NCBI GenBank assembly: GCA_944321445.1
Contig: CALULJ010000010.1
Span: 1-56,251, forward strand
Direction of reading: 5' to 3'
Length of the DNA: 56,251 nt
Source of the DNA: an uncultured Collinsella sp.
GTDB taxonomy: Bacteria > Actinomycetota > Coriobacteriia > Coriobacteriales > Coriobacteriaceae
The position numbers and the translations under genes are program-made. The stretch's first letter is position 1. Every line of letters begins with the position of its first letter. Below the pieces are notes generated by a model, which worked only from the letters and a program-made list of their open reading frames with translations, was not told the DNA's origin and ran no database searches. Positions 1-56,251 of this stretch are shown piece after piece.

Positions 1-926
1 GCAACGAAGCGGCAGGGGAGAGCGACGCGTCTCTCTTCGATTTCTGCGGCGACGAAATCGAGGCCGCCGGCTTCAAGGTGGGCTCGGTCGACGAGGGCTG
101 GAGCGACGAGTACGCCAAGGGCGAGGTCATGGAGCAGCATCCCACAGCAGACGGCTCTTCCACCGCGCCCGAGGGCTCCGAGATCAACATCGTCATCTCG
201 CAGGGCCAGCAGGAAGAAGAGGTTGCGCAGAAGGAGGTCCCCGACCTCTCGAAGGCCGCCAACGAGGATGAGGCGCGCAAGATGCTGCGCGAGGTGGGCC
301 TGGAGCCCGGTGAGGTCAAGCAGGAGCCGAGCGATGATGTCGACGAGGGCAAGATCATGAACCAGAGCCCCGATGCCGGCACGATGGTCGACGAGGGCTC
401 GACGGTTGACTTCACGGTCTCGAGCGGCCCGGACTCCAAGCGTGTGCCCGACCTCACCGGCATGACGCGCAGCCAGGCCGACAAGGCACTCTCTGACCTG
501 GGCTTTGGCGTGACCTTCGACGAGCGTCACAGCTCGACCGTTGCCGAGGGCCTCGTGGTGAGCTGGAACCCCAGCGGCAACCAGCCCAAGGGTGCCGAGA
601 TTACCGTGATCATTTCGATGGGACCGGAGGAGACCGAAAAGGAGCCCGAGGAGCCCAGCACGGGCGATGACCCGAGCACGGACGACCCCGACACCGGCGA
701 TGAGCCGAGTGAGCCCAGCAGCGGCGGCATTTCGGCATCCGACATCCCGGACCTGACGGGCCTGGACAAGGCGAGCGCCGAGGGTGCCCTTAACGAGGCG
801 GGCCTCCCCTACAAGACCCGCTACGCCGATGGCCAGCGCTACGGTGTTGATCCGGACATCGCCATCAGCTGGGAACCGAGCGAGGACGGCACCTACGTTG
901 ACCTCGTCGTCGCCTGGTCACGGTAA
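1..926 (+). CDS. PASTA-repeat protein, C-terminal part (probable Ser/Thr kinase or PBP tail)
   Basis: The reading frame enters from the left edge (first whole codon at base 3), so only about 307 C-terminal residues are seen. They hold the end of one PASTA repeat, then three further repeats beginning near visible residues 79 (VPDLSKA), 148 (VPDLTGM) and 248 (IPDLTGL). Between the third and last repeat lies an acidic Pro/Ser/Asp linker at about residues 208-244. PASTA repeats bind muropeptides or lipid II outside the membrane, usually as the sensor of a PknB/PrkC-type Ser/Thr kinase or the tail of a class B or A penicillin-binding protein. The catalytic domain is outside the window, so kinase versus PBP cannot be settled; a kinase is my first guess from the number of repeats. 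The neighbour murB also serves peptidoglycan synthesis. Confidence 0.85.
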   Translation, partial: NEAAGESDASLFDFCGDEIEAAGFKVGSVDEGWSDEYAKGEVMEQHPTADGSSTAPEGSEINIVISQGQQEEEVAQKEVPDLSKAANEDEARKMLREVGLEPGEVKQEPSDDVDEGKIMNQSPDAGTMVDEGSTVDFTVSSGPDSKRVPDLTGMTRSQADKALSDLGFGVTFDERHSSTVAEGLVVSWNPSGNQPKGAEITVIISMGPEETEKEPEEPSTGDDPSTDDPDTGDEPSEPSSGGISASDIPDLTGLDKASAEGALNEAGLPYKTRYADGQRYGVDPDIAISWEPSEDGTYVDLVVAWSR

Positions 927-948
927 CCTGCACGATATCGCGATATGA

Positions 949-979
949 GAAAGGCCCCATTACGGGGCCTTTCTTTTTT
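949..979 (+). terminator. Rho-independent terminator after PASTA gene
   Basis: A perfect 10-bp stem (GAAAGGCCCC, 949-958, with GGGGCCTTTC, 964-973) and a five-base loop is followed by a run of six T. It sits 22 bases after the stop codon. It lies between two convergent genes and its A-rich left side could also stop murB transcription. Confidence 0.9.
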
Positions 980-1007
980 GCCTTGTTCCGCCGAGCGACA
1001 CGGCTTG

Positions 1008-1967
1008 CTAGAACACGCCGATGCGCTTGACCTCGGGCTCGAGCTCGACGCCAAACTGCGCTTTCACTTCTTCCTGCACGTGTTCGATGAGCGCGTTGAC
1101 GTCCGCCGCGGTGGCGTGGTCGGCATTGACCACGAAGCCGCAGTGCTTCTCGGACACTTGCGCGCCGCCCACGCGGCACCCGCGCAGACCGGCATCCATG
1201 ATGAGCTTGCCGGCGAAATAACCCTGAGGGCGCTTGAATGTGGAACCAGCGCTGGGCATCTCGAGCGGCTGCTTCTCTTCGCGGCGCTTCTGATACGTGT
1301 CCATATCGGCACGGATCATGCGCTCGTTGCCGGGTGCCAAGGAGAACGTGGCGGAGAGCACGATGAGACCTTCGTCGTGGATGCGGCTTTGGCGGTAGCC
1401 CATGTGAAGCTCGGACACGGGGATCGTACGCACGAAGCCGCGCATGTTCGTGCCGTCGGGCGCCTTCGCGCCGGGCTCGTAGACTTCGACTGACTCCAGG
1501 ACATCGGCCGCGCAGGCATCGTAGGCGCCTGCGTTCATATGGCAGGCTCCGCCCACCGTCGCCGGAATGCCCCACAGGGGCTCCAAGCCAGAGAGCTCCG
1601 CTTCCGCCGCGGCAAGCGCCACGTCGCGCAGCAGCGCGCCCGCCTGAGCGTGGATGCGCGTGCCCGCGACGTCGATGGCAGCGTAGTTCTCGCGCAGCAG
1701 GATGACGACGCCGCGGATGCCGCGATCGCCCACCAGCAGGTCGGAACCGTTGCCCACGACCGTGACGGGAACCCCCGCGATAGCGCAGGTATCAAGCGCA
1801 CGCACCACGGACTCCTTGTCGCGCGGGGTGAGCATGACATCGGCCGGGCCGCCGATCTTGAATGTGGTGTGGGCACTCATGGGCTCAAAGAGCACCAGGT
1901 TGTCCTCCCCCACCGCAGCACCCAGGGCGCAGAGGACCTCGTCGGTGATTCGGTCGTATTCGTGCAT
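1008..1967 (-). CDS. murB: UDP-N-acetylenolpyruvoylglucosamine reductase (MurB)
   Basis: 319 residues. MurB reduces UDP-GlcNAc-enolpyruvate to UDP-MurNAc with NADPH and FAD, the second committed step of peptidoglycan precursor synthesis in the cytoplasm. Seen: the FAD-binding stretch VVGNGSDLLV, GIPATVGGACHMNAGAY, the catalytic-serine region PSAGSTFKRP, and a C-terminal LEPEVKRIG with the conserved glutamate. The insert-poor C-terminal part (EKHCGFVVN) fits the type II form of Gram-positive bacteria. The frame stays open upstream to 2009, but the start at 1967 is preferred: it begins MHEYDR and has AAGAAGG just upstream. It stands alone, convergent with the PASTA gene and divergent from ecfT. 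Confidence 0.95.
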   Translation of the reverse strand: MHEYDRITDEVLCALGAAVGEDNLVLFEPMSAHTTFKIGGPADVMLTPRDKESVVRALDTCAIAGVPVTVVGNGSDLLVGDRGIRGVVILLRENYAAIDVAGTRIHAQAGALLRDVALAAAEAELSGLEPLWGIPATVGGACHMNAGAYDACAADVLESVEVYEPGAKAPDGTNMRGFVRTIPVSELHMGYRQSRIHDEGLIVLSATFSLAPGNERMIRADMDTYQKRREEKQPLEMPSAGSTFKRPQGYFAGKLIMDAGLRGCRVGGAQVSEKHCGFVVNADHATAADVNALIEHVQEEVKAQFGVELEPEVKRIGVF

Positions 1968-2180
1968 CGCGAACCGCCTTCTTGTGTCGCAAACGTTTTG
2001 GTGTCGCACAAACTATAACACCGCTTTGTTGAGCATGGACTTATCCCCACATCGGGCGCACGCCTCCCTGGGGGCTCATTCCTCCCGCGGCGCCTCCGCA
2101 CCCGGTTGACGGACGGCGCGCCGGTGGACACAATGGAGCACATCTGCAGGGTAGCGAGTCGTTTGGGGAGGTGCGCGTAC

Positions 2181-2981
2181 ATGGCGCTTCGCGTGAGCAT
2201 CGGCCAGTACTACGCTGTGGACTCCCCCGTTCACCGGCTCGACCCGCGTGTAAAACTCGTCGGAACCATCCTCTATATGGTGAGCTGCCTGCTTGTTGTC
2301 GATATCGCAACGGGCACGCTCGCCGCCGCTGCGCTTGCTGCGGTCGTCGCCCTGGCGCGCATCCCACTTGGCCAGCTGCTCGCCAAGGCACGTCCGCTTG
2401 CGGTCTTCCTCGTTGTCACCTCGCTCATCAACCTGTTCTGCATCGGCACAGGCGAGGTCGTTTGGAGCTGGGGCGTGTTGCGCATATGCACCGGAGGTAT
2501 CGAGGCCGCCGTGCTCTACACGGCGCGCTTTTTCCTGCTGCTGATGGGCGGGTCGCTCCTGATGTTCACCACGACCCCCATCGCGCTGGCCGACGCGGCG
2601 ACCAGCCTGCTCTCCCCGCTGGAGCGCCGAGGCGTCCGCGTGGGGGAAGCGGCCGTGGTGTTTTCGATCGCACTGTGCTTCGTGCCGGCGCTTGCACGGG
2701 AAGTCGACACCATCGTCGCAGCTCAAAAGGCACGCGGAGCCCAGCTGGAAGGAACGGGGCCCGTGGCGTACGCGCGCGCCTGCGTGCCGCTTGCCGTCCC
2801 GCTTTTCGCCAGCGCCCTGCGCCACGCGGAGAACCTGGGGCACGCCATGGACGCGCGCTGCTACACCGGAACCGGTCGTACACACTACCATGTGCTGCAC
2901 TTCGATGCGCGCCGCGACGGTATCGCGCTGGCGGCGCTCGCGCTCTACCTGGGCGCGCTCGCCGCGCTGTGGCTGGCGTAG
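2181..2981 (+). CDS. ecfT: ECF transporter transmembrane protein EcfT
   Basis: 266 residues, a multi-spanning membrane protein that couples two EcfA-type ATPases to a vitamin- or metal-binding S component in energy-coupling-factor importers. Seen: about five hydrophobic segments and the cytoplasmic coupling region with the first Ala-Arg-Gly motif (AQKARGAQLEG). The place of the second ARG motif reads ARCY in DARCYTGTG, so Gly is replaced by Cys. Start 2181 is chosen because GGGGAGG lies nine bases upstream and the protein then begins MALRVSIGQYY, typical of the family; longer starts add a non-hydrophobic tail. No ecfA or S-component gene is next to it, whereas most genomes keep ecfA1-ecfA2-ecfT together. 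Confidence 0.88.
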   Translation: MALRVSIGQYYAVDSPVHRLDPRVKLVGTILYMVSCLLVVDIATGTLAAAALAAVVALARIPLGQLLAKARPLAVFLVVTSLINLFCIGTGEVVWSWGVLRICTGGIEAAVLYTARFFLLLMGGSLLMFTTTPIALADAATSLLSPLERRGVRVGEAAVVFSIALCFVPALAREVDTIVAAQKARGAQLEGTGPVAYARACVPLAVPLFASALRHAENLGHAMDARCYTGTGRTHYHVLHFDARRDGIALAALALYLGALAALWLA

Positions 2982-3008
2982 CGCGCCCACGGCCCTCCCC
3001 TCTCTTCG

Positions 3009-3092
3009 ACAGATTCCGCGGAATCTGTCGAGCGAAATGGATGTTTCCCCAGGTATGGCACGAAAGCCTGTCACAGAATCCGCGAAATCTGT
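3009..3092. repeat. Inverted-arm intergenic element F
   Basis: The spacer between ecfT and the next gene carries a perfect 24-bp palindrome at 3007-3030 (core ACAGATTCCGCGGAATCTGT) and, 44 bases on, a second, imperfect copy at 3073-3092 in opposite sense (ACAGAATCCGCGAAATCTGT). The reverse complement of the second copy matches 18 of 20 positions of the first. No T tract follows either site, so this is not a plain terminator. The rest of 2982-3284 shows only the upstream region of the next gene. Confidence 0.6.
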
Positions 3093-3284
3093 TGGAGGCG
3101 AATGCGGGGACCCGGGCAGAAACCGCGAGAAGATGCGCGCCAAGCCACCTACTGCTTACCGAATCGACACAGAAGCCCCATGTCGATTGACGGTTCGTGA
3201 AAATCTGCCATGTGCTCGCCGTCTGCGGTATCCTGTAGCCTACAGACGTTGCCGATATACACATACAACACAACTGGAGCCTGT

Positions 3285-4586
3285 ATGTCACAACACACCT
3301 CACCTGCGCCGCAGAGCGCTTCGCATACCCCTAGCCCGCATACCGACCACGCCGTCTCGCGCCGAAGCGCGCTGAAGGCGATGCTTGCCGCCGCCGGTTC
3401 GGCGGTGCTCTTTGGCATGCCGGCGCTTGCCCAGGCAGAGCCCCAGGCCTCGCAGGAGACCCTCGACGCGCTCGACGATGCACAGGAACAGCTGGACGCT
3501 GCGCAAAAGCAGATTGACGACCTGTCGTATCAGTTCGAGGACCTGTCGGCGCAGCTCGACAGCACCATGGGCCAGATCGAGGGCGTGCAGGAGCAGATTG
3601 ACGCCACACAGGCCGAAATCGATGCCACGCAGGAAGATATCGACGAGAAGCAGGCCGATATCGACGAGAAGCAGGCGCAGCTGGAGGAAAAGCAGGAGGT
3701 CCTGTCGCAGCGCGTGGCCGCGAGCTACAAGGCCGGCGACCACTCCACGCTCTCGCTGCTGCTTTCGTCCGAATCGTTCGAAGAGCTCATCGCGACCGCG
3801 CACTACATCGACAAGGTGAACGCGAGCGACCAGGAAAACATCCGCGACATCCGCGACATCCAGGAGGAGCTCAGGCGCCAGAAAGCTGAGCTCGAGGCCG
3901 AAAAGGAGCAGCTCGAGGCCCAAAAGGCGAGCCTTGAGGAGCAGAAATCGCAGCTCGAGAGCCTCAAGACGCAGCAGACGCAGCAGCTCGACAGCATGAA
4001 GGAAAAAAAGGACGAGGTCCAGTCCCTCCTCAACGGCCTGAGCCAAGAGGTGAAAGACCTCATCAACCAGCGCGATGCCGAGATTCTGGCCGCCGCGCAG
4101 GCGGAGGAGGAGGCGCGCCGAGCCGCCGAGCAGGCCGCGCAGGCGGGCTCGGGCGGGGGCGCGACCTCGATTCCGGGCGACGGTCAGCAGGCCATCGCCG
4201 CTGGTAACGCTCAGCAGCGCGTCGTGCAGTCCGCCTACAGTACGCCGTCCCCCGGCACGGGCCTGTGCGCCAAATGGGTGTCGCAGGTGTTCCAGAACGC
4301 AGGCTTTGGCTACGTGGGCGGCAACGCCGATGACATGTACGCTAACTACTGCACGAGTTCCAACAAGGCGAACCTCAAGGTGGGTATGATCATCGCCGTA
4401 CCGTCGCATCCCCACACCGCCGCAGGCCGCATCTATGGCCATGTGGGCGTGTACGTGGGAGACAACACTGTGCGCGACAACATCGGCTACATCCGCACCA
4501 TCAATGTGGACTCGTGGATTTCCTACTACGGCCCCACCTCCACGCCGCGTTGGGGCTGGGCGAGCGGCATCAACCTCGAGGGCTAG
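3285..4586 (+). CDS. Tat-exported coiled-coil peptidoglycan amidase (CHAP/NlpC-like)
   Basis: 433 residues, probable secreted cell-wall hydrolase used in growth or daughter-cell separation. A twin-arginine signal (SRRSALK, residues 26-32, then a hydrophobic run) ends at ALAQA near residue 51. Residues 55-275 form a long heptad-rich coiled coil (repeated EKQADIDEKQAQ-type units), as in PcsB, CwlO and RipA-like proteins, where the coil keeps the enzyme inactive until a partner such as FtsEX acts. An Ala/Gly linker leads to a catalytic domain with Cys328 (GLCAKWVSQVF) and His386 (YGHVGVYVGD). Start chosen by GGAG seven bases upstream. The Tat signal is unusual, because such hydrolases normally use Sec. 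The exact peptide bond cut is unknown. Confidence 0.85.
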   Translation: MSQHTSPAPQSASHTPSPHTDHAVSRRSALKAMLAAAGSAVLFGMPALAQAEPQASQETLDALDDAQEQLDAAQKQIDDLSYQFEDLSAQLDSTMGQIEGVQEQIDATQAEIDATQEDIDEKQADIDEKQAQLEEKQEVLSQRVAASYKAGDHSTLSLLLSSESFEELIATAHYIDKVNASDQENIRDIRDIQEELRRQKAELEAEKEQLEAQKASLEEQKSQLESLKTQQTQQLDSMKEKKDEVQSLLNGLSQEVKDLINQRDAEILAAAQAEEEARRAAEQAAQAGSGGGATSIPGDGQQAIAAGNAQQRVVQSAYSTPSPGTGLCAKWVSQVFQNAGFGYVGGNADDMYANYCTSSNKANLKVGMIIAVPSHPHTAAGRIYGHVGVYVGDNTVRDNIGYIRTINVDSWISYYGPTSTPRWGWASGINLEG

Positions 4587-4612
4587 CCCCTCTCCCCCAC
4601 AATCGACATCAG

Positions 4613-4645
4613 GCCCGTCTTGCGATTGCGCAGGACGGGCTTTTT
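4613..4645 (+). terminator. Rho-independent terminator after amidase gene
   Basis: GCCCGTC (4613-4619) pairs with GACGGGC (4634-4640), with a nested pairing of the TTGCG/CGCA bases inside, followed by five T. Confidence 0.88.
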
Positions 4646-4809
4646 CGTGGCACGCGAAAAGTCGCGCAAACCTCATGCATCGCGCTGTGCATATGTGCAC
4701 GTCCTTTGGTATATCGCAAGCGGCCTGATGCGCTAGGGCGTGCACGGGCCCTGGGATATACTGAAAGTCGGACCGCGCGCCGCGGCGGCGCGCCGAAAGG
4801 AGACGACCC

Positions 4810-5868
4810 ATGTCGCAAACGCTAACCCCGCAAGACACCTGCGTTCTGGTGACCGGCGGCGCCGGCTTCATCGGCTCCCACACCGTCGTCGAGCTGCTTG
4901 AACGCGGATACCATGTCGTGGTGGTCGATGACCTGTCCAACTCGAGCCCGGTCGCCATCGACCGCATCAAGCAAATCGTCGGCGACGATGCCGCGCAGAA
5001 CCTCACGTTCTACGAGGCGAACATCCTCGACCGCGAGGCGCTCGAGCGCATCTTCGACGCCCACGCCATCGATCGCGTCATCCACTTCGCCGGCTTCAAG
5101 GCCGTAGGCGAGTCCGTACACAAGCCGCTCGAGTACTACCACAACAACATCGGCAGCACGCTCACCCTGTGCGACGTCATGCGCGAGCACGGCTGCAAGT
5201 CCATTATCTTCTCCAGCTCCTCCACAGTCTATGGCGACCCGGATAACCCGCCCGTGACCGAGGCCGACCCCAAGAAGCCCGCCACGAACCCCTACGGCTG
5301 GACCAAGTGGATGATCGAGCAGATGCTCATGGACCTGCACACCGCCGACGAGGAGTGGAACGTCGTGCTGCTGCGCTACTTCAACCCCATCGGCGCGCAC
5401 CCCAGCGGCCTCATCGGCGAGGACCCCAAGGGCATCCCCAACAACCTGGTTCCCTATGTGGCGCAGGTCGCCGTGGGCAAGCGTGAGTGCATCAACGTGT
5501 TTGGCGACGATTACCCCACGCCCGACGGCACCGGCGTGCGCGACTACATCCACGTGGTCGATTTGGCGCGCGGACACGTGAGCGCCCTTGAGTGGATGAA
5601 CGGCCGCGCCGAGGTGGGCATCTTCAACCTGGGCACCGGCACCGGCTCTTCGGTGCTCGACGTGATCCACGCGTTCGAGCGCGCCTGCGGCAAGGAGCTT
5701 CCCTACAAGATCTGCCCGCGCCGCGACGGCGATATCGCCGCCAACTGGTGCGACGCCACAAAGGCGCGCGAGGAGATGGGCTGGACCGCGGAGTTCGACA
5801 TCAACGACATGTGCCGCGACTCCTGGAACTGGCAGTCGCACAACCCCAACGGCTTTGCCACCGAGTAG
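4810..5868 (+). CDS. galE: UDP-glucose 4-epimerase
   Basis: 352 residues. GalE interconverts UDP-glucose and UDP-galactose (and in many bacteria the GlcNAc forms) with bound NAD, feeding the Leloir pathway and surface glycans. Seen: the Rossmann motif GGAGFIGSH at residues 16-24, the SSSTVYG serine region and the catalytic YGWTK pair, then FNPIGAHPSG and the GVRDYIHVVDLARGH stretch typical of GalE. Ribosome site AAAGGAG lies eight bases before ATG; a TATACT box lies at 4757-4762. No galK or galT is adjacent, so its role here may be glycan precursor supply. Confidence 0.96.
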   Translation: MSQTLTPQDTCVLVTGGAGFIGSHTVVELLERGYHVVVVDDLSNSSPVAIDRIKQIVGDDAAQNLTFYEANILDREALERIFDAHAIDRVIHFAGFKAVGESVHKPLEYYHNNIGSTLTLCDVMREHGCKSIIFSSSSTVYGDPDNPPVTEADPKKPATNPYGWTKWMIEQMLMDLHTADEEWNVVLLRYFNPIGAHPSGLIGEDPKGIPNNLVPYVAQVAVGKRECINVFGDDYPTPDGTGVRDYIHVVDLARGHVSALEWMNGRAEVGIFNLGTGTGSSVLDVIHAFERACGKELPYKICPRRDGDIAANWCDATKAREEMGWTAEFDINDMCRDSWNWQSHNPNGFATE

Positions 5869-5908
5869 CGCGCGACCGTATCGCAACTGCTTGGACACGC
5901 GTACAATA

Positions 5909-5943
5909 GACTGCGGCCCGCTCGATGGGTCGCAGTCTTTTTT
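5909..5943 (+). terminator. Rho-independent terminator after galE
   Basis: GACTGCG (5909-5915) pairs with CGCAGTC (5931-5937), extended inward by CCC/GGG, and six T follow. It ends 21 bases before the next start codon. Confidence 0.88.
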
Positions 5944-5964
5944 GTTGTGTGAGAGGGGCCGCGC

Positions 5965-6978
5965 ATGCAAAGCCCGTTTATCGATTATCTGAGCCGCCAC
6001 ATGGACGAGATCAATGACCGCCTGGTGGCGTTCTTTGTCGACCAAACCGACAACGCCGACATCGACACGTATCTGTATGCACCGCTCAAGCGTTATACCG
6101 ATAACCCCGGCAAACGGCATCGCCCGCTCATTTGCATGCTGGCGGCGCAGGCCGTGGGTGGTGACTTTCACAGCGCCATCAGCGCTGCGGCCGCCATCGA
6201 GCACTTCCAGACCGCCGCGCTCATTCACGACGACATCGCCGACAACGGCCACATGCGCCGCGGGATGCCGTGTTTGCACATCACCGAGGGCACGGGCCTT
6301 GCCATCAACTGCGGCGACTACGCGCTCACGCTCGTGACCGACGCCGTCCTGCGCGACGACGCGCTCGAGGACAGCGTCAAGCTGCGGGTTTTGCGCGAGC
6401 TCGTCGACATGATGCAGCGCACCGTCGAGGGCCAGGCGCTCGATTTGGGTTGGGTGCGCGACCGGCGCTTTGACCTCACTGTGGACGACTACCTGTGCAT
6501 GGCGACGCATAAGACCGCGTTCTACAGCGGCGCGATTCCGCTTGCCTGCGGTGCCATCATCGGCGGCGGCACGGACGAGCAGGTGGAGGCGCTACGGTCC
6601 TTTGGCTTGGACACGGGCCTGGCGTTCCAGATTCAAGACGACCTGTTGAACCTCATTGGCGAGAAAGAATCCAAGAACAAGGATTTCCGCAGCGACATCA
6701 CCGAGGGCAAGCGCACGCTCGTGGCCGTTCACGCGCTGGGCAGCCCCGCCCACCACGATGAGCTGGTGTCGATTCTGTCGTCCGAAACCGACGACCCCGC
6801 GGCGCTCGACCGGGCCGTCGAGATCTTCGAGGTGTGCGGCTCCATCGAGCACGCGCGTGCATACGCCCTCGAGCTCACCGATCGCGCCAAGCGCACGCTT
6901 GCGGGCGTGGAGCTGGATCCGCACTGCAAGGACCTGCTCACGGCTATGGCGGATTTCTTCGTGGAGCGCCTGAGTTAG
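5965..6978 (+). CDS. Polyprenyl (long-chain) diphosphate synthase
   Basis: 337 residues. It adds isopentenyl diphosphate units head to tail to an allylic diphosphate, giving prenyl chains for quinones, carotenoids or lipid carriers. Seen: the first aspartate-rich motif DDIAD at residues 89-93 followed by MRRG, and the second at 225-226 (QIQDDLLN), where the usual last Asp is Asn; KTAFYSGA matches the conserved KT stretch. The residues four and five places before the first motif are small (Ala), which in this family favours products of C20 or longer. Product length cannot be fixed from sequence. Single gene between two terminators. Confidence 0.88.
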   Translation: MQSPFIDYLSRHMDEINDRLVAFFVDQTDNADIDTYLYAPLKRYTDNPGKRHRPLICMLAAQAVGGDFHSAISAAAAIEHFQTAALIHDDIADNGHMRRGMPCLHITEGTGLAINCGDYALTLVTDAVLRDDALEDSVKLRVLRELVDMMQRTVEGQALDLGWVRDRRFDLTVDDYLCMATHKTAFYSGAIPLACGAIIGGGTDEQVEALRSFGLDTGLAFQIQDDLLNLIGEKESKNKDFRSDITEGKRTLVAVHALGSPAHHDELVSILSSETDDPAALDRAVEIFEVCGSIEHARAYALELTDRAKRTLAGVELDPHCKDLLTAMADFFVERLS

Positions 6979-7002
6979 CACACATAACATGCCCGTTATT
7001 GC

Positions 7003-7044
7003 ACCGGCCCCTTCGCCCCTGTGAGAGGCGAAGGGGCCGGTTTG
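7003..7044 (+). terminator. Strong hairpin after prenyl synthase gene
   Basis: Perfect 15-bp arms (7003-7017 and 7027-7041; core CGGCCCCTTCGCC) around a nine-base loop, with a short T run. Likely terminator. Confidence 0.75.
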
Positions 7045-7054
7045 GCTTGCAAGC

Positions 7055-7116
7055 AAAAAGCCCCGCGCTCAGACGTGCCGCCCGGGACTGTTTGGGCGCA
7101 CGCCTGGGCGCGGGGC
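7055..7116 (-). terminator. Terminator of the small membrane protein gene
   Basis: On the minus strand GCGCGGGGC (7108-7116) pairs with GCCCCGCGC (7060-7068), with further pairing inside, and is followed by a T run (A run at 7055-7059 on the plus strand). Confidence 0.7.
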
Positions 7117-7148
7117 CTCGAAGGGGTATCGGGTCTTCGTCCGCCGCG

Positions 7149-7301
7149 TTAGGCGAACAGTAAACTGTGGAAGATGAGCGCGAGCGAGAGAACCACGAGC
7201 AGCGCCAGCGAAATCAGCGCGCCGCGATCGTCCTTGAGGGGCGTAACGTCCGCCTTTGTGCCGTCTTCCATAATGAGGACATCGCCGAAGCTGTCGAACA
7301 T
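7149..7301 (-). CDS. Small single-pass membrane protein of about 50 residues
   Basis: A short open frame starting MFDSFGDVLIMEDG and ending ALIFHSLLFA. Residues 27-50 are strongly hydrophobic (LISLALLVVLSLALIF), preceded by a charged stretch (DVTPLKDDRG), so a single membrane helix at the C-terminus with the N-terminus probably in the cytoplasm. GGAGAG lies at good distance before the ATG at 7301; an in-frame ATG two codons earlier (7307) is less well spaced. It has its own terminator downstream, which supports real expression. It is not recognised. It lies just downstream of the sensor kinase gene on the same strand, but 115 bases away. Confidence 0.6.
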   Translation of the reverse strand: MFDSFGDVLIMEDGTKADVTPLKDDRGALISLALLVVLSLALIFHSLLFA

Positions 7302-7415
7302 GTACATCACTCTCCGTAGCGATTTTCATCGCGTTTTATGGTATGCGTCGAATGAAAAGGGCGTGTAAGGGCCGCCGCAGGGTTGTGCAAGCAGCGGCGA
7401 CCCTGTGAGGGACAG

Positions 7416-9041
7416 CTATTCTTCCAACGCATCATCCACAGCAAAGGTGACCGTGACCGAAGCCCCGCCCGCCTCGGTGTTCGCCAGCGCCACATCGCCC
7501 CCGTGCAGGCGCGTGAGGATGCGCACGATGTTGAGCCCGAGCCCGAAATGGTCGGCGTCCTTCGCCTCGCCGTAGAACGGTTCGCAACCGCGGCGCAGGG
7601 CCTCCTCTGTAAAGCCAGGGCCGTCGTCGGTCACGGTGATTGCAAGCAGATGGCAATCGCCGTCGAGCGCACATGCCATCGCGACGCGCGAACACGCATG
7701 CCCGCAGGCGTTGCTCAGCACATTGCCCAGTACCTCATCGACGAGCGAGCGGTCAACCGAAAGCATCTGGTTGCCCATGCCTGCCGCGTCGAAACTCAAC
7801 GCCAAACCGGAGCGCCGCGCGCCCACGAACTCCTGGGCATGAGCCATGAGCATGCGGGCAAGATCCCCGGCGGGCACATGGTCGCGCACGACCTTGCGAT
7901 CTTCCAACTTGGCGATGCCACCCATGGCGGCTGCGTAGGATTCGAGCCGCTCGACCTGGTCGGCGATGGTTTGCAGCGTGCCAGCGCGCGGTGCCTCGCC
8001 GCGCTCGATGCGCAGCCGGATCATCTCGACCGTGCCCTTGAGCACCGTGACCGGCGTGCGCAGGTCGTGCGCGAAGACGGCGTTCAGACGGCGGCGCTCC
8101 TCAGCCGTGCGCCACAGCTCGCGCTGCGACGCCTCGAGCGAGGCACGCATCTTCTCAAACGCATCCCCCAGGCGCGTGAACTCGCGGCCGGGCACCTCGG
8201 GCGTCACGAAGTCAAGGTCCTGGCGCGCCACGCGGTCGGCGCAGTCGCAAAACACCGTGAGCGGACCGCCCAAGCGCCTGCGGTAAAAGCGGCGGAAGAA
8301 CAGGATGGAGAAGACGATGAGCACAACGAATGGCGAAAGGCCCGCGGAAACGCGAAGCGCAATCATAAGGGGCGTCTCGTACGCCATGGAATCCTGCGAG
8401 ACGAAGTAGCCGATATTGGACACGACGAAGGTGTCGTCGCCTTCGCCGAGCCGAGTAATCGGTCCTTCCACCGGCATGCGCTCGCTGCGTTCGCGCGCGT
8501 CGTACGCCGCAAGGTTGGATCCGTCGATCGAGACGAGGTCGTACGGGGAGCCGTCGCTTTCCTGATAATCTGCCACCGTATAGTTGCCGCCCCAGTCGTA
8601 GATCGTGAGCGACGGGTCGGAGCGGACCATCTTGAGCGTCGCGTATCCAATGGAGGCACCGGTTTCGGCGTTAATCACGCCTCCGGAGCCGTCGCCCACC
8701 AACAAGCCGCCATCCGACCGGTCGCGCATGCCCAGAAACGCGATGCGGTCGGACATCTCGGCCGCCGAGGACAGCTCAATTGCGACCGCGGGGATGAGCT
8801 CGTCGGTCGCGGCATCGTAGACATAGGGGCCTCCCTCGACGTCCACGCGCCCCTTCCACGCCGCGCGCTGGAACGTGTCGTACGCGGACATGAGCCCCAG
8901 TATGAGAACGGACGAAACGACCAGAGATGCCAGCACGCAACCGGCCGCGTAGAGGAAAAACGACCGCATAAGCGGCATATTGTCGAATACGGTGCGCACG
9001 CGGCCGTCGCGCGGCGCGCGCTTCTCCTTCTGGACCCTCAT
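7416..9041 (-). CDS. Sensor histidine kinase
   Basis: 541 residues. Two membrane helices (about residues 22-45 and 235-260) frame an extracytoplasmic domain of about 190 residues of no family I recognise. A HAMP-like segment follows, then the dimerisation domain with phospho-acceptor His325 (FAHDLRTP) and an ATPase domain with the N box NVLSNACGHA, DDGPGF and GLGLN. It phosphorylates the response regulator encoded just upstream: the regulator's TGA and this ATG overlap in ATGA (9038-9041), so the two are translationally coupled. Architecture is VanS-like. The signal is unknown; cell-envelope stress is a reasonable guess. Confidence 0.92.
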   Translation of the reverse strand: MRVQKEKRAPRDGRVRTVFDNMPLMRSFFLYAAGCVLASLVVSSVLILGLMSAYDTFQRAAWKGRVDVEGGPYVYDAATDELIPAVAIELSSAAEMSDRIAFLGMRDRSDGGLLVGDGSGGVINAETGASIGYATLKMVRSDPSLTIYDWGGNYTVADYQESDGSPYDLVSIDGSNLAAYDARERSERMPVEGPITRLGEGDDTFVVSNIGYFVSQDSMAYETPLMIALRVSAGLSPFVVLIVFSILFFRRFYRRRLGGPLTVFCDCADRVARQDLDFVTPEVPGREFTRLGDAFEKMRASLEASQRELWRTAEERRRLNAVFAHDLRTPVTVLKGTVEMIRLRIERGEAPRAGTLQTIADQVERLESYAAAMGGIAKLEDRKVVRDHVPAGDLARMLMAHAQEFVGARRSGLALSFDAAGMGNQMLSVDRSLVDEVLGNVLSNACGHACSRVAMACALDGDCHLLAITVTDDGPGFTEEALRRGCEPFYGEAKDADHFGLGLNIVRILTRLHGGDVALANTEAGGASVTVTFAVDDALEE

Positions 9042-9781
9042 CGCACACCCCAGCGATAGCCGACGCCCCACACGGTCTCGATGGGGTCAACGGAGCTTCC
9101 CGCCTCAGCAAACTTCTTGCGGATGCGGCGGATGTGCTCGCGCACGATCGACGAATCGCCCTCGGCGCTCCAGCCCCAAACCTGCTCGTAGATGAAGGCG
9201 CGGTCGTACACGCGGCCAGCTTTTTTGCTCAGCAGCGCCACGATGTCGAACTCGGTGCGCGTAAGATCGAGCGGGACCGCGCGCGGGGCGGCACCGGGTT
9301 CTGCCGGCGCCTCGACTTCGACCGTGCGCGCGGCGAAGTCGATGGAGATACCCTGTTCGAAGCGGATGCGCGCTTGATTGCCATCATCGGCCCGGCGCGA
9401 CTCGCGCGCCAGGTGCGCCTTCACGCGGCTGCCCAGAACCTGCAGCGAAAACGGCTTGAGCACATAGTCGTCGCCTCCCGCGGCGAAGCCGTCGAGCTGG
9501 TCGGCATCTTCCACGCGCGCCGTGAGGAAGATGATGGGACACGACAGGAGCTCGCGGATGAGGCGGCAGGTCTCAAAGCCATCGAGACCCGGCATGTTGA
9601 CATCGAGCAGCACGAGGTCGAGCGGATCGGCTCCGCCCCGGTTCGCGCGCGCGACGGCAAGCGCGTCCTCGCCGCTTGTTGCCACGGTTGTGCGGTAGCC
9701 TTCCATACGGAAATAATCATCGAGCATGGACGCGATGGCGGCTTCGTCGTCCACGATAAGCAGATGCGGGGTACGCGCCAC
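9038..9781 (-). CDS. OmpR/PhoB-family response regulator
   Basis: 247 residues. The receiver domain has acidic residues at 11-13, phospho-acceptor Asp60 (VLLDVNMPG), the conserved T/A in FLTARV and Lys in VLKPF. A winged helix from about residue 150 includes LTRTEFDIVALL and the C-terminal ETVWGVGYRW. It binds DNA when phosphorylated by the kinase that follows and overlaps it by four bases. A GTG start at 9781 is chosen because AAGGAGG sits five bases upstream; a longer ATG frame to 9853 has no ribosome site. It is divergent from the PG-binding protein gene, so that gene is a possible target. Confidence 0.93.
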   Translation of the reverse strand: MARTPHLLIVDDEAAIASMLDDYFRMEGYRTTVATSGEDALAVARANRGGADPLDLVLLDVNMPGLDGFETCRLIRELLSCPIIFLTARVEDADQLDGFAAGGDDYVLKPFSLQVLGSRVKAHLARESRRADDGNQARIRFEQGISIDFAARTVEVEAPAEPGAAPRAVPLDLTRTEFDIVALLSKKAGRVYDRAFIYEQVWGWSAEGDSSIVREHIRRIRKKFAEAGSSVDPIETVWGVGYRWGVR

Positions 9782-10009
9782 GATTGCCTCCTTAGGTGCG
9801 AAGTGTCGGCGCTTAGTGCGCCCGACTGTGTTTTGCCCCATAGTGGCAGGCATGTGTCAACAATTTCCCTACCTTCGTGAATTGTGGATACGGAACCATA
9901 TGTAGGGCCGGACTGTGGCGGGACGGGCCGTTTTCTTGCCCCGCTCGACACTCCCTTTGCGCATTCCACGTCGATTCTTTGTTGAAGCGGCGTGGCGCAG
10001 GCCCGCCGT

Positions 10010-10039
10010 TCGACATGGATTCCCCTAAATTGCTACACT
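10010..10039 (+). promoter_or_regulatory. Probable promoter of the PG-binding protein gene
   Basis: TCGACA (10010-10015) and TACACT (10034-10039) are 18 bases apart, upstream of the gene at 10123. The whole 340-base spacer 9782-10122 holds no gene and must carry both divergent promoters. Confidence 0.5.
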
Positions 10040-10122
10040 GAAATGCGCACAACACGATTCGATGTCTCGCTTCGCTCCGCGAGCGCGCGGGATTGATCCG
10101 CACCGTTACGAAAGGGGCTCTT

Positions 10123-11028
10123 ATGGAGCCGATTGTCAAGGGCATGCAGGGACCGGCCGTCGAGGACGTGCAATCCCGACTCGTACAGCTGGGATTCACC
10201 ATCGCAGACGACGAGATTTCCGAGAAGCGCTTTGGCGACACCACCGCGCTCGCGGTGTCCTCGTTCAGGGGCAGCAACGAGCTTGTCCCGGGCGACCAGG
10301 TTGACAGCGCGTGCTGGTCGGCGCTGGTCGACGCCTCGTACAAGCTGGGCGACCGCACACTCTACCTGCGCCTTCCCAATTTCCACGGCGCCGACGTGCG
10401 CGCGTTGCAACAAGCGCTAAACGTGCTGGGATTCGGCTGCGGCGGAGACGACGGTTACTTTGGCCCGCACACCGAGGCGGCGCTGCAGCAGTTCCAGGAG
10501 AACGTCGGCCTGTTCGCCGACGGCATGGCGTTCCAGGACACCTTCCGCTACATCGCGCGCCTGCGCCACGTGTGGGAAGGCAAGCCGTCGGTCGTTGAGG
10601 CCGAGGAGCGTATCGGGTTCGCGCGCGCGGCCGAGGTACTGGAGAACTACAAGATCGCCGTGTGCGGCGAGGACCCCATTGCGCGCAGCGTGGCGTCGCG
10701 CATGTGGAATATCGCGTCGGCGACCACCGAAACGAGCGGCATGGTCCTGTGCGACAACGCCGTGCCCACGGGCATGGACCTTGTGCTGGAGCTTGCGAGC
10801 TCGAGCCTGGGTGAGGACGAGGCGCCGCGCCCGACGATCGTGCTCGCCGAGTGCGCCAACCTGACGCAGCGCATCAGCACCGCATTTGCCGCGGCGAAGG
10901 ACAAGCCCGCGCTCATTCGCATCGAGCTTACGGGTATCACGAGCTTTGACGGCGCGTTCACCTCGAGCGACGCACAGACACTTGCCGTCCGCCTGCTCGA
11001 CGGCGTTTGCGCCGCGCTGAACGATTAG
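10123..11028 (+). CDS. Peptidoglycan-binding-domain protein without signal peptide
   Basis: 301 residues. Two tandem PG_binding_1 type repeats: residues 5-65 (VKGMQGPAVEDVQSRL...FGDTTALAVSSFR) and 78-145 (HGADVRALQQALNVLGF...FGPHTEAALQQFQ). The C-terminal 150 residues look like an alpha/beta fold (YKIAVCGEDPIARSVASRM, PTIVLAECANLTQR) but I see no catalytic zinc ligands. There is no signal peptide or membrane helix, so it is predicted cytoplasmic. That pairing recalls mycobacterial CwlM, a cytoplasmic PknB substrate with the same two repeats that regulates precursor synthesis; the match is by architecture only. AAAGGGG precedes the ATG; starts further up lack one. The next gene is tRNA-Gln. 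Confidence 0.8.
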   Translation: MEPIVKGMQGPAVEDVQSRLVQLGFTIADDEISEKRFGDTTALAVSSFRGSNELVPGDQVDSACWSALVDASYKLGDRTLYLRLPNFHGADVRALQQALNVLGFGCGGDDGYFGPHTEAALQQFQENVGLFADGMAFQDTFRYIARLRHVWEGKPSVVEAEERIGFARAAEVLENYKIAVCGEDPIARSVASRMWNIASATTETSGMVLCDNAVPTGMDLVLELASSSLGEDEAPRPTIVLAECANLTQRISTAFAAAKDKPALIRIELTGITSFDGAFTSSDAQTLAVRLLDGVCAALND

Positions 11029-11079
11029 GTACACTGGGTAAGCCGCTTTGAGCGCAATGGCGCTTGAAGCCGGATACAT

Positions 11080-11153
11080 TGGGGCATCGTCCAGCGGCAG
11101 GACCCCGGTTTTTGGTGCCGGTTACGGGGGTTCGAATCCCTCTGCCCCAGCCA
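11080..11153 (+). tRNA. tRNA-Gln (anticodon UUG)
   Basis: The sequence folds into a full cloverleaf. Acceptor arm TGGGGCA (11080-11086) pairs with TGCCCCA (11143-11149), with discriminator G and an encoded CCA at 11151-11153. D arm GTCC/GGAC. Anticodon arm CCGGT/GCCGG with loop TTTTGGT, giving anticodon TTG, which reads CAA and CAG. T arm GGGGG TTCGAAT CCCTC. It starts 49 bases after the PG-binding gene. Confidence 0.96.
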
Positions 11154-11165
11154 CTGCGAATAAAG

Positions 11166-11200
11166 GAAGGCCAGCGGTGAACCCGCTGGCCTTCTCTGTT
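11166..11200 (+). terminator. Terminator after tRNA-Gln
   Basis: Perfect 12-bp arms (GAAGGCCAGCGG, 11166-11177; CCGCTGGCCTTC, 11183-11194) and a five-base loop, followed by TCTGTTAT. Confidence 0.75.
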
Positions 11201-11206
11201 ATAGCG

Positions 11207-11231
11207 GGCTGGGGCAGAGGGATTCGAACCC
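11207..11231 (-). repeat. Inverted copy of the 3' end of tRNA-Gln
   Basis: These bases are the reverse complement of the T arm and acceptor 3' strand of the tRNA at 11130-11152 (shared core GGGGCAGAGGGATTCGAACC). The rest of a tRNA is absent, so this is a fragment. It may be a remnant of a second tRNA gene on the minus strand or a half attachment site. Confidence 0.7.
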
Positions 11232-11237
11232 GCAGGG

Positions 11238-11280
11238 CCTCATTCTGGCAAAGCGCGTGAGCGTCTTTGCCAGAATGAGT
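11238..11280. repeat. Inverted repeat CATTCTGGCAAAG
   Basis: TCATTCTGGCAAAG pairs with CTTTGCCAGAATGA around an 11-base GC-rich centre. It sits directly after the tRNA fragment and before the GTCCCC hairpins, in a spacer with no gene. Confidence 0.65.
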
Positions 11281-11325
11281 CGCAAGGGCGGCACAGCCGC
11301 CCGCAGTGGGAGACCTGTCCCAAAA

Positions 11326-11403
11326 GAGGCCAAAGTGGCGTCTCCCACCCCCGTCCCCAGAGAGGACAAAATGTCCCCTACGACCCCCGTCCCCAATGGG
11401 GAC
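11326..11403. repeat. REP-like GGCCAAAGTGGCG and GTCCCC hairpin block
   Basis: Holds GAGGCCAAAGTGGCG, two CACCCCCGTCCCC-type units and the palindrome GTCCCCAATGGGGAC (11389-11403), which touches the stop codon of the next gene. The same string GAGGCCAAAGTGGCG followed by CACCCCCGTCCCCAATGGGG recurs at 18624-18665. Confidence 0.7.
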
Positions 11404-11404
11404 A

Positions 11405-13234
11405 TTAACGGTCGAGGAGCTTGTCGATGCGGTTCATGCTGGCGCGACGGAAGTCTTCGCTCGTCAGGATTTCTTGCGGGATGCGGATGTTGTCGCGCAG
11501 GGCGCGGCGGAACGGAATGCGCAGCGCAGGCGGCAGGTCCTTTACGAGGCGCGTGAAGTCGCGCGGGATGTCCTGGTTGTCTGCAGCGCTCTCGCCGTTG
11601 CCGCCTGCGCGCACGTGGGCGCGCTGAGCCGCGAGCATGGCACGGTAGATGCCGGCGTGTAGGCGGATCTCGGTGACGTTCACCTCGCGAGCTCGCTCGA
11701 CCAGGCGGGCGCCTTCGCGGTCGATGTCGCCCGCGTAGTACACGTAGTCATAGCGATATCCGATGTTATGCAGATATTCGTCGAGCGCATGGGCGATGAG
11801 AATGTTGTGCCCGGCACCGAAGATTACGCCGCCGATGCGCGTGCCGAACAGACGGATGCTACGCTGACCGCGTAGCAGGGTCACGACCTCCTCGTACGTA
11901 TCGATGTTCTCGACCACGAGGAACGGCTGATCGGCCCCGAGCGTATAGAAACCCTGAAGCGGCGTGAGCTGGCGCGAGGCGATGCGCAGCACGTTGGTGG
12001 TCATCCCCTTGGCTGACATGCGGCGCATGAGGCGCTCGCCGCGCTTGCCCTCAAGGGCCTTCTCGTCGCTGAAAATCTGGAACGCACGCTGGCGGCGCGT
12101 GGCATACGGAATCGTCTCGCCCTCATGAGCCGCAAGCCAGGCGCGCACGCGATCGAAATCGTCGGGGCGCTTCTCGCGCTTCGCAGGGACCTGAGCGTTC
12201 TTTCCTTTGTTCTCAGGGAGCTTGCTACTCTTCGTTGGCCTGGCGTTATCGGCCGTCTGCTGGCCGGCAGGCGTATCGCTCCGTAGGCTCAAAACGCGGT
12301 CGCGCACGGATCCCAGCAGCCCGATACCGCGCCTGATGATCGACGGGAATTCAGGGGCTTGCTTATCATCGCGCTTCTTCAGCGCCTTCTCCTGTTTGCT
12401 GGACGGACGCTTTGCCTGTCCGTCCTGAGCAGCGGCATCGCCTTTCTTGCGAGATGCTTTGGGCTTGCGCGCCTCGTTATCGGCTTTGCGCTCCGCAGCA
12501 GGCTCCTTCGCCTTTGTTTTACGCTTTGGCGCACGCTCTGGGCGGTCGGCATCGGAGCCCGAAGCCGGGGCTTCTTCCTCAATAGCTGCAGGCTCGTCGG
12601 TAGATTCCTGCTCGGTCGTGCGGCGATGCCGACGGCGAGACCGGCTGCGCGTTGCGGGCGCAGACTTGCGCGGAGCCTCCGCATCAGCCTTAGAATCAGA
12701 TAGACCTTCCGCCTCCCCATCGCCGGCACCCGGCTGACGGGACCCCTGATTGTCCTCCTCCGCCGCCTCTTTTGCAGCCTGCACATCTTCTACCGGCACA
12801 GCGGCCTCTTCCTCGCCCGCAGCGTCCTCGGGCTCTTCATCGTCTGCATCTGTCGAGACCTCGTCCGCCTCCTCATCGGACGCGTCCTCCGCCTCCTCCT
12901 CTGCAATTTCCGCCCGCAGCTGCTCCATCACGGCGTCGGCATCAATACCAGCCGCCTCGAAGTGAATCTCGTAGGGACCGTAACCGTCATCACCGGTCTG
13001 GATAAGAAGCCCCGCTTCAATCAACGCATCACGCATCGCGTCCGCGTCCTCGGGTGTGCTGAACGACTTGAGCACGCGAAACAGAGCTCCGCGCTTGATC
13101 TTGGGCTCCTTGCGCTCGAGTAGCGTGAGGGCGAGCACCGAGCGCTGGCGGCTGCTGAGAGACACCTTATCGTCCAGCCACGAGGCAAGGAGTTCGACGG
13201 TTTCGGGGCTTTCGGACAACAGGATGCGTTTCAC
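11405..13234 (-). CDS. Orphan JetD-like (DUF2220-type) Toprim protein
   Basis: 609 residues. Residues 1-100 look like a winged-helix module (LSSRQRSVLALTLLERK). Residues about 105-345 are a highly charged, low-complexity linker, first acidic then Lys/Arg-rich. The C-terminal 230 residues resemble JetD, the Toprim nuclease subunit of Wadjet plasmid-defence systems: RQRAFQIFSDEKAL, then FLVVENIDTY with Glu442, a GAGHN turn, and YYAGDIDREGARLVERA with Asp503 and Asp505, the expected metal ligands. No jetA, jetB or jetC gene lies nearby. A GTG start at 13234 is chosen because GGAGG lies nine bases upstream; the frame stays open to 13453 but that part runs through a repeat element. Function as a nuclease is inferred from family only. 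Confidence 0.75.
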   Translation of the reverse strand: MKRILLSESPETVELLASWLDDKVSLSSRQRSVLALTLLERKEPKIKRGALFRVLKSFSTPEDADAMRDALIEAGLLIQTGDDGYGPYEIHFEAAGIDADAVMEQLRAEIAEEEAEDASDEEADEVSTDADDEEPEDAAGEEEAAVPVEDVQAAKEAAEEDNQGSRQPGAGDGEAEGLSDSKADAEAPRKSAPATRSRSRRRHRRTTEQESTDEPAAIEEEAPASGSDADRPERAPKRKTKAKEPAAERKADNEARKPKASRKKGDAAAQDGQAKRPSSKQEKALKKRDDKQAPEFPSIIRRGIGLLGSVRDRVLSLRSDTPAGQQTADNARPTKSSKLPENKGKNAQVPAKREKRPDDFDRVRAWLAAHEGETIPYATRRQRAFQIFSDEKALEGKRGERLMRRMSAKGMTTNVLRIASRQLTPLQGFYTLGADQPFLVVENIDTYEEVVTLLRGQRSIRLFGTRIGGVIFGAGHNILIAHALDEYLHNIGYRYDYVYYAGDIDREGARLVERAREVNVTEIRLHAGIYRAMLAAQRAHVRAGGNGESAADNQDIPRDFTRLVKDLPPALRIPFRRALRDNIRIPQEILTSEDFRRASMNRIDKLLDR

Positions 13235-13361
13235 AGGCGGGTACCTCCGGCAAAAGCGCGTAAAGCGCGGGCAATCGAATGAACGGTTTGCATCGTAGCA
13301 CAGGCCCCGCCAGGAGCGCAGGAACAGGACACGTACGCGACGGCACACCACAAGGCAGAGC

Positions 13362-13557
13362 GGTGCCTGACTTTTGCAGGTTTTTGCAACTTGTTGATCC
13401 CTGAATTTCGAAGGCGCAGAAAGGGGCACTTGGAACCGAATTCGCCAACTCAATGAGCATGGAAAAGAGGCACTTCGAACGCGCGAAAAGTGGCGATTGC
13501 TCCTAGTCCGTTTTGAAGGAGTCGATAAGTCGCAAAAACCTGCATAAGTCGGGTGCC
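13362..13557. repeat. Inverted-arm intergenic element A (196 bp)
   Basis: Two inverted 41-nt arms, 13362-13402 and 13517-13557, match at about four of five positions; the shared core is TGCAGGTTTTTGC followed by ACTT. The centre of 114 bases holds a direct repeat of AAAG, A or G, then GGCACTT, at about 13422 and 13466. There is no gene between the JetD-like start (13234) and the cstA end (13691), so this element fills most of that 456-base spacer. Element B at 22926-23100 has the same arms. Confidence 0.75.
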
Positions 13558-13630
13558 ATCATGCCGCACACGCCTTACGCATCCCCCAAGCCCCCTCACA
13601 TACGGGGCAATAGCACCGATTCGCGGCAGC

Positions 13631-13667
13631 AAAAGGCCGCCACCCCGACATGCGGGACAGCGGCCTT
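13631..13667 (-). terminator. Terminator of cstA
   Basis: AAGGCCGC (13633-13640) pairs with GCGGCCTT (13660-13667), with an inner CCCG/CGGG pair; a TTTT run follows on the minus strand. It lies 24 bases past the cstA stop. Confidence 0.8.
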
Positions 13668-13690
13668 AGGCAGATACGGCAAGCGAAGTG

Positions 13691-15538
13691 TTACGCAACG
13701 TCCTTGGCGCCGGTGGTGTGCGCGGCTTCCGCGGCCTCGGCCTGAACGTGCGCACGGCCCATCTCGGTCCACTCGGGCTCCTCGTCGGGCAGCGAGCCGG
13801 CCTCCTTAGTGAAGAGCTCCTTCAGGCAGTTGTAGGCAACGATGACACCGAGCACCATGAGCAGGATGGCGAAGACCAGCTGCAGGCCGGAGGTCGCGAT
13901 CACGGCGGTGCCGGAGGCGGCCAGCGCGTTCACGCAGCCGATGGTGCTCTGCACGAGCGAGGTGAACGTGCACACCAGCAGGAAGGCGACGGGCACGTAG
14001 AGCATGAAGCCCTTGCGGCCCGTGCACTTGCAGAAGACGGCGAGCGTGATCATGGTCATGCCGCCGAGCAGCTGGTTGGAAGCACCGAACAGCGGCCAGA
14101 TGTTGCTGTAGCCACCGAAGGCCAGCGCAAAGCCCAGGATGAGCGTGAGCACGGTGGCGACCCAGGTGTTGGAGGCGACCTTGGCCACGCCCGTGAGCTC
14201 GGCCTGCTCGTCCTCGAGCGCGTCGTTGGTCTGGGCGAAGAACTCCTGGAACGACAGACGGCCGATGCGCGCGACGGCGTCAACGGAGGTGAGGGCCAGC
14301 GCCGAGACGCACATGGTCATGAACACGGTGGCGAGCGTCTGATCCACGCCGAAGGAGGTCATGCCGCGGGCGATGCCCTGCGAGAAGATGGAGAACGGGG
14401 TCGCGGCGACGCCGTTGTTGAGCGCACCGGTGCCGGCGGTGTTGAGGTCGGAGAACATGATGGCGGCAATGACGATGGCGAGCACGCCCACGAAGGACTC
14501 GAGCACCATGGCGCCGTAGCCCACGGGGAGCATATCCTGCTCCTTCTCGACCTGCTTGGACGAGGTGTTCGTGGAAACAAGGCTATGGAAGCCGGAGAGC
14601 GCGCCGCACGCGACGGACACGAAGAGCAGCGGGAACACGAAGCTGCCGTTGGCGGCCATCTCGCCGAAGTCGACGACCATGGGCGCGGTCATCGTGGCCT
14701 GGCCGTTGGCGCCCAGCACGAAGATGCCCACGACGGCGCAGACGATCATGACGATCATCATGATGCTCGTGAGGTAGTCGCGCGGCTGCTTGAGCGTTTG
14801 GATGGGCATGGCGGCAGCGAACAGCAGATAGACGGCGATGACGGCGAACCAGCCGAGCTTGTCGAGATACACGGGGAACTGCATGCCCACGGCGAACATG
14901 GCGACGAACAGCACGACGGCCAGCGCGAGCTCGCGCACACCGGAGAGCTGGAAGCGACGGTTGAGCCAACCGAAGGCGATGGCCACGAACGTGAACAGGA
15001 TGGAGATGGTGCCCGCAGTGCCGCCGGCGTAGGACTTGGCGGTGTCCACGGCGCCCGCAGCGTCGAAGGTAGCCATGAAAGTGCCTGCGACCATGTCGAC
15101 GAAGGCGGCGATCACGATGATGGTGAACAGCCAGCTGAAGAGCAGGAACAGACGGCGACCGGTACGGCCGATGTACTTCTCGATAAGCTGGGCAAGCGAC
15201 TTGCCGTTGTTCTTCACGCTCGCATACAGCGCGCCGAAGTCGTGCACGGCGCCGAAGAAAATGCCGCCCACGAGCACCCACAGAAGCACCGGCAGCCAGC
15301 CGAACATCATGGCGGCGATGGTGCCCGTCACGGGGCCGGCGCCGCAGATGGAGCTGAACTGGTGCGAGAACGCGGTGAAGCACGAGGCGGGCGAGAAGTT
15401 CTTGCCGTCCTCCATGCGACGGGCGGGCGTCAGCGCATCGCGGTCGACACCCCACTTGGCCGCCAGCCAGCGACCGTACCCGAGGTAGCCGGCAGCCAGC
15501 ACGACGGCTGCCACCACCACTACGACGATTCCGTTCAT
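13691..15538 (-). CDS. cstA: Carbon starvation protein CstA family transporter
   Basis: 615 residues with about 16 membrane helices. CstA-family proteins take up peptides or pyruvate when preferred carbon is scarce. Seen: the family signature around FSHQFSSICGAGPVTGT, then GAVHDFGALYASVKNNGKS, GALSGFHSLVSTNTSSKQ and GGYSNIWPLFGASNQLLGGM. Start 15538 has GGAAAGGA six bases upstream and gives MNGIVVVVVAAVV; a longer frame runs into the leader hairpin. The gene has a leader of about 225 bases with a promoter at 15769-15796 and a terminator-like hairpin, so attenuation-type control is possible. Substrate cannot be read from sequence. Confidence 0.93.
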   Translation of the reverse strand: MNGIVVVVVAAVVLAAGYLGYGRWLAAKWGVDRDALTPARRMEDGKNFSPASCFTAFSHQFSSICGAGPVTGTIAAMMFGWLPVLLWVLVGGIFFGAVHDFGALYASVKNNGKSLAQLIEKYIGRTGRRLFLLFSWLFTIIVIAAFVDMVAGTFMATFDAAGAVDTAKSYAGGTAGTISILFTFVAIAFGWLNRRFQLSGVRELALAVVLFVAMFAVGMQFPVYLDKLGWFAVIAVYLLFAAAMPIQTLKQPRDYLTSIMMIVMIVCAVVGIFVLGANGQATMTAPMVVDFGEMAANGSFVFPLLFVSVACGALSGFHSLVSTNTSSKQVEKEQDMLPVGYGAMVLESFVGVLAIVIAAIMFSDLNTAGTGALNNGVAATPFSIFSQGIARGMTSFGVDQTLATVFMTMCVSALALTSVDAVARIGRLSFQEFFAQTNDALEDEQAELTGVAKVASNTWVATVLTLILGFALAFGGYSNIWPLFGASNQLLGGMTMITLAVFCKCTGRKGFMLYVPVAFLLVCTFTSLVQSTIGCVNALAASGTAVIATSGLQLVFAILLMVLGVIVAYNCLKELFTKEAGSLPDEEPEWTEMGRAHVQAEAAEAAHTTGAKDVA

Positions 15539-15576
15539 GTTCAATCCTTTCCCCCAGAAGATGTCTCGAAACAAAA

Positions 15577-15607
15577 CAAGGGCCATCGAACGAATTCGAC
15601 GGCCCTC
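15577..15607 (-). terminator. Terminator-like hairpin in the cstA leader
   Basis: On the minus strand AGGGCC, G, TCGAA, TTCG, TTCGA, T, GGCCCT is followed by TTGTTTTGTTT. It lies 40-70 bases before the cstA start and downstream of its promoter, so it would stop or attenuate leader transcription. A second hairpin (GCCGGCCCG/CGGGCGGC) precedes it at about 15617-15641. Confidence 0.6.
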
Positions 15608-15768
15608 GTCCTCTTCAGCCGCCCGCTATGAACGGGCCGGCTGCGTATGCGCCAACCCGTATCAAATAATGTTGGAAATAATAGATAGAAGTCGGACGCG
15701 CATGTTTCGATAACCTTCTTTGCGTTGTTCTGCGAGCCACAGCCCGCATCCCTTTCGAAGCGCTGCCC

Positions 15769-15796
15769 AGTTTACGCTTTAGCGAGGAAAAGTCAA
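15769..15796 (-). promoter_or_regulatory. Probable cstA promoter
   Basis: On the minus strand TTGACT (15791-15796) and TAAACT (15769-15774) are spaced by 16 bases. It is the best sigma-A-like pair in the 350-base spacer 15539-15890 and predicts a leader of about 225 bases. Confidence 0.6.
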
Positions 15797-15890
15797 AAAG
15801 ATGGCGTGGGCGTTACGCACGTGTTGCCCGTTTGTTACGGTTGGGCGATTTCGCGGACGCAGCGCGGGCGGTGTGCAAGCGCTGGGCGCG

Positions 15891-16466
15891 CTATTGCTGC
15901 TGGGTACCGATGAGGGCAGAGGCGATTGCGTTGGTTGCGCTCTCGTCGAGCGTCCAGACGTTCTCCTCCCCTTCCGTGCAGGAAAGCTCAAGATCGGTCT
16001 GTTGGGGGTCGGTTTGCTCCAATGCGTCCATGAACAGGTCGCCTGCCTGCGTGAGCATATCTTCCTGCGTGGAGGTGCCGATGAGCGAGCCCATATCGCC
16101 CAACGCGGAGGTGAGGAAGCGCGTGGTCACATCGGTGAGCGATTTGCACGTCACGGAAACCTGGGCGGTCGCCGTACCCGCCTCGTCATCGACTTCGATA
16201 TCGCCGATCTCGTAGGTGAGCTCGCCGAAGAGCGAATCGACGACCTCGTTGGCATCGAGTCCCAGCTCGTCGATGCCCTCGGCACCTGAGAGGCTGTTCA
16301 CCATGTCTTGATACGCCTGCGACTGCGGGTCGGAGAGCTGGTCCATGCGCTCGGAGATGCCGTCGCGGATAATCTCTTCAGCCGACGGGCCGAAGTTGCA
16401 CGCCGCCAGCGCGAGCGCGATCAGCACGGACAGCACGAAGGCGACAGGACGGGCGAAGGTTTTCAT
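15891..16466 (-). CDS. Lipoprotein of unknown function
   Basis: 191 residues. Positively charged start (MKTFARP), hydrophobic run and lipobox LALAAC with Cys23, so exported and lipid-anchored. The mature part is acidic with predicted helix (EEIIRDGISERMDQL) and a beta region (ELTYEIGDIEVDDEAGTATAQVSV), like small actinobacterial lipoproteins of the DUF4878/DUF5105 sort. No catalytic motif is seen. AAGGGAAG precedes the start. A terminator belonging to pyrE sits only 17 bases before the start codon, so its own transcript would begin inside or after that hairpin, or depend on read-through. Confidence 0.8.
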   Translation of the reverse strand: MKTFARPVAFVLSVLIALALAACNFGPSAEEIIRDGISERMDQLSDPQSQAYQDMVNSLSGAEGIDELGLDANEVVDSLFGELTYEIGDIEVDDEAGTATAQVSVTCKSLTDVTTRFLTSALGDMGSLIGTSTQEDMLTQAGDLFMDALEQTDPQQTDLELSCTEGEENVWTLDESATNAIASALIGTQQQ

Positions 16467-16483
16467 GCGGGACTTCCCTTTAT

Positions 16484-16517
16484 AAAAATGCCCGTCGCGG
16501 AAGCGCTCCGGACGGGC
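16484..16517 (-). terminator. Terminator between pyrE and the lipoprotein gene
   Basis: On the minus strand GCCCGTC (16511-16517) pairs with GACGGGC (16490-16496) and is followed by ATTTTTATA. It lies between the pyrE stop and the lipoprotein start. Confidence 0.8.
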
Positions 16518-16584
16518 CGTTCGGTTCTTGCTGCATCGAAGCTCCTGGATGCGCGCCGCGGGGCGGCGCATCCGTGGCGCTTGC

Positions 16585-17277
16585 TTACTGGGCGCCGTCC
16601 TTCACGCCGTACTGCTCGTAGTAGGCATCGATGGCGGTCTTGATAGCGTCGTCGATGACGACCTGGCCCTTGACCTCGCGGTTGTACAGATGCTCGACAA
16701 CCTCGGCCATCGAGACGATGGAGGCGACGGGGAAACCGTACCTGGCCTCGATCTCCTTTTGCGCGGTGGTGACGCCGCCCTTGCCGACCTCCATGCGGTT
16801 GAGCGACACGATGAGGCCCTTAACCTCGACGTTTGCCGCAGCCATAAGCTTGGGATAGGTCTCGTCGATCGACTTGCCGGAGGTGGTGACGTCCTCCACC
16901 ATGATCACGCGGTCGCCGTCCTTGAGCTCGTAGCCCAGCATGCCGCCCTTATCCGCGCCGTGATCCTTGACCTCCTTGCGGTCGGAGCAGTACTTGACCT
17001 CCTTGCCGTAGAGCTCAGAGAGGGCGATGGCGGTCACGACCGACAGCGGGATGCCCTTGTAGGCGGGGCCGAACACGACGTCGAAGTCGAGGCCGAAGTT
17101 GTCGTGGATGGCGCGTGCGTAGTACTCGCCCAGGCGCTTGAGCTGCTCGCCGGTCACGTAGGCGCCGGCGTTCATGTAGAACGGCGACTTACGGCCGCTC
17201 TTGAGCGTGAACTCGCCGAACTTGAGCACGTCGGATTCGACCATGAACTCGATGAACTCTTGCTTGTAGGCTTCCAT
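16585..17277 (-). CDS. pyrE: Orotate phosphoribosyltransferase
   Basis: 230 residues. PyrE joins orotate to PRPP to give orotidine 5'-phosphate in pyrimidine synthesis. Seen: TLKSGRKSPFYMNAGAY near the N-terminus, GPAYKGIPL, and the PRPP-binding loop VIMVEDVTTSGKSI around residue 125. A good ribosome site (AGGAGG) lies seven bases before the ATG. No other pyr gene is adjacent; HPr is encoded 120 bases upstream on the same strand. Confidence 0.96.
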   Translation of the reverse strand: MEAYKQEFIEFMVESDVLKFGEFTLKSGRKSPFYMNAGAYVTGEQLKRLGEYYARAIHDNFGLDFDVVFGPAYKGIPLSVVTAIALSELYGKEVKYCSDRKEVKDHGADKGGMLGYELKDGDRVIMVEDVTTSGKSIDETYPKLMAAANVEVKGLIVSLNRMEVGKGGVTTAQKEIEARYGFPVASIVSMAEVVEHLYNREVKGQVVIDDAIKTAIDAYYEQYGVKDGAQ

Positions 17278-17400
17278 GTTGGTCCTCCTGGGGATTCGCT
17301 TGCGTTGTCACCATAGTACGGCAACCGGGTTGCGCAGGGTGGGCTTATTTTGGGGCGAGCGGTGCTGGACGGGCACGGTGCTCGGGAGCGCCTTCGGCCG

Positions 17401-17673
17401 CTATTCGCCGCAGCCGCTCTCGACGAACGCGACGAGCGCCTTCACAGCCTCCTGCTCGTCTTCTCCCTCAGCGGAGATTTGAATCATGGAGCCGCAGGAC
17501 AGACCCTGGGTCATGAGCGCGAGCATGCTCTTGGCGCTCACCGGGTCGCCCTCGGCGCCAACCTTCTTGATGGTGATGTTGGACGAGAAGCCGGAAGCTG
17601 TCTTGCAGAACATCGAAGCCGGGCGCGCGTGCAGGCCGGTCGCGTTCACAATGGTCGTCTCCTCGGTATACAT
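17401..17673 (-). CDS. ptsH: Phosphocarrier protein HPr
   Basis: 90 residues. HPr passes phosphate from enzyme I to the sugar-specific PTS enzymes. Seen: active-site His15 in TGLHARPAS, and Ser49 in SAKSMLALM, which by alignment is the regulatory serine (Ser46 of Bacillus, shifted by a three-residue insertion EGDP). That serine suggests control by HPr kinase. No ptsI is next to it, so PTS enzyme I must be encoded elsewhere. Confidence 0.95.
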   Translation of the reverse strand: MYTEETTIVNATGLHARPASMFCKTASGFSSNITIKKVGAEGDPVSAKSMLALMTQGLSCGSMIQISAEGEDEQEAVKALVAFVESGCGE

Positions 17674-17781
17674 AACATGCTCCTTCGCTTTGTGTATCTT
17701 CCGGAAAAACCCGAGCGCGCAGGCGCCCGGCCTTTTCCCGTGAATCTCGCCTATTTTACCCCGGCGTGCGGCGCTGCAACC

Positions 17782-18558
17782 CTACAGCGAGGACGCCGTG
17801 TAGCGCGAGAGGAACGCGCGGGTGCGCTCCTGCCGCGGGTTGCCCAGCACGTCGGCCGGCTTGCCCTCCTCCACGATCATGCCGCCATCCATGAAGATCA
17901 CGCGGTCGGCGACATCGCGCGCGAACGCCATCTCGTGGGTGACGATGATCATGGTGATGTCCTCGGCGGCGAGTTGGCGGATGACCTTCAGGACCTCACC
18001 GGTGAGCTCGGGGTCGAGTGCGCTGGTGGGCTCGTCGAAGAACAGGATGTCGGGGTTGAGGGCGAGGGCGCGGGCGATGCTTGCACGCTGTTGCTGGCCG
18101 CCGGAGAGCTGGCAGGGCACCTTGTCCTCGTTGCCGGTAAGACCCATCTTGGCGATGAGCGAACGGGCTTCGCGCTCGACCTCCGCGCGGTCGCGCTTTT
18201 GGACTACTATGGGGGCATCCATGATGTTTTTGAGCACCGTCATGTGCGGGAACAGGTTGTAGCTTTGGAACACGAGGCCAAAGCGGCTTTTCGCCTGGCG
18301 CATCGCGTCGCCCTTGACGTAGCACACCTGGCCGTCCGCCGCGGGCTCGGCCACCGTGAGGTCGCCGTAGCGCAGCGTGCCGGCGTCGATCTGCTCGAGG
18401 GTGGTGGCGCAGCGCAGCAGCGTGGACTTGCCGCCGCCCGACGGACCGATGATCGCGACGACCTCGCCGGGCTGGACCGCGAGCGAGATGTCGCGCAGCA
18501 CGACGTTGTCTCCGAACGCCTTGCTCACATGTTCCATTGCAAAGACCGGCTCTGCCAT
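17782..18558 (-). CDS. Polar amino-acid ABC transporter ATP-binding protein
   Basis: 258 residues. ATPase of a GlnQ/HisP-type importer. Seen: Walker A GPSGGGKST, Q loop FQSYNLFPHMTV, signature LSGGQQQR, Walker B ILFFDEPTSALDPE, and the switch His in VTHEM. The ribosome site AAAGGAG fits the start at 18558. It is the last of three same-strand genes: binding protein (19684-20535), permease (18874-19527), then this one. A 315-base spacer full of REP-like hairpins separates it from the permease, which is odd inside a transporter operon and may lower its expression or supply a separate start. Confidence 0.95.
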   Translation of the reverse strand: MAEPVFAMEHVSKAFGDNVVLRDISLAVQPGEVVAIIGPSGGGKSTLLRCATTLEQIDAGTLRYGDLTVAEPAADGQVCYVKGDAMRQAKSRFGLVFQSYNLFPHMTVLKNIMDAPIVVQKRDRAEVEREARSLIAKMGLTGNEDKVPCQLSGGQQQRASIARALALNPDILFFDEPTSALDPELTGEVLKVIRQLAAEDITMIIVTHEMAFARDVADRVIFMDGGMIVEEGKPADVLGNPRQERTRAFLSRYTASSL

Positions 18559-18598
18559 GTGTATCTCCTTTACTTCAAACGATACGCGCTTAGGCACT

Positions 18599-18705
18599 GG
18601 CCTCTCCGGGGACGGGGTCGGGAGAGGCCAAAGTGGCGCCTGGCACCCCCGTCCCCAATGGGGACAACCCCTGTGGGAAAAAAGTGCCTGTCCCCTTTTT
18701 CCCAC
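18599..18705. repeat. REP-like hairpin cluster
   Basis: Three structures in a row: GGCCTCTCC/GGAGAGGCC (18599-18607 and 18621-18629), GTCCCCAATGGGGAC (18651-18665), and GTGGGAAAA with TTTTCCCAC around AGTGCCTGTCCCC (18673-18705). The third recurs almost unchanged at 44292-44324, and the first part of the block recurs at 11326-11403. Confidence 0.75.
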
Positions 18706-18842
18706 CTGCAGGTGGAGTACTCAGTCAGCGAGCGGGCGCCTGGCGAGGCGAGGTGGGCCGAAAGAGGAGGGCATAGGCCTCCTGGCCATGCACGACGATT
18801 GAGGCCCAGATCGCCCGCCAGGCGGCCGCGCAGCGTCGAGCA

Positions 18843-18870
18843 GTTCCGCGGTTTGGCAAAACCGCGGAAC
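18843..18870. repeat. Perfect inverted repeat GTTCCGCGGTTT
   Basis: Twelve-bp perfect arms (18843-18854 and 18859-18870) around GGCA, three bases past the permease stop codon. No T tract. Shares TTCCGCGG with element F at 3009-3092. Confidence 0.7.
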
Positions 18871-18873
18871 CAC

Positions 18874-19527
18874 CTAGTCGTGGTAGTAGTCGAGCTTCTT
18901 CTCCAGGCGGCTGATAACGATTTCAACCAGGAAGTTGAAGACCCAGTAGAAGACGGCGGAAATGGCGAAGGGCACCATGCTCACCTGCGAGGCGACAAGC
19001 GCCTTGGCGGTCGAGAACATCTCGGCCACGCCGATGGCGAAAGCGAGCGACGTGTCCTTCACGAGTGTGATGACCTCGTTGCCCATGGAGGGAAGAATGC
19101 GCTTCACGACCTGCGGCAACACGATGCGGAAGAACGTTTGGAACCGCGAGTAGCCCAGCACCTCGGCGGCCTCGTACTGGCCGCGCGGAATCGACTGGAT
19201 GCCGCTGCGGTAGATCTCGGCGAAGTAGGCCGCATAGTTGACGATGAACGCGACGATGCACGCCTGCCACTTGGAATCGGGCGTGAGCTCGATGCCGAAG
19301 ACGTAGTAGGGCGCGAAGTAGATTGCAAACATCTGCAGCATGAGCGGGGTGCCGCGCATGATGGAGATGTAGACGCGGGCGACGACCTTCAGCGGAGGGA
19401 AGCGACTCATGCGCGCAAGGGAAATGGGCACCGCCAAGGGGATGGACCCCACCAGGGTGAACACGAAGATCTGCAGCGTCGTGCCGAACCCTTCCAGCAG
19501 CATTCCGGTCATGGTCTGTATATCCAT
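18874..19527 (-). CDS. Polar amino-acid ABC transporter permease
   Basis: 217 residues, HisM/GlnP type with about five membrane helices. Seen: the family loop that docks the ATPase, YEAAEVLGYSRFQTFFRIVLPQ, with EAA and G, and MRGTPLMLQMF near the N-terminus. Start at 19527 (MDIQTM) is preferred because GAGGAG lies eight bases upstream. It forms the membrane channel for the binding protein encoded upstream. Only one permease gene is present, so a homodimer is expected. Confidence 0.94.
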   Translation of the reverse strand: MDIQTMTGMLLEGFGTTLQIFVFTLVGSIPLAVPISLARMSRFPPLKVVARVYISIMRGTPLMLQMFAIYFAPYYVFGIELTPDSKWQACIVAFIVNYAAYFAEIYRSGIQSIPRGQYEAAEVLGYSRFQTFFRIVLPQVVKRILPSMGNEVITLVKDTSLAFAIGVAEMFSTAKALVASQVSMVPFAISAVFYWVFNFLVEIVISRLEKKLDYYHD

Positions 19528-19683
19528 GCGCACTTCTCCTCTTCCATCCGCCGGCGGACCTGCGCTCTGCCGCGCGCGGACCTTCCCTCTTCAGCGCGAT
19601 CGAGGCGTCGCCGGACGGATGCCGACGACGCCTCCGATCTGTCTAGTACAAAGGGGAGTTCGGGGTCTCCCCTCCCTTGCGGG

Positions 19684-20535
19684 CTATTCGAGCACCCAGT
19701 TCTCGTAGGAGATGCCGTACTCGGCGTACTTGTTGCACAGCTCCTCGATGGTGCCGTCCTCGTCCATCTCGCGCAGGGTCTCGGTCACCTTGTCGGCAAG
19801 CGCCTCGCTGCCCTTCTTGAAGCCGACGGCGTAGTGCTCCTCGGACAGCATCTCGGGAAGTTGGACGTACGCGTCGGGCTTGGCGGCCATCTGGTACTCG
19901 GCAATGGACAGGTCGCAGGCAACGGCGTCGACCGCGCCGGACTCGAGCTGCATGAAAGCGGTGTTGTACTCGCCGATCTGCTCGAGCGATGCGAACGTGG
20001 AGGCGAGGTCGGCCTGGTCGCCCTCGAGCACGTCGAGCGCCGCGGAGTCAACCTGGGTGATGACGGTCTTGCCGGCGAGGTCCTCGAGGCTCTCGATGCC
20101 GCTATCGGCCTTCACGACCACAACCTGGCCGTTGAGCATGTAGGGCTCGGAGAAGGTGTAGTCGTCCTCGCGGCCCTCCATGGTGAAGCCGTTCCAGATG
20201 CAGGAGATGGCGCCTGAATCGAGCAGGGTGTCCTTGGCGTCCCAGTCGATGGGCTCGTAGGCGACCTCCCAGCCGTTGCGCTCGGCCACCTCGGCAGCAA
20301 GGTCGAGGTCGAAGCCGGTGAACTCACCGTCATCGCCCACGAAGCCGTAAGGCGGATAGGCCTGGTCGAAGCCGACCGTGAGCGTCGTGATGTCGGCCGA
20401 GGTGTCCTCAGCCGTGGTGGTATCGGTGGAATCGGTGTCGTCGGACGAAGCCGTGCCGCCGCAGGCGGAAAGCGCCAGCGCGCATACAAGGGCCATAGCG
20501 GCCAAAAGCATAACGAGGAAACGAGATTTCTTCAT
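19684..20535 (-). CDS. Polar amino-acid ABC transporter substrate-binding lipoprotein
   Basis: 283 residues. Signal with lipobox LALSAC (Cys25), a Ser/Thr/Asp-rich spacer, then a SBP_bac_3 domain: LTVGFDQAYPPYGFVGDDGEFTGFDLDLA, the typical start of amino-acid binding proteins, and FSEPYMLNGQVVVV. It captures an amino acid outside the membrane and hands it to the permease. The substrate is not certain; Asp and Trp residues in WDAKDTLLDSGAISCIWNGF vary with ligand. Ribosome site AAGG is close to the start at 20535. Confidence 0.94.
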   Translation of the reverse strand: MKKSRFLVMLLAAMALVCALALSACGGTASSDDTDSTDTTTAEDTSADITTLTVGFDQAYPPYGFVGDDGEFTGFDLDLAAEVAERNGWEVAYEPIDWDAKDTLLDSGAISCIWNGFTMEGREDDYTFSEPYMLNGQVVVVKADSGIESLEDLAGKTVITQVDSAALDVLEGDQADLASTFASLEQIGEYNTAFMQLESGAVDAVACDLSIAEYQMAAKPDAYVQLPEMLSEEHYAVGFKKGSEALADKVTETLREMDEDGTIEELCNKYAEYGISYENWVLE

Positions 20536-20697
20536 GTGAACCTTCCCCACGGGTAAGCACGCTGGCCGCAGATGGCACGCGTGCGCTTGCAACGGCATTC
20601 ACTTTACTATGGTGGAGTGACTCATGCAAGAAAAACTTTTGTTTGTTAACGCTTGAGAACGCGGCCGGGCAGCTTGGCGTGCGTACTGGCATGAGAA

Positions 20698-20739
20698 AAC
20701 CCCTCCGGGAGGCTGCATACTGTGCCACCCGGAGGGGTT
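20698..20739 (-). terminator. Terminator of the LPATA surface protein gene
   Basis: AACCCCTCCGGG (20698-20709) pairs perfectly with CCCGGAGGGGTT (20728-20739); the minus strand continues TTCTC. It lies 28 bases past the stop codon. Confidence 0.85.
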
Positions 20740-20766
20740 CATCGTTGCAAGCGTCGCAGAATCGGT

Positions 20767-22692
20767 TTAGCCGCGGAAGCCGTCCTCGAAGGGGATGTGC
20801 TCGCCGCGCAGCTTCTTGCCGGCGACGATGGTGCCGGCACCCGCTGCGGAGAGGAACGCGGACACAGCGAGGCCGATGCTCGCAGCGTCAGCCGTAGCGG
20901 GCAGCTTCTCCTGCGTAGACGCGGAGGTGCTGGTCGCAGCGACCTTTGCGCTGTTCGTCGGGGCGACCTGCTGCGGAGCCTTCCCGGTGCTCGCGTCGGT
21001 GCCGGACGCGTTCGGCTTCTGCTCGTCGGAGCCGGTGGAGGTGTTGGCGTCGTCCTTCGACTCGTCGCCGGACTGCTGGGTGTTGTCGGTGGTGCCGTTC
21101 GTCGCGCCGTCGCCCTCGGCGGTCTCGCCGTCCGCCTCGGTCGAACCCAGGTCGATGCTCTCGTCCTCGGCTCCCTCCTCGGCAGGGGTGTCCTGCGAGG
21201 TGGTGTCGTCGGCTGAGGTAGTGTCATCCTGATCGGCGTCGTCGGTCGTGTCGTCCGCGGCCTCGTCGGTCTCGGTCTGGTCGCCGTCAGCCGTGCCTTC
21301 GCCGGTCTGATCCTGATCGGCACCTTCGTCGGAATCGGTCTCGTCGGAGTCAGCACCGTTGTCATCGGTCTCGTCATCGGTGGTATCGTCGCCGGTCACC
21401 ACGTTGTTCGCGGGAGGTACGACCGAGGGCTTCTGCTGCTCACCGGCGTCGTCCGCGGAATCCTCGTCGGCGTCGGCGTCGGTATTGTCTTCCGCATTGT
21501 CGCCGGTATCGGCGTCGGTGTCATCGGTCGGCTGGTCGGCGTCACCGGCATCGTCGGCGTCATCGGACGCACCGTTGTCGCCCGCGCCCTCGTCAACCGC
21601 ATCGTCGTTCGCACCATTGTCCGTAGCGCCATCGTCAGTCGCGCCGTCGTCCGTAGCGCCGTCGTCGGTCGAGTCGGAGGCGTCGCCCCCGTTGCCGTTC
21701 GCACCGTCATCGGCAGGCTGATCGGCCGCGGCCTCGTCCTCCGCGATGTAGGACAGGCAGGTCGCGCGCTCGCGCTCATAGCGCTTCGCGTAGCTCGATG
21801 CATAGGTGTAGCCGTGATCGTACACGAGATCCACCACGGCGTCGCACAGGGCGTTCACGAACTCGCGGTCCGTCATGTCGTTGGTGAGGTTCGCCGCCTT
21901 GAAGAACTTCTGGCAGCCGCCGGAGCCGAACAGGTTGCACAGGCCCCAAGCCAGGCCTTTCACGCAGTCGGCGCGGCTGGAGATGTCCAGACCGAAGTTA
22001 TTGGCAAGAATGCGCTCGACCGTGAGGTAGTACTCCTGGTAGGCGAAGTTGTCCTGCAGGGCAGAGAACTCGGAGGGGTCGGCGGCGTGGGCGGCATGCC
22101 ACGCGTCTTCCGCCAGCTGACCGATCTCGGTGAGGCGCTTGGTGGAGGAGTCGTAGATCTTGGCGCTCTTGAACTCGCTGCCGCGGTCGATGACCGCCTT
22201 GAACATGCTGTACTTGGTCGGGTTGTAGTTATAGCACGCCTGCATGAAGTCGAGCAGGGTGTAGCGACGGTCGAACTGGTAGAAGCCCATGGCGTTGTAG
22301 CCGTCGCCGTAGCTGAAGCCCTGGTCGTAGTTGCTGCCGCTCTCGTTTTCGGCGAAGTACTTCATCTCGTCCGAAAGCGACTGGGGCGTAACGCTGATTG
22401 AGCGGCTTGCCAGCAGCGAGTTCACGGACAGCATGAGGATGGAGGGCTCACCCGCGTACTCGGGGTCGACCTCGTAGTTGAGCGAGCGGTCGTAGTCGCC
22501 CGGCTCGGGCAGGGGCTCGCCGGTACCGGCGCTGTTGCCGTTGCCGGAATCACCCGATGCGCTACCGGCGGCAGCGGCGTCAGATGCGTCCTGATTTGCG
22601 TTGGTGTTCGCGAAAGCGATGGTCGGGGCGCTCACCGAGCCGAAAGCGAGGGTAAGCGCGAGGCCGGCAGCGATAGCTTGGTGCCGTGGCAT
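20767..22692 (-). CDS. Large acidic surface protein with LPATA C-terminal motif
   Basis: 641 residues. Signal peptide to about residue 29 (FANTNA). Residues 75-310 form a folded domain rich in aromatic residues and cysteines (SYGDGYNAMGFYQFDRRYTLLDFM, CVKGLAWGLCNLFGSGGCQKFF) that recalls lysozyme- or chitosanase-like domains with a G-Y-x-x-x-YQF pattern, but I cannot name the family. Residues 318-590 are an extremely acidic Asp/Thr/Gly linker with tandem DDGAT units. The end has LPATA (597-601), a hydrophobic run, then GKKLRG and an unusual extra EHIPFEDGFRG. This looks like a sortase substrate with Ala in place of Gly. No sortase gene is in the window. Confidence 0.8.
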   Translation of the reverse strand: MPRHQAIAAGLALTLAFGSVSAPTIAFANTNANQDASDAAAAGSASGDSGNGNSAGTGEPLPEPGDYDRSLNYEVDPEYAGEPSILMLSVNSLLASRSISVTPQSLSDEMKYFAENESGSNYDQGFSYGDGYNAMGFYQFDRRYTLLDFMQACYNYNPTKYSMFKAVIDRGSEFKSAKIYDSSTKRLTEIGQLAEDAWHAAHAADPSEFSALQDNFAYQEYYLTVERILANNFGLDISSRADCVKGLAWGLCNLFGSGGCQKFFKAANLTNDMTDREFVNALCDAVVDLVYDHGYTYASSYAKRYERERATCLSYIAEDEAAADQPADDGANGNGGDASDSTDDGATDDGATDDGATDNGANDDAVDEGAGDNGASDDADDAGDADQPTDDTDADTGDNAEDNTDADADEDSADDAGEQQKPSVVPPANNVVTGDDTTDDETDDNGADSDETDSDEGADQDQTGEGTADGDQTETDEAADDTTDDADQDDTTSADDTTSQDTPAEEGAEDESIDLGSTEADGETAEGDGATNGTTDNTQQSGDESKDDANTSTGSDEQKPNASGTDASTGKAPQQVAPTNSAKVAATSTSASTQEKLPATADAASIGLAVSAFLSAAGAGTIVAGKKLRGEHIPFEDGFRG

Positions 22693-22925
22693 GTATCCTC
22701 CTAGGTTCTGCGTCTCCCAAGGGAGAAGGCGTGGTTACAGTATGTTTGCGTCAGAGCGCAACAGAGGTGAATCCATTATGACGGCATTATTTCTGCAGCA
22801 CAACGGGGTCAATCTTTGCTCACGGGCTGTAGACAACCCATGAGGCGTCCAACAGCGCGCGGAAGATCGGGGCGACGCGGCGCCGGAAACCCTTTCGAAC
22901 CCCAGCGGCAGAAACCGGACGCATT

Positions 22926-23100
22926 GTTGCAGGTTTTTGCAACTTGTATATCCCTCCAAAACGAACCCCGGGCATTCGGCATTTTCCACGTCCCTGCTTC
23001 CGTGATTATCCGAGGTCGCCAAGCTGCAAAAACCGATAGCGACATGCCCATTTCCCCACGCTTGAAATTCAGGAGTCTACAAGTCGTAAAAACCTGCAAC
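22926..23100. repeat. Inverted-arm intergenic element B (175 bp)
   Basis: Arms 22926-22955 and 23071-23100 are inverted copies of the same sequence type as element A (core TTGCAGGTTTTT). In both elements the left arm ends in ATCCCT and the right arm, read in reverse complement, in GACTCCT, so left and right ends differ in the same way. The left arm is itself a hairpin, GTTGCA/TGCAAC. The 488-base spacer 22693-23180 holds no gene; its remainder shows the upstream region of the LPATA gene. Confidence 0.75.
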
Positions 23101-23180
23101 TTTAGGGCGTCTAGCTGCCGCCAGAGGCAAACCGAGCCCGCAAGCCAAGAATCCTTAGGAAGACCGGCGCGCACCCGCGC

Positions 23181-23906
23181 CTATGCGCGGCGAAGTTTGA
23201 AGCCGATGCCCCACACGGTTTCCAGGTAACCGTCGGTGCCGGTTGGCTTGAGCTTCGTGCGCAGATTGCCCATGTGGGTGACGACCGTTTTCTCGTCGGT
23301 GGGCATCACGGGCACAGCACCGGATACCACATCGGCCAACTGGGCATCGTCACGGCAGGCGATGAGATAGAGATCACGTTTGGTGAACACGCGATCGGGA
23401 TGCGCCATGAGGGCGGCGAGCAGGTCGAATTCGGTGCGCGTGAGGCGTAGCGGGACACCATCGACGGCAAACGCGCGCTGCTCAGGCGAAAGCTCCCATG
23501 CGCCAAAACGAAGGACCTCGTCATGCATGCGCGCTGCACCTCCCCGGGCGCGCGTCTGCGCGTCAACGCGGGCGAGCAACTCATCCAAATCGAAGGGTTT
23601 TACCAGGTAGTCATCTGCGCCCGTGCGCAACAGCGCCACGCGGTCATCAACCGCCGCCTTCGCAGAAACCACGATGACCGGAACATTGCCCAGGCGTCTG
23701 CGGGCGAGCGGAACCAGCTCCTCCCCCGGACAACCTGGAAGCATGAGGTCGGTGATAACCAAATCGAAAGACGCCGCATCGGCCTGAAGTAGCAGGCGCG
23801 CCTCGCTACCAGAAAAGGCAGACGTGCAGGCGTAGCCCTCTCCTGCTAGACAGGCGCAGATGATCTCGTTGAGCGATGTGTCATCCTCGATGACCAGCGC
23901 GTTCAT
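23181..23906 (-). CDS. OmpR-family response regulator of the ABC-2 operon
   Basis: 241 residues. Receiver with Asp53 (LVITDLMLPG), IVVSAKA and VKPFDLDELLARV, and a winged helix with LRLTRTEFDLLAAL and the C-terminal YLETVWGIGFKL. Last gene of a four-gene minus-strand operon: ABC ATPase, ABC-2 permease, kinase, regulator. An insertion (VVSGAVPVMPTDEKTV) lies in the winged helix. GGAGG is eight bases before the start at 23906. Likely controls its own exporter operon in response to an envelope-active peptide, by analogy with BceRS- and SpaRK-like systems. Confidence 0.92.
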   Translation of the reverse strand: MNALVIEDDTSLNEIICACLAGEGYACTSAFSGSEARLLLQADAASFDLVITDLMLPGCPGEELVPLARRRLGNVPVIVVSAKAAVDDRVALLRTGADDYLVKPFDLDELLARVDAQTRARGGAARMHDEVLRFGAWELSPEQRAFAVDGVPLRLTRTEFDLLAALMAHPDRVFTKRDLYLIACRDDAQLADVVSGAVPVMPTDEKTVVTHMGNLRTKLKPTGTDGYLETVWGIGFKLRRA

Positions 23907-23963
23907 ACACAGGCCCTCCTTCCCAGGCATGCAGCCGGTCCTTCGACACCCGTTTGCCCGCCC

Positions 23964-24908
23964 CTATCGTACGGGACGTGCGGGCTGCGCGCCATCGCGC
24001 GCTTGAAGAAAAACGAGGTCGATGCAGAGTTTGTCGCCTGCAACGCGCGCGGTTGCTGCGCCGCCCATCGCCTCCATCAGGCGCGCCACGATAGCAAGCC
24101 CTAGACCACTCCCCTCGCCGGTTCGCGCTGCATCGCTTTTGTAGAAGCGGTCGAACAGACGTGCGGGGTCGACTGTGGAAGGATGGGCAACCGCATTCGA
24201 TATACGCAGATGGACTCGCCCTCCATCCTTTCGCACCTCAATCGCCGGAGCACCTGTGCCGTAGCGCAGCGCATTGTTCACCAGATTCGCGAGCACGCGC
24301 GCGAGCGCAACGGGGTCGGCCTGCACACAAATGCATTCATCCTCGCAAGCGATGCATGGCTCCCAACCACGCGCTGCGAACTGCGGGTAGGACGAGACGA
24401 GCACGTCCGAGAGCGCCGGCATGAGCGGCACGGGGACAAGCTCCAGCTCAAGAGAGGGGTCGGAGGCTTTCGCATACTCGAACAGGCCGTCGACCAGCTC
24501 GCGCATGGAGCCCAGGCGCCCGATCGCCTGCTGCGTGTAGCGCTCGCGATTGCCCGCATCGCGCGCCCGTTGCGCAAGCTGCAGGTATCCTTGCGCGCCG
24601 GCAAGCGGCGTGCGGATATCGTGAGAGAGCGAGGCTAAGTCCTGCTGAAACGCTCCATGCGCCGCTCGGTCCGCGATACGCCGCTCGCGCTCGCGGTCAA
24701 GTTCATCGTTGATGGCTTGGGCGATCGCTACCAGTCCAGCGCTGCGGACCTCGAGCGTTATGCGCTCGTTGCCTTCCGGATCGCGACATGCGAGCGTGGC
24801 GGCCATGCGCGTCAGTTCACGATTGCGACGGACAAGCAGCGCCACAGCGATTCCCAGCGCAGCAACGAGTGCCGCCACTAGGGCCAACGATGCGATATCA
24901 ATCGTCAT
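23964..24908 (-). CDS. Sensor histidine kinase of the ABC-2 operon
   Basis: 314 residues. One N-terminal membrane helix (residues 6-28), almost no extracytoplasmic loop, then a HAMP-like stretch, phospho-acceptor His96 (LSHDIRTPLAG), N box ANLVNNALRYG and GSGLGLAIV. The D box lacks the usual DxGxG (ISNAVAHPSTVD). Such near-loopless kinases normally sense through a partner transporter, here probably the ABC-2 exporter encoded immediately upstream; the start codon is 12 bases past the permease stop. Start 24908 has GGGAGG at proper distance. Confidence 0.9.
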   Translation of the reverse strand: MTIDIASLALVAALVAALGIAVALLVRRNRELTRMAATLACRDPEGNERITLEVRSAGLVAIAQAINDELDRERERRIADRAAHGAFQQDLASLSHDIRTPLAGAQGYLQLAQRARDAGNRERYTQQAIGRLGSMRELVDGLFEYAKASDPSLELELVPVPLMPALSDVLVSSYPQFAARGWEPCIACEDECICVQADPVALARVLANLVNNALRYGTGAPAIEVRKDGGRVHLRISNAVAHPSTVDPARLFDRFYKSDAARTGEGSGLGLAIVARLMEAMGGAATARVAGDKLCIDLVFLQARDGAQPARPVR

Positions 24909-24919
24909 GGACGCCTCCC

Positions 24920-25717
24920 TCACACCACAAATCGCCGCATGCGCGCATAGGCGGCAATCGAGCTGACCGTTATCCAGAAAACCGGATAGAACGCGACCTT
25001 GAACATGACGCCGTCGACCGCCAGGTACCGAAGACCGCCCTTGAGCACATATGCGGAGGCCGACGGCAGCAAGGTTGCCAGTTCGAGCACTTCTTCTCCT
25101 CCGCCTGCTACCGTGGCCAGCGCTAAGACCGCCATCGCAACCTTACCCAATACGCCGCAGCACAGGAGAATCACGACGCACCACGCTGCGCGCGAACCTC
25201 CGCAAAGCAGATAGATGCCCAACGCGATGCTTCCGAAGCACGCGCACACCAGCGCTGCGAGAACTGCCCATTGCGCAACCAGGCCGGCATCCGCCGGCGC
25301 CACCTCGATAGTGCCGTCCGCGGGCAACCAAGCGCATACCGCCAGCAAGATGGCAGTGGCAACAACAGCGCCGGCGCAGCATATGATGAGAGCGGCAACG
25401 ATATAGTGCGCACGGGCTCGCGACGTGACGAAGACCGTTTTGAGCGCGCCGGTTTTAATGTCGGAATCAAGCAGCCAAACCATCCATCCGCACGATACGA
25501 GCGGAAGCAAGAAAACATTCCCAAACCCCACGGCGCTAGCAAGGCCGACAAACGTCGGGTCATACAGGTCACCGCTCCCCGCGCGGCCGCTCCAGGCACC
25601 GTCCATGATTTCCGCCATGCCAGACAGGGCAAACACGATTGCCGCCGCGATGGGGAACGCAACGAGCGCACCGCTTTTCCACAGGCGGTAAATTTCGGAA
25701 CGAAGCATGTTGAGCAT
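24920..25717 (-). CDS. ABC-2 type permease
   Basis: 265 residues with six predicted membrane helices, starting MLNMLRSEIYRLWKSG as in ABC-2 permeases of lantibiotic-immunity and bacitracin-resistance exporters (LanE/LanG, BcrB). No conserved catalytic residues are expected. It pairs with the ATPase encoded 39 bases upstream. Probable job: removing a peptide or lipid-active compound from the membrane. Ribosome site AAAGGAGG is close to the ATG. Confidence 0.85.
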   Translation of the reverse strand: MLNMLRSEIYRLWKSGALVAFPIAAAIVFALSGMAEIMDGAWSGRAGSGDLYDPTFVGLASAVGFGNVFLLPLVSCGWMVWLLDSDIKTGALKTVFVTSRARAHYIVAALIICCAGAVVATAILLAVCAWLPADGTIEVAPADAGLVAQWAVLAALVCACFGSIALGIYLLCGGSRAAWCVVILLCCGVLGKVAMAVLALATVAGGGEEVLELATLLPSASAYVLKGGLRYLAVDGVMFKVAFYPVFWITVSSIAAYARMRRFVV

Positions 25718-25756
25718 GGCTCCTCCTTTGAACGGATGAATCGGCCGACCTAGCCG

Positions 25757-26677
25757 CTACGCTGCGCTTTCCGTGCCGCTGTCGCCCATGAGGTCCACGA
25801 AGAACGCCTCGCGGTCGCCTTCGGCACGGTGCAGATCGAGCACGGCGATGCCTTCCGCCAGAAGTGCTGCACCGACGGCCTCTGCGTCGACGTCGCCTTC
25901 GATGCGGATCTCGTCTCCCGGAAGCGCGGTCAGATGCGCCTGGGGGCAGCGCTCGGAGAGCACGGCGAGGGCGCGCGGGGCATCCGCGCAGCGCAGCATG
26001 AGACAGCTTGCGCATGCGCGCTCGACCTCGTCAGCCGTGAGCTCTGCGGCAAGCTTGCTGTCGCGCAGGACGCCATACGCCGTGCAGATGCGCTCCAGCT
26101 GATCTAGGATGTGTGAGCTGATGAGCACCGTGACGCCGCATTCGCGGTTGAGGCGAACGATAAGATCGCGGATGTCACGCGCGGCTTCGGGATCGAGGCC
26201 GTTCAGGGGCTCATCGAGCAGCAGCACGTCGGGGTCGCCCAGCAGCGCGAGCGCCACGCCCAGGCGCTGCTTCATACCTGCGGAAAAGCGCTTGACCTTT
26301 TGCTTGCCAGCACCAGCTAAATCCACGGCAGCCAGCAGCTGTGTACACGCGACGCGCGGGCCCACCAGCCCCAACGCAAGCGCCTTGACCATCATGTTGT
26401 CGAATGCGGAAAGGTCCGGATACACGCCCGGATGCTCGATGAGGGTCCCCACGCGCGGATGCGCCTCGCAGGGTGCAAGCTGTTTTCCCAGCACAAAGAT
26501 GTCGCCGTCGTCCGGCGGCATGAGGCCTGCGATGAGCTTCATGGTCGTCGACTTGCCTGACCCGTTCTTGCCGATGAGCCCGTAGATCTCGCCGCGCCCC
26601 ACGTGTAGGTCGAGGCCGTCGATAACGCGTCTGCGGTGAAAGCTCTTGGCAAGACCGATCGTCTCGATGGCGTTCAT
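25757..26677 (-). CDS. ABC transporter ATP-binding protein (BcrA/LanF-like)
   Basis: 306 residues. Walker A GKNGSGKST at about residues 36-44, FSAGMKQRLG signature, Walker B VLLLDEPLNGLDPE, and switch His in ISSHILDQ. The signature in this form is typical of ABC-2 exporters of the BcrA/LanF class. First gene of the four-gene operon with permease, kinase and regulator. GGAAGGAG lies four bases before the ATG at 26677. Substrate unknown. Confidence 0.93.
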   Translation of the reverse strand: MNAIETIGLAKSFHRRRVIDGLDLHVGRGEIYGLIGKNGSGKSTTMKLIAGLMPPDDGDIFVLGKQLAPCEAHPRVGTLIEHPGVYPDLSAFDNMMVKALALGLVGPRVACTQLLAAVDLAGAGKQKVKRFSAGMKQRLGVALALLGDPDVLLLDEPLNGLDPEAARDIRDLIVRLNRECGVTVLISSHILDQLERICTAYGVLRDSKLAAELTADEVERACASCLMLRCADAPRALAVLSERCPQAHLTALPGDEIRIEGDVDAEAVGAALLAEGIAVLDLHRAEGDREAFFVDLMGDSGTESAA

Positions 26678-26828
26678 GACGCTCCTTCCGTACGTGCCCC
26701 CATCCTGACTCATACGGTACGCACCGCGCTCCAAGAAACCACCAGCCACCCTACAAGAAAGTTGCAAGATTGCCGGAACCGGTCCACCGACGTCACCCCC
26801 GCACCCCGCCCCAAGCCAGCAGAAAGCA

Positions 26829-26913
26829 GGGAGGCCCCGGACATTCCGGTGGCGCGCGTCCTCGCCGCTGTGCGGCTGTGAAATGCGCGTTGGGGGAATG
26901 TCCGAGGCCTCCC
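26829..26913 (-). terminator. Long hairpin after ilvE
   Basis: Arms of 19 bases with one mismatch (26829-26847 and 26895-26913; core GGACATTCC) around a GC-rich 47-base centre that can fold further. It starts 20 bases past the ilvE stop. T tract is weak, so it may act as mRNA 3'-end protection rather than as a terminator. Confidence 0.6.
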
Positions 26914-26932
26914 GGTGGAATCCTCTGCAGGT

Positions 26933-27976
26933 TTAGCAGATCTCGACGACCCAGCCCTCGGGGCCCTCGATCTCGCCAGCCTGGATGGCGGTCAGGGTCT
27001 CGCGAAGTTTCTTCATCACAGGGCCGACCTCTCCCATGCCGCTCGCGAAGACGATCTCGTCGTCGCCGTTCACGACCTTGCCGACCGGGCTGATGACGGC
27101 CGCGGTACCGCACATACCGCACTCGACGAAGTCGCCGGCTGCGACCTCGGCGAACTTCACCGGACGCTCAACGACGGTCATACCGAGCATGTCCTGCGCC
27201 ACCTGCACGAGGCTGCGGCGGGTGATGGAGGGCAGGATGGAATTCGTCGCGGACTGAGGCACCACGAGCGTGCCGTCCTTGTCGACGAACAGGAAGTTCG
27301 CACCGCCGGACTCCTCCACGAAGGTGTGAGTTTGCGGGTCGAGGAACATGTTGTCAGCGAAACCCTCGGCGTGCGCCTGAACACTCGGATAGAGCGACAT
27401 GGCGTAGTTGAGGCCTGCCTTGATGGCGCCGGTACCGTGGGGCGCAGCGCGGTCGTACTCGGGAACCTTCACGGCAACGGGCTTGACGCCGCCGGAGTAG
27501 TACGGGCCAACGGGCGTCACGAGGATGCGGAACTGGTACTCGTCAGCAGGCGCGACACCGATGACCTCGCCGGTCGCGACCATGAACGGGCGGATGTAGA
27601 GCGTGGCGCCCGAGCCGAACGGCGGGACCCAAGCCTCGTTGGCCTTCACGACCATCTTCACGGCCTCGAGGAACTTGTCCTCGGGGAACGGCGGCATCAC
27701 GATGCGACGCGCGGAGTCGGCCATGCGGCTCGCGTTGAGGTCGGGGCGGAAGCAGACGATCTTGCCGTCGGCGGTGGTGTAGGCCTTCAGGCCCTCGAAG
27801 ACCTCCTGGCAGTAGTGGAAAATGCCCGCGCACTCGGAAAGCGTCAGGGTATGGTCGGTGGTGAGGCCACCTTCCTCCCACGCACCGTTCTTGTAGTTGC
27901 ACACGTAGCTGTAATCGGTGGGACGGTACGCAAAGCCGATGTTGCCCCAGTCGATATCCTTCTTCTCAACTGCCAT
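26933..27976 (-). CDS. ilvE: Branched-chain amino-acid aminotransferase
   Basis: 347 residues, fold type IV PLP enzyme that moves the amino group between glutamate and Leu, Ile or Val. Seen: the PLP-lysine region GTGAIKAGLNYAMSLYP, EESGGANFLFV, and FRPDLNASRM. The C-terminal CGTAAVISPVG and length match the IlvE form of Gram-positive bacteria. GGAG six bases before the ATG decides the start at 27976; the longer frame to 28045 has none. Single gene, 588 bases from divergent cysE. Confidence 0.94.
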   Translation of the reverse strand: MAVEKKDIDWGNIGFAYRPTDYSYVCNYKNGAWEEGGLTTDHTLTLSECAGIFHYCQEVFEGLKAYTTADGKIVCFRPDLNASRMADSARRIVMPPFPEDKFLEAVKMVVKANEAWVPPFGSGATLYIRPFMVATGEVIGVAPADEYQFRILVTPVGPYYSGGVKPVAVKVPEYDRAAPHGTGAIKAGLNYAMSLYPSVQAHAEGFADNMFLDPQTHTFVEESGGANFLFVDKDGTLVVPQSATNSILPSITRRSLVQVAQDMLGMTVVERPVKFAEVAAGDFVECGMCGTAAVISPVGKVVNGDDEIVFASGMGEVGPVMKKLRETLTAIQAGEIEGPEGWVVEIC

Positions 27977-28221
27977 GATGGTCTCCTTCGATGCCGTGCG
28001 AATGAAAAGCGGGCGACAGGCCGCGCCCGCATCGCGTTTCCGCAAGATTCTACTCCCCTACGGTGGAGTGCTTCGGAGTTTTTTCAATTTGGATACATGC
28101 GCGCGCCCGCGGACGCCGACGATATGACGGCGCCCGCGGCCTACCGAAAGCGACCATGCATAAACAGGCCCTGTTTGGCAGGCAAATGTGTATAGCCCGC
28201 ATGAGGGGCTGAAAGGTAGGC

Positions 28222-28406
28222 GCCGGGCAAAAGACAAAAACGCGAGTTTTGGTTATTCCTACTTAATCAGTGAGATGCATTTGGAAAGTTTTATACATTC
28301 CTGTTGACAAATACCCAGGATTTTCTTGATTTTGATACGTCTGTTTTGGCCGTCTCAGTCTTCAGGCCTTATACACGTGACCAAAACTCGCATTTTTGTC
28401 TATCCG
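28222..28406. repeat. Inverted-arm intergenic element C (AT-rich)
   Basis: Arms 28232-28253 and 28380-28401 are inverted copies (core AGACAAAAA, C or T, GCGAGTTTT) with one mismatch in 22. CCGGG lies just outside both. The 126-base centre is markedly poorer in GC than the surrounding genome and contains TTGACA at about 28303. Arms are quasi-palindromic (CAAAA, seven bases, TTTTG). It lies in the 588-base spacer between ilvE and cysE, which has no gene. Confidence 0.75.
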
Positions 28407-28527
28407 GGTCCGAGCGACCCCGCCGCACCGCCCGGACAGCGCGCCGGCACACCCCAAGCGAGGTGCGAGCGGCCCAAAACGCCCAGATTGCCATCGTGTA
28501 AATCCTAGCGGTTCGCTATAGATTCGC

Positions 28528-28533
28528 TATACT
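28528..28533 (+). promoter_or_regulatory. Probable -10 box of cysE
   Basis: TATACT at 28528-28533, 32 bases before the start codon. The sequence TTCGCTATA occurs twice, at 28512 and 28524, as a short direct repeat across the promoter. No clear -35 is seen. Confidence 0.45.
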
Positions 28534-28564
28534 GGTCGCATTCGCCGATAGAGGGGAGCCGGCC

Positions 28565-29266
28565 ATGGGCTTCGTCACAACCATCAAAGAGGACATCGCG
28601 ACGGTCAAGCGCAACGACCCCGCCGCGCAAAACGGCCTGGTCATCTTCCTGTCCTATCCGGGCTTGCACGCCAAATGGATGCACACACCCGAGCACTGGC
28701 TGTGGAACCACAAGCTCCGCAGCTTGGCGCGCGTGCTGTCGCAGATAACGCGATTCTTCACGGGCGTCGAGATCCACCCGGCGGCACAGATCGGCCGGCG
28801 CTTCTTCATCGACCACGCCATGGGCGTCGTGATTGGCGAGACTACCATAGTTGGCGATGACTGCACGCTCTACCAGGGCGTTACCTTGGGCGGCACGGGC
28901 AACGAGGACGGCAAGCGCCACCCCACGCTAGGAAACAACGTCACCGTGGGAAGCGGCGCCAAAGTGCTCGGCAACATCTCGATCGGCGATAACGTGCGCA
29001 TCGGCGGCAACTCCGTCGTGGTCAAGGACGTGCCGCCCGACTCGACTGTCGTGGGCGTGCCGGGGCGCGTGGTGCGCCGCAACGGGTGCCGCGTCATGGC
29101 GGAGAGCTTCGACGCCAAGCAGCACCGCGAGAGCATGCCCGACCCCGTGGCGGAGGCATCGCGCATGAACCGCGAGGGCATCGTGGATAACGCGCGGCGC
29201 ATTCGCGAGCTGGAGCAGCAGGTCAGCGAGCTGACGGCGCTCGTGCGCGAGCTCGCAGCAAAGTAA
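28565..29266 (+). CDS. cysE: Serine O-acetyltransferase
   Basis: 233 residues. CysE makes O-acetylserine from serine and acetyl-CoA, the entry to cysteine synthesis. Seen: a left-handed beta-helix of hexapeptide repeats ([23 protein letters not shown] with the catalytic His and Asp pair, then [22 protein letters not shown]). The short N-terminal domain is that of the Gram-positive EpsC/CysE class. The C-terminus adds a coiled tail ([17 protein letters not shown]). GAGGGGAG precedes the ATG. No cysK is adjacent. Confidence 0.95.
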
Positions 29267-29298
29267 AGGCAACCTACGCGCTTACCATCCGCGCATGC

Positions 29299-29332
29299 AA
29301 AAGGGGACGAACCGCACGGTTCGTCCCCTTTT
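29299..29332. terminator. Bidirectional terminator between cysE and the DedA gene
   Basis: Perfect 16-bp arms (AAAAGGGGACGAACCG, 29299-29314, and its complement at 29317-29332) with a CA centre. The A and T ends give a T tract on both strands, fitting two convergent genes. Confidence 0.9.
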
Positions 29333-29359
29333 CATTGACTCACTCTGCACTAAGCAGCA

Positions 29360-30001
29360 CTACTGCTGCTGGCTCTTGTTCTCGCGCATGGCAGGGATGA
29401 TGCGCTTGACGACCCAGAACGCGATCACGATGACCGCGATGACGATGATCACGACCTTGACGATGTCCGAGAAACCCTCGACCTGCGCGGTCACGGTCTC
29501 CCAGGCACCACCGGCGGCATAGCCCAGGCTGCACAGCACGGTGTTCCACACCGCCGAGCCGATGAGCGTGTACAGCGCGAAGCGCACGACGTTCATCTTG
29601 GCCGTACCGGCGGGAATGGAGATGAGGCTGCGCACGACCGGAATGCAGCGGCACAGCAAAACGGTGATCTGGCCGCGGCGGTCGAACCAGCCGATGGCCT
29701 TGGCGACGTCACCGGAGTGGAAGCCCAGCAGGCGCATGGGCTTGGTATCGAAAAAGCTCTCGAGGCGATCCTGCGACAGCAGGCGGCCGATACCGTAGAG
29801 TACGAACGCGCCCACGACCGAGCCGATGGTGGCCGACACGATCACAAGCGGCAGCTCCATGCTGGTCTGGATGACCAAGAAACCCGAAAGCGGGAGGATG
29901 AGCTCGCTGGGGATGGGCGGGAACACGTTCTCGAAAAAGATGAGACCGAACACCGCGAGATACCCGAACTGGCTGATAAAGGAAAAGAATGCGTCTTCCA
30001 T
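29360..30001 (-). CDS. DedA family membrane protein
   Basis: 213 residues with about five membrane segments. DedA/SNARE-associated proteins include flippases for lipid carriers such as undecaprenyl phosphate and phospholipids. Seen: FENVFPPIPSELILPLSGF at residues 23-41, the re-entrant loop with conserved Glu and Pro, and RCIPVVRSLISIPAGTAKM with the two essential arginines. Start at 30001 has AAAGG upstream. A single gene, convergent with cysE and divergent from the esterase genes. Confidence 0.92.
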   Translation of the reverse strand: MEDAFFSFISQFGYLAVFGLIFFENVFPPIPSELILPLSGFLVIQTSMELPLVIVSATIGSVVGAFVLYGIGRLLSQDRLESFFDTKPMRLLGFHSGDVAKAIGWFDRRGQITVLLCRCIPVVRSLISIPAGTAKMNVVRFALYTLIGSAVWNTVLCSLGYAAGGAWETVTAQVEGFSDIVKVVIIVIAVIVIAFWVVKRIIPAMRENKSQQQ

Positions 30002-30242
30002 GAACGCCTTTCTGCGTCGTTTTCAATGCAGCCCCTGATAATAGCGGCATCCGCGCGCAAGGGTGCATTATGCATGGGAAACGCAGATACGTGAAGGATC
30101 GGCGCGCCGTGCCGCTGCGCCGGAATGCTGCGCATACGCACGAAACCGAACGCGCTCGGCGTGTTCGCGTATACTGTCAGCGTTTGTGAACGCACCGATC
30201 GCCGCCGGCGCTTAGCGGCCGACGGACACATAAGGGGGAACC

Positions 30243-31082
30243 ATGGCTAGCATCAGCGTCGATTACTATTCCTCTTCGCTTATGCGCACGACCACGTTGA
30301 ACGTCATCTTGCCGTTCGACAACCCGAACGACGCCTGGGCCGTCGACGCCAACCTGCGCCGCGACCCGAACAACTGGGACGCCGCGCCCTATCCGCCCAA
30401 GAAGGACCCGTTCCGCACACTCATCTTGCTGCACGGCATCAACGGCAACCACACCGACATCATCTCCGAGACCCGCATCACCAAGTGGGCGACCGACCAT
30501 CAGATCGCCGTCGTGATGCCGTCGGGCTACAACGCGTTCTACGTCGACAACCCCGAGACGCACAACTACTTCGGCCGCTTCGTGGGCCTGGAGCTGCCCA
30601 ACGTCGTGCGCCGCATGTTCCCGCTCTCCGAGCGCCGCGAGGACATGTTCATCGGCGGCATCTCCATGGGCGCGTACGGCGCGCTGCGCAACGGCTTCAA
30701 GTACGCCGAGAACTTCGGCGCCATCATCGCCCTGTCGAGCGCCATGATCATCGACAACTTCGACGCGCTCATCCGCGACGAGCCGTTCTTCCTGTCCCGT
30801 CCGTTTTTGGAGTCCACGTTCGGCGACCTCAACCAGGTCATCGATTCGGACAAGGACCCGGCGCGCCTGGCGGCCGACGTGGTGTACTGCGACCGCCCGC
30901 GCCCGCGCGTGTTCATGGCATGGGGCACCTCCGATCCGCTGGCGCAGCCCAACCGCGTGCTGGCGGCGCGCCTGCGCGGCACGGGCATCGAGGTCGAACA
31001 GCGCGAGTTCGCCGGCGGGCACGATTGGGACTTCTGGAACCAGGCTCTGCCGCAGGCACTCGATTGGCTGCCGCGGGGTTAG
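30243..31082 (+). CDS. Alpha/beta-hydrolase esterase (tributyrin esterase/EstA-like)
   Basis: 279 residues, no signal peptide. Seen: LILLHGINGNHTDI (oxyanion region), nucleophile elbow GISMG with the serine, FMAWGTSDPL with the acid and FAGGHDWDFW with the histidine, as in the esterase D/FrmB family acting on short acyl esters or S-formylglutathione. AAGGGGG upstream supports the ATG at 30243; TATACT at about 30171 could be its -10. The next gene is a diverged second copy. Confidence 0.9.
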   Translation: MASISVDYYSSSLMRTTTLNVILPFDNPNDAWAVDANLRRDPNNWDAAPYPPKKDPFRTLILLHGINGNHTDIISETRITKWATDHQIAVVMPSGYNAFYVDNPETHNYFGRFVGLELPNVVRRMFPLSERREDMFIGGISMGAYGALRNGFKYAENFGAIIALSSAMIIDNFDALIRDEPFFLSRPFLESTFGDLNQVIDSDKDPARLAADVVYCDRPRPRVFMAWGTSDPLAQPNRVLAARLRGTGIEVEQREFAGGHDWDFWNQALPQALDWLPRG

Positions 31083-31173
31083 TTTCGCCGAAACGTCGCG
31101 CGTCGCCCCCGGCTCGTCGGGTATAACAGAATGTGTTTGCTCAACGAGTTGTTCGCGAGGGAGAGAACCGTAA

Positions 31174-32061
31174 ATGGCACTGCTCAAGGTCGATTTCTAC
31201 TCCAACTACCTCCAGCGCAACGTTCTGCTCACCGCCGTTGTCCCGGTTGACAAGATGGACGGCAACAAGCGCGCCAAGCGGCGCCAGGGGCCGTATCGCA
31301 CCATGTACCTGCTGCACGGCCTCTTCGGCCGCGATTACGACTGGATCGACAAGACCCACGTGGTCGAGACGGCCGAGGCGCGCGACGTCGCCCTCATCAT
31401 GCCTTCGGGCGAAGACGGCCTGTACCTCGACAAACCGGAAATCAACGAGTGGCACGGCAAGTTCATCAGCGAGGAGCTCGTGGACGTGACGCGCCACCTG
31501 TTCCCGCTTTCGCGCAAGCGCGAGGACACCTGCTTGGCGGGCATCTCCATCGGCGCGTACACCGCGCTCGTGAACGGCCTTTTGCGCCCGGACCGCTTCG
31601 GCAGCATCGTGGCGTTGTCCGGCGCGTTCATGCGCGACCGCATCATGGACGCCGTCGAGTCGCACAGCCCCCGCAAGCGCAAGTACTATGCGCGCTGGTT
31701 CGGCGACCTGGACACGGTCATTGGCAGCGAAAAGGACTACGTCGCGCTCATCGACCGCTTCAAGGAGGACCCGGACCTGCCCAAGCCCAAGTTCTACGGC
31801 GCATGCGGCGAGCACGACAACCTGTGTGCCAACAACCGCGAGGTCGTTGAGCTGCTGAAAGATGCCGATTTCGACGTCACGTACTGGGAGCCCGAGATCG
31901 GCAGCCACGAGTGGCCATTCTGGAACGCATGGATCGACTGCGCGCTCGATTGGTACGCGCCCGGCGAGCTGAAGCCGAGCTCGGCCGACGTGGACTATTC
32001 GGGGCTCACCACCTTACGCCCACCCGATGAAGGCACGTTCGTGCTGAAGGACGAAGGCTAG
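31174..32061 (+). CDS. Second alpha/beta-hydrolase esterase
   Basis: 295 residues. Same fold as the upstream gene and similar opening (VDFYSNYLQRNVLLTAVVP versus VDYYSSSLMRTTTLNVILP), so probably an old tandem duplication. The nucleophile elbow is GISIG; the acid lies in GEHDNL and the His in IGSHEWPFW. A C-terminal extension of about 35 residues (SSADVDYSGLTTLRPPDEG) is absent from the first copy. TATAAC at 31122-31127 in the 90-base gap may give it its own promoter. Substrates are unknown. Confidence 0.88.
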   Translation: MALLKVDFYSNYLQRNVLLTAVVPVDKMDGNKRAKRRQGPYRTMYLLHGLFGRDYDWIDKTHVVETAEARDVALIMPSGEDGLYLDKPEINEWHGKFISEELVDVTRHLFPLSRKREDTCLAGISIGAYTALVNGLLRPDRFGSIVALSGAFMRDRIMDAVESHSPRKRKYYARWFGDLDTVIGSEKDYVALIDRFKEDPDLPKPKFYGACGEHDNLCANNREVVELLKDADFDVTYWEPEIGSHEWPFWNAWIDCALDWYAPGELKPSSADVDYSGLTTLRPPDEGTFVLKDEG

Positions 32062-32064
32062 CGA

Positions 32065-32095
32065 AAGCGCGGCTCCAAGCGGGGCCGCGCTTTTT
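32065..32095 (+). terminator. Terminator after second esterase
   Basis: AAGCGCGGC (32065-32073) pairs with GCCGCGCTT (32084-32092), followed by T residues. Confidence 0.8.
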
Positions 32096-32119
32096 GTTGG
32101 GCACGAGATGGAGCCTTTG

Positions 32120-32167
32120 CCCGCCTGTGGGCGGAGTAGCCGCGCGGCGACTCCGCCCACAGGCGGG
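32120..32167. repeat. Long inverted repeat before the oxidoreductase gene
   Basis: Perfect 18-bp arms (CCCGCCTGTGGGCGGAGT, 32120-32137; complement at 32150-32167) around a 12-base GC-only-rich centre AGCCGCGCGGCG. It lies 46 bases before the start at 32213, so it is either an operator or a REP-like element; the esterase terminator has already ended. Confidence 0.65.
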
Positions 32168-32212
32168 AATCTGCGACAATGGGAGGCATCAACCCCATAC
32201 GAAGGGAACTCC

Positions 32213-32782
32213 ATGGCAGCATCCACCCTTGTCGTCATCGCACACCCCGACCTTACCGGCTCGAGCCGCGTCAACCGCCGTTGGGCCGAGAAACTCGCAA
32301 AGCATCCGGACGAGTTCGACGTGCGCGACCTGTATGCCCTCTACCCGAGCGGCGTGCTCGACGAAGCCGGCATCGCGGCGGAACGGGCCGCGCTCGAGGC
32401 GCACGACATCATCATCTTCCAGTTCCCCGTGTACTGGTACAGCGCGCCGGCACTGCTGCGCACCTGGACCGATGAAGTCTACGGCTTCGGCTGGGCATAC
32501 GGCGGCGAGGATGCCGCGCCCGGCGAGCCAGGTCGCAAGCTCGCTGGCAAGAAGTTCGCCGTGGCCATGTGCGCTGGCGATATCGAGGGCAACTACTGCG
32601 CCGAGGGCACCGTCGGCTTCACGCCCTCCGAGGTCATCGTCCCCTTCCGGGCCACAGCGAACTACGTGGGCGCCACCTGCGAGCCCGAGCCGTTCTGCCT
32701 GTTCGGCACCGAAAACGGCCTCGGCGACGAGGAGCTCGAAGCAAGCGCCGCCGCCTACCTCTCCTGGCTGCGCACCCTATAA
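32213..32782 (+). CDS. NAD(P)H-dependent flavodoxin-fold oxidoreductase (KefF/MdaB-like)
   Basis: 189 residues. Flavin-binding quinone or azo reductase of the flavodoxin-like family. Seen: TLVVIAHPDLTGSSRVNR at the N-terminus, which holds the flavin phosphate, and FQFPVYWYSAPALLRTWTDEVYGFGWAYG, the signature of the NQO1/KefF group. Electron acceptor unknown. GAAGGG before the ATG at 32213 fixes the start; an open frame further left runs through the inverted repeat. Ends before a REP-like terminator. Confidence 0.88.
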   Translation: MAASTLVVIAHPDLTGSSRVNRRWAEKLAKHPDEFDVRDLYALYPSGVLDEAGIAAERAALEAHDIIIFQFPVYWYSAPALLRTWTDEVYGFGWAYGGEDAAPGEPGRKLAGKKFAVAMCAGDIEGNYCAEGTVGFTPSEVIVPFRATANYVGATCEPEPFCLFGTENGLGDEELEASAAAYLSWLRTL

Positions 32783-32798
32783 CCATTTTAACCAATTA

Positions 32799-32848
32799 GG
32801 GGCAGGTCACTTTTTGTCGACACGTGTCGACCAAAAGTGACCTGCCCC
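32799..32848. terminator. REP-like hairpin terminator with internal palindrome
   Basis: Sixteen-bp perfect arms (GGGGCAGGTCACTTTT, 32799-32814; complement 32833-32848) enclose a second perfect palindrome GTCGACACGTGTCGAC (32816-32831). It lies between convergent genes. The same logic, with another core, appears at 41733-41763. Confidence 0.75.
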
Positions 32849-32867
32849 CATTTGGCGTTTGGCGGGC

Positions 32868-34790
32868 CTACATGAACTGGGAGTTATACAGTGCTGCGTA
32901 GGCGCCGTTGGCTGCGAGCAGTTCGGCATGGGTGCCCTGCTCGATAATCGTGCCCTTTTCCATCACCAAGATGAGGTTCGCGTCCACGATGGTGGACAGG
33001 CGGTGCGCGATCACGAAGCTCGTGCGCCCGTGCATGAGCGCCTCCATCGCGTGCACGATGGCGTGCTCGGTGCGCGTGTCGACGCTCGACGTGGCCTCGT
33101 CCAAGATGAGGATCTTGGGATTCGCCAGAATGGCACGCGCGATGGTGAGCAGCTGGCGCTGGCCTTGCGAGATGTTTTCGGCGTCGTTGGCCACGTGCGT
33201 GTCGTAGCCATGCGGCATCGTGCGCACAAAGAAGTCCACGTGCGCCGCGCGTGCCGCCGCCATGATCTCGCCGCGCGTGACGTCGGGGCAGCCGTAGGCG
33301 ATATTCTCGGCGATCGTCCCGTCAAAGAGCCAAGCGTCCTGCAGCACCATGCCGAAGTTCTGGCGCAGCTCGGCGCGGCTCATGGCGTGCGTGTCCACAC
33401 CATCGAGCGTGATACGGCCACCGTCGATCTCGTAAAAGCGCATGAGCAGGTTGATGAGCGTCGTCTTGCCGGCGCCCGTCGCGCCCACGATGGCGATCTT
33501 CTGGCCCGGCTCCGCCGTGAAGGATACGTCGCGCATGAGCGGCTTGGTGGGGTCGTAGCCGAAGCGAACGTGCTCGAAGGCCACGCGACCGTGCACGGGC
33601 TGCTCCACATGGAGCGCGAGCTCGGGCGCCGGATCGGGCTCGATTTCGGGCTCGTCCAAGATGTCGAACACGCGCTCCACCGACGCCAGCGCGCTTTGCA
33701 GCGTGTTCACCGTCATGGACATCTGCGTCATGGGCTCGGACGCCTGCATGATGTACTGGAAGAAGGCCTGGAACGTACCCACGGTGAGACGGCCGCCAAT
33801 GAGCATGGCGCAACCGATGATGGCGATGATCACCTGCGCGAGGCGCCCGATGAAACGAATGCCGGGAGCTGCGGCGTTGGTGAAGAAATCCGCACGGCGG
33901 CTTGCATCGGCAAGCTTGTCGGAAAGACGATGGATGTCTTCGGAGCTTGCCTTCTCGCGGTTGAACGCGCGAATGATCACGCGACCGCTGTAGGCCTCCT
34001 CCACCGCTCCGGTGAGGTGACCCACCCACATCTGGCGCTCGGCGGCGAGTGCCAGGGTCTTGCCGGCGGCAAACTTGGTGAGCGCCATGGCGATCACCGA
34101 GAACACCAGGAAGATGCAGGCGAGCAGCGGGCTGTAGACGAACATCATGATCACGGCGCCGATGACGCTGCCCACCGCGGTGAACAGGCGCAGCAGGCCG
34201 GTCTGCAGCACCTCGGACATCTTGTCGAGGTCGTTGGTGGCGCGGCTCACGATCTCGCCCGGCTTGTGCGCATCGTAAAACGCGAGCGGCAGGCGGTTGA
34301 GCTTCCGCGCGACGCGGTTGCGCAGCGCGAGGTTCAGGCGCTCGGCAAAGCCCGCCATGGTGAAGACCTGCGCGGTGTAGAACGCGAATGCCGCCGTCCA
34401 CACGCCCAGGTAGACAAGGATTTCCTTGCCGCCGCGCTCGAAGGTGACCGCAAAGGTGCGGCCTTCCGCGAACGAGGCCTGGATATCGGCCCACAGCACG
34501 TCGATGACGTGTGCGGAGAACGCAGGCGCCGCGACGCTGAAGCCGGTGTAGCACACCACCGAGACGAGCACGATGGCAAAGCGCCAGCGCTGGCCGGCCG
34601 CCTCTTTCCACAGGCGACGAATCGTCGCGACGATGTCGCGCGGGACCTCGGGTTGCTCGTCGTCACCGTCTAGGCCCAAAGCTTCGCGAGAGCGCTCCTC
34701 ACGCTGGGCTTCCAGACGGTCGTTCTCGTCGAATTCGGACATACCAGACAGGATTTCCTCCTTCGTATCGACCTGCTTAGTTGCCATCAT
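32868..34790 (-). CDS. ABC exporter half-transporter, second subunit
   Basis: 640 residues: six membrane helices and a C-terminal ATPase. Walker A GATGAGKTT, signature as ISQGQRQ, Walker B ILILDEATSSVDTRTE, switch His in AHRLSTIV. The N-terminal 50 residues are a charged cytoplasmic tail. The start overlaps the end of the upstream ABC gene by about 14 bases (GGGAGG just before ATGATG). With that partner it probably forms a heterodimer of the LmrCD/BmrCD type exporting drugs or lipids. Confidence 0.93.
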   Translation of the reverse strand: MMATKQVDTKEEILSGMSEFDENDRLEAQREERSREALGLDGDDEQPEVPRDIVATIRRLWKEAAGQRWRFAIVLVSVVCYTGFSVAAPAFSAHVIDVLWADIQASFAEGRTFAVTFERGGKEILVYLGVWTAAFAFYTAQVFTMAGFAERLNLALRNRVARKLNRLPLAFYDAHKPGEIVSRATNDLDKMSEVLQTGLLRLFTAVGSVIGAVIMMFVYSPLLACIFLVFSVIAMALTKFAAGKTLALAAERQMWVGHLTGAVEEAYSGRVIIRAFNREKASSEDIHRLSDKLADASRRADFFTNAAAPGIRFIGRLAQVIIAIIGCAMLIGGRLTVGTFQAFFQYIMQASEPMTQMSMTVNTLQSALASVERVFDILDEPEIEPDPAPELALHVEQPVHGRVAFEHVRFGYDPTKPLMRDVSFTAEPGQKIAIVGATGAGKTTLINLLMRFYEIDGGRITLDGVDTHAMSRAELRQNFGMVLQDAWLFDGTIAENIAYGCPDVTRGEIMAAARAAHVDFFVRTMPHGYDTHVANDAENISQGQRQLLTIARAILANPKILILDEATSSVDTRTEHAIVHAMEALMHGRTSFVIAHRLSTIVDANLILVMEKGTIIEQGTHAELLAANGAYAALYNSQFM

Positions 34791-36522
34791 GCTCACCTCC
34801 CTTCATCTGCGAATTGGCGATGGCTTGGTAGACCTCGCAGGTTTCCATAAGCTCGTCGTGCGTTCCCATACCCTGTACCACGCCGTCTTTGAGCACGATG
34901 ATCTGGTCGGCATGCAGGATGGTCGAGATGCGCTGGGCGATAATGAGCACCGCCGCGTTGCGCGTCTCGGGAACGAGCGCCCGGCGCAGGGCGGCGTCGG
35001 TTTTGAAGTCCAGCGCCGAGAAGCTGTCGTCGAAGATGTACAGGTCGGCGCGCTTCATGAGGGCGCGCGCGATGGACAGGCGCTGGCGCTGGCCACCGGA
35101 GAAGTTCGTGCCGCCCTGGGCGACCTTGGACTCAAGGCCGTCGGGCAAATCGAACACGAAACCGCCCTGGGCGACCTCGAGCGCATGGCACATCTGGGCC
35201 TCCGTGGCGTCGCTGTTACCAAAGCGCAGGTTGCTTGCGACGGTTCCGCTGAACAGCCAGGCCTTCTGCGGCACATAGGCGATGCGATCGCGCAGGTCAT
35301 GCTGGGTGAGGTCGCGGATATCCGTTCCGCAGAAGCGCACCGACCCGTCGATGACGTCATGGAAGCGCAGCAACAGCTTGGCGACGGTGGACTTGCCCGA
35401 ACCCGTGGAGCCTATGATGGCCGTGGTCTGCCCGCGACGGCAGGCGAAGTTGAGGTCGTGCAGCGTGTCCTCATCCGCATCGGAGAAACGGAAGGTGGCG
35501 TGGTCGAACGCCGCCACGACATCGGTATCCGATTCGCCGGCTTTTGCCAGCGCAGGCGCGCCGTCGGGATCCGCGATCTCGGGCTTGAGGTCGATAACCT
35601 CGGCCGCACGGTCCAAACAAGCCTTGGCGCGCGGCAGGGTGAGGACCACCATCTGCGCCGCCATGACATAGAACAGGATGAGCATGGCGTACTCAAGCAC
35701 CGCCGAGATGCTGGCGATTTCCATGGCATGCGCGCCCACGCGGTCACCGCCGAGCCACAGGATGATGACCTCGGTGAGATTCATGATGAAAAACGTCGCC
35801 GCGTCGACGCCCGCGAACATCATGTTCACCTTGATGGCGGAGTTGGCGTAAGTGGAGAAGACGTCGTCCAGGCGACGCTCCTCGTGGCGCTCCTTGGTGA
35901 AGGCGCGAATGACGCGGACTCCGATGATGCTTTCGCGCAGCACGACGTTCATGCGGTCGATGAGCGACTGCAGGCGCATGAAGATGGGTGCGGCATTTTT
36001 GATGGTAATCGCCGCGATGACGAGCACGATGCAGGTAACGATGGCGAGCAGCGCGCCCATCTGCCAGTCGATCAGGCATGCCATGACGATGCCGACCACG
36101 CACAAAAACGGCAAGGGAAGCACCATTTGGATGGTGGCGATGATGGACTGCTGGACGACGTTGATGTCGTTTAAGCTGCGGGTGATCATGGAACCGGTGC
36201 CGAAGCGCTCGAAATCGCTGCCGGAAAACGCCAGCGAGCTGTCGTAGATAGCGTTACGGATATCGCGCCCCACGTTAGATGAAAGTCTGGCCGACAGGTA
36301 CGCGCCGGTGAGCGCACCTCCGCTTGCGAGCATCGAGGCGCCCAGCATGAGGACACCGCCGCTCAGGATGTGATCGAGACTGCCCGAGACGATGCCCGTG
36401 TTGACCATGTTGGCGAGCATCGTAGGCACAAGCAGCGTGCCTGTGTTGTCGATGAGCAGCACCAGCAACGTGATCGCTACCAGCTTTTTGTATGGCTTGA
36501 GAAACCGTAACAGCAGCCTCAT
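34777..36522 (-). CDS. ABC exporter half-transporter, first subunit
   Basis: 581 residues: membrane domain then ATPase. Walker A GSTGSGKST, signature FSGGQRQR, and Walker B LYIFDDSFSALDFKTD, where the catalytic Glu is replaced by Asp-Ser (DDS), and the switch region reads AQRIST with Gln in place of His. This non-canonical site is what is seen in one half of heterodimeric exporters such as BmrC/TM287. Its ATG overlaps the TGA of the marR gene in ATGA (36519-36522). Confidence 0.93.
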   Translation of the reverse strand: MRLLLRFLKPYKKLVAITLLVLLIDNTGTLLVPTMLANMVNTGIVSGSLDHILSGGVLMLGASMLASGGALTGAYLSARLSSNVGRDIRNAIYDSSLAFSGSDFERFGTGSMITRSLNDINVVQQSIIATIQMVLPLPFLCVVGIVMACLIDWQMGALLAIVTCIVLVIAAITIKNAAPIFMRLQSLIDRMNVVLRESIIGVRVIRAFTKERHEERRLDDVFSTYANSAIKVNMMFAGVDAATFFIMNLTEVIILWLGGDRVGAHAMEIASISAVLEYAMLILFYVMAAQMVVLTLPRAKACLDRAAEVIDLKPEIADPDGAPALAKAGESDTDVVAAFDHATFRFSDADEDTLHDLNFACRRGQTTAIIGSTGSGKSTVAKLLLRFHDVIDGSVRFCGTDIRDLTQHDLRDRIAYVPQKAWLFSGTVASNLRFGNSDATEAQMCHALEVAQGGFVFDLPDGLESKVAQGGTNFSGGQRQRLSIARALMKRADLYIFDDSFSALDFKTDAALRRALVPETRNAAVLIIAQRISTILHADQIIVLKDGVVQGMGTHDELMETCEVYQAIANSQMKGGEHDGN

Positions 36523-37070
36523 GCCCGTGTTCCCTCCTGTGCTGCGTCGTCGTGTGCTGCGGCCTTGTCCCCGTCGTCCAATTCGCTTTCGATGCGGCCA
36601 ACCTCTTCGGTGAGCGCCTGCGTATAGGCGCGCGCCAGATCGAGCAGGGCCTTGCGATCCTGTGGGGACAGCGTGCAGAACGCACGCCGCTCAGCTTCCT
36701 GGCCGGGTCTGATGTAGCGCTCCGTGAACGCACGACCTTCCGGCGTGAGGATCGCGACCTTGTTTTTTCGGCTGCCCTCGACGTACTCCAAGGTGATAAG
36801 ACCCTTGGCTTCGAGCGTCTTGATGGCGGAGTTGATGGTCTGTTTGCTGTAGGACCACAGCTCGGTGAGCTCGCGCAGGGCAAGTTCGCCTCCCCTGCGG
36901 TCGATGTCGTAGACCATCCAGTACGCGCAAGTGGAAAGGCCGCAACGGCGCGCGAGACCGTAATAGACCCGGTCCGCCTCCTTGTAGAGATAGTCCAAGG
37001 CCCGTGGATCTTCTGGCGCGGCCGCCTGCGCAGCCCCTTCTTGCTCTGGACGCGGCTCAGTTGCTTCCAT
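36519..37070 (-). CDS. MarR family transcriptional regulator
   Basis: 183 residues. Winged helix with LRELTELWSYSKQTINSAIKTLEAKGLITLEY and wing GSRKNKVAILTPEG. MarR proteins repress efflux genes and let go when a small molecule binds. It is the first gene of the operon, overlapping the first exporter gene by four bases, and its promoter carries a palindrome on the -10 box. A Glu/Pro/Ala-rich N-terminal tail of 22 residues is extra to the family. GGAG lies nine bases before the ATG. Confidence 0.92.
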   Translation of the reverse strand: MEATEPRPEQEGAAQAAAPEDPRALDYLYKEADRVYYGLARRCGLSTCAYWMVYDIDRRGGELALRELTELWSYSKQTINSAIKTLEAKGLITLEYVEGSRKNKVAILTPEGRAFTERYIRPGQEAERRAFCTLSPQDRKALLDLARAYTQALTEEVGRIESELDDGDKAAAHDDAAQEGTRA

Positions 37071-37090
37071 AGCGCTCCAAACGTCTGGTT

Positions 37091-37138
37091 TCGGACTATT
37101 CGGCGAGTCATGTTAGTCCGATTTCGGATAAACGTCAA
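37091..37138 (-). promoter_or_regulatory. marR operon promoter with overlapping operator
   Basis: On the minus strand TTGACG (37133-37138) and TAACAT (37110-37115) are 17 bases apart. TCGGACTA (37091-37098) and TAGTCCGA (37114-37121) form an inverted repeat that overlaps the -10 box and the likely start site. Binding of MarR there would block the polymerase. Confidence 0.65.
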
Positions 37139-37154
37139 CGAGGAGCAGGCATTC

Positions 37155-37348
37155 TAGACAAATATGGTCGATATGCATTTTTGGCTGCATATTAAGCATG
37201 CCCGTCAGACTGTCGAATCGTCCAACACGCCCGAAAAGATATCCCTGAAAGCCACTGCGGTGTCCATCCGCGACATTTTGGCGGTCACCGGCGTGTGCCC
37301 GAGCGCCGAAATCCGCTTCCGAAAATGCATATCGACCCAAATTGTCTA
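37155..37348. repeat. Inverted-arm intergenic element D (194 bp)
   Basis: Arms 37155-37184 and 37319-37348 are inverted, matching at 26-27 of 30 positions (core GGTCGATATGCATTTT). Both ends finish in TAGACA, so the element is bounded by TA, and GCATTCT lies just outside on both sides (37150 and 37356). It fills the spacer between the marR promoter and the terminator of the next gene; no coding frame is credible within it. Confidence 0.75.
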
Positions 37349-37377
37349 CTCCGCGCATTCTGTCGAAAAACATGCGC

Positions 37378-37414
37378 GAAAAAACACCCGCCGACGCGCG
37401 TGCATCGGCGGGTG
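37378..37414 (-). terminator. Terminator of the 100-residue gene
   Basis: CACCCGCCGA (37385-37394) pairs perfectly with TCGGCGGGTG (37405-37414); the plus-strand A run at 37379-37384 gives six T on the minus strand. Confidence 0.88.
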
Positions 37415-37447
37415 CCGGGGGAAAGGCGAAATCGCTTCGAGGAGCTA

Positions 37448-37750
37448 CTACTCCCAGCCCTCCTGGATCGACTCGAAGAACGTTGCGGAATCACAGAGGT
37501 CGTGCAGGCTCTTGCCGTCACGCCACGGGAGCTCAGCAAGCTCGGACAACGTGGTCACGAGCTCGGAGCAGTCGGTGAAACGACCCTTGTCGTTCAGCTG
37601 GGAACAATCCTGGACGCGCCAATACCCGTCGGTGTGCGTGATGTAATACTGGTCGCCTTCGACGTCCATGAACACGCGGGTCTTGGAGCGCAGGTAGTTG
37701 AGGAGCTCCTCGAAGTTCAAGGATATCGTCTCGTCAGCCTTCAGTCCCAT
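37448..37750 (-). CDS. Conserved-looking small protein of unknown function
   Basis: 100 residues, soluble, acidic (MGLKADETISLNFEELLNYLRSK at the start, then DGYWRVQDCSQLNDKGRFTDCSEL). No signal peptide, membrane segment or known motif. Two cysteines lie about 20 residues apart in QDC and TDC. AGGAGG five bases before the ATG and a strong terminator after the stop argue that it is a true gene. Neighbours give no hint: it sits between a MarR-ABC operon and an XRE-membrane protein on the same strand. Confidence 0.75.
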   Translation of the reverse strand: MGLKADETISLNFEELLNYLRSKTRVFMDVEGDQYYITHTDGYWRVQDCSQLNDKGRFTDCSELVTTLSELAELPWRDGKSLHDLCDSATFFESIQEGWE

Positions 37751-37961
37751 GATGGCCTCCTAGCTGTCAGGCGCCTCGTGGCGCGGTTGCCAATCTTGAT
37801 ACAACCAGTAAACCCGTACGGAGACATATCTATACGCAGAAATTGGTAGGCGGTGGATAACTTTGGAGCAGCGGCCGATTTGCTCACTTTGGCGGCGTGC
37901 AGTGACCGTTGGCGTTGTCCGCAGCGACACAAATTGACCCGCCCCCATCTTGTCCATCTTG

Positions 37962-38996
37962 TTACTCTTGCTTGCCGAAAGCCTTCATAAGTATGGTCAC
38001 AATGCCGCAGATCATGCCACCGATGGGCCAGGCGGCCCAAAACCATGCAGACGAGGTGCCGAGCGGCTCGAAGGCGTCGGGGTCGGGGGAAGACAGCACC
38101 GGTGCGAACAGCAGCACAAAGGCGATGATGGTGGCCACGATCATGATGGCACCGCACACCGCCCCGATCTTCTGGTCGGCACGCCTGCTCGCCAGCAAAG
38201 CCTCGCGGCGCTCGTCGTCCAGCGGCGCACTGACGATGTCCTCGACCTCGAGCTCCTCTGCGACCGAGCGGTTGTATTCCGCCACGTTCACGCGGCCGAG
38301 CAGCATGCCGTAGTGGATGATGTTCCACACGCCCAGCGCGATGAAGAACAGCAGGAAGAACAGGGCAACGTTTTCGGTGGCCATCTCCTCGAGCATGACC
38401 AGGCAGCCGATGCCCACAAAAATGAGGGCGATGCCCATGATGAGACCGACCGTAAACGATTTGCGTGCGCCCAGGCGATCATCCTCGGTGTAGAAGTCCT
38501 CGACGAAGGGGTGCGCCTTGATGAACGCGGAATGATCCATGCCGGCGGGGACAAGGAACGCAAGGCCGACGAGGATACCTGCAAGGACAATGATGACGAA
38601 GAGGCCGTCGCGCGCTCCCACCGAAGCCAAGTCGACCGCACCTTCAAAGAACAGCCCGATGGCGATGCCGACCAGGATGGTCGCAACGCCCGTGGGGACC
38701 TTCCAGGCCATCATACGCTGATGCTCGTCGTAGCCGCAGATGTCGGTCGGCGGACCGGCGGGGACGGACGCCGCCTTGGGCTCGGGCGCACGGCCGGTCA
38801 GGTCGCCCTGTACGAGATCGTCGAGCGTACATTCGAAGATCTGGCAGAGCTTGAGGAGCTTGTCCATCTCGGGATAGCTCTTTTCTGCCTCCCATTTGGT
38901 TACCGATTGACGGGATACGCCGAGCAGCATGGCGAGCTGCTCTTGGGTCATGTTGCGCGTGGCACGCAGGTGCTGGAGGTTGTCGCGAAAGCTCAT
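37962..38996 (-). CDS. XRE-type regulator fused to a membrane domain
   Basis: 344 residues. Residues 1-60 are a helix-turn-helix of the Cro/C1 type (MTQEQLAMLLGVSRQSVTKWEAEKSYPEMDKLLKL). After a Pro-rich linker come about seven hydrophobic segments from residue 98 (VATILVGIAIGLFF, LFVIIVLAGILVGL, and others) with a cytoplasmic charged loop at 248-282. This layout, an XRE domain tethered to the membrane, is common in Coriobacteriia and Firmicutes but its role is little known. AAAGG upstream supports 38996 as the start. Confidence 0.88.
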   Translation of the reverse strand: MSFRDNLQHLRATRNMTQEQLAMLLGVSRQSVTKWEAEKSYPEMDKLLKLCQIFECTLDDLVQGDLTGRAPEPKAASVPAGPPTDICGYDEHQRMMAWKVPTGVATILVGIAIGLFFEGAVDLASVGARDGLFVIIVLAGILVGLAFLVPAGMDHSAFIKAHPFVEDFYTEDDRLGARKSFTVGLIMGIALIFVGIGCLVMLEEMATENVALFFLLFFIALGVWNIIHYGMLLGRVNVAEYNRSVAEELEVEDIVSAPLDDERREALLASRRADQKIGAVCGAIMIVATIIAFVLLFAPVLSSPDPDAFEPLGTSSAWFWAAWPIGGMICGIVTILMKAFGKQE

Positions 38997-39103
38997 GGTC
39001 GGCCTTTCGATTGGGGCTGCAATGCTTGCCGGCATCTCCAGTATGCAGGCGCCGCGAAGCCCATTCTACCAACCGCGGGGCTGCATTTTGGGACGAAACG
39101 CAG

Positions 39104-39129
39104 GCAACCGCCAGGCGCCTGGCGGTTGC
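39104..39129. terminator. Perfect palindrome downstream of yeiH
   Basis: Twenty-six bases identical to their own reverse complement (half-site GCAACCGCCAGGC). It lies between the yeiH stop and the XRE gene start, 54 bases past the stop. TTTT follows on the plus strand only, so its terminator role for yeiH is uncertain. Confidence 0.55.
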
Positions 39130-39182
39130 TTTTCGCTGGTAGATAGTGTTGTTTTCCTCAATAAGCTCGGATTCGGCTTTGG

Positions 39183-40235
39183 TTACCAGATTCCGAGCAC
39201 GTGCTGCATGCCCAGGGACACCGCCGCGATGGCGATCCAGCAGACGAGGCCCATGAGAATCGGCTTGCCGCCCGTGCGGACAAGCTTGACGATGTTGGTG
39301 TTGAAGCCGATGGCGGCCATGGCCATGATGATGAAGAACTTGGAGAGCTCCTTGATGGGGGCGGTCACCGCCGCCGGTAGGGCGAATACGGTGGTGATGA
39401 CGCTCGCCAGCACGAAGAAGACGATGAAGAACGGGAAGATCTTCTTGAGGTCGAAGGTGCCGGCCGCCTCGCCGGAGCCCTCCCCCGTCGCTGCGGCGCA
39501 CTTGGCCTGGCGCACCTGCCAGAATGCGAGTGCGAGCGTGATGGGAATGATGGCGAGTGTTCGGGTGAGCTTGACGATGGTCGCCGCATCAAGGGTGTTG
39601 GCGCCGGCGTGCATGCCGTCCCACGCCGCAGCTGCGGCCGTGACCGATGAGGTGTCGTTCACCGCGGTGCCCGCAAACAGGCCGAAGCCCTCGTTGGAAA
39701 GGCCGAGCATGCCGCCGAGCGTGGGGAAAATGAGCGCCGCGATGACGTTGAACAGGAAGATGACGCTGATGGCCTGGGCGATTTCCTCGTCGTCGGCATC
39801 GATGACCGGCGCGGTGGCCGCGATGGCCGAGCCGCCGCAGATGGAGGAGCCCACGCCGATGAGCGTGGAGATCTTGCCCGGAATGTTCAGCGCTCGGCAC
39901 AGAATGAACGAAACGACGAGCGACGTAGTGATGGTTGAGATGATTATGGGCAGCGACATCGTGCCCACCTGGGCGATCTGTGCGAGGTTGAGGCCGAAGC
40001 CAAGCAGGATCACCGCGTACTGCAGGACCTTCTTCGAGGTGAATTTGATGCCCTTCTGCAGGGGCGCTCCGGCGGATTCGGGCACCACGAGCGCGAGCAC
40101 CATACCAATGAGAATCGCAAACACCGGGCCGCCGATCACCTCGAACTGCTTGCCGAGCAACCACGCCGGCACCGCGATGACCAGCGCGAACAGCACGCCT
40201 TTCCACATTGAGCCGAAGTTTTTGACCAATTCCAT
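39183..40235 (-). CDS. yeiH: YeiH family putative sulfate/sulfonate exporter (UPF0324)
   Basis: 350 residues with about ten membrane helices. Seen: [50 protein letters not shown] and [16 protein letters not shown], the family's landmark stretches. Members are predicted sulfate or sulfite-related exporters. The divergent LysR gene 143 bases away is the usual partner (as with YeiE and YeiH of enteric bacteria), so the two probably form a regulated pair. Start 40235. Confidence 0.92.
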
Positions 40236-40312
40236 ACCGCGTATCCTTCCGCTGGCGATTTATCTGCTGCTCACATGCTATACGCTGTAGTTATAATGAT
40301 TCCCAGCCGTTT

Positions 40313-40330
40313 ACTTATGGATTGATAAGT
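40313..40330. promoter_or_regulatory. LysR-type box between yeiH and lysR
   Basis: ACTTAT (40313-40318) and ATAAGT (40325-40330) form an interrupted palindrome with the T-N11-A pattern of LysR sites, in the 143-base gap of two divergent genes. Confidence 0.55.
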
Positions 40331-40378
40331 ATTCGTGATGTGAAATGACCTCTGTCCTTATTTCACGGGGAGGGCAGG

Positions 40379-41290
40379 ATGCTGGATTATCGGGCACAAA
40401 CGTTTTTGGCGGTGTATAGGCTGCGCAGCTTCACGCGGGCAGCGGAGGCGCTGCACATCACCCAACCGGCGGTTTCGCAGCATATTCGGCAGTTGGAGCA
40501 GAACTATAGGTGCGCTTTGTTTGCCAAGGTCGGACGCGGAATTGAGCCCACGGCTGCCGGAGAGTTGATCTACCGTGCGCTCGATGTGGCAGAAAACGAC
40601 GATACGCGGCTGCGAGCGGAACTCGACGCGCTTGCGGTTGCCGACAGTGCGCGCCCGCCCCTGCGCTTCGGCTGCACGCGCACCGTTGCCGACTTCGCTG
40701 CGCCGCGCATCTTGGCTGAGCACCTGAGGCGTCATCCCGACGAACGCACCTGCATGCGCACGGGTAACACAGCGGAGCTCGTTGCGCTCATCGATCGGGG
40801 TGATATCGATTTTGCCCTGGTGGAAGGCTCATTTGACCGGGGCGTATTCGACAGCGCAGTCTTTTCGCACGAACCCTACGTTGCCGTGGCGGCAGCCGAT
40901 GCGACGCCTTCCGGACGCCCCGCGTCCATCCGTGATCTGCTTGGATGGCATCTTGTTCTTCGCGAGCCGGGATCCGGAACCCGCGAGATTCTCGAAAAGC
41001 ATCTGGCTGCACGCGACCTGGGAGTTGACGACTTTGCCGGGACGCTTGAACTCGCGAGCATCCCAGCCATCAAGGCTTGTGTCACTGCAGGAGCAGGTAT
41101 CAGCTTCCTCTATCGTGTCGCCGTCGAGCGGGAACTCGCTGCAGAAGAGCTCGTCGATATCACGCCTACTGACTTTGCAATCGAGCACGACTTCGCCCTC
41201 ATCTGGCAGCGCGGCAGCCGCTACGCCGAGCGCTATCGCGCGCTTGCCCGGGCGTGGCAGGCATACCGCGCAGTCCCCGAGGCGTCATAG
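40379..41290 (+). CDS. LysR family transcriptional regulator
   Basis: 303 residues. Winged helix at the N-terminus (FLAVYRLRSFTRAAEALHITQPAVSQHIRQLE), then the two-lobed effector domain (LRFGCTRTVADFAAP, LVLREPGSGTREILE). The latter stretch with EPGSGTRE is typical of the CysB/YeiE-like group. It probably activates divergent yeiH when a sulfur or one-carbon effector binds; the effector is unknown. Confidence 0.92.
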   Translation: MLDYRAQTFLAVYRLRSFTRAAEALHITQPAVSQHIRQLEQNYRCALFAKVGRGIEPTAAGELIYRALDVAENDDTRLRAELDALAVADSARPPLRFGCTRTVADFAAPRILAEHLRRHPDERTCMRTGNTAELVALIDRGDIDFALVEGSFDRGVFDSAVFSHEPYVAVAAADATPSGRPASIRDLLGWHLVLREPGSGTREILEKHLAARDLGVDDFAGTLELASIPAIKACVTAGAGISFLYRVAVERELAAEELVDITPTDFAIEHDFALIWQRGSRYAERYRALARAWQAYRAVPEAS

Positions 41291-41344
41291 CCAATCGGAG
41301 CGCCCCGCGCGCACCAAATGGACGATGTATAGCGAAATCTCAAA

Positions 41345-41475
41345 GTTCGGGACGAAATTCCGGTCACTTCCGCCCATAGGCTGAATACCCGCCGTGAAAG
41401 CCCCAGTTGAATCCTGCGGCGTTGTCGACAGGTATTTCCCGTACGGGGAAAGGAGACCGAAATTTCGTCCCGAAC
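41345..41475. repeat. Inverted-arm intergenic element E (131 bp)
   Basis: Arms 41345-41365 and 41455-41475 are inverted with one mismatch in 21 (core TTCGGGACGAAATT). Each arm contains the near palindrome CGAAATTTCG. The element lies 55 bases past the lysR stop. The rest of the 472-base spacer 41291-41762 holds three hairpins of the arabinose operon end. Confidence 0.7.
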
Positions 41476-41589
41476 GGATTCGGTGAACTGGAGCGGCTCA
41501 CTCTGGGCGGTTTTTCATACATCCTGCTCAACATAATCCCAGTTGATGAGGAAGGTTTATACACTAGCCGATTATCTACCTTTGTAGCG

Positions 41590-41618
41590 AAAAAAGAACC
41601 CCGCACGAGGCGCGGTTC
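41590..41618 (-). terminator. Terminator of the arabinose operon
   Basis: On the minus strand GAACC, GCGC, CTCGT, GCGG, GGTTC is followed by six T (A run 41590-41595 on the plus strand). It lies 145 bases past the araD stop. Confidence 0.75.
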
Positions 41619-41683
41619 AGAGAGCGCATGAGAAACGCTACGGCCTAAAAGTTTAGAGACGTGCCACGAATTTGCACACAGAC

Positions 41684-41718
41684 ACGCCCCGCCTCGCAAT
41701 ACAAGCGAGACGGGGCGT
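41684..41718 (-). terminator. Hairpin downstream of araD
   Basis: Fourteen-base arms with one mismatch (ACGCCCCG...CTCGC, 41684-41697; 41705-41718) and a seven-base loop; no T tract on the minus strand. Possibly a 3'-end stabiliser. Confidence 0.55.
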
Positions 41719-41732
41719 CAAAAGCTATCGAT

Positions 41733-41763
41733 GAAAGTTTGGGGCCTGCCCCCTAACTTTCAC
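41733..41763. repeat. REP-like hairpin touching the araD stop
   Basis: TGAAAGTT/AACTTTCA with inner GGGGC/GCCCC (41733-41763). It overlaps the last base of the araD stop codon. Same build as the hairpin at 32799-32848. Confidence 0.6.
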
Positions 41764-42473
41764 TAGTGAGCACCACCCTGGCCGTAGTAGGCGTTGGGGC
41801 CGTGCTTGCGCATGTAGTGCTTGTCCTGCAGGTACTGCGGAGCGGGGCCAACGCCTGCCTGCAGTATCTCGGTCCGGGCGGCCATCTTGCACACCTCGTC
41901 GAGGACGACGGCGTGGTACACGGCCTGTGCGGCGTCCTTGCCCCAGCTGAAGGGGCCGTGGTTGCGCACGAGCACCGCGGGCACGGCGACCGGATCGATG
42001 TCGCGCTCGGTGAAGCCCTCGTAGATCACCTTACCGGTGTTGAGCTCGTAGGCCTCCTCGATCTCAGCCTCGGTAAGACCGCGCATGCAGGGAATGGGAC
42101 CATAGAAGTAGTCGGCATGGGTGGTGCCATAAGCGGGCACGTCGCGGCCGGCCTGCGCCCAGGACACAGCCCACGCGGAGTGCGTGTGCACCACGCCGCC
42201 GATCTTGTCGCCCCACTTCTGGTACAGGTAGGCATGAGTCGCGGTGTCGGAGGACGGGTTGAGATCTCCCTCGACGACCTTGCCCTCGAGGTCGCAGACG
42301 ACCATGTTCTCGGGCGTGAGCTCGTCGTAGTCCACGCCGGAGGGCTTGATGACGAACAGGCCGCTCTCGCGGTCGAACTCAGAGGCATTGCCCCAGGTGA
42401 ACACGACCAGACCGTGCTTGGGGAGATCCATATTCGCCTCGTAAACCTTCTCGCGAAGCTCTTTCAGCATCAT
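41763..42473 (-). CDS. araD: L-ribulose-5-phosphate 4-epimerase
   Basis: 236 residues. Zinc class II aldolase-fold enzyme turning L-ribulose 5-phosphate into D-xylulose 5-phosphate, the last step of the arabinose pathway. Seen: TWGNASEFDRESGLFVIKPSGVDYDEL, the zinc ligands HTHSAWAVSWAQAG, and VLVRNHGPFSWG. Last gene of the operon. AAAGGA lies before ATGATG; the first of the two is taken. Confidence 0.95.
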   Translation of the reverse strand: MMLKELREKVYEANMDLPKHGLVVFTWGNASEFDRESGLFVIKPSGVDYDELTPENMVVCDLEGKVVEGDLNPSSDTATHAYLYQKWGDKIGGVVHTHSAWAVSWAQAGRDVPAYGTTHADYFYGPIPCMRGLTEAEIEEAYELNTGKVIYEGFTERDIDPVAVPAVLVRNHGPFSWGKDAAQAVYHAVVLDEVCKMAARTEILQAGVGPAPQYLQDKHYMRKHGPNAYYGQGGAH

Positions 42474-42598
42474 GAGCGGAAATCCTTTCTGGCGACAGAT
42501 TTACACCTGCCACCATCTTGTCGGATAGCGAGGCGGCCGCCGGGCCAAGGAGTCTAGTACGGAGCGCCCGGCGGCCGCGGAAGGGGTGATGGCCCGTG

Positions 42599-44206
42599 TT
42601 ACGCGAAGGCTTTCTCGGCAGCCTTCTCGGCCTCGTTGGCCTTCTTGAAGGTAGCGAGGAACGCACGATAGCCCTCGACATCGGCCGGATCGGGCTCGAG
42701 CGTCGTGCCCTCCATGTCGGCGAACACCTTGTTGTTGAGGTAGTCGGCAAGGCTCTCGCCGTCCTCGTGCCACGCCATGTAGGCAGCGGCGACGGCCTGG
42801 CCCCACGCGCCGCCCTCGCCGGCGGTGGCCATGACGGTCACCGGGGCCTCGAGCGCCGCGGCAAGCAGGCTCTGGGCGACCTTCGGGGTCTTGAAGATGC
42901 CGCCATGGCCGTAGAGCTTGTCGATCTTGACGTCCTCAGCGCGCAGCACCTCGTTGCCAGCGGCCAGCGCGCCGAAGGCGGCCATGATGTTCATGCGCAT
43001 GAAGTTGGCGATGCTGAACTTGGAGTTCTGGCCGCGCAGGACCATCGGGTAGCCGGTCTGGACGCCCATGACGGTTTCGCCGGAGATGAACGGGATGGAC
43101 ACGAGGCCGCCCGCGTCCTTGTCGCCGTCGAGCGCAGCGTTGAAGAGCTTCACGAAGGCGTCGCCCTTGTTCACGTCGGCGCCCATGAGCGACGCGAAGT
43201 CGCACAGCAGGTTGACCCAGCCGTTGATATCGGAGGTGCAGTTGTTGCAGTGCACCATGGCGACGGGGTCGCCCACCGGGGTGGTCACGAGGTCGATCTC
43301 GGGGATCGTGGCGTCCTTGAGCGCGTGCTCGAGCACGATCATCGAGAACACCGAGGTGCCGGCGGACACGTTGCCGGTGCGCGGCGCGATGGAGTTGGTG
43401 GCGATCATGCCGGTGCCGGCGTCGCCCTCGGGCGGACAGACGGGGCAACCGGGCTCCAGGTCGCCGTCGACGTCGAGCAGCTTGGCGCCCTCGGCGGTCA
43501 GGTGGCCGGCGCACTCGCCCGCGACCATGATCTTGGGCAGCAGGTCCTCGACCTTCCAGGCAACGCCCTTGGATGCCACGAGTTCGTCGAACTTAGCGAG
43601 CATGGCGGCGTCGTAATCGTGCGTGGTGGAGTCGATGGGGAACATGCCGGACGCATCGCCGATGGAGAGTACCTTCTCACCCGTGAGGCGCCAGTGCGCA
43701 AAGCCGGCGAGCGTGGTGAAGAAGTCGATCTTGTCCACATGCTCCTCGCCGCCGAGCACGGCCTGGTAGATGTGGGAGACGCTCCAGCGCTCCGGGGTGT
43801 GGAACGCGAAGAGCTCGGACAGCTCGTGGGCGGCCTGGGTCGTGGTGGTGTTGCGCCAGGTGCGGAACGGCACCAGCAGGTTGCCCTCGGCGTCGAACGG
43901 CAGGTAGCCGTGCATCATGGCGGAGATGCCCAGCGCGCCGATCTTGGTGAGCGTCACGCCGTACTTCTCGGCCACATCGGCCTTCATGCTGGCATAAGCC
44001 GCGGCGAGACCGGCGAAGATCTCGTCCTCGCTGTAGGTCCAGTAGCCGTCGACCAGGGAGTTCTCCCAGTCGAACGCACCGATGGCGATGGGCTCGTTGT
44101 CAGATGCCACGAGCACTGCCTTGATGCGGGTCGAGCCGTACTCGATGCCCAGCGCGGTCGCACCGGATTCGATGTCGGCAACGATCTGTTCTTTAGTCAT
44201 GGCCAT
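42599..44206 (-). CDS. FGGY-family sugar kinase, probable L-ribulokinase
   Basis: 535 residues. Sugar kinase with the two-domain FGGY fold. Seen: phosphate-1 region ALGIEYGSTRIKAVLVASD, SAMMHGYLPFD, PFRTWRNTTT, then GNVSAGTSVFSMIV and the C-terminal GHGGIFKTPKVAQSLLAAAL. Place between araA and araD makes L-ribulose the likely substrate. It looks different from the enteric AraB subfamily, resembling the alternative ribulokinase-like group seen in other intestinal Gram-positive bacteria; that placing is by eye. Ribosome site GGAGAG fixes the start near 44206. A GTGGGAAAA hairpin lies in the gap to araA. Confidence 0.88.
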   Translation of the reverse strand: MAMTKEQIVADIESGATALGIEYGSTRIKAVLVASDNEPIAIGAFDWENSLVDGYWTYSEDEIFAGLAAAYASMKADVAEKYGVTLTKIGALGISAMMHGYLPFDAEGNLLVPFRTWRNTTTTQAAHELSELFAFHTPERWSVSHIYQAVLGGEEHVDKIDFFTTLAGFAHWRLTGEKVLSIGDASGMFPIDSTTHDYDAAMLAKFDELVASKGVAWKVEDLLPKIMVAGECAGHLTAEGAKLLDVDGDLEPGCPVCPPEGDAGTGMIATNSIAPRTGNVSAGTSVFSMIVLEHALKDATIPEIDLVTTPVGDPVAMVHCNNCTSDINGWVNLLCDFASLMGADVNKGDAFVKLFNAALDGDKDAGGLVSIPFISGETVMGVQTGYPMVLRGQNSKFSIANFMRMNIMAAFGALAAGNEVLRAEDVKIDKLYGHGGIFKTPKVAQSLLAAALEAPVTVMATAGEGGAWGQAVAAAYMAWHEDGESLADYLNNKVFADMEGTTLEPDPADVEGYRAFLATFKKANEAEKAAEKAFA

Positions 44207-44291
44207 AAGTTTTACTCTCCTCATCATGGAAACGGCCGCGCCCGACGGGGCGGGACGCGGCCGAATCTTGCAGAGCTTCAGACGGGGGCAA

Positions 44292-44324
44292 GTGGGAAAA
44301 AAGTGCCTGTCCCTATTTTCCCAC
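44292..44324. repeat. REP-like GTGGGAAAA hairpin, second copy
   Basis: GTGGGAAAA (44292-44300) and TTTTCCCAC (44316-44324) enclose AAGTGCCTGTCCCTA. The first 22 bases equal those at 18673-18694. It lies between the araA stop and the kinase start, both on the minus strand, ten bases past the araA stop. Confidence 0.75.
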
Positions 44325-44333
44325 TATCGCGCA

Positions 44334-45830
44334 TTAGCGGTAGTACACCTCGCCGAGCTTCAGGTCGCGCTTGAAGTCGCGGATGTTAGTGTTGGCGTCG
44401 ATGACCACGCTCTCGATACCCATGGCATCGGCCCAGTCGATCATCTGATCGGCGGTGAGGTCATAGGAGAACGCAGTGTGGTGCGCGCCGCCCGCGTAGA
44501 TCCAGGCCTCGGTGCCAACCTTGAGGTTGGGGCGCGGGGTCCAGAACACGGTGCCGGTGGGGAGCATCGGCATGGGCTTCTCGACCTTCTTACAGTCGAC
44601 GTCCTGGATGATCAGGCGGAAGCGGTTGCCCAGGTCGATGAGGGAGGTGGCGATAGCCGGGCCGGTCTTGGCAGTGAAGATCAGGCGCGCCGGATCCTCG
44701 CGGTCGCCCATGGACAGCGGCGTGGCACGGATGGCGATGGGGCCCTCGGCCACGGACGGATCGACCTCGGCCATGTGGGACTCGAGGATGCCCTCCTTGC
44801 CCGGGACCAGGTTGTAGGTGTAGTCCTCCATGAGGGCGGAACCCTTGGCGTTGGGATCGCCGGCGGTCATGACCTTCATGAGGCGGACCATAGCCGGGGT
44901 CTTCCAGTCGCCCTCGGGACCGAAGCCGTAGCCCTTCTGCATGAGGCGCTGGATGGCCAGGCTGGGGAGCTGCTTCAGGCCGCCCAGATCACCGAAGTGA
45001 TCGGAGAAGGCATTGTAGTTGTGGTCGACCAGGAAGCGCTCGATGCCGATCTCCTGCGCAGCCTGGACCTCGACGTGACGGCGGAACTCCTCCGGGTCAC
45101 GGCCGTCGAGCACGAGCTCGTAGGTGTCGTAGTACTCGTCGGTGAGCGCCTTGATCTCGTCGGGCGTGACGGCGTCCACATAGGGCACCAGGTCGTTGAT
45201 GGGCCAGGCGTCGACAGTCCAGCCGAAGACCTGCTGGGCCTCGATCTTGTCGCCGTCGGTCACGGCAACGTTGCGCATGGTGTCGGCGAAGCGGCACACG
45301 CGGATGTTGCGGCTCTCGTTGATGCCGACCGCGACGCGCTGCCACTGGCCGAGCTCGGCCAGGGCGGCCTCGTCCTTCCAGTAGCCGAAGACGACCTTGT
45401 GGTCCCAGCGCATACGAGCGAAGATGTGGCCGAACTCACGCTCGCCATGGGCTGCCTGATTCTCGTTCATGAAGTCCATGTCGATGGTGTCGTACGGAAT
45501 CTCCTCGTTGTACTGCGTCGCGAACTGGCACAGCGGCTTGCGTAGGTCGCGCAGGCCGGCGATGTAGTTCTTGGAGGGCGAGAAGGTGTGGGCCCAGGTG
45601 ATGATGCCGGCGCACTCGGGGTCCATGTTGGCCTCGTTGAAGGTGGCCTGGATGACATCGGCGGTCAGCAGGTTGGGCTTGAGCACGACCTCGAAGGGAA
45701 TGAGCGGGCTGGCGTTCAGCGCAGCGACAACCTCAGCGGAGTGCTCGGCGACGTGCTGCAGAACCTCGTCACCGTACAGGTCCTGGGTGCAGGGGCAGAA
45801 ATAGAACTTGTACTTCTTGATCTCGAGCAT
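44334..45830 (-). CDS. araA: L-arabinose isomerase
   Basis: 498 residues, the usual length. Converts L-arabinose to L-ribulose with a divalent metal. Seen: FYFCPCTQDLYGDEVL, the substrate region AGIITWAHTFSPSKNYI, ATQYNEEIPYDTIDMDFMNENQAAHGEREF, FGPEGDWKTPAMVRLM with the metal Glu, and the C-terminal GGAHHTAFSYDL with the metal-binding histidines. AAGGAG fixes the start at 45830. Fifth gene of the operon. Confidence 0.96.
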   Translation of the reverse strand: MLEIKKYKFYFCPCTQDLYGDEVLQHVAEHSAEVVAALNASPLIPFEVVLKPNLLTADVIQATFNEANMDPECAGIITWAHTFSPSKNYIAGLRDLRKPLCQFATQYNEEIPYDTIDMDFMNENQAAHGEREFGHIFARMRWDHKVVFGYWKDEAALAELGQWQRVAVGINESRNIRVCRFADTMRNVAVTDGDKIEAQQVFGWTVDAWPINDLVPYVDAVTPDEIKALTDEYYDTYELVLDGRDPEEFRRHVEVQAAQEIGIERFLVDHNYNAFSDHFGDLGGLKQLPSLAIQRLMQKGYGFGPEGDWKTPAMVRLMKVMTAGDPNAKGSALMEDYTYNLVPGKEGILESHMAEVDPSVAEGPIAIRATPLSMGDREDPARLIFTAKTGPAIATSLIDLGNRFRLIIQDVDCKKVEKPMPMLPTGTVFWTPRPNLKVGTEAWIYAGGAHHTAFSYDLTADQMIDWADAMGIESVVIDANTNIRDFKRDLKLGEVYYR

Positions 45831-45943
45831 AGTCTTGGTTCTCCTTGCTCTAGAGATGTGCAGGAAAGGATGCGGTGGCAACCTGTGCCTCCGCAGGCGG
45901 CGCGAGAAGCGGGAGCCGGATGAGCCCGGCTCCCGCAGCGACG

Positions 45944-46915
45944 CTATTTGATGACTTGGTTAGCCGCGCGCTCGGAGAAGACGGCGACCATGATGACGAA
46001 CACGATGCCGAGGATCAGCTGCTGGATCTCGGTGGTGAAGCCAAGCATGACCAGGCCGCGCTGGAGCACGAGGTAGGACAGGACGCCGGTGACCACGCTG
46101 GAGAAGCGGGAGCGGGCGCCGCCGTTGATGGGCATGCCGCCGAGGACCAGAGCGATGAGGATCTGGGTCTCGAGCATGTTACCGGCCTGCGACGTGACCG
46201 AACCGATGCGGATGGCGTTGATGAGCGCGGCAAAGCCGGTGATGGCGCCAGCGACGACGTAGATGATGATCTTGGTGCGCTGGACGTTGATGCCGGCGAA
46301 GCGGGCACCGGTCTCGGAAGCGCCGATGGCCTTGAGGTTGGAGCCCAGGGCGGTGAAATGCAGCACCAGGTAGGCGATGACGAGCACCGCGACGACGATG
46401 CCGATGAGCAGCGGCGTGTTGGTGGCGAGCGCCGTCAGGTAGCTGGCAGCGTACACCGGGCTCGCGGTGGTGATGTAGGCGATGACGCCGCGAAGCAGGA
46501 ACATCATGCACATCGTGACCACGAACGACTGGACCTGGCCCTTAACGTGGAAGATCGCGTTGATGAGGCCGATCAGGGCGCCGGTGGCCATGCCGCCGAC
46601 GATGGCGAGAATCGGATTGTACTGCGACAGGAAGCAGACCACGGCGCAGGACAGACCCATCATGGAACCCTGGGAGAAGTCCAGGCAGCCCATGGACATG
46701 ATCATGTACACGCCCACGGTGGCGATCATGAGGGTGAAGCCGCCGGAGATAATCAGCGTGATGTTGCGCGGGGTGATCAGCGCGCCACGGGTCAGAATGG
46801 CGAAAATCGCCACGATCGCAACGAAACTGATGATAGGCAGGAGGCTCTTGATCTGATGCCAGTCGAACTTCTTCTCCTGGGTCTCGGCAACAGCCTTGGT
46901 ATTGGTAGAAGCCAT
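45944..46915 (-). CDS. Sugar ABC transporter permease (RbsC/AraH family), second
   Basis: 323 residues with about nine membrane helices. BPD_transp_2 family, as seen in ribose, arabinose and xylose importers. Motifs: GVYMIMSMGCLDFSQGSMMGL, GASETGARFAGINVQRTKI and ETQILIALVLGGMPINGGA. It starts 13 bases past the ATPase stop and precedes araA, so it belongs to the same transcript. Together with the other permease it would form a heterodimeric channel. Confidence 0.93.
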   Translation of the reverse strand: MASTNTKAVAETQEKKFDWHQIKSLLPIISFVAIVAIFAILTRGALITPRNITLIISGGFTLMIATVGVYMIMSMGCLDFSQGSMMGLSCAVVCFLSQYNPILAIVGGMATGALIGLINAIFHVKGQVQSFVVTMCMMFLLRGVIAYITTASPVYAASYLTALATNTPLLIGIVVAVLVIAYLVLHFTALGSNLKAIGASETGARFAGINVQRTKIIIYVVAGAITGFAALINAIRIGSVTSQAGNMLETQILIALVLGGMPINGGARSRFSSVVTGVLSYLVLQRGLVMLGFTTEIQQLILGIVFVIMVAVFSERAANQVIK

Positions 46916-46928
46916 CTGTTTCGCCTCC

Positions 46929-48431
46929 TTAAATCATCTTCGCGATGATGTCTTGCTCGGTAAGCTCGGGGCTGCGGAAGAGCTGCCCGTTGATCTTGCC
47001 GTCCTTCATGACCAGAATGCGGTCGCACATACCGATGAGCTCCATGATCTCCTCGGAGATGATGAGGATCGCCTTGTCCTGGTTGCGCATCTCGGCCAGC
47101 AGCTGGTAGATGTCGGCCTTGACGCCGATGTCGATACCACGGGTCGGGGAGTCGAGCAGCAGGATGTCGGACTGCTTGCCCAGCCAGCGGGCCAGAACGA
47201 CCTTTTGCTTGTTACCGCCGGACAGCGCCGAGACGTACTGGTCGACGCCGACCATCTTGGTGGACATGATGTCCGCGTACTTCTTGGCGAACGCCTTGAG
47301 GTCCTTCTGCTTCAGGATGAAGCCCATGTCGCGCATCGAGGGCAGCGTGATGTTGTCCTGGATGGTGTCGTTGATGAGCAGCGACTCGTTGTCGCGGTCC
47401 TTGGAGGCGTAGGCGATGGAGTTGCTGATGGCGGTGTTGATGCTGTCGATCGGCGTGCCGTCGCCCAGCTGAACCGTGCCGGTGCGGTCGTAGGACGCGC
47501 CGAACATGGCCTTGCCGACCTCGTGCATACCGCACTCGGACAGGCCGCCGATGCCCAGGATCTCGCCCTTGTGGAGCTCGAGCGACACGTCGTTCAGCGA
47601 ACCGGGGACGGAGACGTTCTGCATCATGATGGCGATCTCGCCCTGCGGCTCGGTCGCGTAGTTGGGGTAGTCGGTACGATAGTAGTTATCGCCCATCTCA
47701 CGGCCGACCATGAGGGTCTTCAGCTTGTCCTCGTCGACATCGCTGGCGTTGATGGTGGTGATGAAGTCACCGTCGCGCAGGATGGAGATGCGGTCGGACA
47801 TGCTCAGGACCTCAGCCATGTCGTGGCTGATGAAGATCACGCAGTGACCCTTGGCGCGCACGTCGCGCATGACCTCGAAGAGCTTGTCGCGGCCGTCCTG
47901 CGAAAGGGCGGTCGTGGTCTCGTCGACGACCAGGATCTTGGGGTCGAACCACGTGGACTTCAGGATCTCGATGATCTTGCGCTCCTCGAAGTTGTAGTTC
48001 TCGATGGGCGCGGTGGCGCGGACCTTCTCGAGGCCGAAGCCGTCGAGCAGCTCCTGGGCCTTCTTGTTCATGGCGGCGGTGTTCTTGATGCCGTGCTTCA
48101 TGAAGCGGCCCTCGTCGCCGAGGAAGAGGTTCTCGGCCACGGTTAGGCCGTTCAGGGTGCCGAGCTCCTGGACGATGACGGCCACGCCGTGGTGGTTGCC
48201 GTCGACCTGGTTCTTCGGGGCGATCTGCTCGCCGTCGAGGGTGAAGGTACCGCTGCCGATGGGCAGGATGCCCGTGAGCATGTTGGTGAACGTGGACTTG
48301 CCGGAGCCGTTCTCGCCGATCAGGGCGTGAATCTCACCAGCGTAGAAGTCGAGGGACACCTCTTTGACAGCGTGCGTGGGGCCGAACTTCTTGTCAATCT
48401 TCTCAGCGTGAAGCAACAGTTTGTCTGACAT
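46929..48431 (-). CDS. Sugar ABC transporter ATP-binding protein (two ATPase domains)
   Basis: 500 residues, the usual RbsA/AraG length. First domain: Walker A GENGSGKST (39-47), Walker B VVDETTTALS with Glu171; its signature site reads YNFEERKI. Second domain: degenerate Walker A as normal for the family (GGLSECGMHEVG), intact signature LSGGNKQK (403-410), but Walker B LLLDSPTRGID carries Ser428 where family members usually have the catalytic Glu. So only one of the two composite sites may hydrolyse ATP. Placed between the two permeases. Confidence 0.93.
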   Translation of the reverse strand: MSDKLLLHAEKIDKKFGPTHAVKEVSLDFYAGEIHALIGENGSGKSTFTNMLTGILPIGSGTFTLDGEQIAPKNQVDGNHHGVAVIVQELGTLNGLTVAENLFLGDEGRFMKHGIKNTAAMNKKAQELLDGFGLEKVRATAPIENYNFEERKIIEILKSTWFDPKILVVDETTTALSQDGRDKLFEVMRDVRAKGHCVIFISHDMAEVLSMSDRISILRDGDFITTINASDVDEDKLKTLMVGREMGDNYYRTDYPNYATEPQGEIAIMMQNVSVPGSLNDVSLELHKGEILGIGGLSECGMHEVGKAMFGASYDRTGTVQLGDGTPIDSINTAISNSIAYASKDRDNESLLINDTIQDNITLPSMRDMGFILKQKDLKAFAKKYADIMSTKMVGVDQYVSALSGGNKQKVVLARWLGKQSDILLLDSPTRGIDIGVKADIYQLLAEMRNQDKAILIISEEIMELIGMCDRILVMKDGKINGQLFRSPELTEQDIIAKMI

Positions 48432-48447
48432 GGTGCGTATCCCTCCT

Positions 48448-49395
48448 TTACTTTACGACAGCGCCCTTGACGCGCTTGACGGTCAGGGTAACGACGATCA
48501 GCAGCGTGGCGCCGGTGACGACGTTGTTGATGGTCGTGGGCATGCCGAGCGCCACGAAGCCGGCGAACATCATGGAGATGATGAGCTCGCCGATGACGAT
48601 GGCGACGACGGGATGACCGTACTTCTTGAAGGCCAGGCCGAAGAACGCGCCCATGAGCGGGGTGAAGTTCAGGGACTGGGAAAGCATGTTGGTCATCGGG
48701 GTCTGAGCGGTGCCGTAGCCGATGTAGAGGACGGCCATGACGCCCACGAAGCCCGAGCACAGGACGAACGCGATGAACTTGTACTTGTCGACGTCCACGC
48801 CCATGTTCTTAGCGGTGAGCTCGTTGGTGCCGATGGCGTTGATGTAGGTACCGACCTTGGTGTACTTCAGGATGAAGCCGCACAGCAGGAACGCGATGAG
48901 CGCGAGGATCACGTTGTACGGATAGGAGCCGAACATGTTGTAGTCGGCATCCAGACGGGTGCCGGCCCAGTTGGAGGCGAACACGCTGAAGCTCTCATAG
49001 ATGAGCGACAGGCCCGTGGTGACGATCAGCGACGGAATGCGCAGGACCGTGTAGGCGAGGCCGTTGAAGAAGCCCAGCAGAATACCGCAGATGATCGGGG
49101 CGGCGACGAGGCCCACGATGCCGAACATCTGGCTGAAGCCGATCGAAAGCAGGCAGGAAAGCACGAGCACGGAGCCGATGGAGAAGTCCCACAGGCCCTG
49201 CGTGACGATGAAGTACATGCCGCAGCCGCCGACGGCGTAGATAAGCGCGCTCTGAAGATACGTCATGATCTGGGTAGGCGAGCCAAACGTCTCGGGGCGC
49301 AGCACCTTGAAGATCGCCCAGCAAATGACCGTGAGGATGACGAGGAAGCCCACGCCAAACCACTGGCTTTGCTGAAGCTTTTTGATTGCGTCCAT
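48448..49395 (-). CDS. Sugar ABC transporter permease (RbsC/AraH family), first
   Basis: 315 residues, about nine membrane helices, BPD_transp_2 family. Motifs: YFIVTQGLWDFSIGSVLVLSC, YINAIGTNELTAKNMGVDVDKYKF and the closing helices. It differs strongly in sequence from the second permease, so the pair is not a recent duplication. It lies between the binding-protein gene and the ATPase gene. Confidence 0.93.
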   Translation of the reverse strand: MDAIKKLQQSQWFGVGFLVILTVICWAIFKVLRPETFGSPTQIMTYLQSALIYAVGGCGMYFIVTQGLWDFSIGSVLVLSCLLSIGFSQMFGIVGLVAAPIICGILLGFFNGLAYTVLRIPSLIVTTGLSLIYESFSVFASNWAGTRLDADYNMFGSYPYNVILALIAFLLCGFILKYTKVGTYINAIGTNELTAKNMGVDVDKYKFIAFVLCSGFVGVMAVLYIGYGTAQTPMTNMLSQSLNFTPLMGAFFGLAFKKYGHPVVAIVIGELIISMMFAGFVALGMPTTINNVVTGATLLIVVTLTVKRVKGAVVK

Positions 49396-49494
49396 ACACC
49401 TCTCCTTCCAATGGTGATGGCTAGCGTGAAAGCGGAGGGCAAGCTCCGGTAAGGGAACTTACCCCCCGCTTCAGGAAGATGGCACGGTGTGCTA

Positions 49495-50706
49495 TTAGCC
49501 GTGACGCTCCATAACGTCCTCGATGGACAGCGAAGTGGCGGCGGCGTTGAGGTCGTCGTAGCTCATGTCAGCGAGCTCCTTGATCTCGTCGTCGTTGTAC
49601 GGATCGTCGTCGACGAAGTACTTCTCGTAGTTCTCGTACTCGGCCACGGAGGACACGAAGACGTACGGGAACTGGATGTCCTTGCCGAACTCGCCCTGGA
49701 CGGGGACGTAGTCCTCCTTGCCGCGGATGGCGTTGTAGACGAGCAGCAGCGCGTACAGCGGGTCGCAGAAGTGACCGCCGGACTCGCAGTACATACCACC
49801 GGTCTCGAGCTGCTCCTTGAGGTCCTCAAGGAAGTCGGTGGAAGCAACGCGGATGGTGCCGGTGAGGCCCATGTTGGCGAGCTGGCCGATGGAGCCGACC
49901 AGCGGGTCGCCGCCGCCTCCGGCGACGATCAGGGCGTCCATGTCGGGGTTGTTGTTCACGAACTGCTGCGTGACCTTAGCGCCCTCGGAGGAGGAGGTGT
50001 TGGCGTAAACCGGCTCGGTCATGGTCACCGGATCGTCAGCGTGCTCCTTGTTCCACTTGTCGACGCCGTTCTGGTAGCCGATCCAGCGCTGCTGGAAGGT
50101 GGCGTCGCCGACGGTCCAAGCCTCGAGGCAGATGTTGCGAGCGCCCTTCTGGATGCCCTCGAAGGCATCGGGGTTGTCCATGGTGAGGAGCTCGATGAGC
50201 TTCTCGCCGTTGCCGACCTCGTCCTCGTGGACGGCGCCGACGTAGTACTGGGAGTTCTGAGCGGTGGCGTAGACCTCGGGGCTGTTCTCCTCGCTGATGA
50301 TGCGATAGAACTGAGCCAGGTAGACCATGTTCTGGTCGCAGGTGGAGATAGCGGCCTGCATCTCGGAGTCAGCGGAGTTGCAGACGACGATGCCCTGGCA
50401 GCCAGCGGCGCAGAGGGTCTCGATGGAAGCGGTGACCTGCTCGGAGACGTGACCCTGGTCGACGTAGGACAGCTCGATGCCGAGGATGCCGGCGGCCTTG
50501 TCCAGAATGTTCTTGGACAGGGAGCCCAGAGCGTCCGTGGAGCTCCAGATGGAGACGCCGATCTTAATCTTCTCGCCGGAGCCGCCGCCGGAACCGGAAC
50601 CGCCGGCACCGCCGTCATCGCAGCCCGCAAGCGCGCCAGCGGTCAGACCGAGACCAGCGGTCGCCGCGCTGAGCTTGAGGAAGTTGCGCCTCGAAACCTC
50701 TTTCAT
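49495..50706 (-). CDS. Sugar ABC transporter substrate-binding lipoprotein, Tat-exported
   Basis: 403 residues. Twin-arginine motif SRRNFLK (residues 5-11), hydrophobic run, lipobox LAGC with Cys29 and a Gly/Ser spacer, so a Tat-exported lipoprotein. The mature part is a periplasmic-binding-protein type I fold (KIKIGVSIWSSTDALGS, GCQGIVVCNSADSEM, MDALIVAGGGGDPLV). Position makes L-arabinose or an arabinoside the likely ligand. GGAAGGGG fixes the start at 50706. First gene of the operon, with LacI-type sites upstream. Confidence 0.92.
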   Translation of the reverse strand: MKEVSRRNFLKLSAATAGLGLTAGALAGCDDGGAGGSGSGGGSGEKIKIGVSIWSSTDALGSLSKNILDKAAGILGIELSYVDQGHVSEQVTASIETLCAAGCQGIVVCNSADSEMQAAISTCDQNMVYLAQFYRIISEENSPEVYATAQNSQYYVGAVHEDEVGNGEKLIELLTMDNPDAFEGIQKGARNICLEAWTVGDATFQQRWIGYQNGVDKWNKEHADDPVTMTEPVYANTSSSEGAKVTQQFVNNNPDMDALIVAGGGGDPLVGSIGQLANMGLTGTIRVASTDFLEDLKEQLETGGMYCESGGHFCDPLYALLLVYNAIRGKEDYVPVQGEFGKDIQFPYVFVSSVAEYENYEKYFVDDDPYNDDEIKELADMSYDDLNAAATSLSIEDVMERHG

Positions 50707-50817
50707 GGGATACCCCTTCCATACATCCCGATGCGCTCTCCCGCACATCGGAAACCTTAAGGCCAGGTGGCCTATATGCCTTTTGGGCCCGCAGGCCCTC
50801 CTTCTGTTTGGCGAAAC

Positions 50818-50840
50818 GTTTGTAAACATTCACTAAACAG
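50818..50840 (-). promoter_or_regulatory. Candidate LacI-type operator O1, arabinose operon
   Basis: On the minus strand CTGTTTAGTGAATGTTTAC, followed by AAACGTTT (50814-50821). It is near identical to site O2 at 51103-51121 in front of the divergent regulator gene. It lies 110-135 bases before the binding-protein start. Confidence 0.6.
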
Positions 50841-51102
50841 TTCACCAAACATCGACAAAACATTTATATGCCGACTCGTAACTTTTGTGAGCGTGCAACC
50901 AGCGAACGGTAAAATTTCGCTGGTAAACGGTAAGCGGTTTTGCACTTGATTTTTGCATCCCTGTTTAGCACCTATTCTGAGCTGCTGGTTTCTTTAATTT
51001 GATACCAATTTGCAGACTACTTAATCCCAGTTGTCTACCTACCGTTCACCGGGTGTTTAGCGGCTTTCAACACAAATCGGCCAAAATGGCGCTACACTGC
51101 AA

Positions 51103-51121
51103 CTGTTTAGTAAATGTTTGG
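51103..51121 (+). promoter_or_regulatory. Candidate LacI-type operator O2, regulator gene
   Basis: CTGTTTAGTAAATGTTTGG, matching O1 at 15 of 19 positions. It lies just after TACACT (51093-51098), a likely -10 box, and 17 bases before the regulator start, so it fits autorepression. CTGTTTAG also occurs at 50961. The spacer 50707-51137 is AT-rich and holds no gene. Confidence 0.6.
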
Positions 51122-51137
51122 TTGGCGGGAGGCCGCC

Positions 51138-52160
51138 ATGGCTACACCGAAGATCAGCGTTCGCGAAATCAGTCGGCGCACGGGGTATTCCCCCGCCACG
51201 GTTTCCAACGCCCTTAACAACAAGCGCGGCGTGAGCAACGAGACCGCGAACGAGATTCGCCGCGTCGCCGCGGATTTGGGCTACCGTCGCTCCGGCAAGC
51301 TCAAGCAGGTTCAATTCGTGATGGGCCGCAACTCCGGCCGTATGCTCGACGAGGGCTCGTTCCGCCTTGCGGTGGTGAACGGCGTCGAGGAAGAGGCCCG
51401 CGCCAACGGCCTCACCGTCTCATATATCACCGTGGAGCTTTCTGACAGCGAGACGTGCAAGCGCGAGCTCGCCAAGATCATGGGCGACCCGTCCGCCGGC
51501 ATCATCCTGCTGGGCACCGAGATGACCCAGCGCGACTACGACCTGTTCGCCCACTCCCCCGTGCCGCTGGTGCTGGTGGACGGACAGAGTGACAACCACT
51601 TCTTCGAGTCCATCCTGTTCTCGAACGAGGGGTCCGCGTACCGCGCGGTGCGCCACCTGGTGCGCAACGGACATCGCCAGATTGGCTATTTGGCCGGCAA
51701 GCTGCGCATTCGCAACTTCCCGCTGCGCGAGCGCGGCTATGAGCGCGCACTGGCCGAGGTGGGCATTCGCCCCAACCCCAAGTTCCGCGTCTCGCTGGGC
51801 ACCGACAAAATGGAGAGCGCCTACCACGACATGCTCGCCTGGCTCGAGACCAAGCCCGAGATGCCCACGGCGTTTTTCGCGGAAAACGATGCGCTGGCCG
51901 TGGGTGCCATGAAGGCGCTGGCAGAAAGCGGCTTTGATATTCCCGGTGACATCTCCATGGTCGGCTTCGACGACGTCGAGTTCGCGAGCATCGTGCACCC
52001 CTCGCTCACGAGCGTCCACGTGCCGCGCACCGACATCGGCCGCATCGCTGTGCGCAAGCTCATCGAGCAGGTCGAGCACCCCACGCCCTACACGTGCGTG
52101 ACGCACATGAGCACCACCTTCGTGGAGCGTGAGAGCGTGCGGTCGCTCATCGAGGCGTAG
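51138..52160 (+). CDS. LacI family regulator of the arabinose operon
   Basis: 340 residues. Helix-turn-helix VREISRRTGYSPATVSNALN at residues 7-26 with the hinge helix to residue 60, then the sugar-binding core (FFAENDALAVGAMKALAESGFDIPGDISMVGFDD). It is divergent from the transporter-araABD operon and shares matching operator-like sites with it, so it probably represses both until a pathway sugar binds. Many bacteria use AraR or AraC for this, so a LacI-type arabinose regulator is of interest. GGGAGG lies before the ATG at 51138. Confidence 0.92.
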   Translation: MATPKISVREISRRTGYSPATVSNALNNKRGVSNETANEIRRVAADLGYRRSGKLKQVQFVMGRNSGRMLDEGSFRLAVVNGVEEEARANGLTVSYITVELSDSETCKRELAKIMGDPSAGIILLGTEMTQRDYDLFAHSPVPLVLVDGQSDNHFFESILFSNEGSAYRAVRHLVRNGHRQIGYLAGKLRIRNFPLRERGYERALAEVGIRPNPKFRVSLGTDKMESAYHDMLAWLETKPEMPTAFFAENDALAVGAMKALAESGFDIPGDISMVGFDDVEFASIVHPSLTSVHVPRTDIGRIAVRKLIEQVEHPTPYTCVTHMSTTFVERESVRSLIEA

Positions 52161-52199
52161 AGCGCTCAGTCCGAAATCCCTCCCGCTATGCACACGGCC

Positions 52200-52257
52200 G
52201 GCTTCTCCTAAAAGTAGAAGCCAGCCGTAAACGTTTAGCCCCCTGATGCTAAACAGG
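52200..52257. promoter_or_regulatory. Hairpin and TAAACGTTTA palindrome between lacI and glmS
   Basis: GGCTTCT/AGAAGCC (52200-52206, 52216-52222) is a likely shared terminator, though without T tract. TAAACGTTTA (52228-52237) is a perfect palindrome with the centre of LacI or CcpA sites, followed by GCTAAACAGG. It sits downstream of both convergent genes, so its regulatory meaning is unclear. Confidence 0.45.
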
Positions 52258-52272
52258 AGGTGCACCCAGGGG

Positions 52273-54123
52273 TTACTCCACCGTCACGCTCTTCGCGAGG
52301 TTGCGGGGCTGGTCCACGTCGCAGCCGCGCATGACGGCGACCTCGCGTGCCAGCAGCTGCAACGGCACGCTCGCGGTGATGGCGGAAAACGCGTCGCGCA
52401 CGAGGGGGATGTAGATCACGTAGTCGGCGATCTGCTTGATGTCCTCGTCGCCCTCGGTGGCGATCGCGATGATCTTCGCGCCGCGCGCCTCGCATTCCTT
52501 CAAGTTCGAGACGGTCTTATCGTACGTGGGGCTCTTGGTGGTCACGGCGATCACCGGGAAGCCCGGATCGATGAGCGCGATGGGCCCGTGCTTCATCTCG
52601 CCGGCGGCGTAGGCCTCGGCGTGGAGGTAACTCACCTCTTTGAGCTTGAGCGCGCCCTCGTAGCTGATGGCCGCACCCATGCCGCGACCCACGAACAGGG
52701 CCGACGGGGCGTCTTTGCATGCGAGCGCCGCCTCGTGGATGGCGGGACCCTGGGTGTCCAGGATATGCTGGATCTGTGCGGCAGTGTCGCCCAGCTCATG
52801 GAAGAGCATGCGCACCTGACCGGTGGTGAGCTTGCCTTTCACCTGGCCCAGCAGCAGCGCCAGGAGCGTGAGGCTCACGATCTGCCCGATGAAACTCTTG
52901 GTCGAGGCGACCGCGATCTCCTTGTTGGCCTTGGTGTAGATGACGCCGTCGGACTCGCGCGCGACCGGGCTGCCCACCACGTTGGTGATGCCGAACACCT
53001 TGGCGCCCTTGATGCGCGCATCGCGGATAGCGGCGAGGGTATCGGCCGTCTCGCCGGACTGCGAGACGGCGACGACCAGCGTGGACGGAGTGATGATGGG
53101 GTTGCGGTAACGGAACTCGCTCGCCGCCTCCACCTCGCAGGGAATGCGCGCCCAGCTCTCGATGAGGTTTTTGGCGATGAGGCCCGCGTGGTAGCTCGTG
53201 CCGCAGGCGATGACGTAGACGCGGTCGATGAGGTTAAGCTCCTCGAACGTGAGGCCGAGCTCGTCGATATCGAGCTCACCGTAGGGGCTCAGGCGACCCA
53301 CCAGGGTGTCGCGCACCACGCGCGGCTGCTCGCAGATCTCCTTGAGCATGAAATCGGGGTAGCCGCCCTTCTCGGCCATATCGATATCCCAGTCGATATG
53401 CGTGATGTCGGGCTGGATGGTCTTGCCCGCCGCATCGGTGTACTCGATGCCTTCCGGCGTGAGGCGGGCGAACTGACCGTCCTCGAGCACGACGACGTCA
53501 CGCGTGGCGTCGATGAGCGCGATGACGTCGGAGGCCACGTAGCTGCCGCGCTCGCCGCGCCCGATGACGATGGGGTTGTCCTTGCGCGCGACGGCGATGA
53601 CGCCCGGCTCGTCGGCGCACACCGCGGCGAGGCCGTAGGCGCCCACCACGTGCGTGCAGGCCTCACGCACGGCGGCCATGAGGTCGTGCTCCTGCGCGTA
53701 AGCCTCCTCAATGAGGTGCGCGAAGACCTCGGTGTCGGTTTGGCTGCGGAAGGTGTGCCCGCGCTGCTCGAGCTCATCGCGAAGCTCGGCGAAGTTCTCG
53801 ATGATGCCGTTGTGCACGACGGCGATGCGACCATCGCAGCTCGCGTGCGGGTGCGCGTTCGCCTGGCTGGGCCTGCCGTGCGTCGCCCAGCGCGTGTGCC
53901 CGATGCCGCAGGTGCTGGCGTCGTCCATGTTCGCGAGCTCCGACTCCAGGCCCACGACCTTGCCGACGCGCCGCACGATATCGAGCTGTGTCGCACCGTC
54001 GCTATCGGTGCGCTCGAGCGCCACGCCCGCGGAGTCGTATCCGCGGTATTCGAGACGCTTGAGCCCGGTGATGAGGATATCCTTGGCCGTATCCGACCCC
54101 GTGTAACCAACGATTCCGCACAT
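52273..54123 (-). CDS. glmS: Glutamine-fructose-6-phosphate aminotransferase
   Basis: 616 residues, full length. Makes glucosamine 6-phosphate from fructose 6-phosphate and glutamine, the first step to UDP-GlcNAc and peptidoglycan. Seen: N-terminal catalytic Cys2 (MCGIVGYTG), glutaminase motifs RWATHGRPS and HNGIIEN, then two SIS sugar isomerase domains (ACGTSYHAGL, VSQSGETADTLAA) and the C-terminal DQPRNLAKSVTVE. AAAGGAAA fixes the start. There is no room for a glmS ribozyme in the short leader; an inverted repeat overlaps the promoter instead. Confidence 0.97.
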   Translation of the reverse strand: MCGIVGYTGSDTAKDILITGLKRLEYRGYDSAGVALERTDSDGATQLDIVRRVGKVVGLESELANMDDASTCGIGHTRWATHGRPSQANAHPHASCDGRIAVVHNGIIENFAELRDELEQRGHTFRSQTDTEVFAHLIEEAYAQEHDLMAAVREACTHVVGAYGLAAVCADEPGVIAVARKDNPIVIGRGERGSYVASDVIALIDATRDVVVLEDGQFARLTPEGIEYTDAAGKTIQPDITHIDWDIDMAEKGGYPDFMLKEICEQPRVVRDTLVGRLSPYGELDIDELGLTFEELNLIDRVYVIACGTSYHAGLIAKNLIESWARIPCEVEAASEFRYRNPIITPSTLVVAVSQSGETADTLAAIRDARIKGAKVFGITNVVGSPVARESDGVIYTKANKEIAVASTKSFIGQIVSLTLLALLLGQVKGKLTTGQVRMLFHELGDTAAQIQHILDTQGPAIHEAALACKDAPSALFVGRGMGAAISYEGALKLKEVSYLHAEAYAAGEMKHGPIALIDPGFPVIAVTTKSPTYDKTVSNLKECEARGAKIIAIATEGDEDIKQIADYVIYIPLVRDAFSAITASVPLQLLAREVAVMRGCDVDQPRNLAKSVTVE

Positions 54124-54173
54124 GCCGTTTCCTTTCGGCTCTCTTCATAAGGACAAAACGGTAATGACCGCCT

Positions 54174-54215
54174 ATTGTACCCGAACTGGTCTTAGGTATT
54201 TGTTACCAGTTGGTA
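54174..54215 (-). promoter_or_regulatory. glmS promoter region with AACTGGT inverted repeat
   Basis: On the minus strand TACAAT (54174-54179) is a good -10 box. Upstream, AACTGGT (54184-54190) and ACCAGTT (54205-54211) are inverted, and TACCAGTTGGTA (54204-54215) is nearly palindromic. They cover the -35 region. TGGTCT-like halves recall sites of GntR-type amino-sugar regulators (NagR/DasR), which is only a resemblance. Confidence 0.5.
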
Positions 54216-54258
54216 TCTGTTTTTCAGACCATAGGGAAAACAAGGGAACAGATACGAG

Positions 54259-54274
54259 ATTGAAGCGCTTTAAT
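54259..54274 (+). promoter_or_regulatory. Candidate operator before the second lacI gene
   Basis: ATTGAAGCGCTTTAAT is a palindrome but for one pair, with the central CG step of LacI-family sites, 52 bases before the regulator start. TATCAT (54286-54291) may be the -10 box. Confidence 0.6.
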
Positions 54275-54326
54275 GAGGCGCATGCTATCATGCTGGCAGC
54301 ACATACTGAATGACAGGGGGCCCAGC

Positions 54327-55403
54327 ATGGCGAAAGTGACAATCGGCGACGTCGCCCGCGAGGCGGGCGTTGCGCTGGGCACGGTCTCGAACGCCCTGAA
54401 CCATCCGGAAAAGGTTAAACCGGATACCCTGAAGATCGTCAACGAAGCTATCCGCAAGCTCGGGTACGCCCCCAACCAAAGCGCCCGCCTGCTCGCCGGC
54501 GGCACGAACCCCACGTTCGGCCTGGTCGTACCGCAGCTCAACCACGGCCTGAGCCTGCAGATCGCGAGCGGTGCGAGCACCGAAGCCCAGCGCCAGGGAT
54601 ATGGCCTGCTCGTCGCCACCGCCAACGGAGAGGACGCGCTCGAGCAGCGCTACGCACGCTATTTCATGGGGACGCAGATGTCTGGCGTGCTGGTGCAGGC
54701 GTCCCACACCCACGCGCACGGGGCGCCGACGCAATTTGGCCATACGCCCATCGCGTACCTGGATATGACGAGCGACGCCCCTGGATATTTCGTTGCCGCC
54801 GACAGCCGTAGGCAGGGCTCACTCATCGCCGATCATGTCGTCTCGCTGGGTGCGCACCATATCGCCGTCATCGGCGACGCGGCAGCCCCACAGGACGCCC
54901 TGCGCTTGGAGGGCATCCGCTCGACCATGGAGTTGCACCCCGAGGTAGCGCTCACGGTGATTGCCGAAGGCGCGGGCAACATGGCAGCCGATGGCTTTGA
55001 GCTGGGCATTCGCATCGCGCGGATGGACGTTGCCGAGCGGCCCGACGCGATCATCGGCCTTACCGACGTGCTCGCGACCGGTGCCATCGCCGGCATCGTC
55101 GAGGCGGGCCTTGCCGTACCGGGTGACATCGCCGTGGCGGGCTGCGACGGCAACCCGCTTGCCTGGAGCGGAACGGTTCCTCTCACCACCTGCGCGCCCA
55201 TGGGTTACGAAATGGGCCGCCGCGGTATCCATCACCTCGTCGAGCAAATCAAGGCGCGCAAAAGCGGCATGCGATCCGATGCCGCCGACGAGAACCACCA
55301 GGAGCTCGTACGCCCCTTCATGCTCACGCGCGAAAGCACAGTGGGCAGATCTCCCGTGACGGCAACGGATGCCATCGGTCTCAATTTGGGTACGTTCCTG
55401 TAG
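54327..55403 (+). CDS. LacI family transcriptional regulator (second)
   Basis: 358 residues. Helix-turn-helix VTIGDVAREAGVALGTVSNALNHPEKV at residues 4-30, hinge to 60, then the core (FGLVVPQLNHGLSLQIASGA, GLTDVLATGAIAGIVEAGLAVPGDIAVAGCDGN). A palindrome at 54259-54274 suggests autoregulation. The next gene, larE, begins 29 bases on, so the two may share a transcript; what sugar or metabolite is sensed cannot be told. Ribosome site AGGGGG fits 54327. Confidence 0.9.
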   Translation: MAKVTIGDVAREAGVALGTVSNALNHPEKVKPDTLKIVNEAIRKLGYAPNQSARLLAGGTNPTFGLVVPQLNHGLSLQIASGASTEAQRQGYGLLVATANGEDALEQRYARYFMGTQMSGVLVQASHTHAHGAPTQFGHTPIAYLDMTSDAPGYFVAADSRRQGSLIADHVVSLGAHHIAVIGDAAAPQDALRLEGIRSTMELHPEVALTVIAEGAGNMAADGFELGIRIARMDVAERPDAIIGLTDVLATGAIAGIVEAGLAVPGDIAVAGCDGNPLAWSGTVPLTTCAPMGYEMGRRGIHHLVEQIKARKSGMRSDAADENHQELVRPFMLTRESTVGRSPVTATDAIGLNLGTFL

Positions 55404-55432
55404 TGCTAGGCGTTGCGCAGGAAGGACACCGC

Positions 55433-56251
55433 ATGGAGCACAAGCTCGCCGTACTCGAAGACATCTTGGATGCGATGGGGACCGTCGGCGTGGGATACTC
55501 CGGCGGCGTCGACAGCACATTTTTGGCCGCCGTGTGCGCACGCGCGCTGCTGGAGCGCGCCATGTTGTTCCACTTGGAAACACCGCTAGCCGCAACGCCG
55601 GAGCGCGCGTCGTTCGAGCAGGCGGCGGCATCGTTTGGGCTGCCCGTGATCTCCCTTCCCTTCGATGCGCTTGCCGAGCCGCGCGTTGCCGCCAACCCGG
55701 CCGACCGCTGCTACCACTGCAAACGCGCCGGGTTCGCCCGGATTATCGAGGCGGCGCGCCAACGCGGCTGCGACGTTGTGGTCGACGGCAGCAACGCCGA
55801 CGACGAGGGGGATTACCGCCCCGGCATGCGCGCACTTTCGGAGCTGGGCGTGCGCTCCCCGCTCATGGAGGCGGGGTTTTCCAAAGCCGAGGAGCGCGAG
55901 CTGCTGCGTGCTTGGGGCTACGACGTTTGGAGCCTGCCTGCCGGAGCGTGCCTGGCAACGCGCATTCCCTGCGACGAGGCACTCAGCGCAGAAAAACTCG
56001 CCTGCGTGCGCGCCTGCGAGGACTATTTGCATGAAATGGGGCTGGAACAGGTGCGCGTGCGCCTGGCTGCGGGCGTGGCGCAGGTCACGGCCTCCCCGCA
56101 GGATCTGGACCGCCTGCGCGCCGCAGGCGGTCAGGACGAGCGAAGCAGCGGCGTGGCGCTTCCCGCTCACATCCTGGCGACGCTGCAGGAACTCGGTCCC
56201 ACTCAGGTGGAACCGATTGCCCTCCCCTACGTCCACGGCGCCACGAGCATG
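55433..56251 (+). CDS. larE: ATP-dependent sacrificial sulfur transferase LarE (3' end cut)
   Basis: 273 codons seen, open to the right edge. LarE adenylates a carboxyl group of the nickel-pincer precursor and transfers sulfur, building the cofactor of lactate racemase and related enzymes. Seen: PP-loop GYSGGVDSTFLA (residues 21-32), NPADRCYHCK, DGSNADDEGDYRPG and GACLATRIPC, where the cysteine of ACLATR aligns with the sacrificial Cys of Lactobacillus LarE. More cysteines than needed are present (CYHC, RIPC). GGAAGG precedes the ATG. larB and larC would be expected beyond the edge. Confidence 0.92.
   Translation, partial: MEHKLAVLEDILDAMGTVGVGYSGGVDSTFLAAVCARALLERAMLFHLETPLAATPERASFEQAAASFGLPVISLPFDALAEPRVAANPADRCYHCKRAGFARIIEAARQRGCDVVVDGSNADDEGDYRPGMRALSELGVRSPLMEAGFSKAEERELLRAWGYDVWSLPAGACLATRIPCDEALSAEKLACVRACEDYLHEMGLEQVRVRLAAGVAQVTASPQDLDRLRAAGGQDERSSGVALPAHILATLQELGPTQVEPIALPYVHGATSM

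Follow-up and report, generated by a model that had tools for sequence, protein, structure and literature searches.

How the JetABC motor turns on the otherwise silent JetD nuclease is an open question about Wadjet. JetD by itself needs a high concentration to cleave, and the current view is that it stays autoinhibited until JetABC acts (PMC10586767). MksG works without MksBEF as a metal-dependent nuclease, converting plasmids to nicked and linear forms (PMC10123090), and structures suggest that Toprim dimers of the JetD/MksG kind read DNA bending (PMC13040014). With a natural family that has the full active site and no SMC motor, it can be asked what JetD is able to do alone, and whether a linker can replace the motor as the switch.

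Here we describe such a protein. In the open-access literature we found no description of a standalone or orphan JetD family in Collinsella or the Coriobacteriia (subscription papers were mostly beyond reach), and a survey of actinobacterial defence mentions neither Coriobacteriia nor JetD. We regard the protein as a member of the JetD3 family without the Wadjet system. Collinsella and Atopobiaceae, which both carry it, are gut bacteria and hard to manipulate; in them it could be a plasmid or phage barrier.

The gene and its locus

The window, that is, the whole stretch of DNA analysed, is one contig of 56,251 bases in a Collinsella genome of 2.36 Mb (84 contigs, 97% complete). Among named relatives, strains of C. 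tanakaei are nearest to it. The features referred to below are these, with the basis of each in brackets:

11405-13234, minus strand: orphan JetD3/MksG-type Toprim protein, 609 aa, GTG start (ORF, JetD3 profiles, homologues in the genus)
13243-13248, minus strand: Shine-Dalgarno GGAGGT, 8 nt from the GTG (sequence)
12905-13234, minus strand: predicted N-terminal winged-helix domain, residues 1-110 (model pLDDT mostly >90; wHTH and profile matches)
12176-12865, minus strand: disordered linker, residues 124-353, acidic then basic (charge count, pLDDT)
11426-12172, minus strand: JetD/MksG/TopoVI-A-like core, partial CAP plus Toprim, residues 355-603 (predicted structure)
11909-11911, minus strand: codon of Glu442, equivalent to MksG Glu236 (motif alignment; PMC10123090)
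11726-11728, minus strand: codon of Asp503, equivalent to MksG Asp279 (motif alignment; PMC10123090)
11720-11722, minus strand: codon of Asp505, second Asp of the DxD (alignment)
11471-11473, minus strand: codon of Glu588 in the invariant PQE motif (alignment)
11080-11153, plus strand: tRNA-Gln(ttg), conserved neighbour (tRNA call, synteny)
11207-11231, minus strand: 25-nt inverted copy of the tRNA-Gln 3' end (sequence comparison)
10123-11028, plus strand: peptidoglycan-binding-like protein, syntenic neighbour (name read from sequence)
13691-15538, minus strand: carbon-starvation protein cstA-like, syntenic neighbour (name read from sequence)

The frame, read from 13234 to 11405, is a real gene. 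The same ORF was predicted independently by a gene finder based on codon usage, and the Shine-Dalgarno sequence, recognised by eye, lies 8 nt 5' of the GTG. The tRNA-Gln and the tRNA fragment that the first-pass annotation placed beside the gene are both there, the fragment being 25 nt from the 3' end of the tRNA, copied in inverted orientation. The copy lies 54 nt downstream of the tRNA, around a hairpin (window 11128-11231), and two C. tanakaei strains (L039, L041) have the same arrangement. An intergenic repeat family (CCCGTCCCCAGAGAGGACAAAATGTCCCC-like), REP- or terminator-like in appearance, is common to window positions 11314-11404 and 18601-18666.

A JetD3-type Toprim core under selection

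The C-terminal half of the protein is, on profile matches and a predicted structure, a Toprim nuclease core of the JetD/MksG type and a member of the JetD3 family. Three PADLOC models of JetD3 (type III) match residues 349-598 with E=1e-28, 2e-25 and 3e-22, the best (PDLC00592) giving E=1.1e-28 over 363-598. Pfam and NCBIfam gave sub-threshold matches only, Pfam JetD_C and Toprim among them, and single-sequence searches of the PDB gave no useful match.

An AlphaFold2 model of the single chain, made from an alignment of 37 sequences (the window protein and its relatives), is confident, mostly at pLDDT >90, in two domains that span residues 1-123 and about 355-603. When the core was folded alone, VIA-align placed C. 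glutamicum MksG (8b7f) at the top (Z 11.2 over 201 residues, 14% identity), followed by topoisomerase VI-A (Z 9.2), P. aeruginosa type I JetD (7til, Z 9.2 over 141 residues) and Spo11 (7.3), with small Toprim proteins and T7 primase ranking after Spo11. For the core, the whole-protein model gave a similar order. It is VIA-align that gives this clear order; Foldseek alone was much weaker, its best E being about 0.2 with the whole model and 0.003 with the core. The prediction and the comparison with JetD thus bear out the JetD-like Toprim fold that had been proposed from the sequence.

The likeness to the described proteins has limits. MksG shares the core fold, the Glu236 and Asp279 equivalents and a two-domain layout with a hinge, but its hinge is short and it works with MksBEF partners, whereas the orphan has a linker of about 230 residues and no MksBEF locus. 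P. aeruginosa JetD shares the Toprim fold but is a compact CAP-Toprim protein working with JetABC. Outside the order, no proteins are nearer in sequence than the operonic JetD3 of Clostridia (about 23-28% over the core), whose catalytic motifs are identical; they differ in having JetA/JetC beside them, a hinge of 13-14 aa and no extra N-terminal helices. The topoisomerase VI A subunit and Spo11 (Z 7-9) resemble the core in their partial CAP plus Toprim arrangement. Both of these use a CAP tyrosine. MksG has no such tyrosine (PMC10123090).

The acidic residues Glu442, Asp503 and Asp505 sit exactly where the first-pass annotation had put them. They belong to a set (E442, N443, Y500, D503, D505, Y530, P586, Q587 and E588) that is invariant in the 37 sequences, 24 from orphans and 13 from operonic JetD3, and the motifs E-N-x-D, GDxDR and PQE are identical in the two groups. 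In MksG, changing Glu236 or Asp279 to alanine drastically impairs nuclease activity (PMC10123090). The catalytic domain is under strong purifying selection. Between the window and its nearest relative, C. tanakaei An791, the dN of the core is 0.075 against a dS of 0.70, and among strains of the C. aerofaciens group it is 0.002-0.005 against 0.4-0.5. The dN/dS of the C-terminal domain is about 0.01-0.25, and the linker is far less constrained and fast-evolving. Since the catalytic residues are invariant and dN in the core is well below dS, the active site is being maintained. We had also considered that orphans in particular have lost one of the two glutamates proposed as catalytic in JetD, but operonic JetD3 have PQE as well, and the idea was rejected; in type I JetD the position presumably reads EQE.

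The missing partners

The nearest relatives outside the order are the JetD of typical Wadjet type III operons, with genes in the order D-A-B-C. JetC and JetA were counted with home-made profiles in stretches of about 19 kb, some of which represent one locus taken from two collections. One or both lay near jetD at 32 of 33 Clostridia-type loci, the sole miss being a locus that ends at a contig end, and at all five loci from other Actinomycetota. The count with the same profiles was 0 of 90 in the Coriobacteriia stretches. JetA, JetB and JetC are also missing from the neighbourhood of the window gene, as had been noted at first reading, and the orphan state is systematic in the Coriobacteriia.

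Genome-wide searches, which covered Wadjet type III, gave a similar picture. The JetA profile found nothing in 398 genomes of the class and scored in five of five control genomes with operons; it missed one real JetA. That JetA is in G301 (genus g35), which has JetD-JetA-JetB at a contig end, a 1426-aa JetC on another contig and, in addition, an orphan JetD (L239, L240, L104). Because of this miss the JetA and JetC negatives are not absolute. The JetC profile gave weak matches genome-wide, of 25 bits or less and none convincing in Collinsella, and the one in the window genome is the housekeeping Smc. PF12128 had no match above its cut-off in the 67 genomes of the family.

Distribution and ancestry

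Matches to the core occur in 94 of the 398 class genomes and are confined to two families of the order, the window's own family f1 and f2; Atopobiaceae names occur among the named matches. Within the genus the gene is common but patchy, unlike a universal housekeeping gene: 34 of 45 genomes have a homologue and 11 do not. At nearly all Collinsella loci examined it lies between tRNA-Gln and cstA, and in four genomes without it (G022, G028, G048, G029) the empty site is intact, with tRNA-Gln directly beside cstA. This synteny argues for an inherited chromosomal gene and against a recent island. Elsewhere the contexts of the orphan are varied and ordinary, for example ribosomal-protein and fusA-like genes in g35. 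Phage records had no match to the protein, viral contigs had one remote match and the plasmid collection PLSDB had two, a chromosome-sized Collinsella record and a Streptomyces plasmid. The former (NZ_OY725717.1, 899,693 bp, C. aerofaciens) carries the chromosomal locus and is probably a mislabelled piece of chromosome, because it equals a contig of G012 in size.

The suggestion that tRNA genes and repeats mark this as a defence setting does not survive these observations. With the gene syntenic at tRNA-Gln/cstA through most of the genus, and with phage records free of matches, we see no mobile-element or variable-island location, and we reject a defence-island reading on the strength of the synteny in most Collinsella and of the empty sites. 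The tRNA-Gln is nevertheless an integration site in the genus, since in G044 an element with an integrase (read from sequence) sits there, in the place of the orphan jetD (L211 3405-7571), bounded by a direct repeat (44 bp) that matches the tRNA 3' end.

In a tree of the core, the Collinsella and Atopobiaceae orphans fall in separate clades. The root of this tree depends on one very long branch, and the AU test does not reject a topology with all orphans in one clade (p 0.079).

The linker and the N-terminal domain

Between the two domains of the window protein about 230 residues (124-353; 240 had been estimated earlier) are disordered in the model, mostly at pLDDT <50. The net charge of successive sixths (-22, -5, -1, +7, +7, +4) confirms the order acidic, then basic, that had been read from the sequence. 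Compared with the hinge of operonic JetD3 in Clostridia, or with that of 29 aa in one deltaproteobacterial operon, the region is expanded in most Collinsella (131-343 aa, but 31 in C. stercoris) and in Atopobiaceae and other f1 orphans (45-225 aa). Its sequence is of low complexity and poorly conserved. The C. tanakaei group shows the charge order clearly and C. aerofaciens weakly, and Atopobiaceae are mixed in this respect. A hydrophobic-basic patch (RGIGLLGSVRDRV-like; window 12275-12349, residues about 296-320) recurs in linkers of the C. tanakaei group and is a candidate partner- or membrane-binding motif.

Residues 4-97 of the whole-protein model match winged-helix proteins. The winged helix claimed for the N-terminus thus stands; that it is a different module from that of JetD is less likely, a diverged relative with weak similarity to the JetD3 winged helix being the better description. 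In hhalign comparisons the Collinsella domain matched its counterpart in the Atopobiaceae orphans over the full length (91 columns, probability 76%). Its match to the operonic JetD3 winged helix was weak and limited to the second half of the domain (22%); for the Atopobiaceae N-terminus against the same winged helix the probability was 61%. From these alignments we take the N-terminus to be a JetD3 winged helix that has diverged and carries extra helices at its N-terminal end, in both orphan groups alike.

How the orphan may work

We prefer, with somewhat better than even confidence, the view that the protein belongs to an SMC-free offshoot of the Wadjet type III nuclease subunit (JetD3/MksG), a normal chromosomal gene of Coriobacteriaceae and Atopobiaceae that encodes a self-controlled Toprim endonuclease. 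Most likely it would act as a Toprim homodimer and, like MksG on its own, cleave duplex DNA in a metal-dependent manner. The active site is intact and the JetABC motor is missing, so the orphan needs another switch. With no JetABC to lift autoinhibition, control may have shifted into the protein itself, where the winged helix, tethered by the long disordered linker, could together with that linker hold or guide the nuclease. The acidic part might block the DNA cleft as a DNA mimic, and the basic part and the winged helix might tether the enzyme to DNA. The autoinhibitory role is a guess, because the sequence of the linker is poorly conserved. It also counts against a self-controlled enzyme that MksG and JetD need the SMC complex for specificity, so that a nuclease working without it could have little activity or harm the cell. 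Possible targets are plasmids, phage DNA and structures of the chromosome. More tentatively, and with more doubt than belief, one may imagine that in two gut Actinomycetota families a Wadjet nuclease has turned self-contained and SMC-independent, has placed both specificity and autoinhibition in the expanded acidic-basic linker, and serves as a single-gene sensor of plasmids or phages (or of chromosome topology).

Vertical synteny in Collinsella, ordinary neighbours in other genera and the phage records without a match would also suit a housekeeping chromosome enzyme with no defence role, either a Spo11-like break maker or a nuclease for repair or decatenation. We hold this to be unlikely: the gene is dispensable, being absent from 11 of 45 genomes in the genus, of which four show the intact empty site, its nearest relatives are Wadjet nucleases, and a compact relative in C. 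stercoris adjoins pPIWI-RE defence genes. Taken together, defence-gene kin and dispensability speak mildly for defence, and synteny and plain contexts speak mildly against it. The C. stercoris locus (L032 9412-18037) has the compact orphan JetD followed by a 157-aa gene and by PprRE, PprDinG and PprPIWI; it is possibly a mixed defence locus. Scarcely any credence goes to the orphan being a decaying, functionless relic of a lost Wadjet operon. The long, low-complexity, fast-evolving linker and the absence of the gene from some species might be so read, but the frame is open, the catalytic domain is under strong purifying selection in many species and the active-site residues are all kept.

The remaining possibilities supply the orphan with a motor. 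Housekeeping Smc-ScpAB could substitute for JetABC, its loop extrusion bringing the nuclease to plasmids or colliding DNA. The parts are at hand: ScpA is found in the window genome (C36:5065-5748) and in all 67 genomes of the family, a gene of ScpB size adjoins scpA, Smc lies beside what we read as ftsY and ffh, and the recurrent hydrophobic-basic patch in Collinsella linkers could serve for contact. However, genomes that lack the orphan have ScpA just the same, so its presence alone does not discriminate, and we noticed no linkage to smc, scpA or scpB in the listed loci. The JetD of Wadjet, moreover, has a dedicated motif for its contact with JetB (PMC10586767), and on the whole we find the substitution distinctly improbable. 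A complete Wadjet acting in trans, with JetABC elsewhere in the genome or diverged beyond recognition, is very improbable, given that the JetC and JetA profiles found nothing convincing in Collinsella, that the weak JetC match in the window genome is Smc, and that PF12128 gave nothing above cut-off in the family. In its favour are the incomplete assembly of the window genome (97%, in 84 contigs) and the case of G301, whose JetA escaped the profile. The same G301, with a Wadjet type III operon and an orphan JetD together, offers a natural test of their coexistence.
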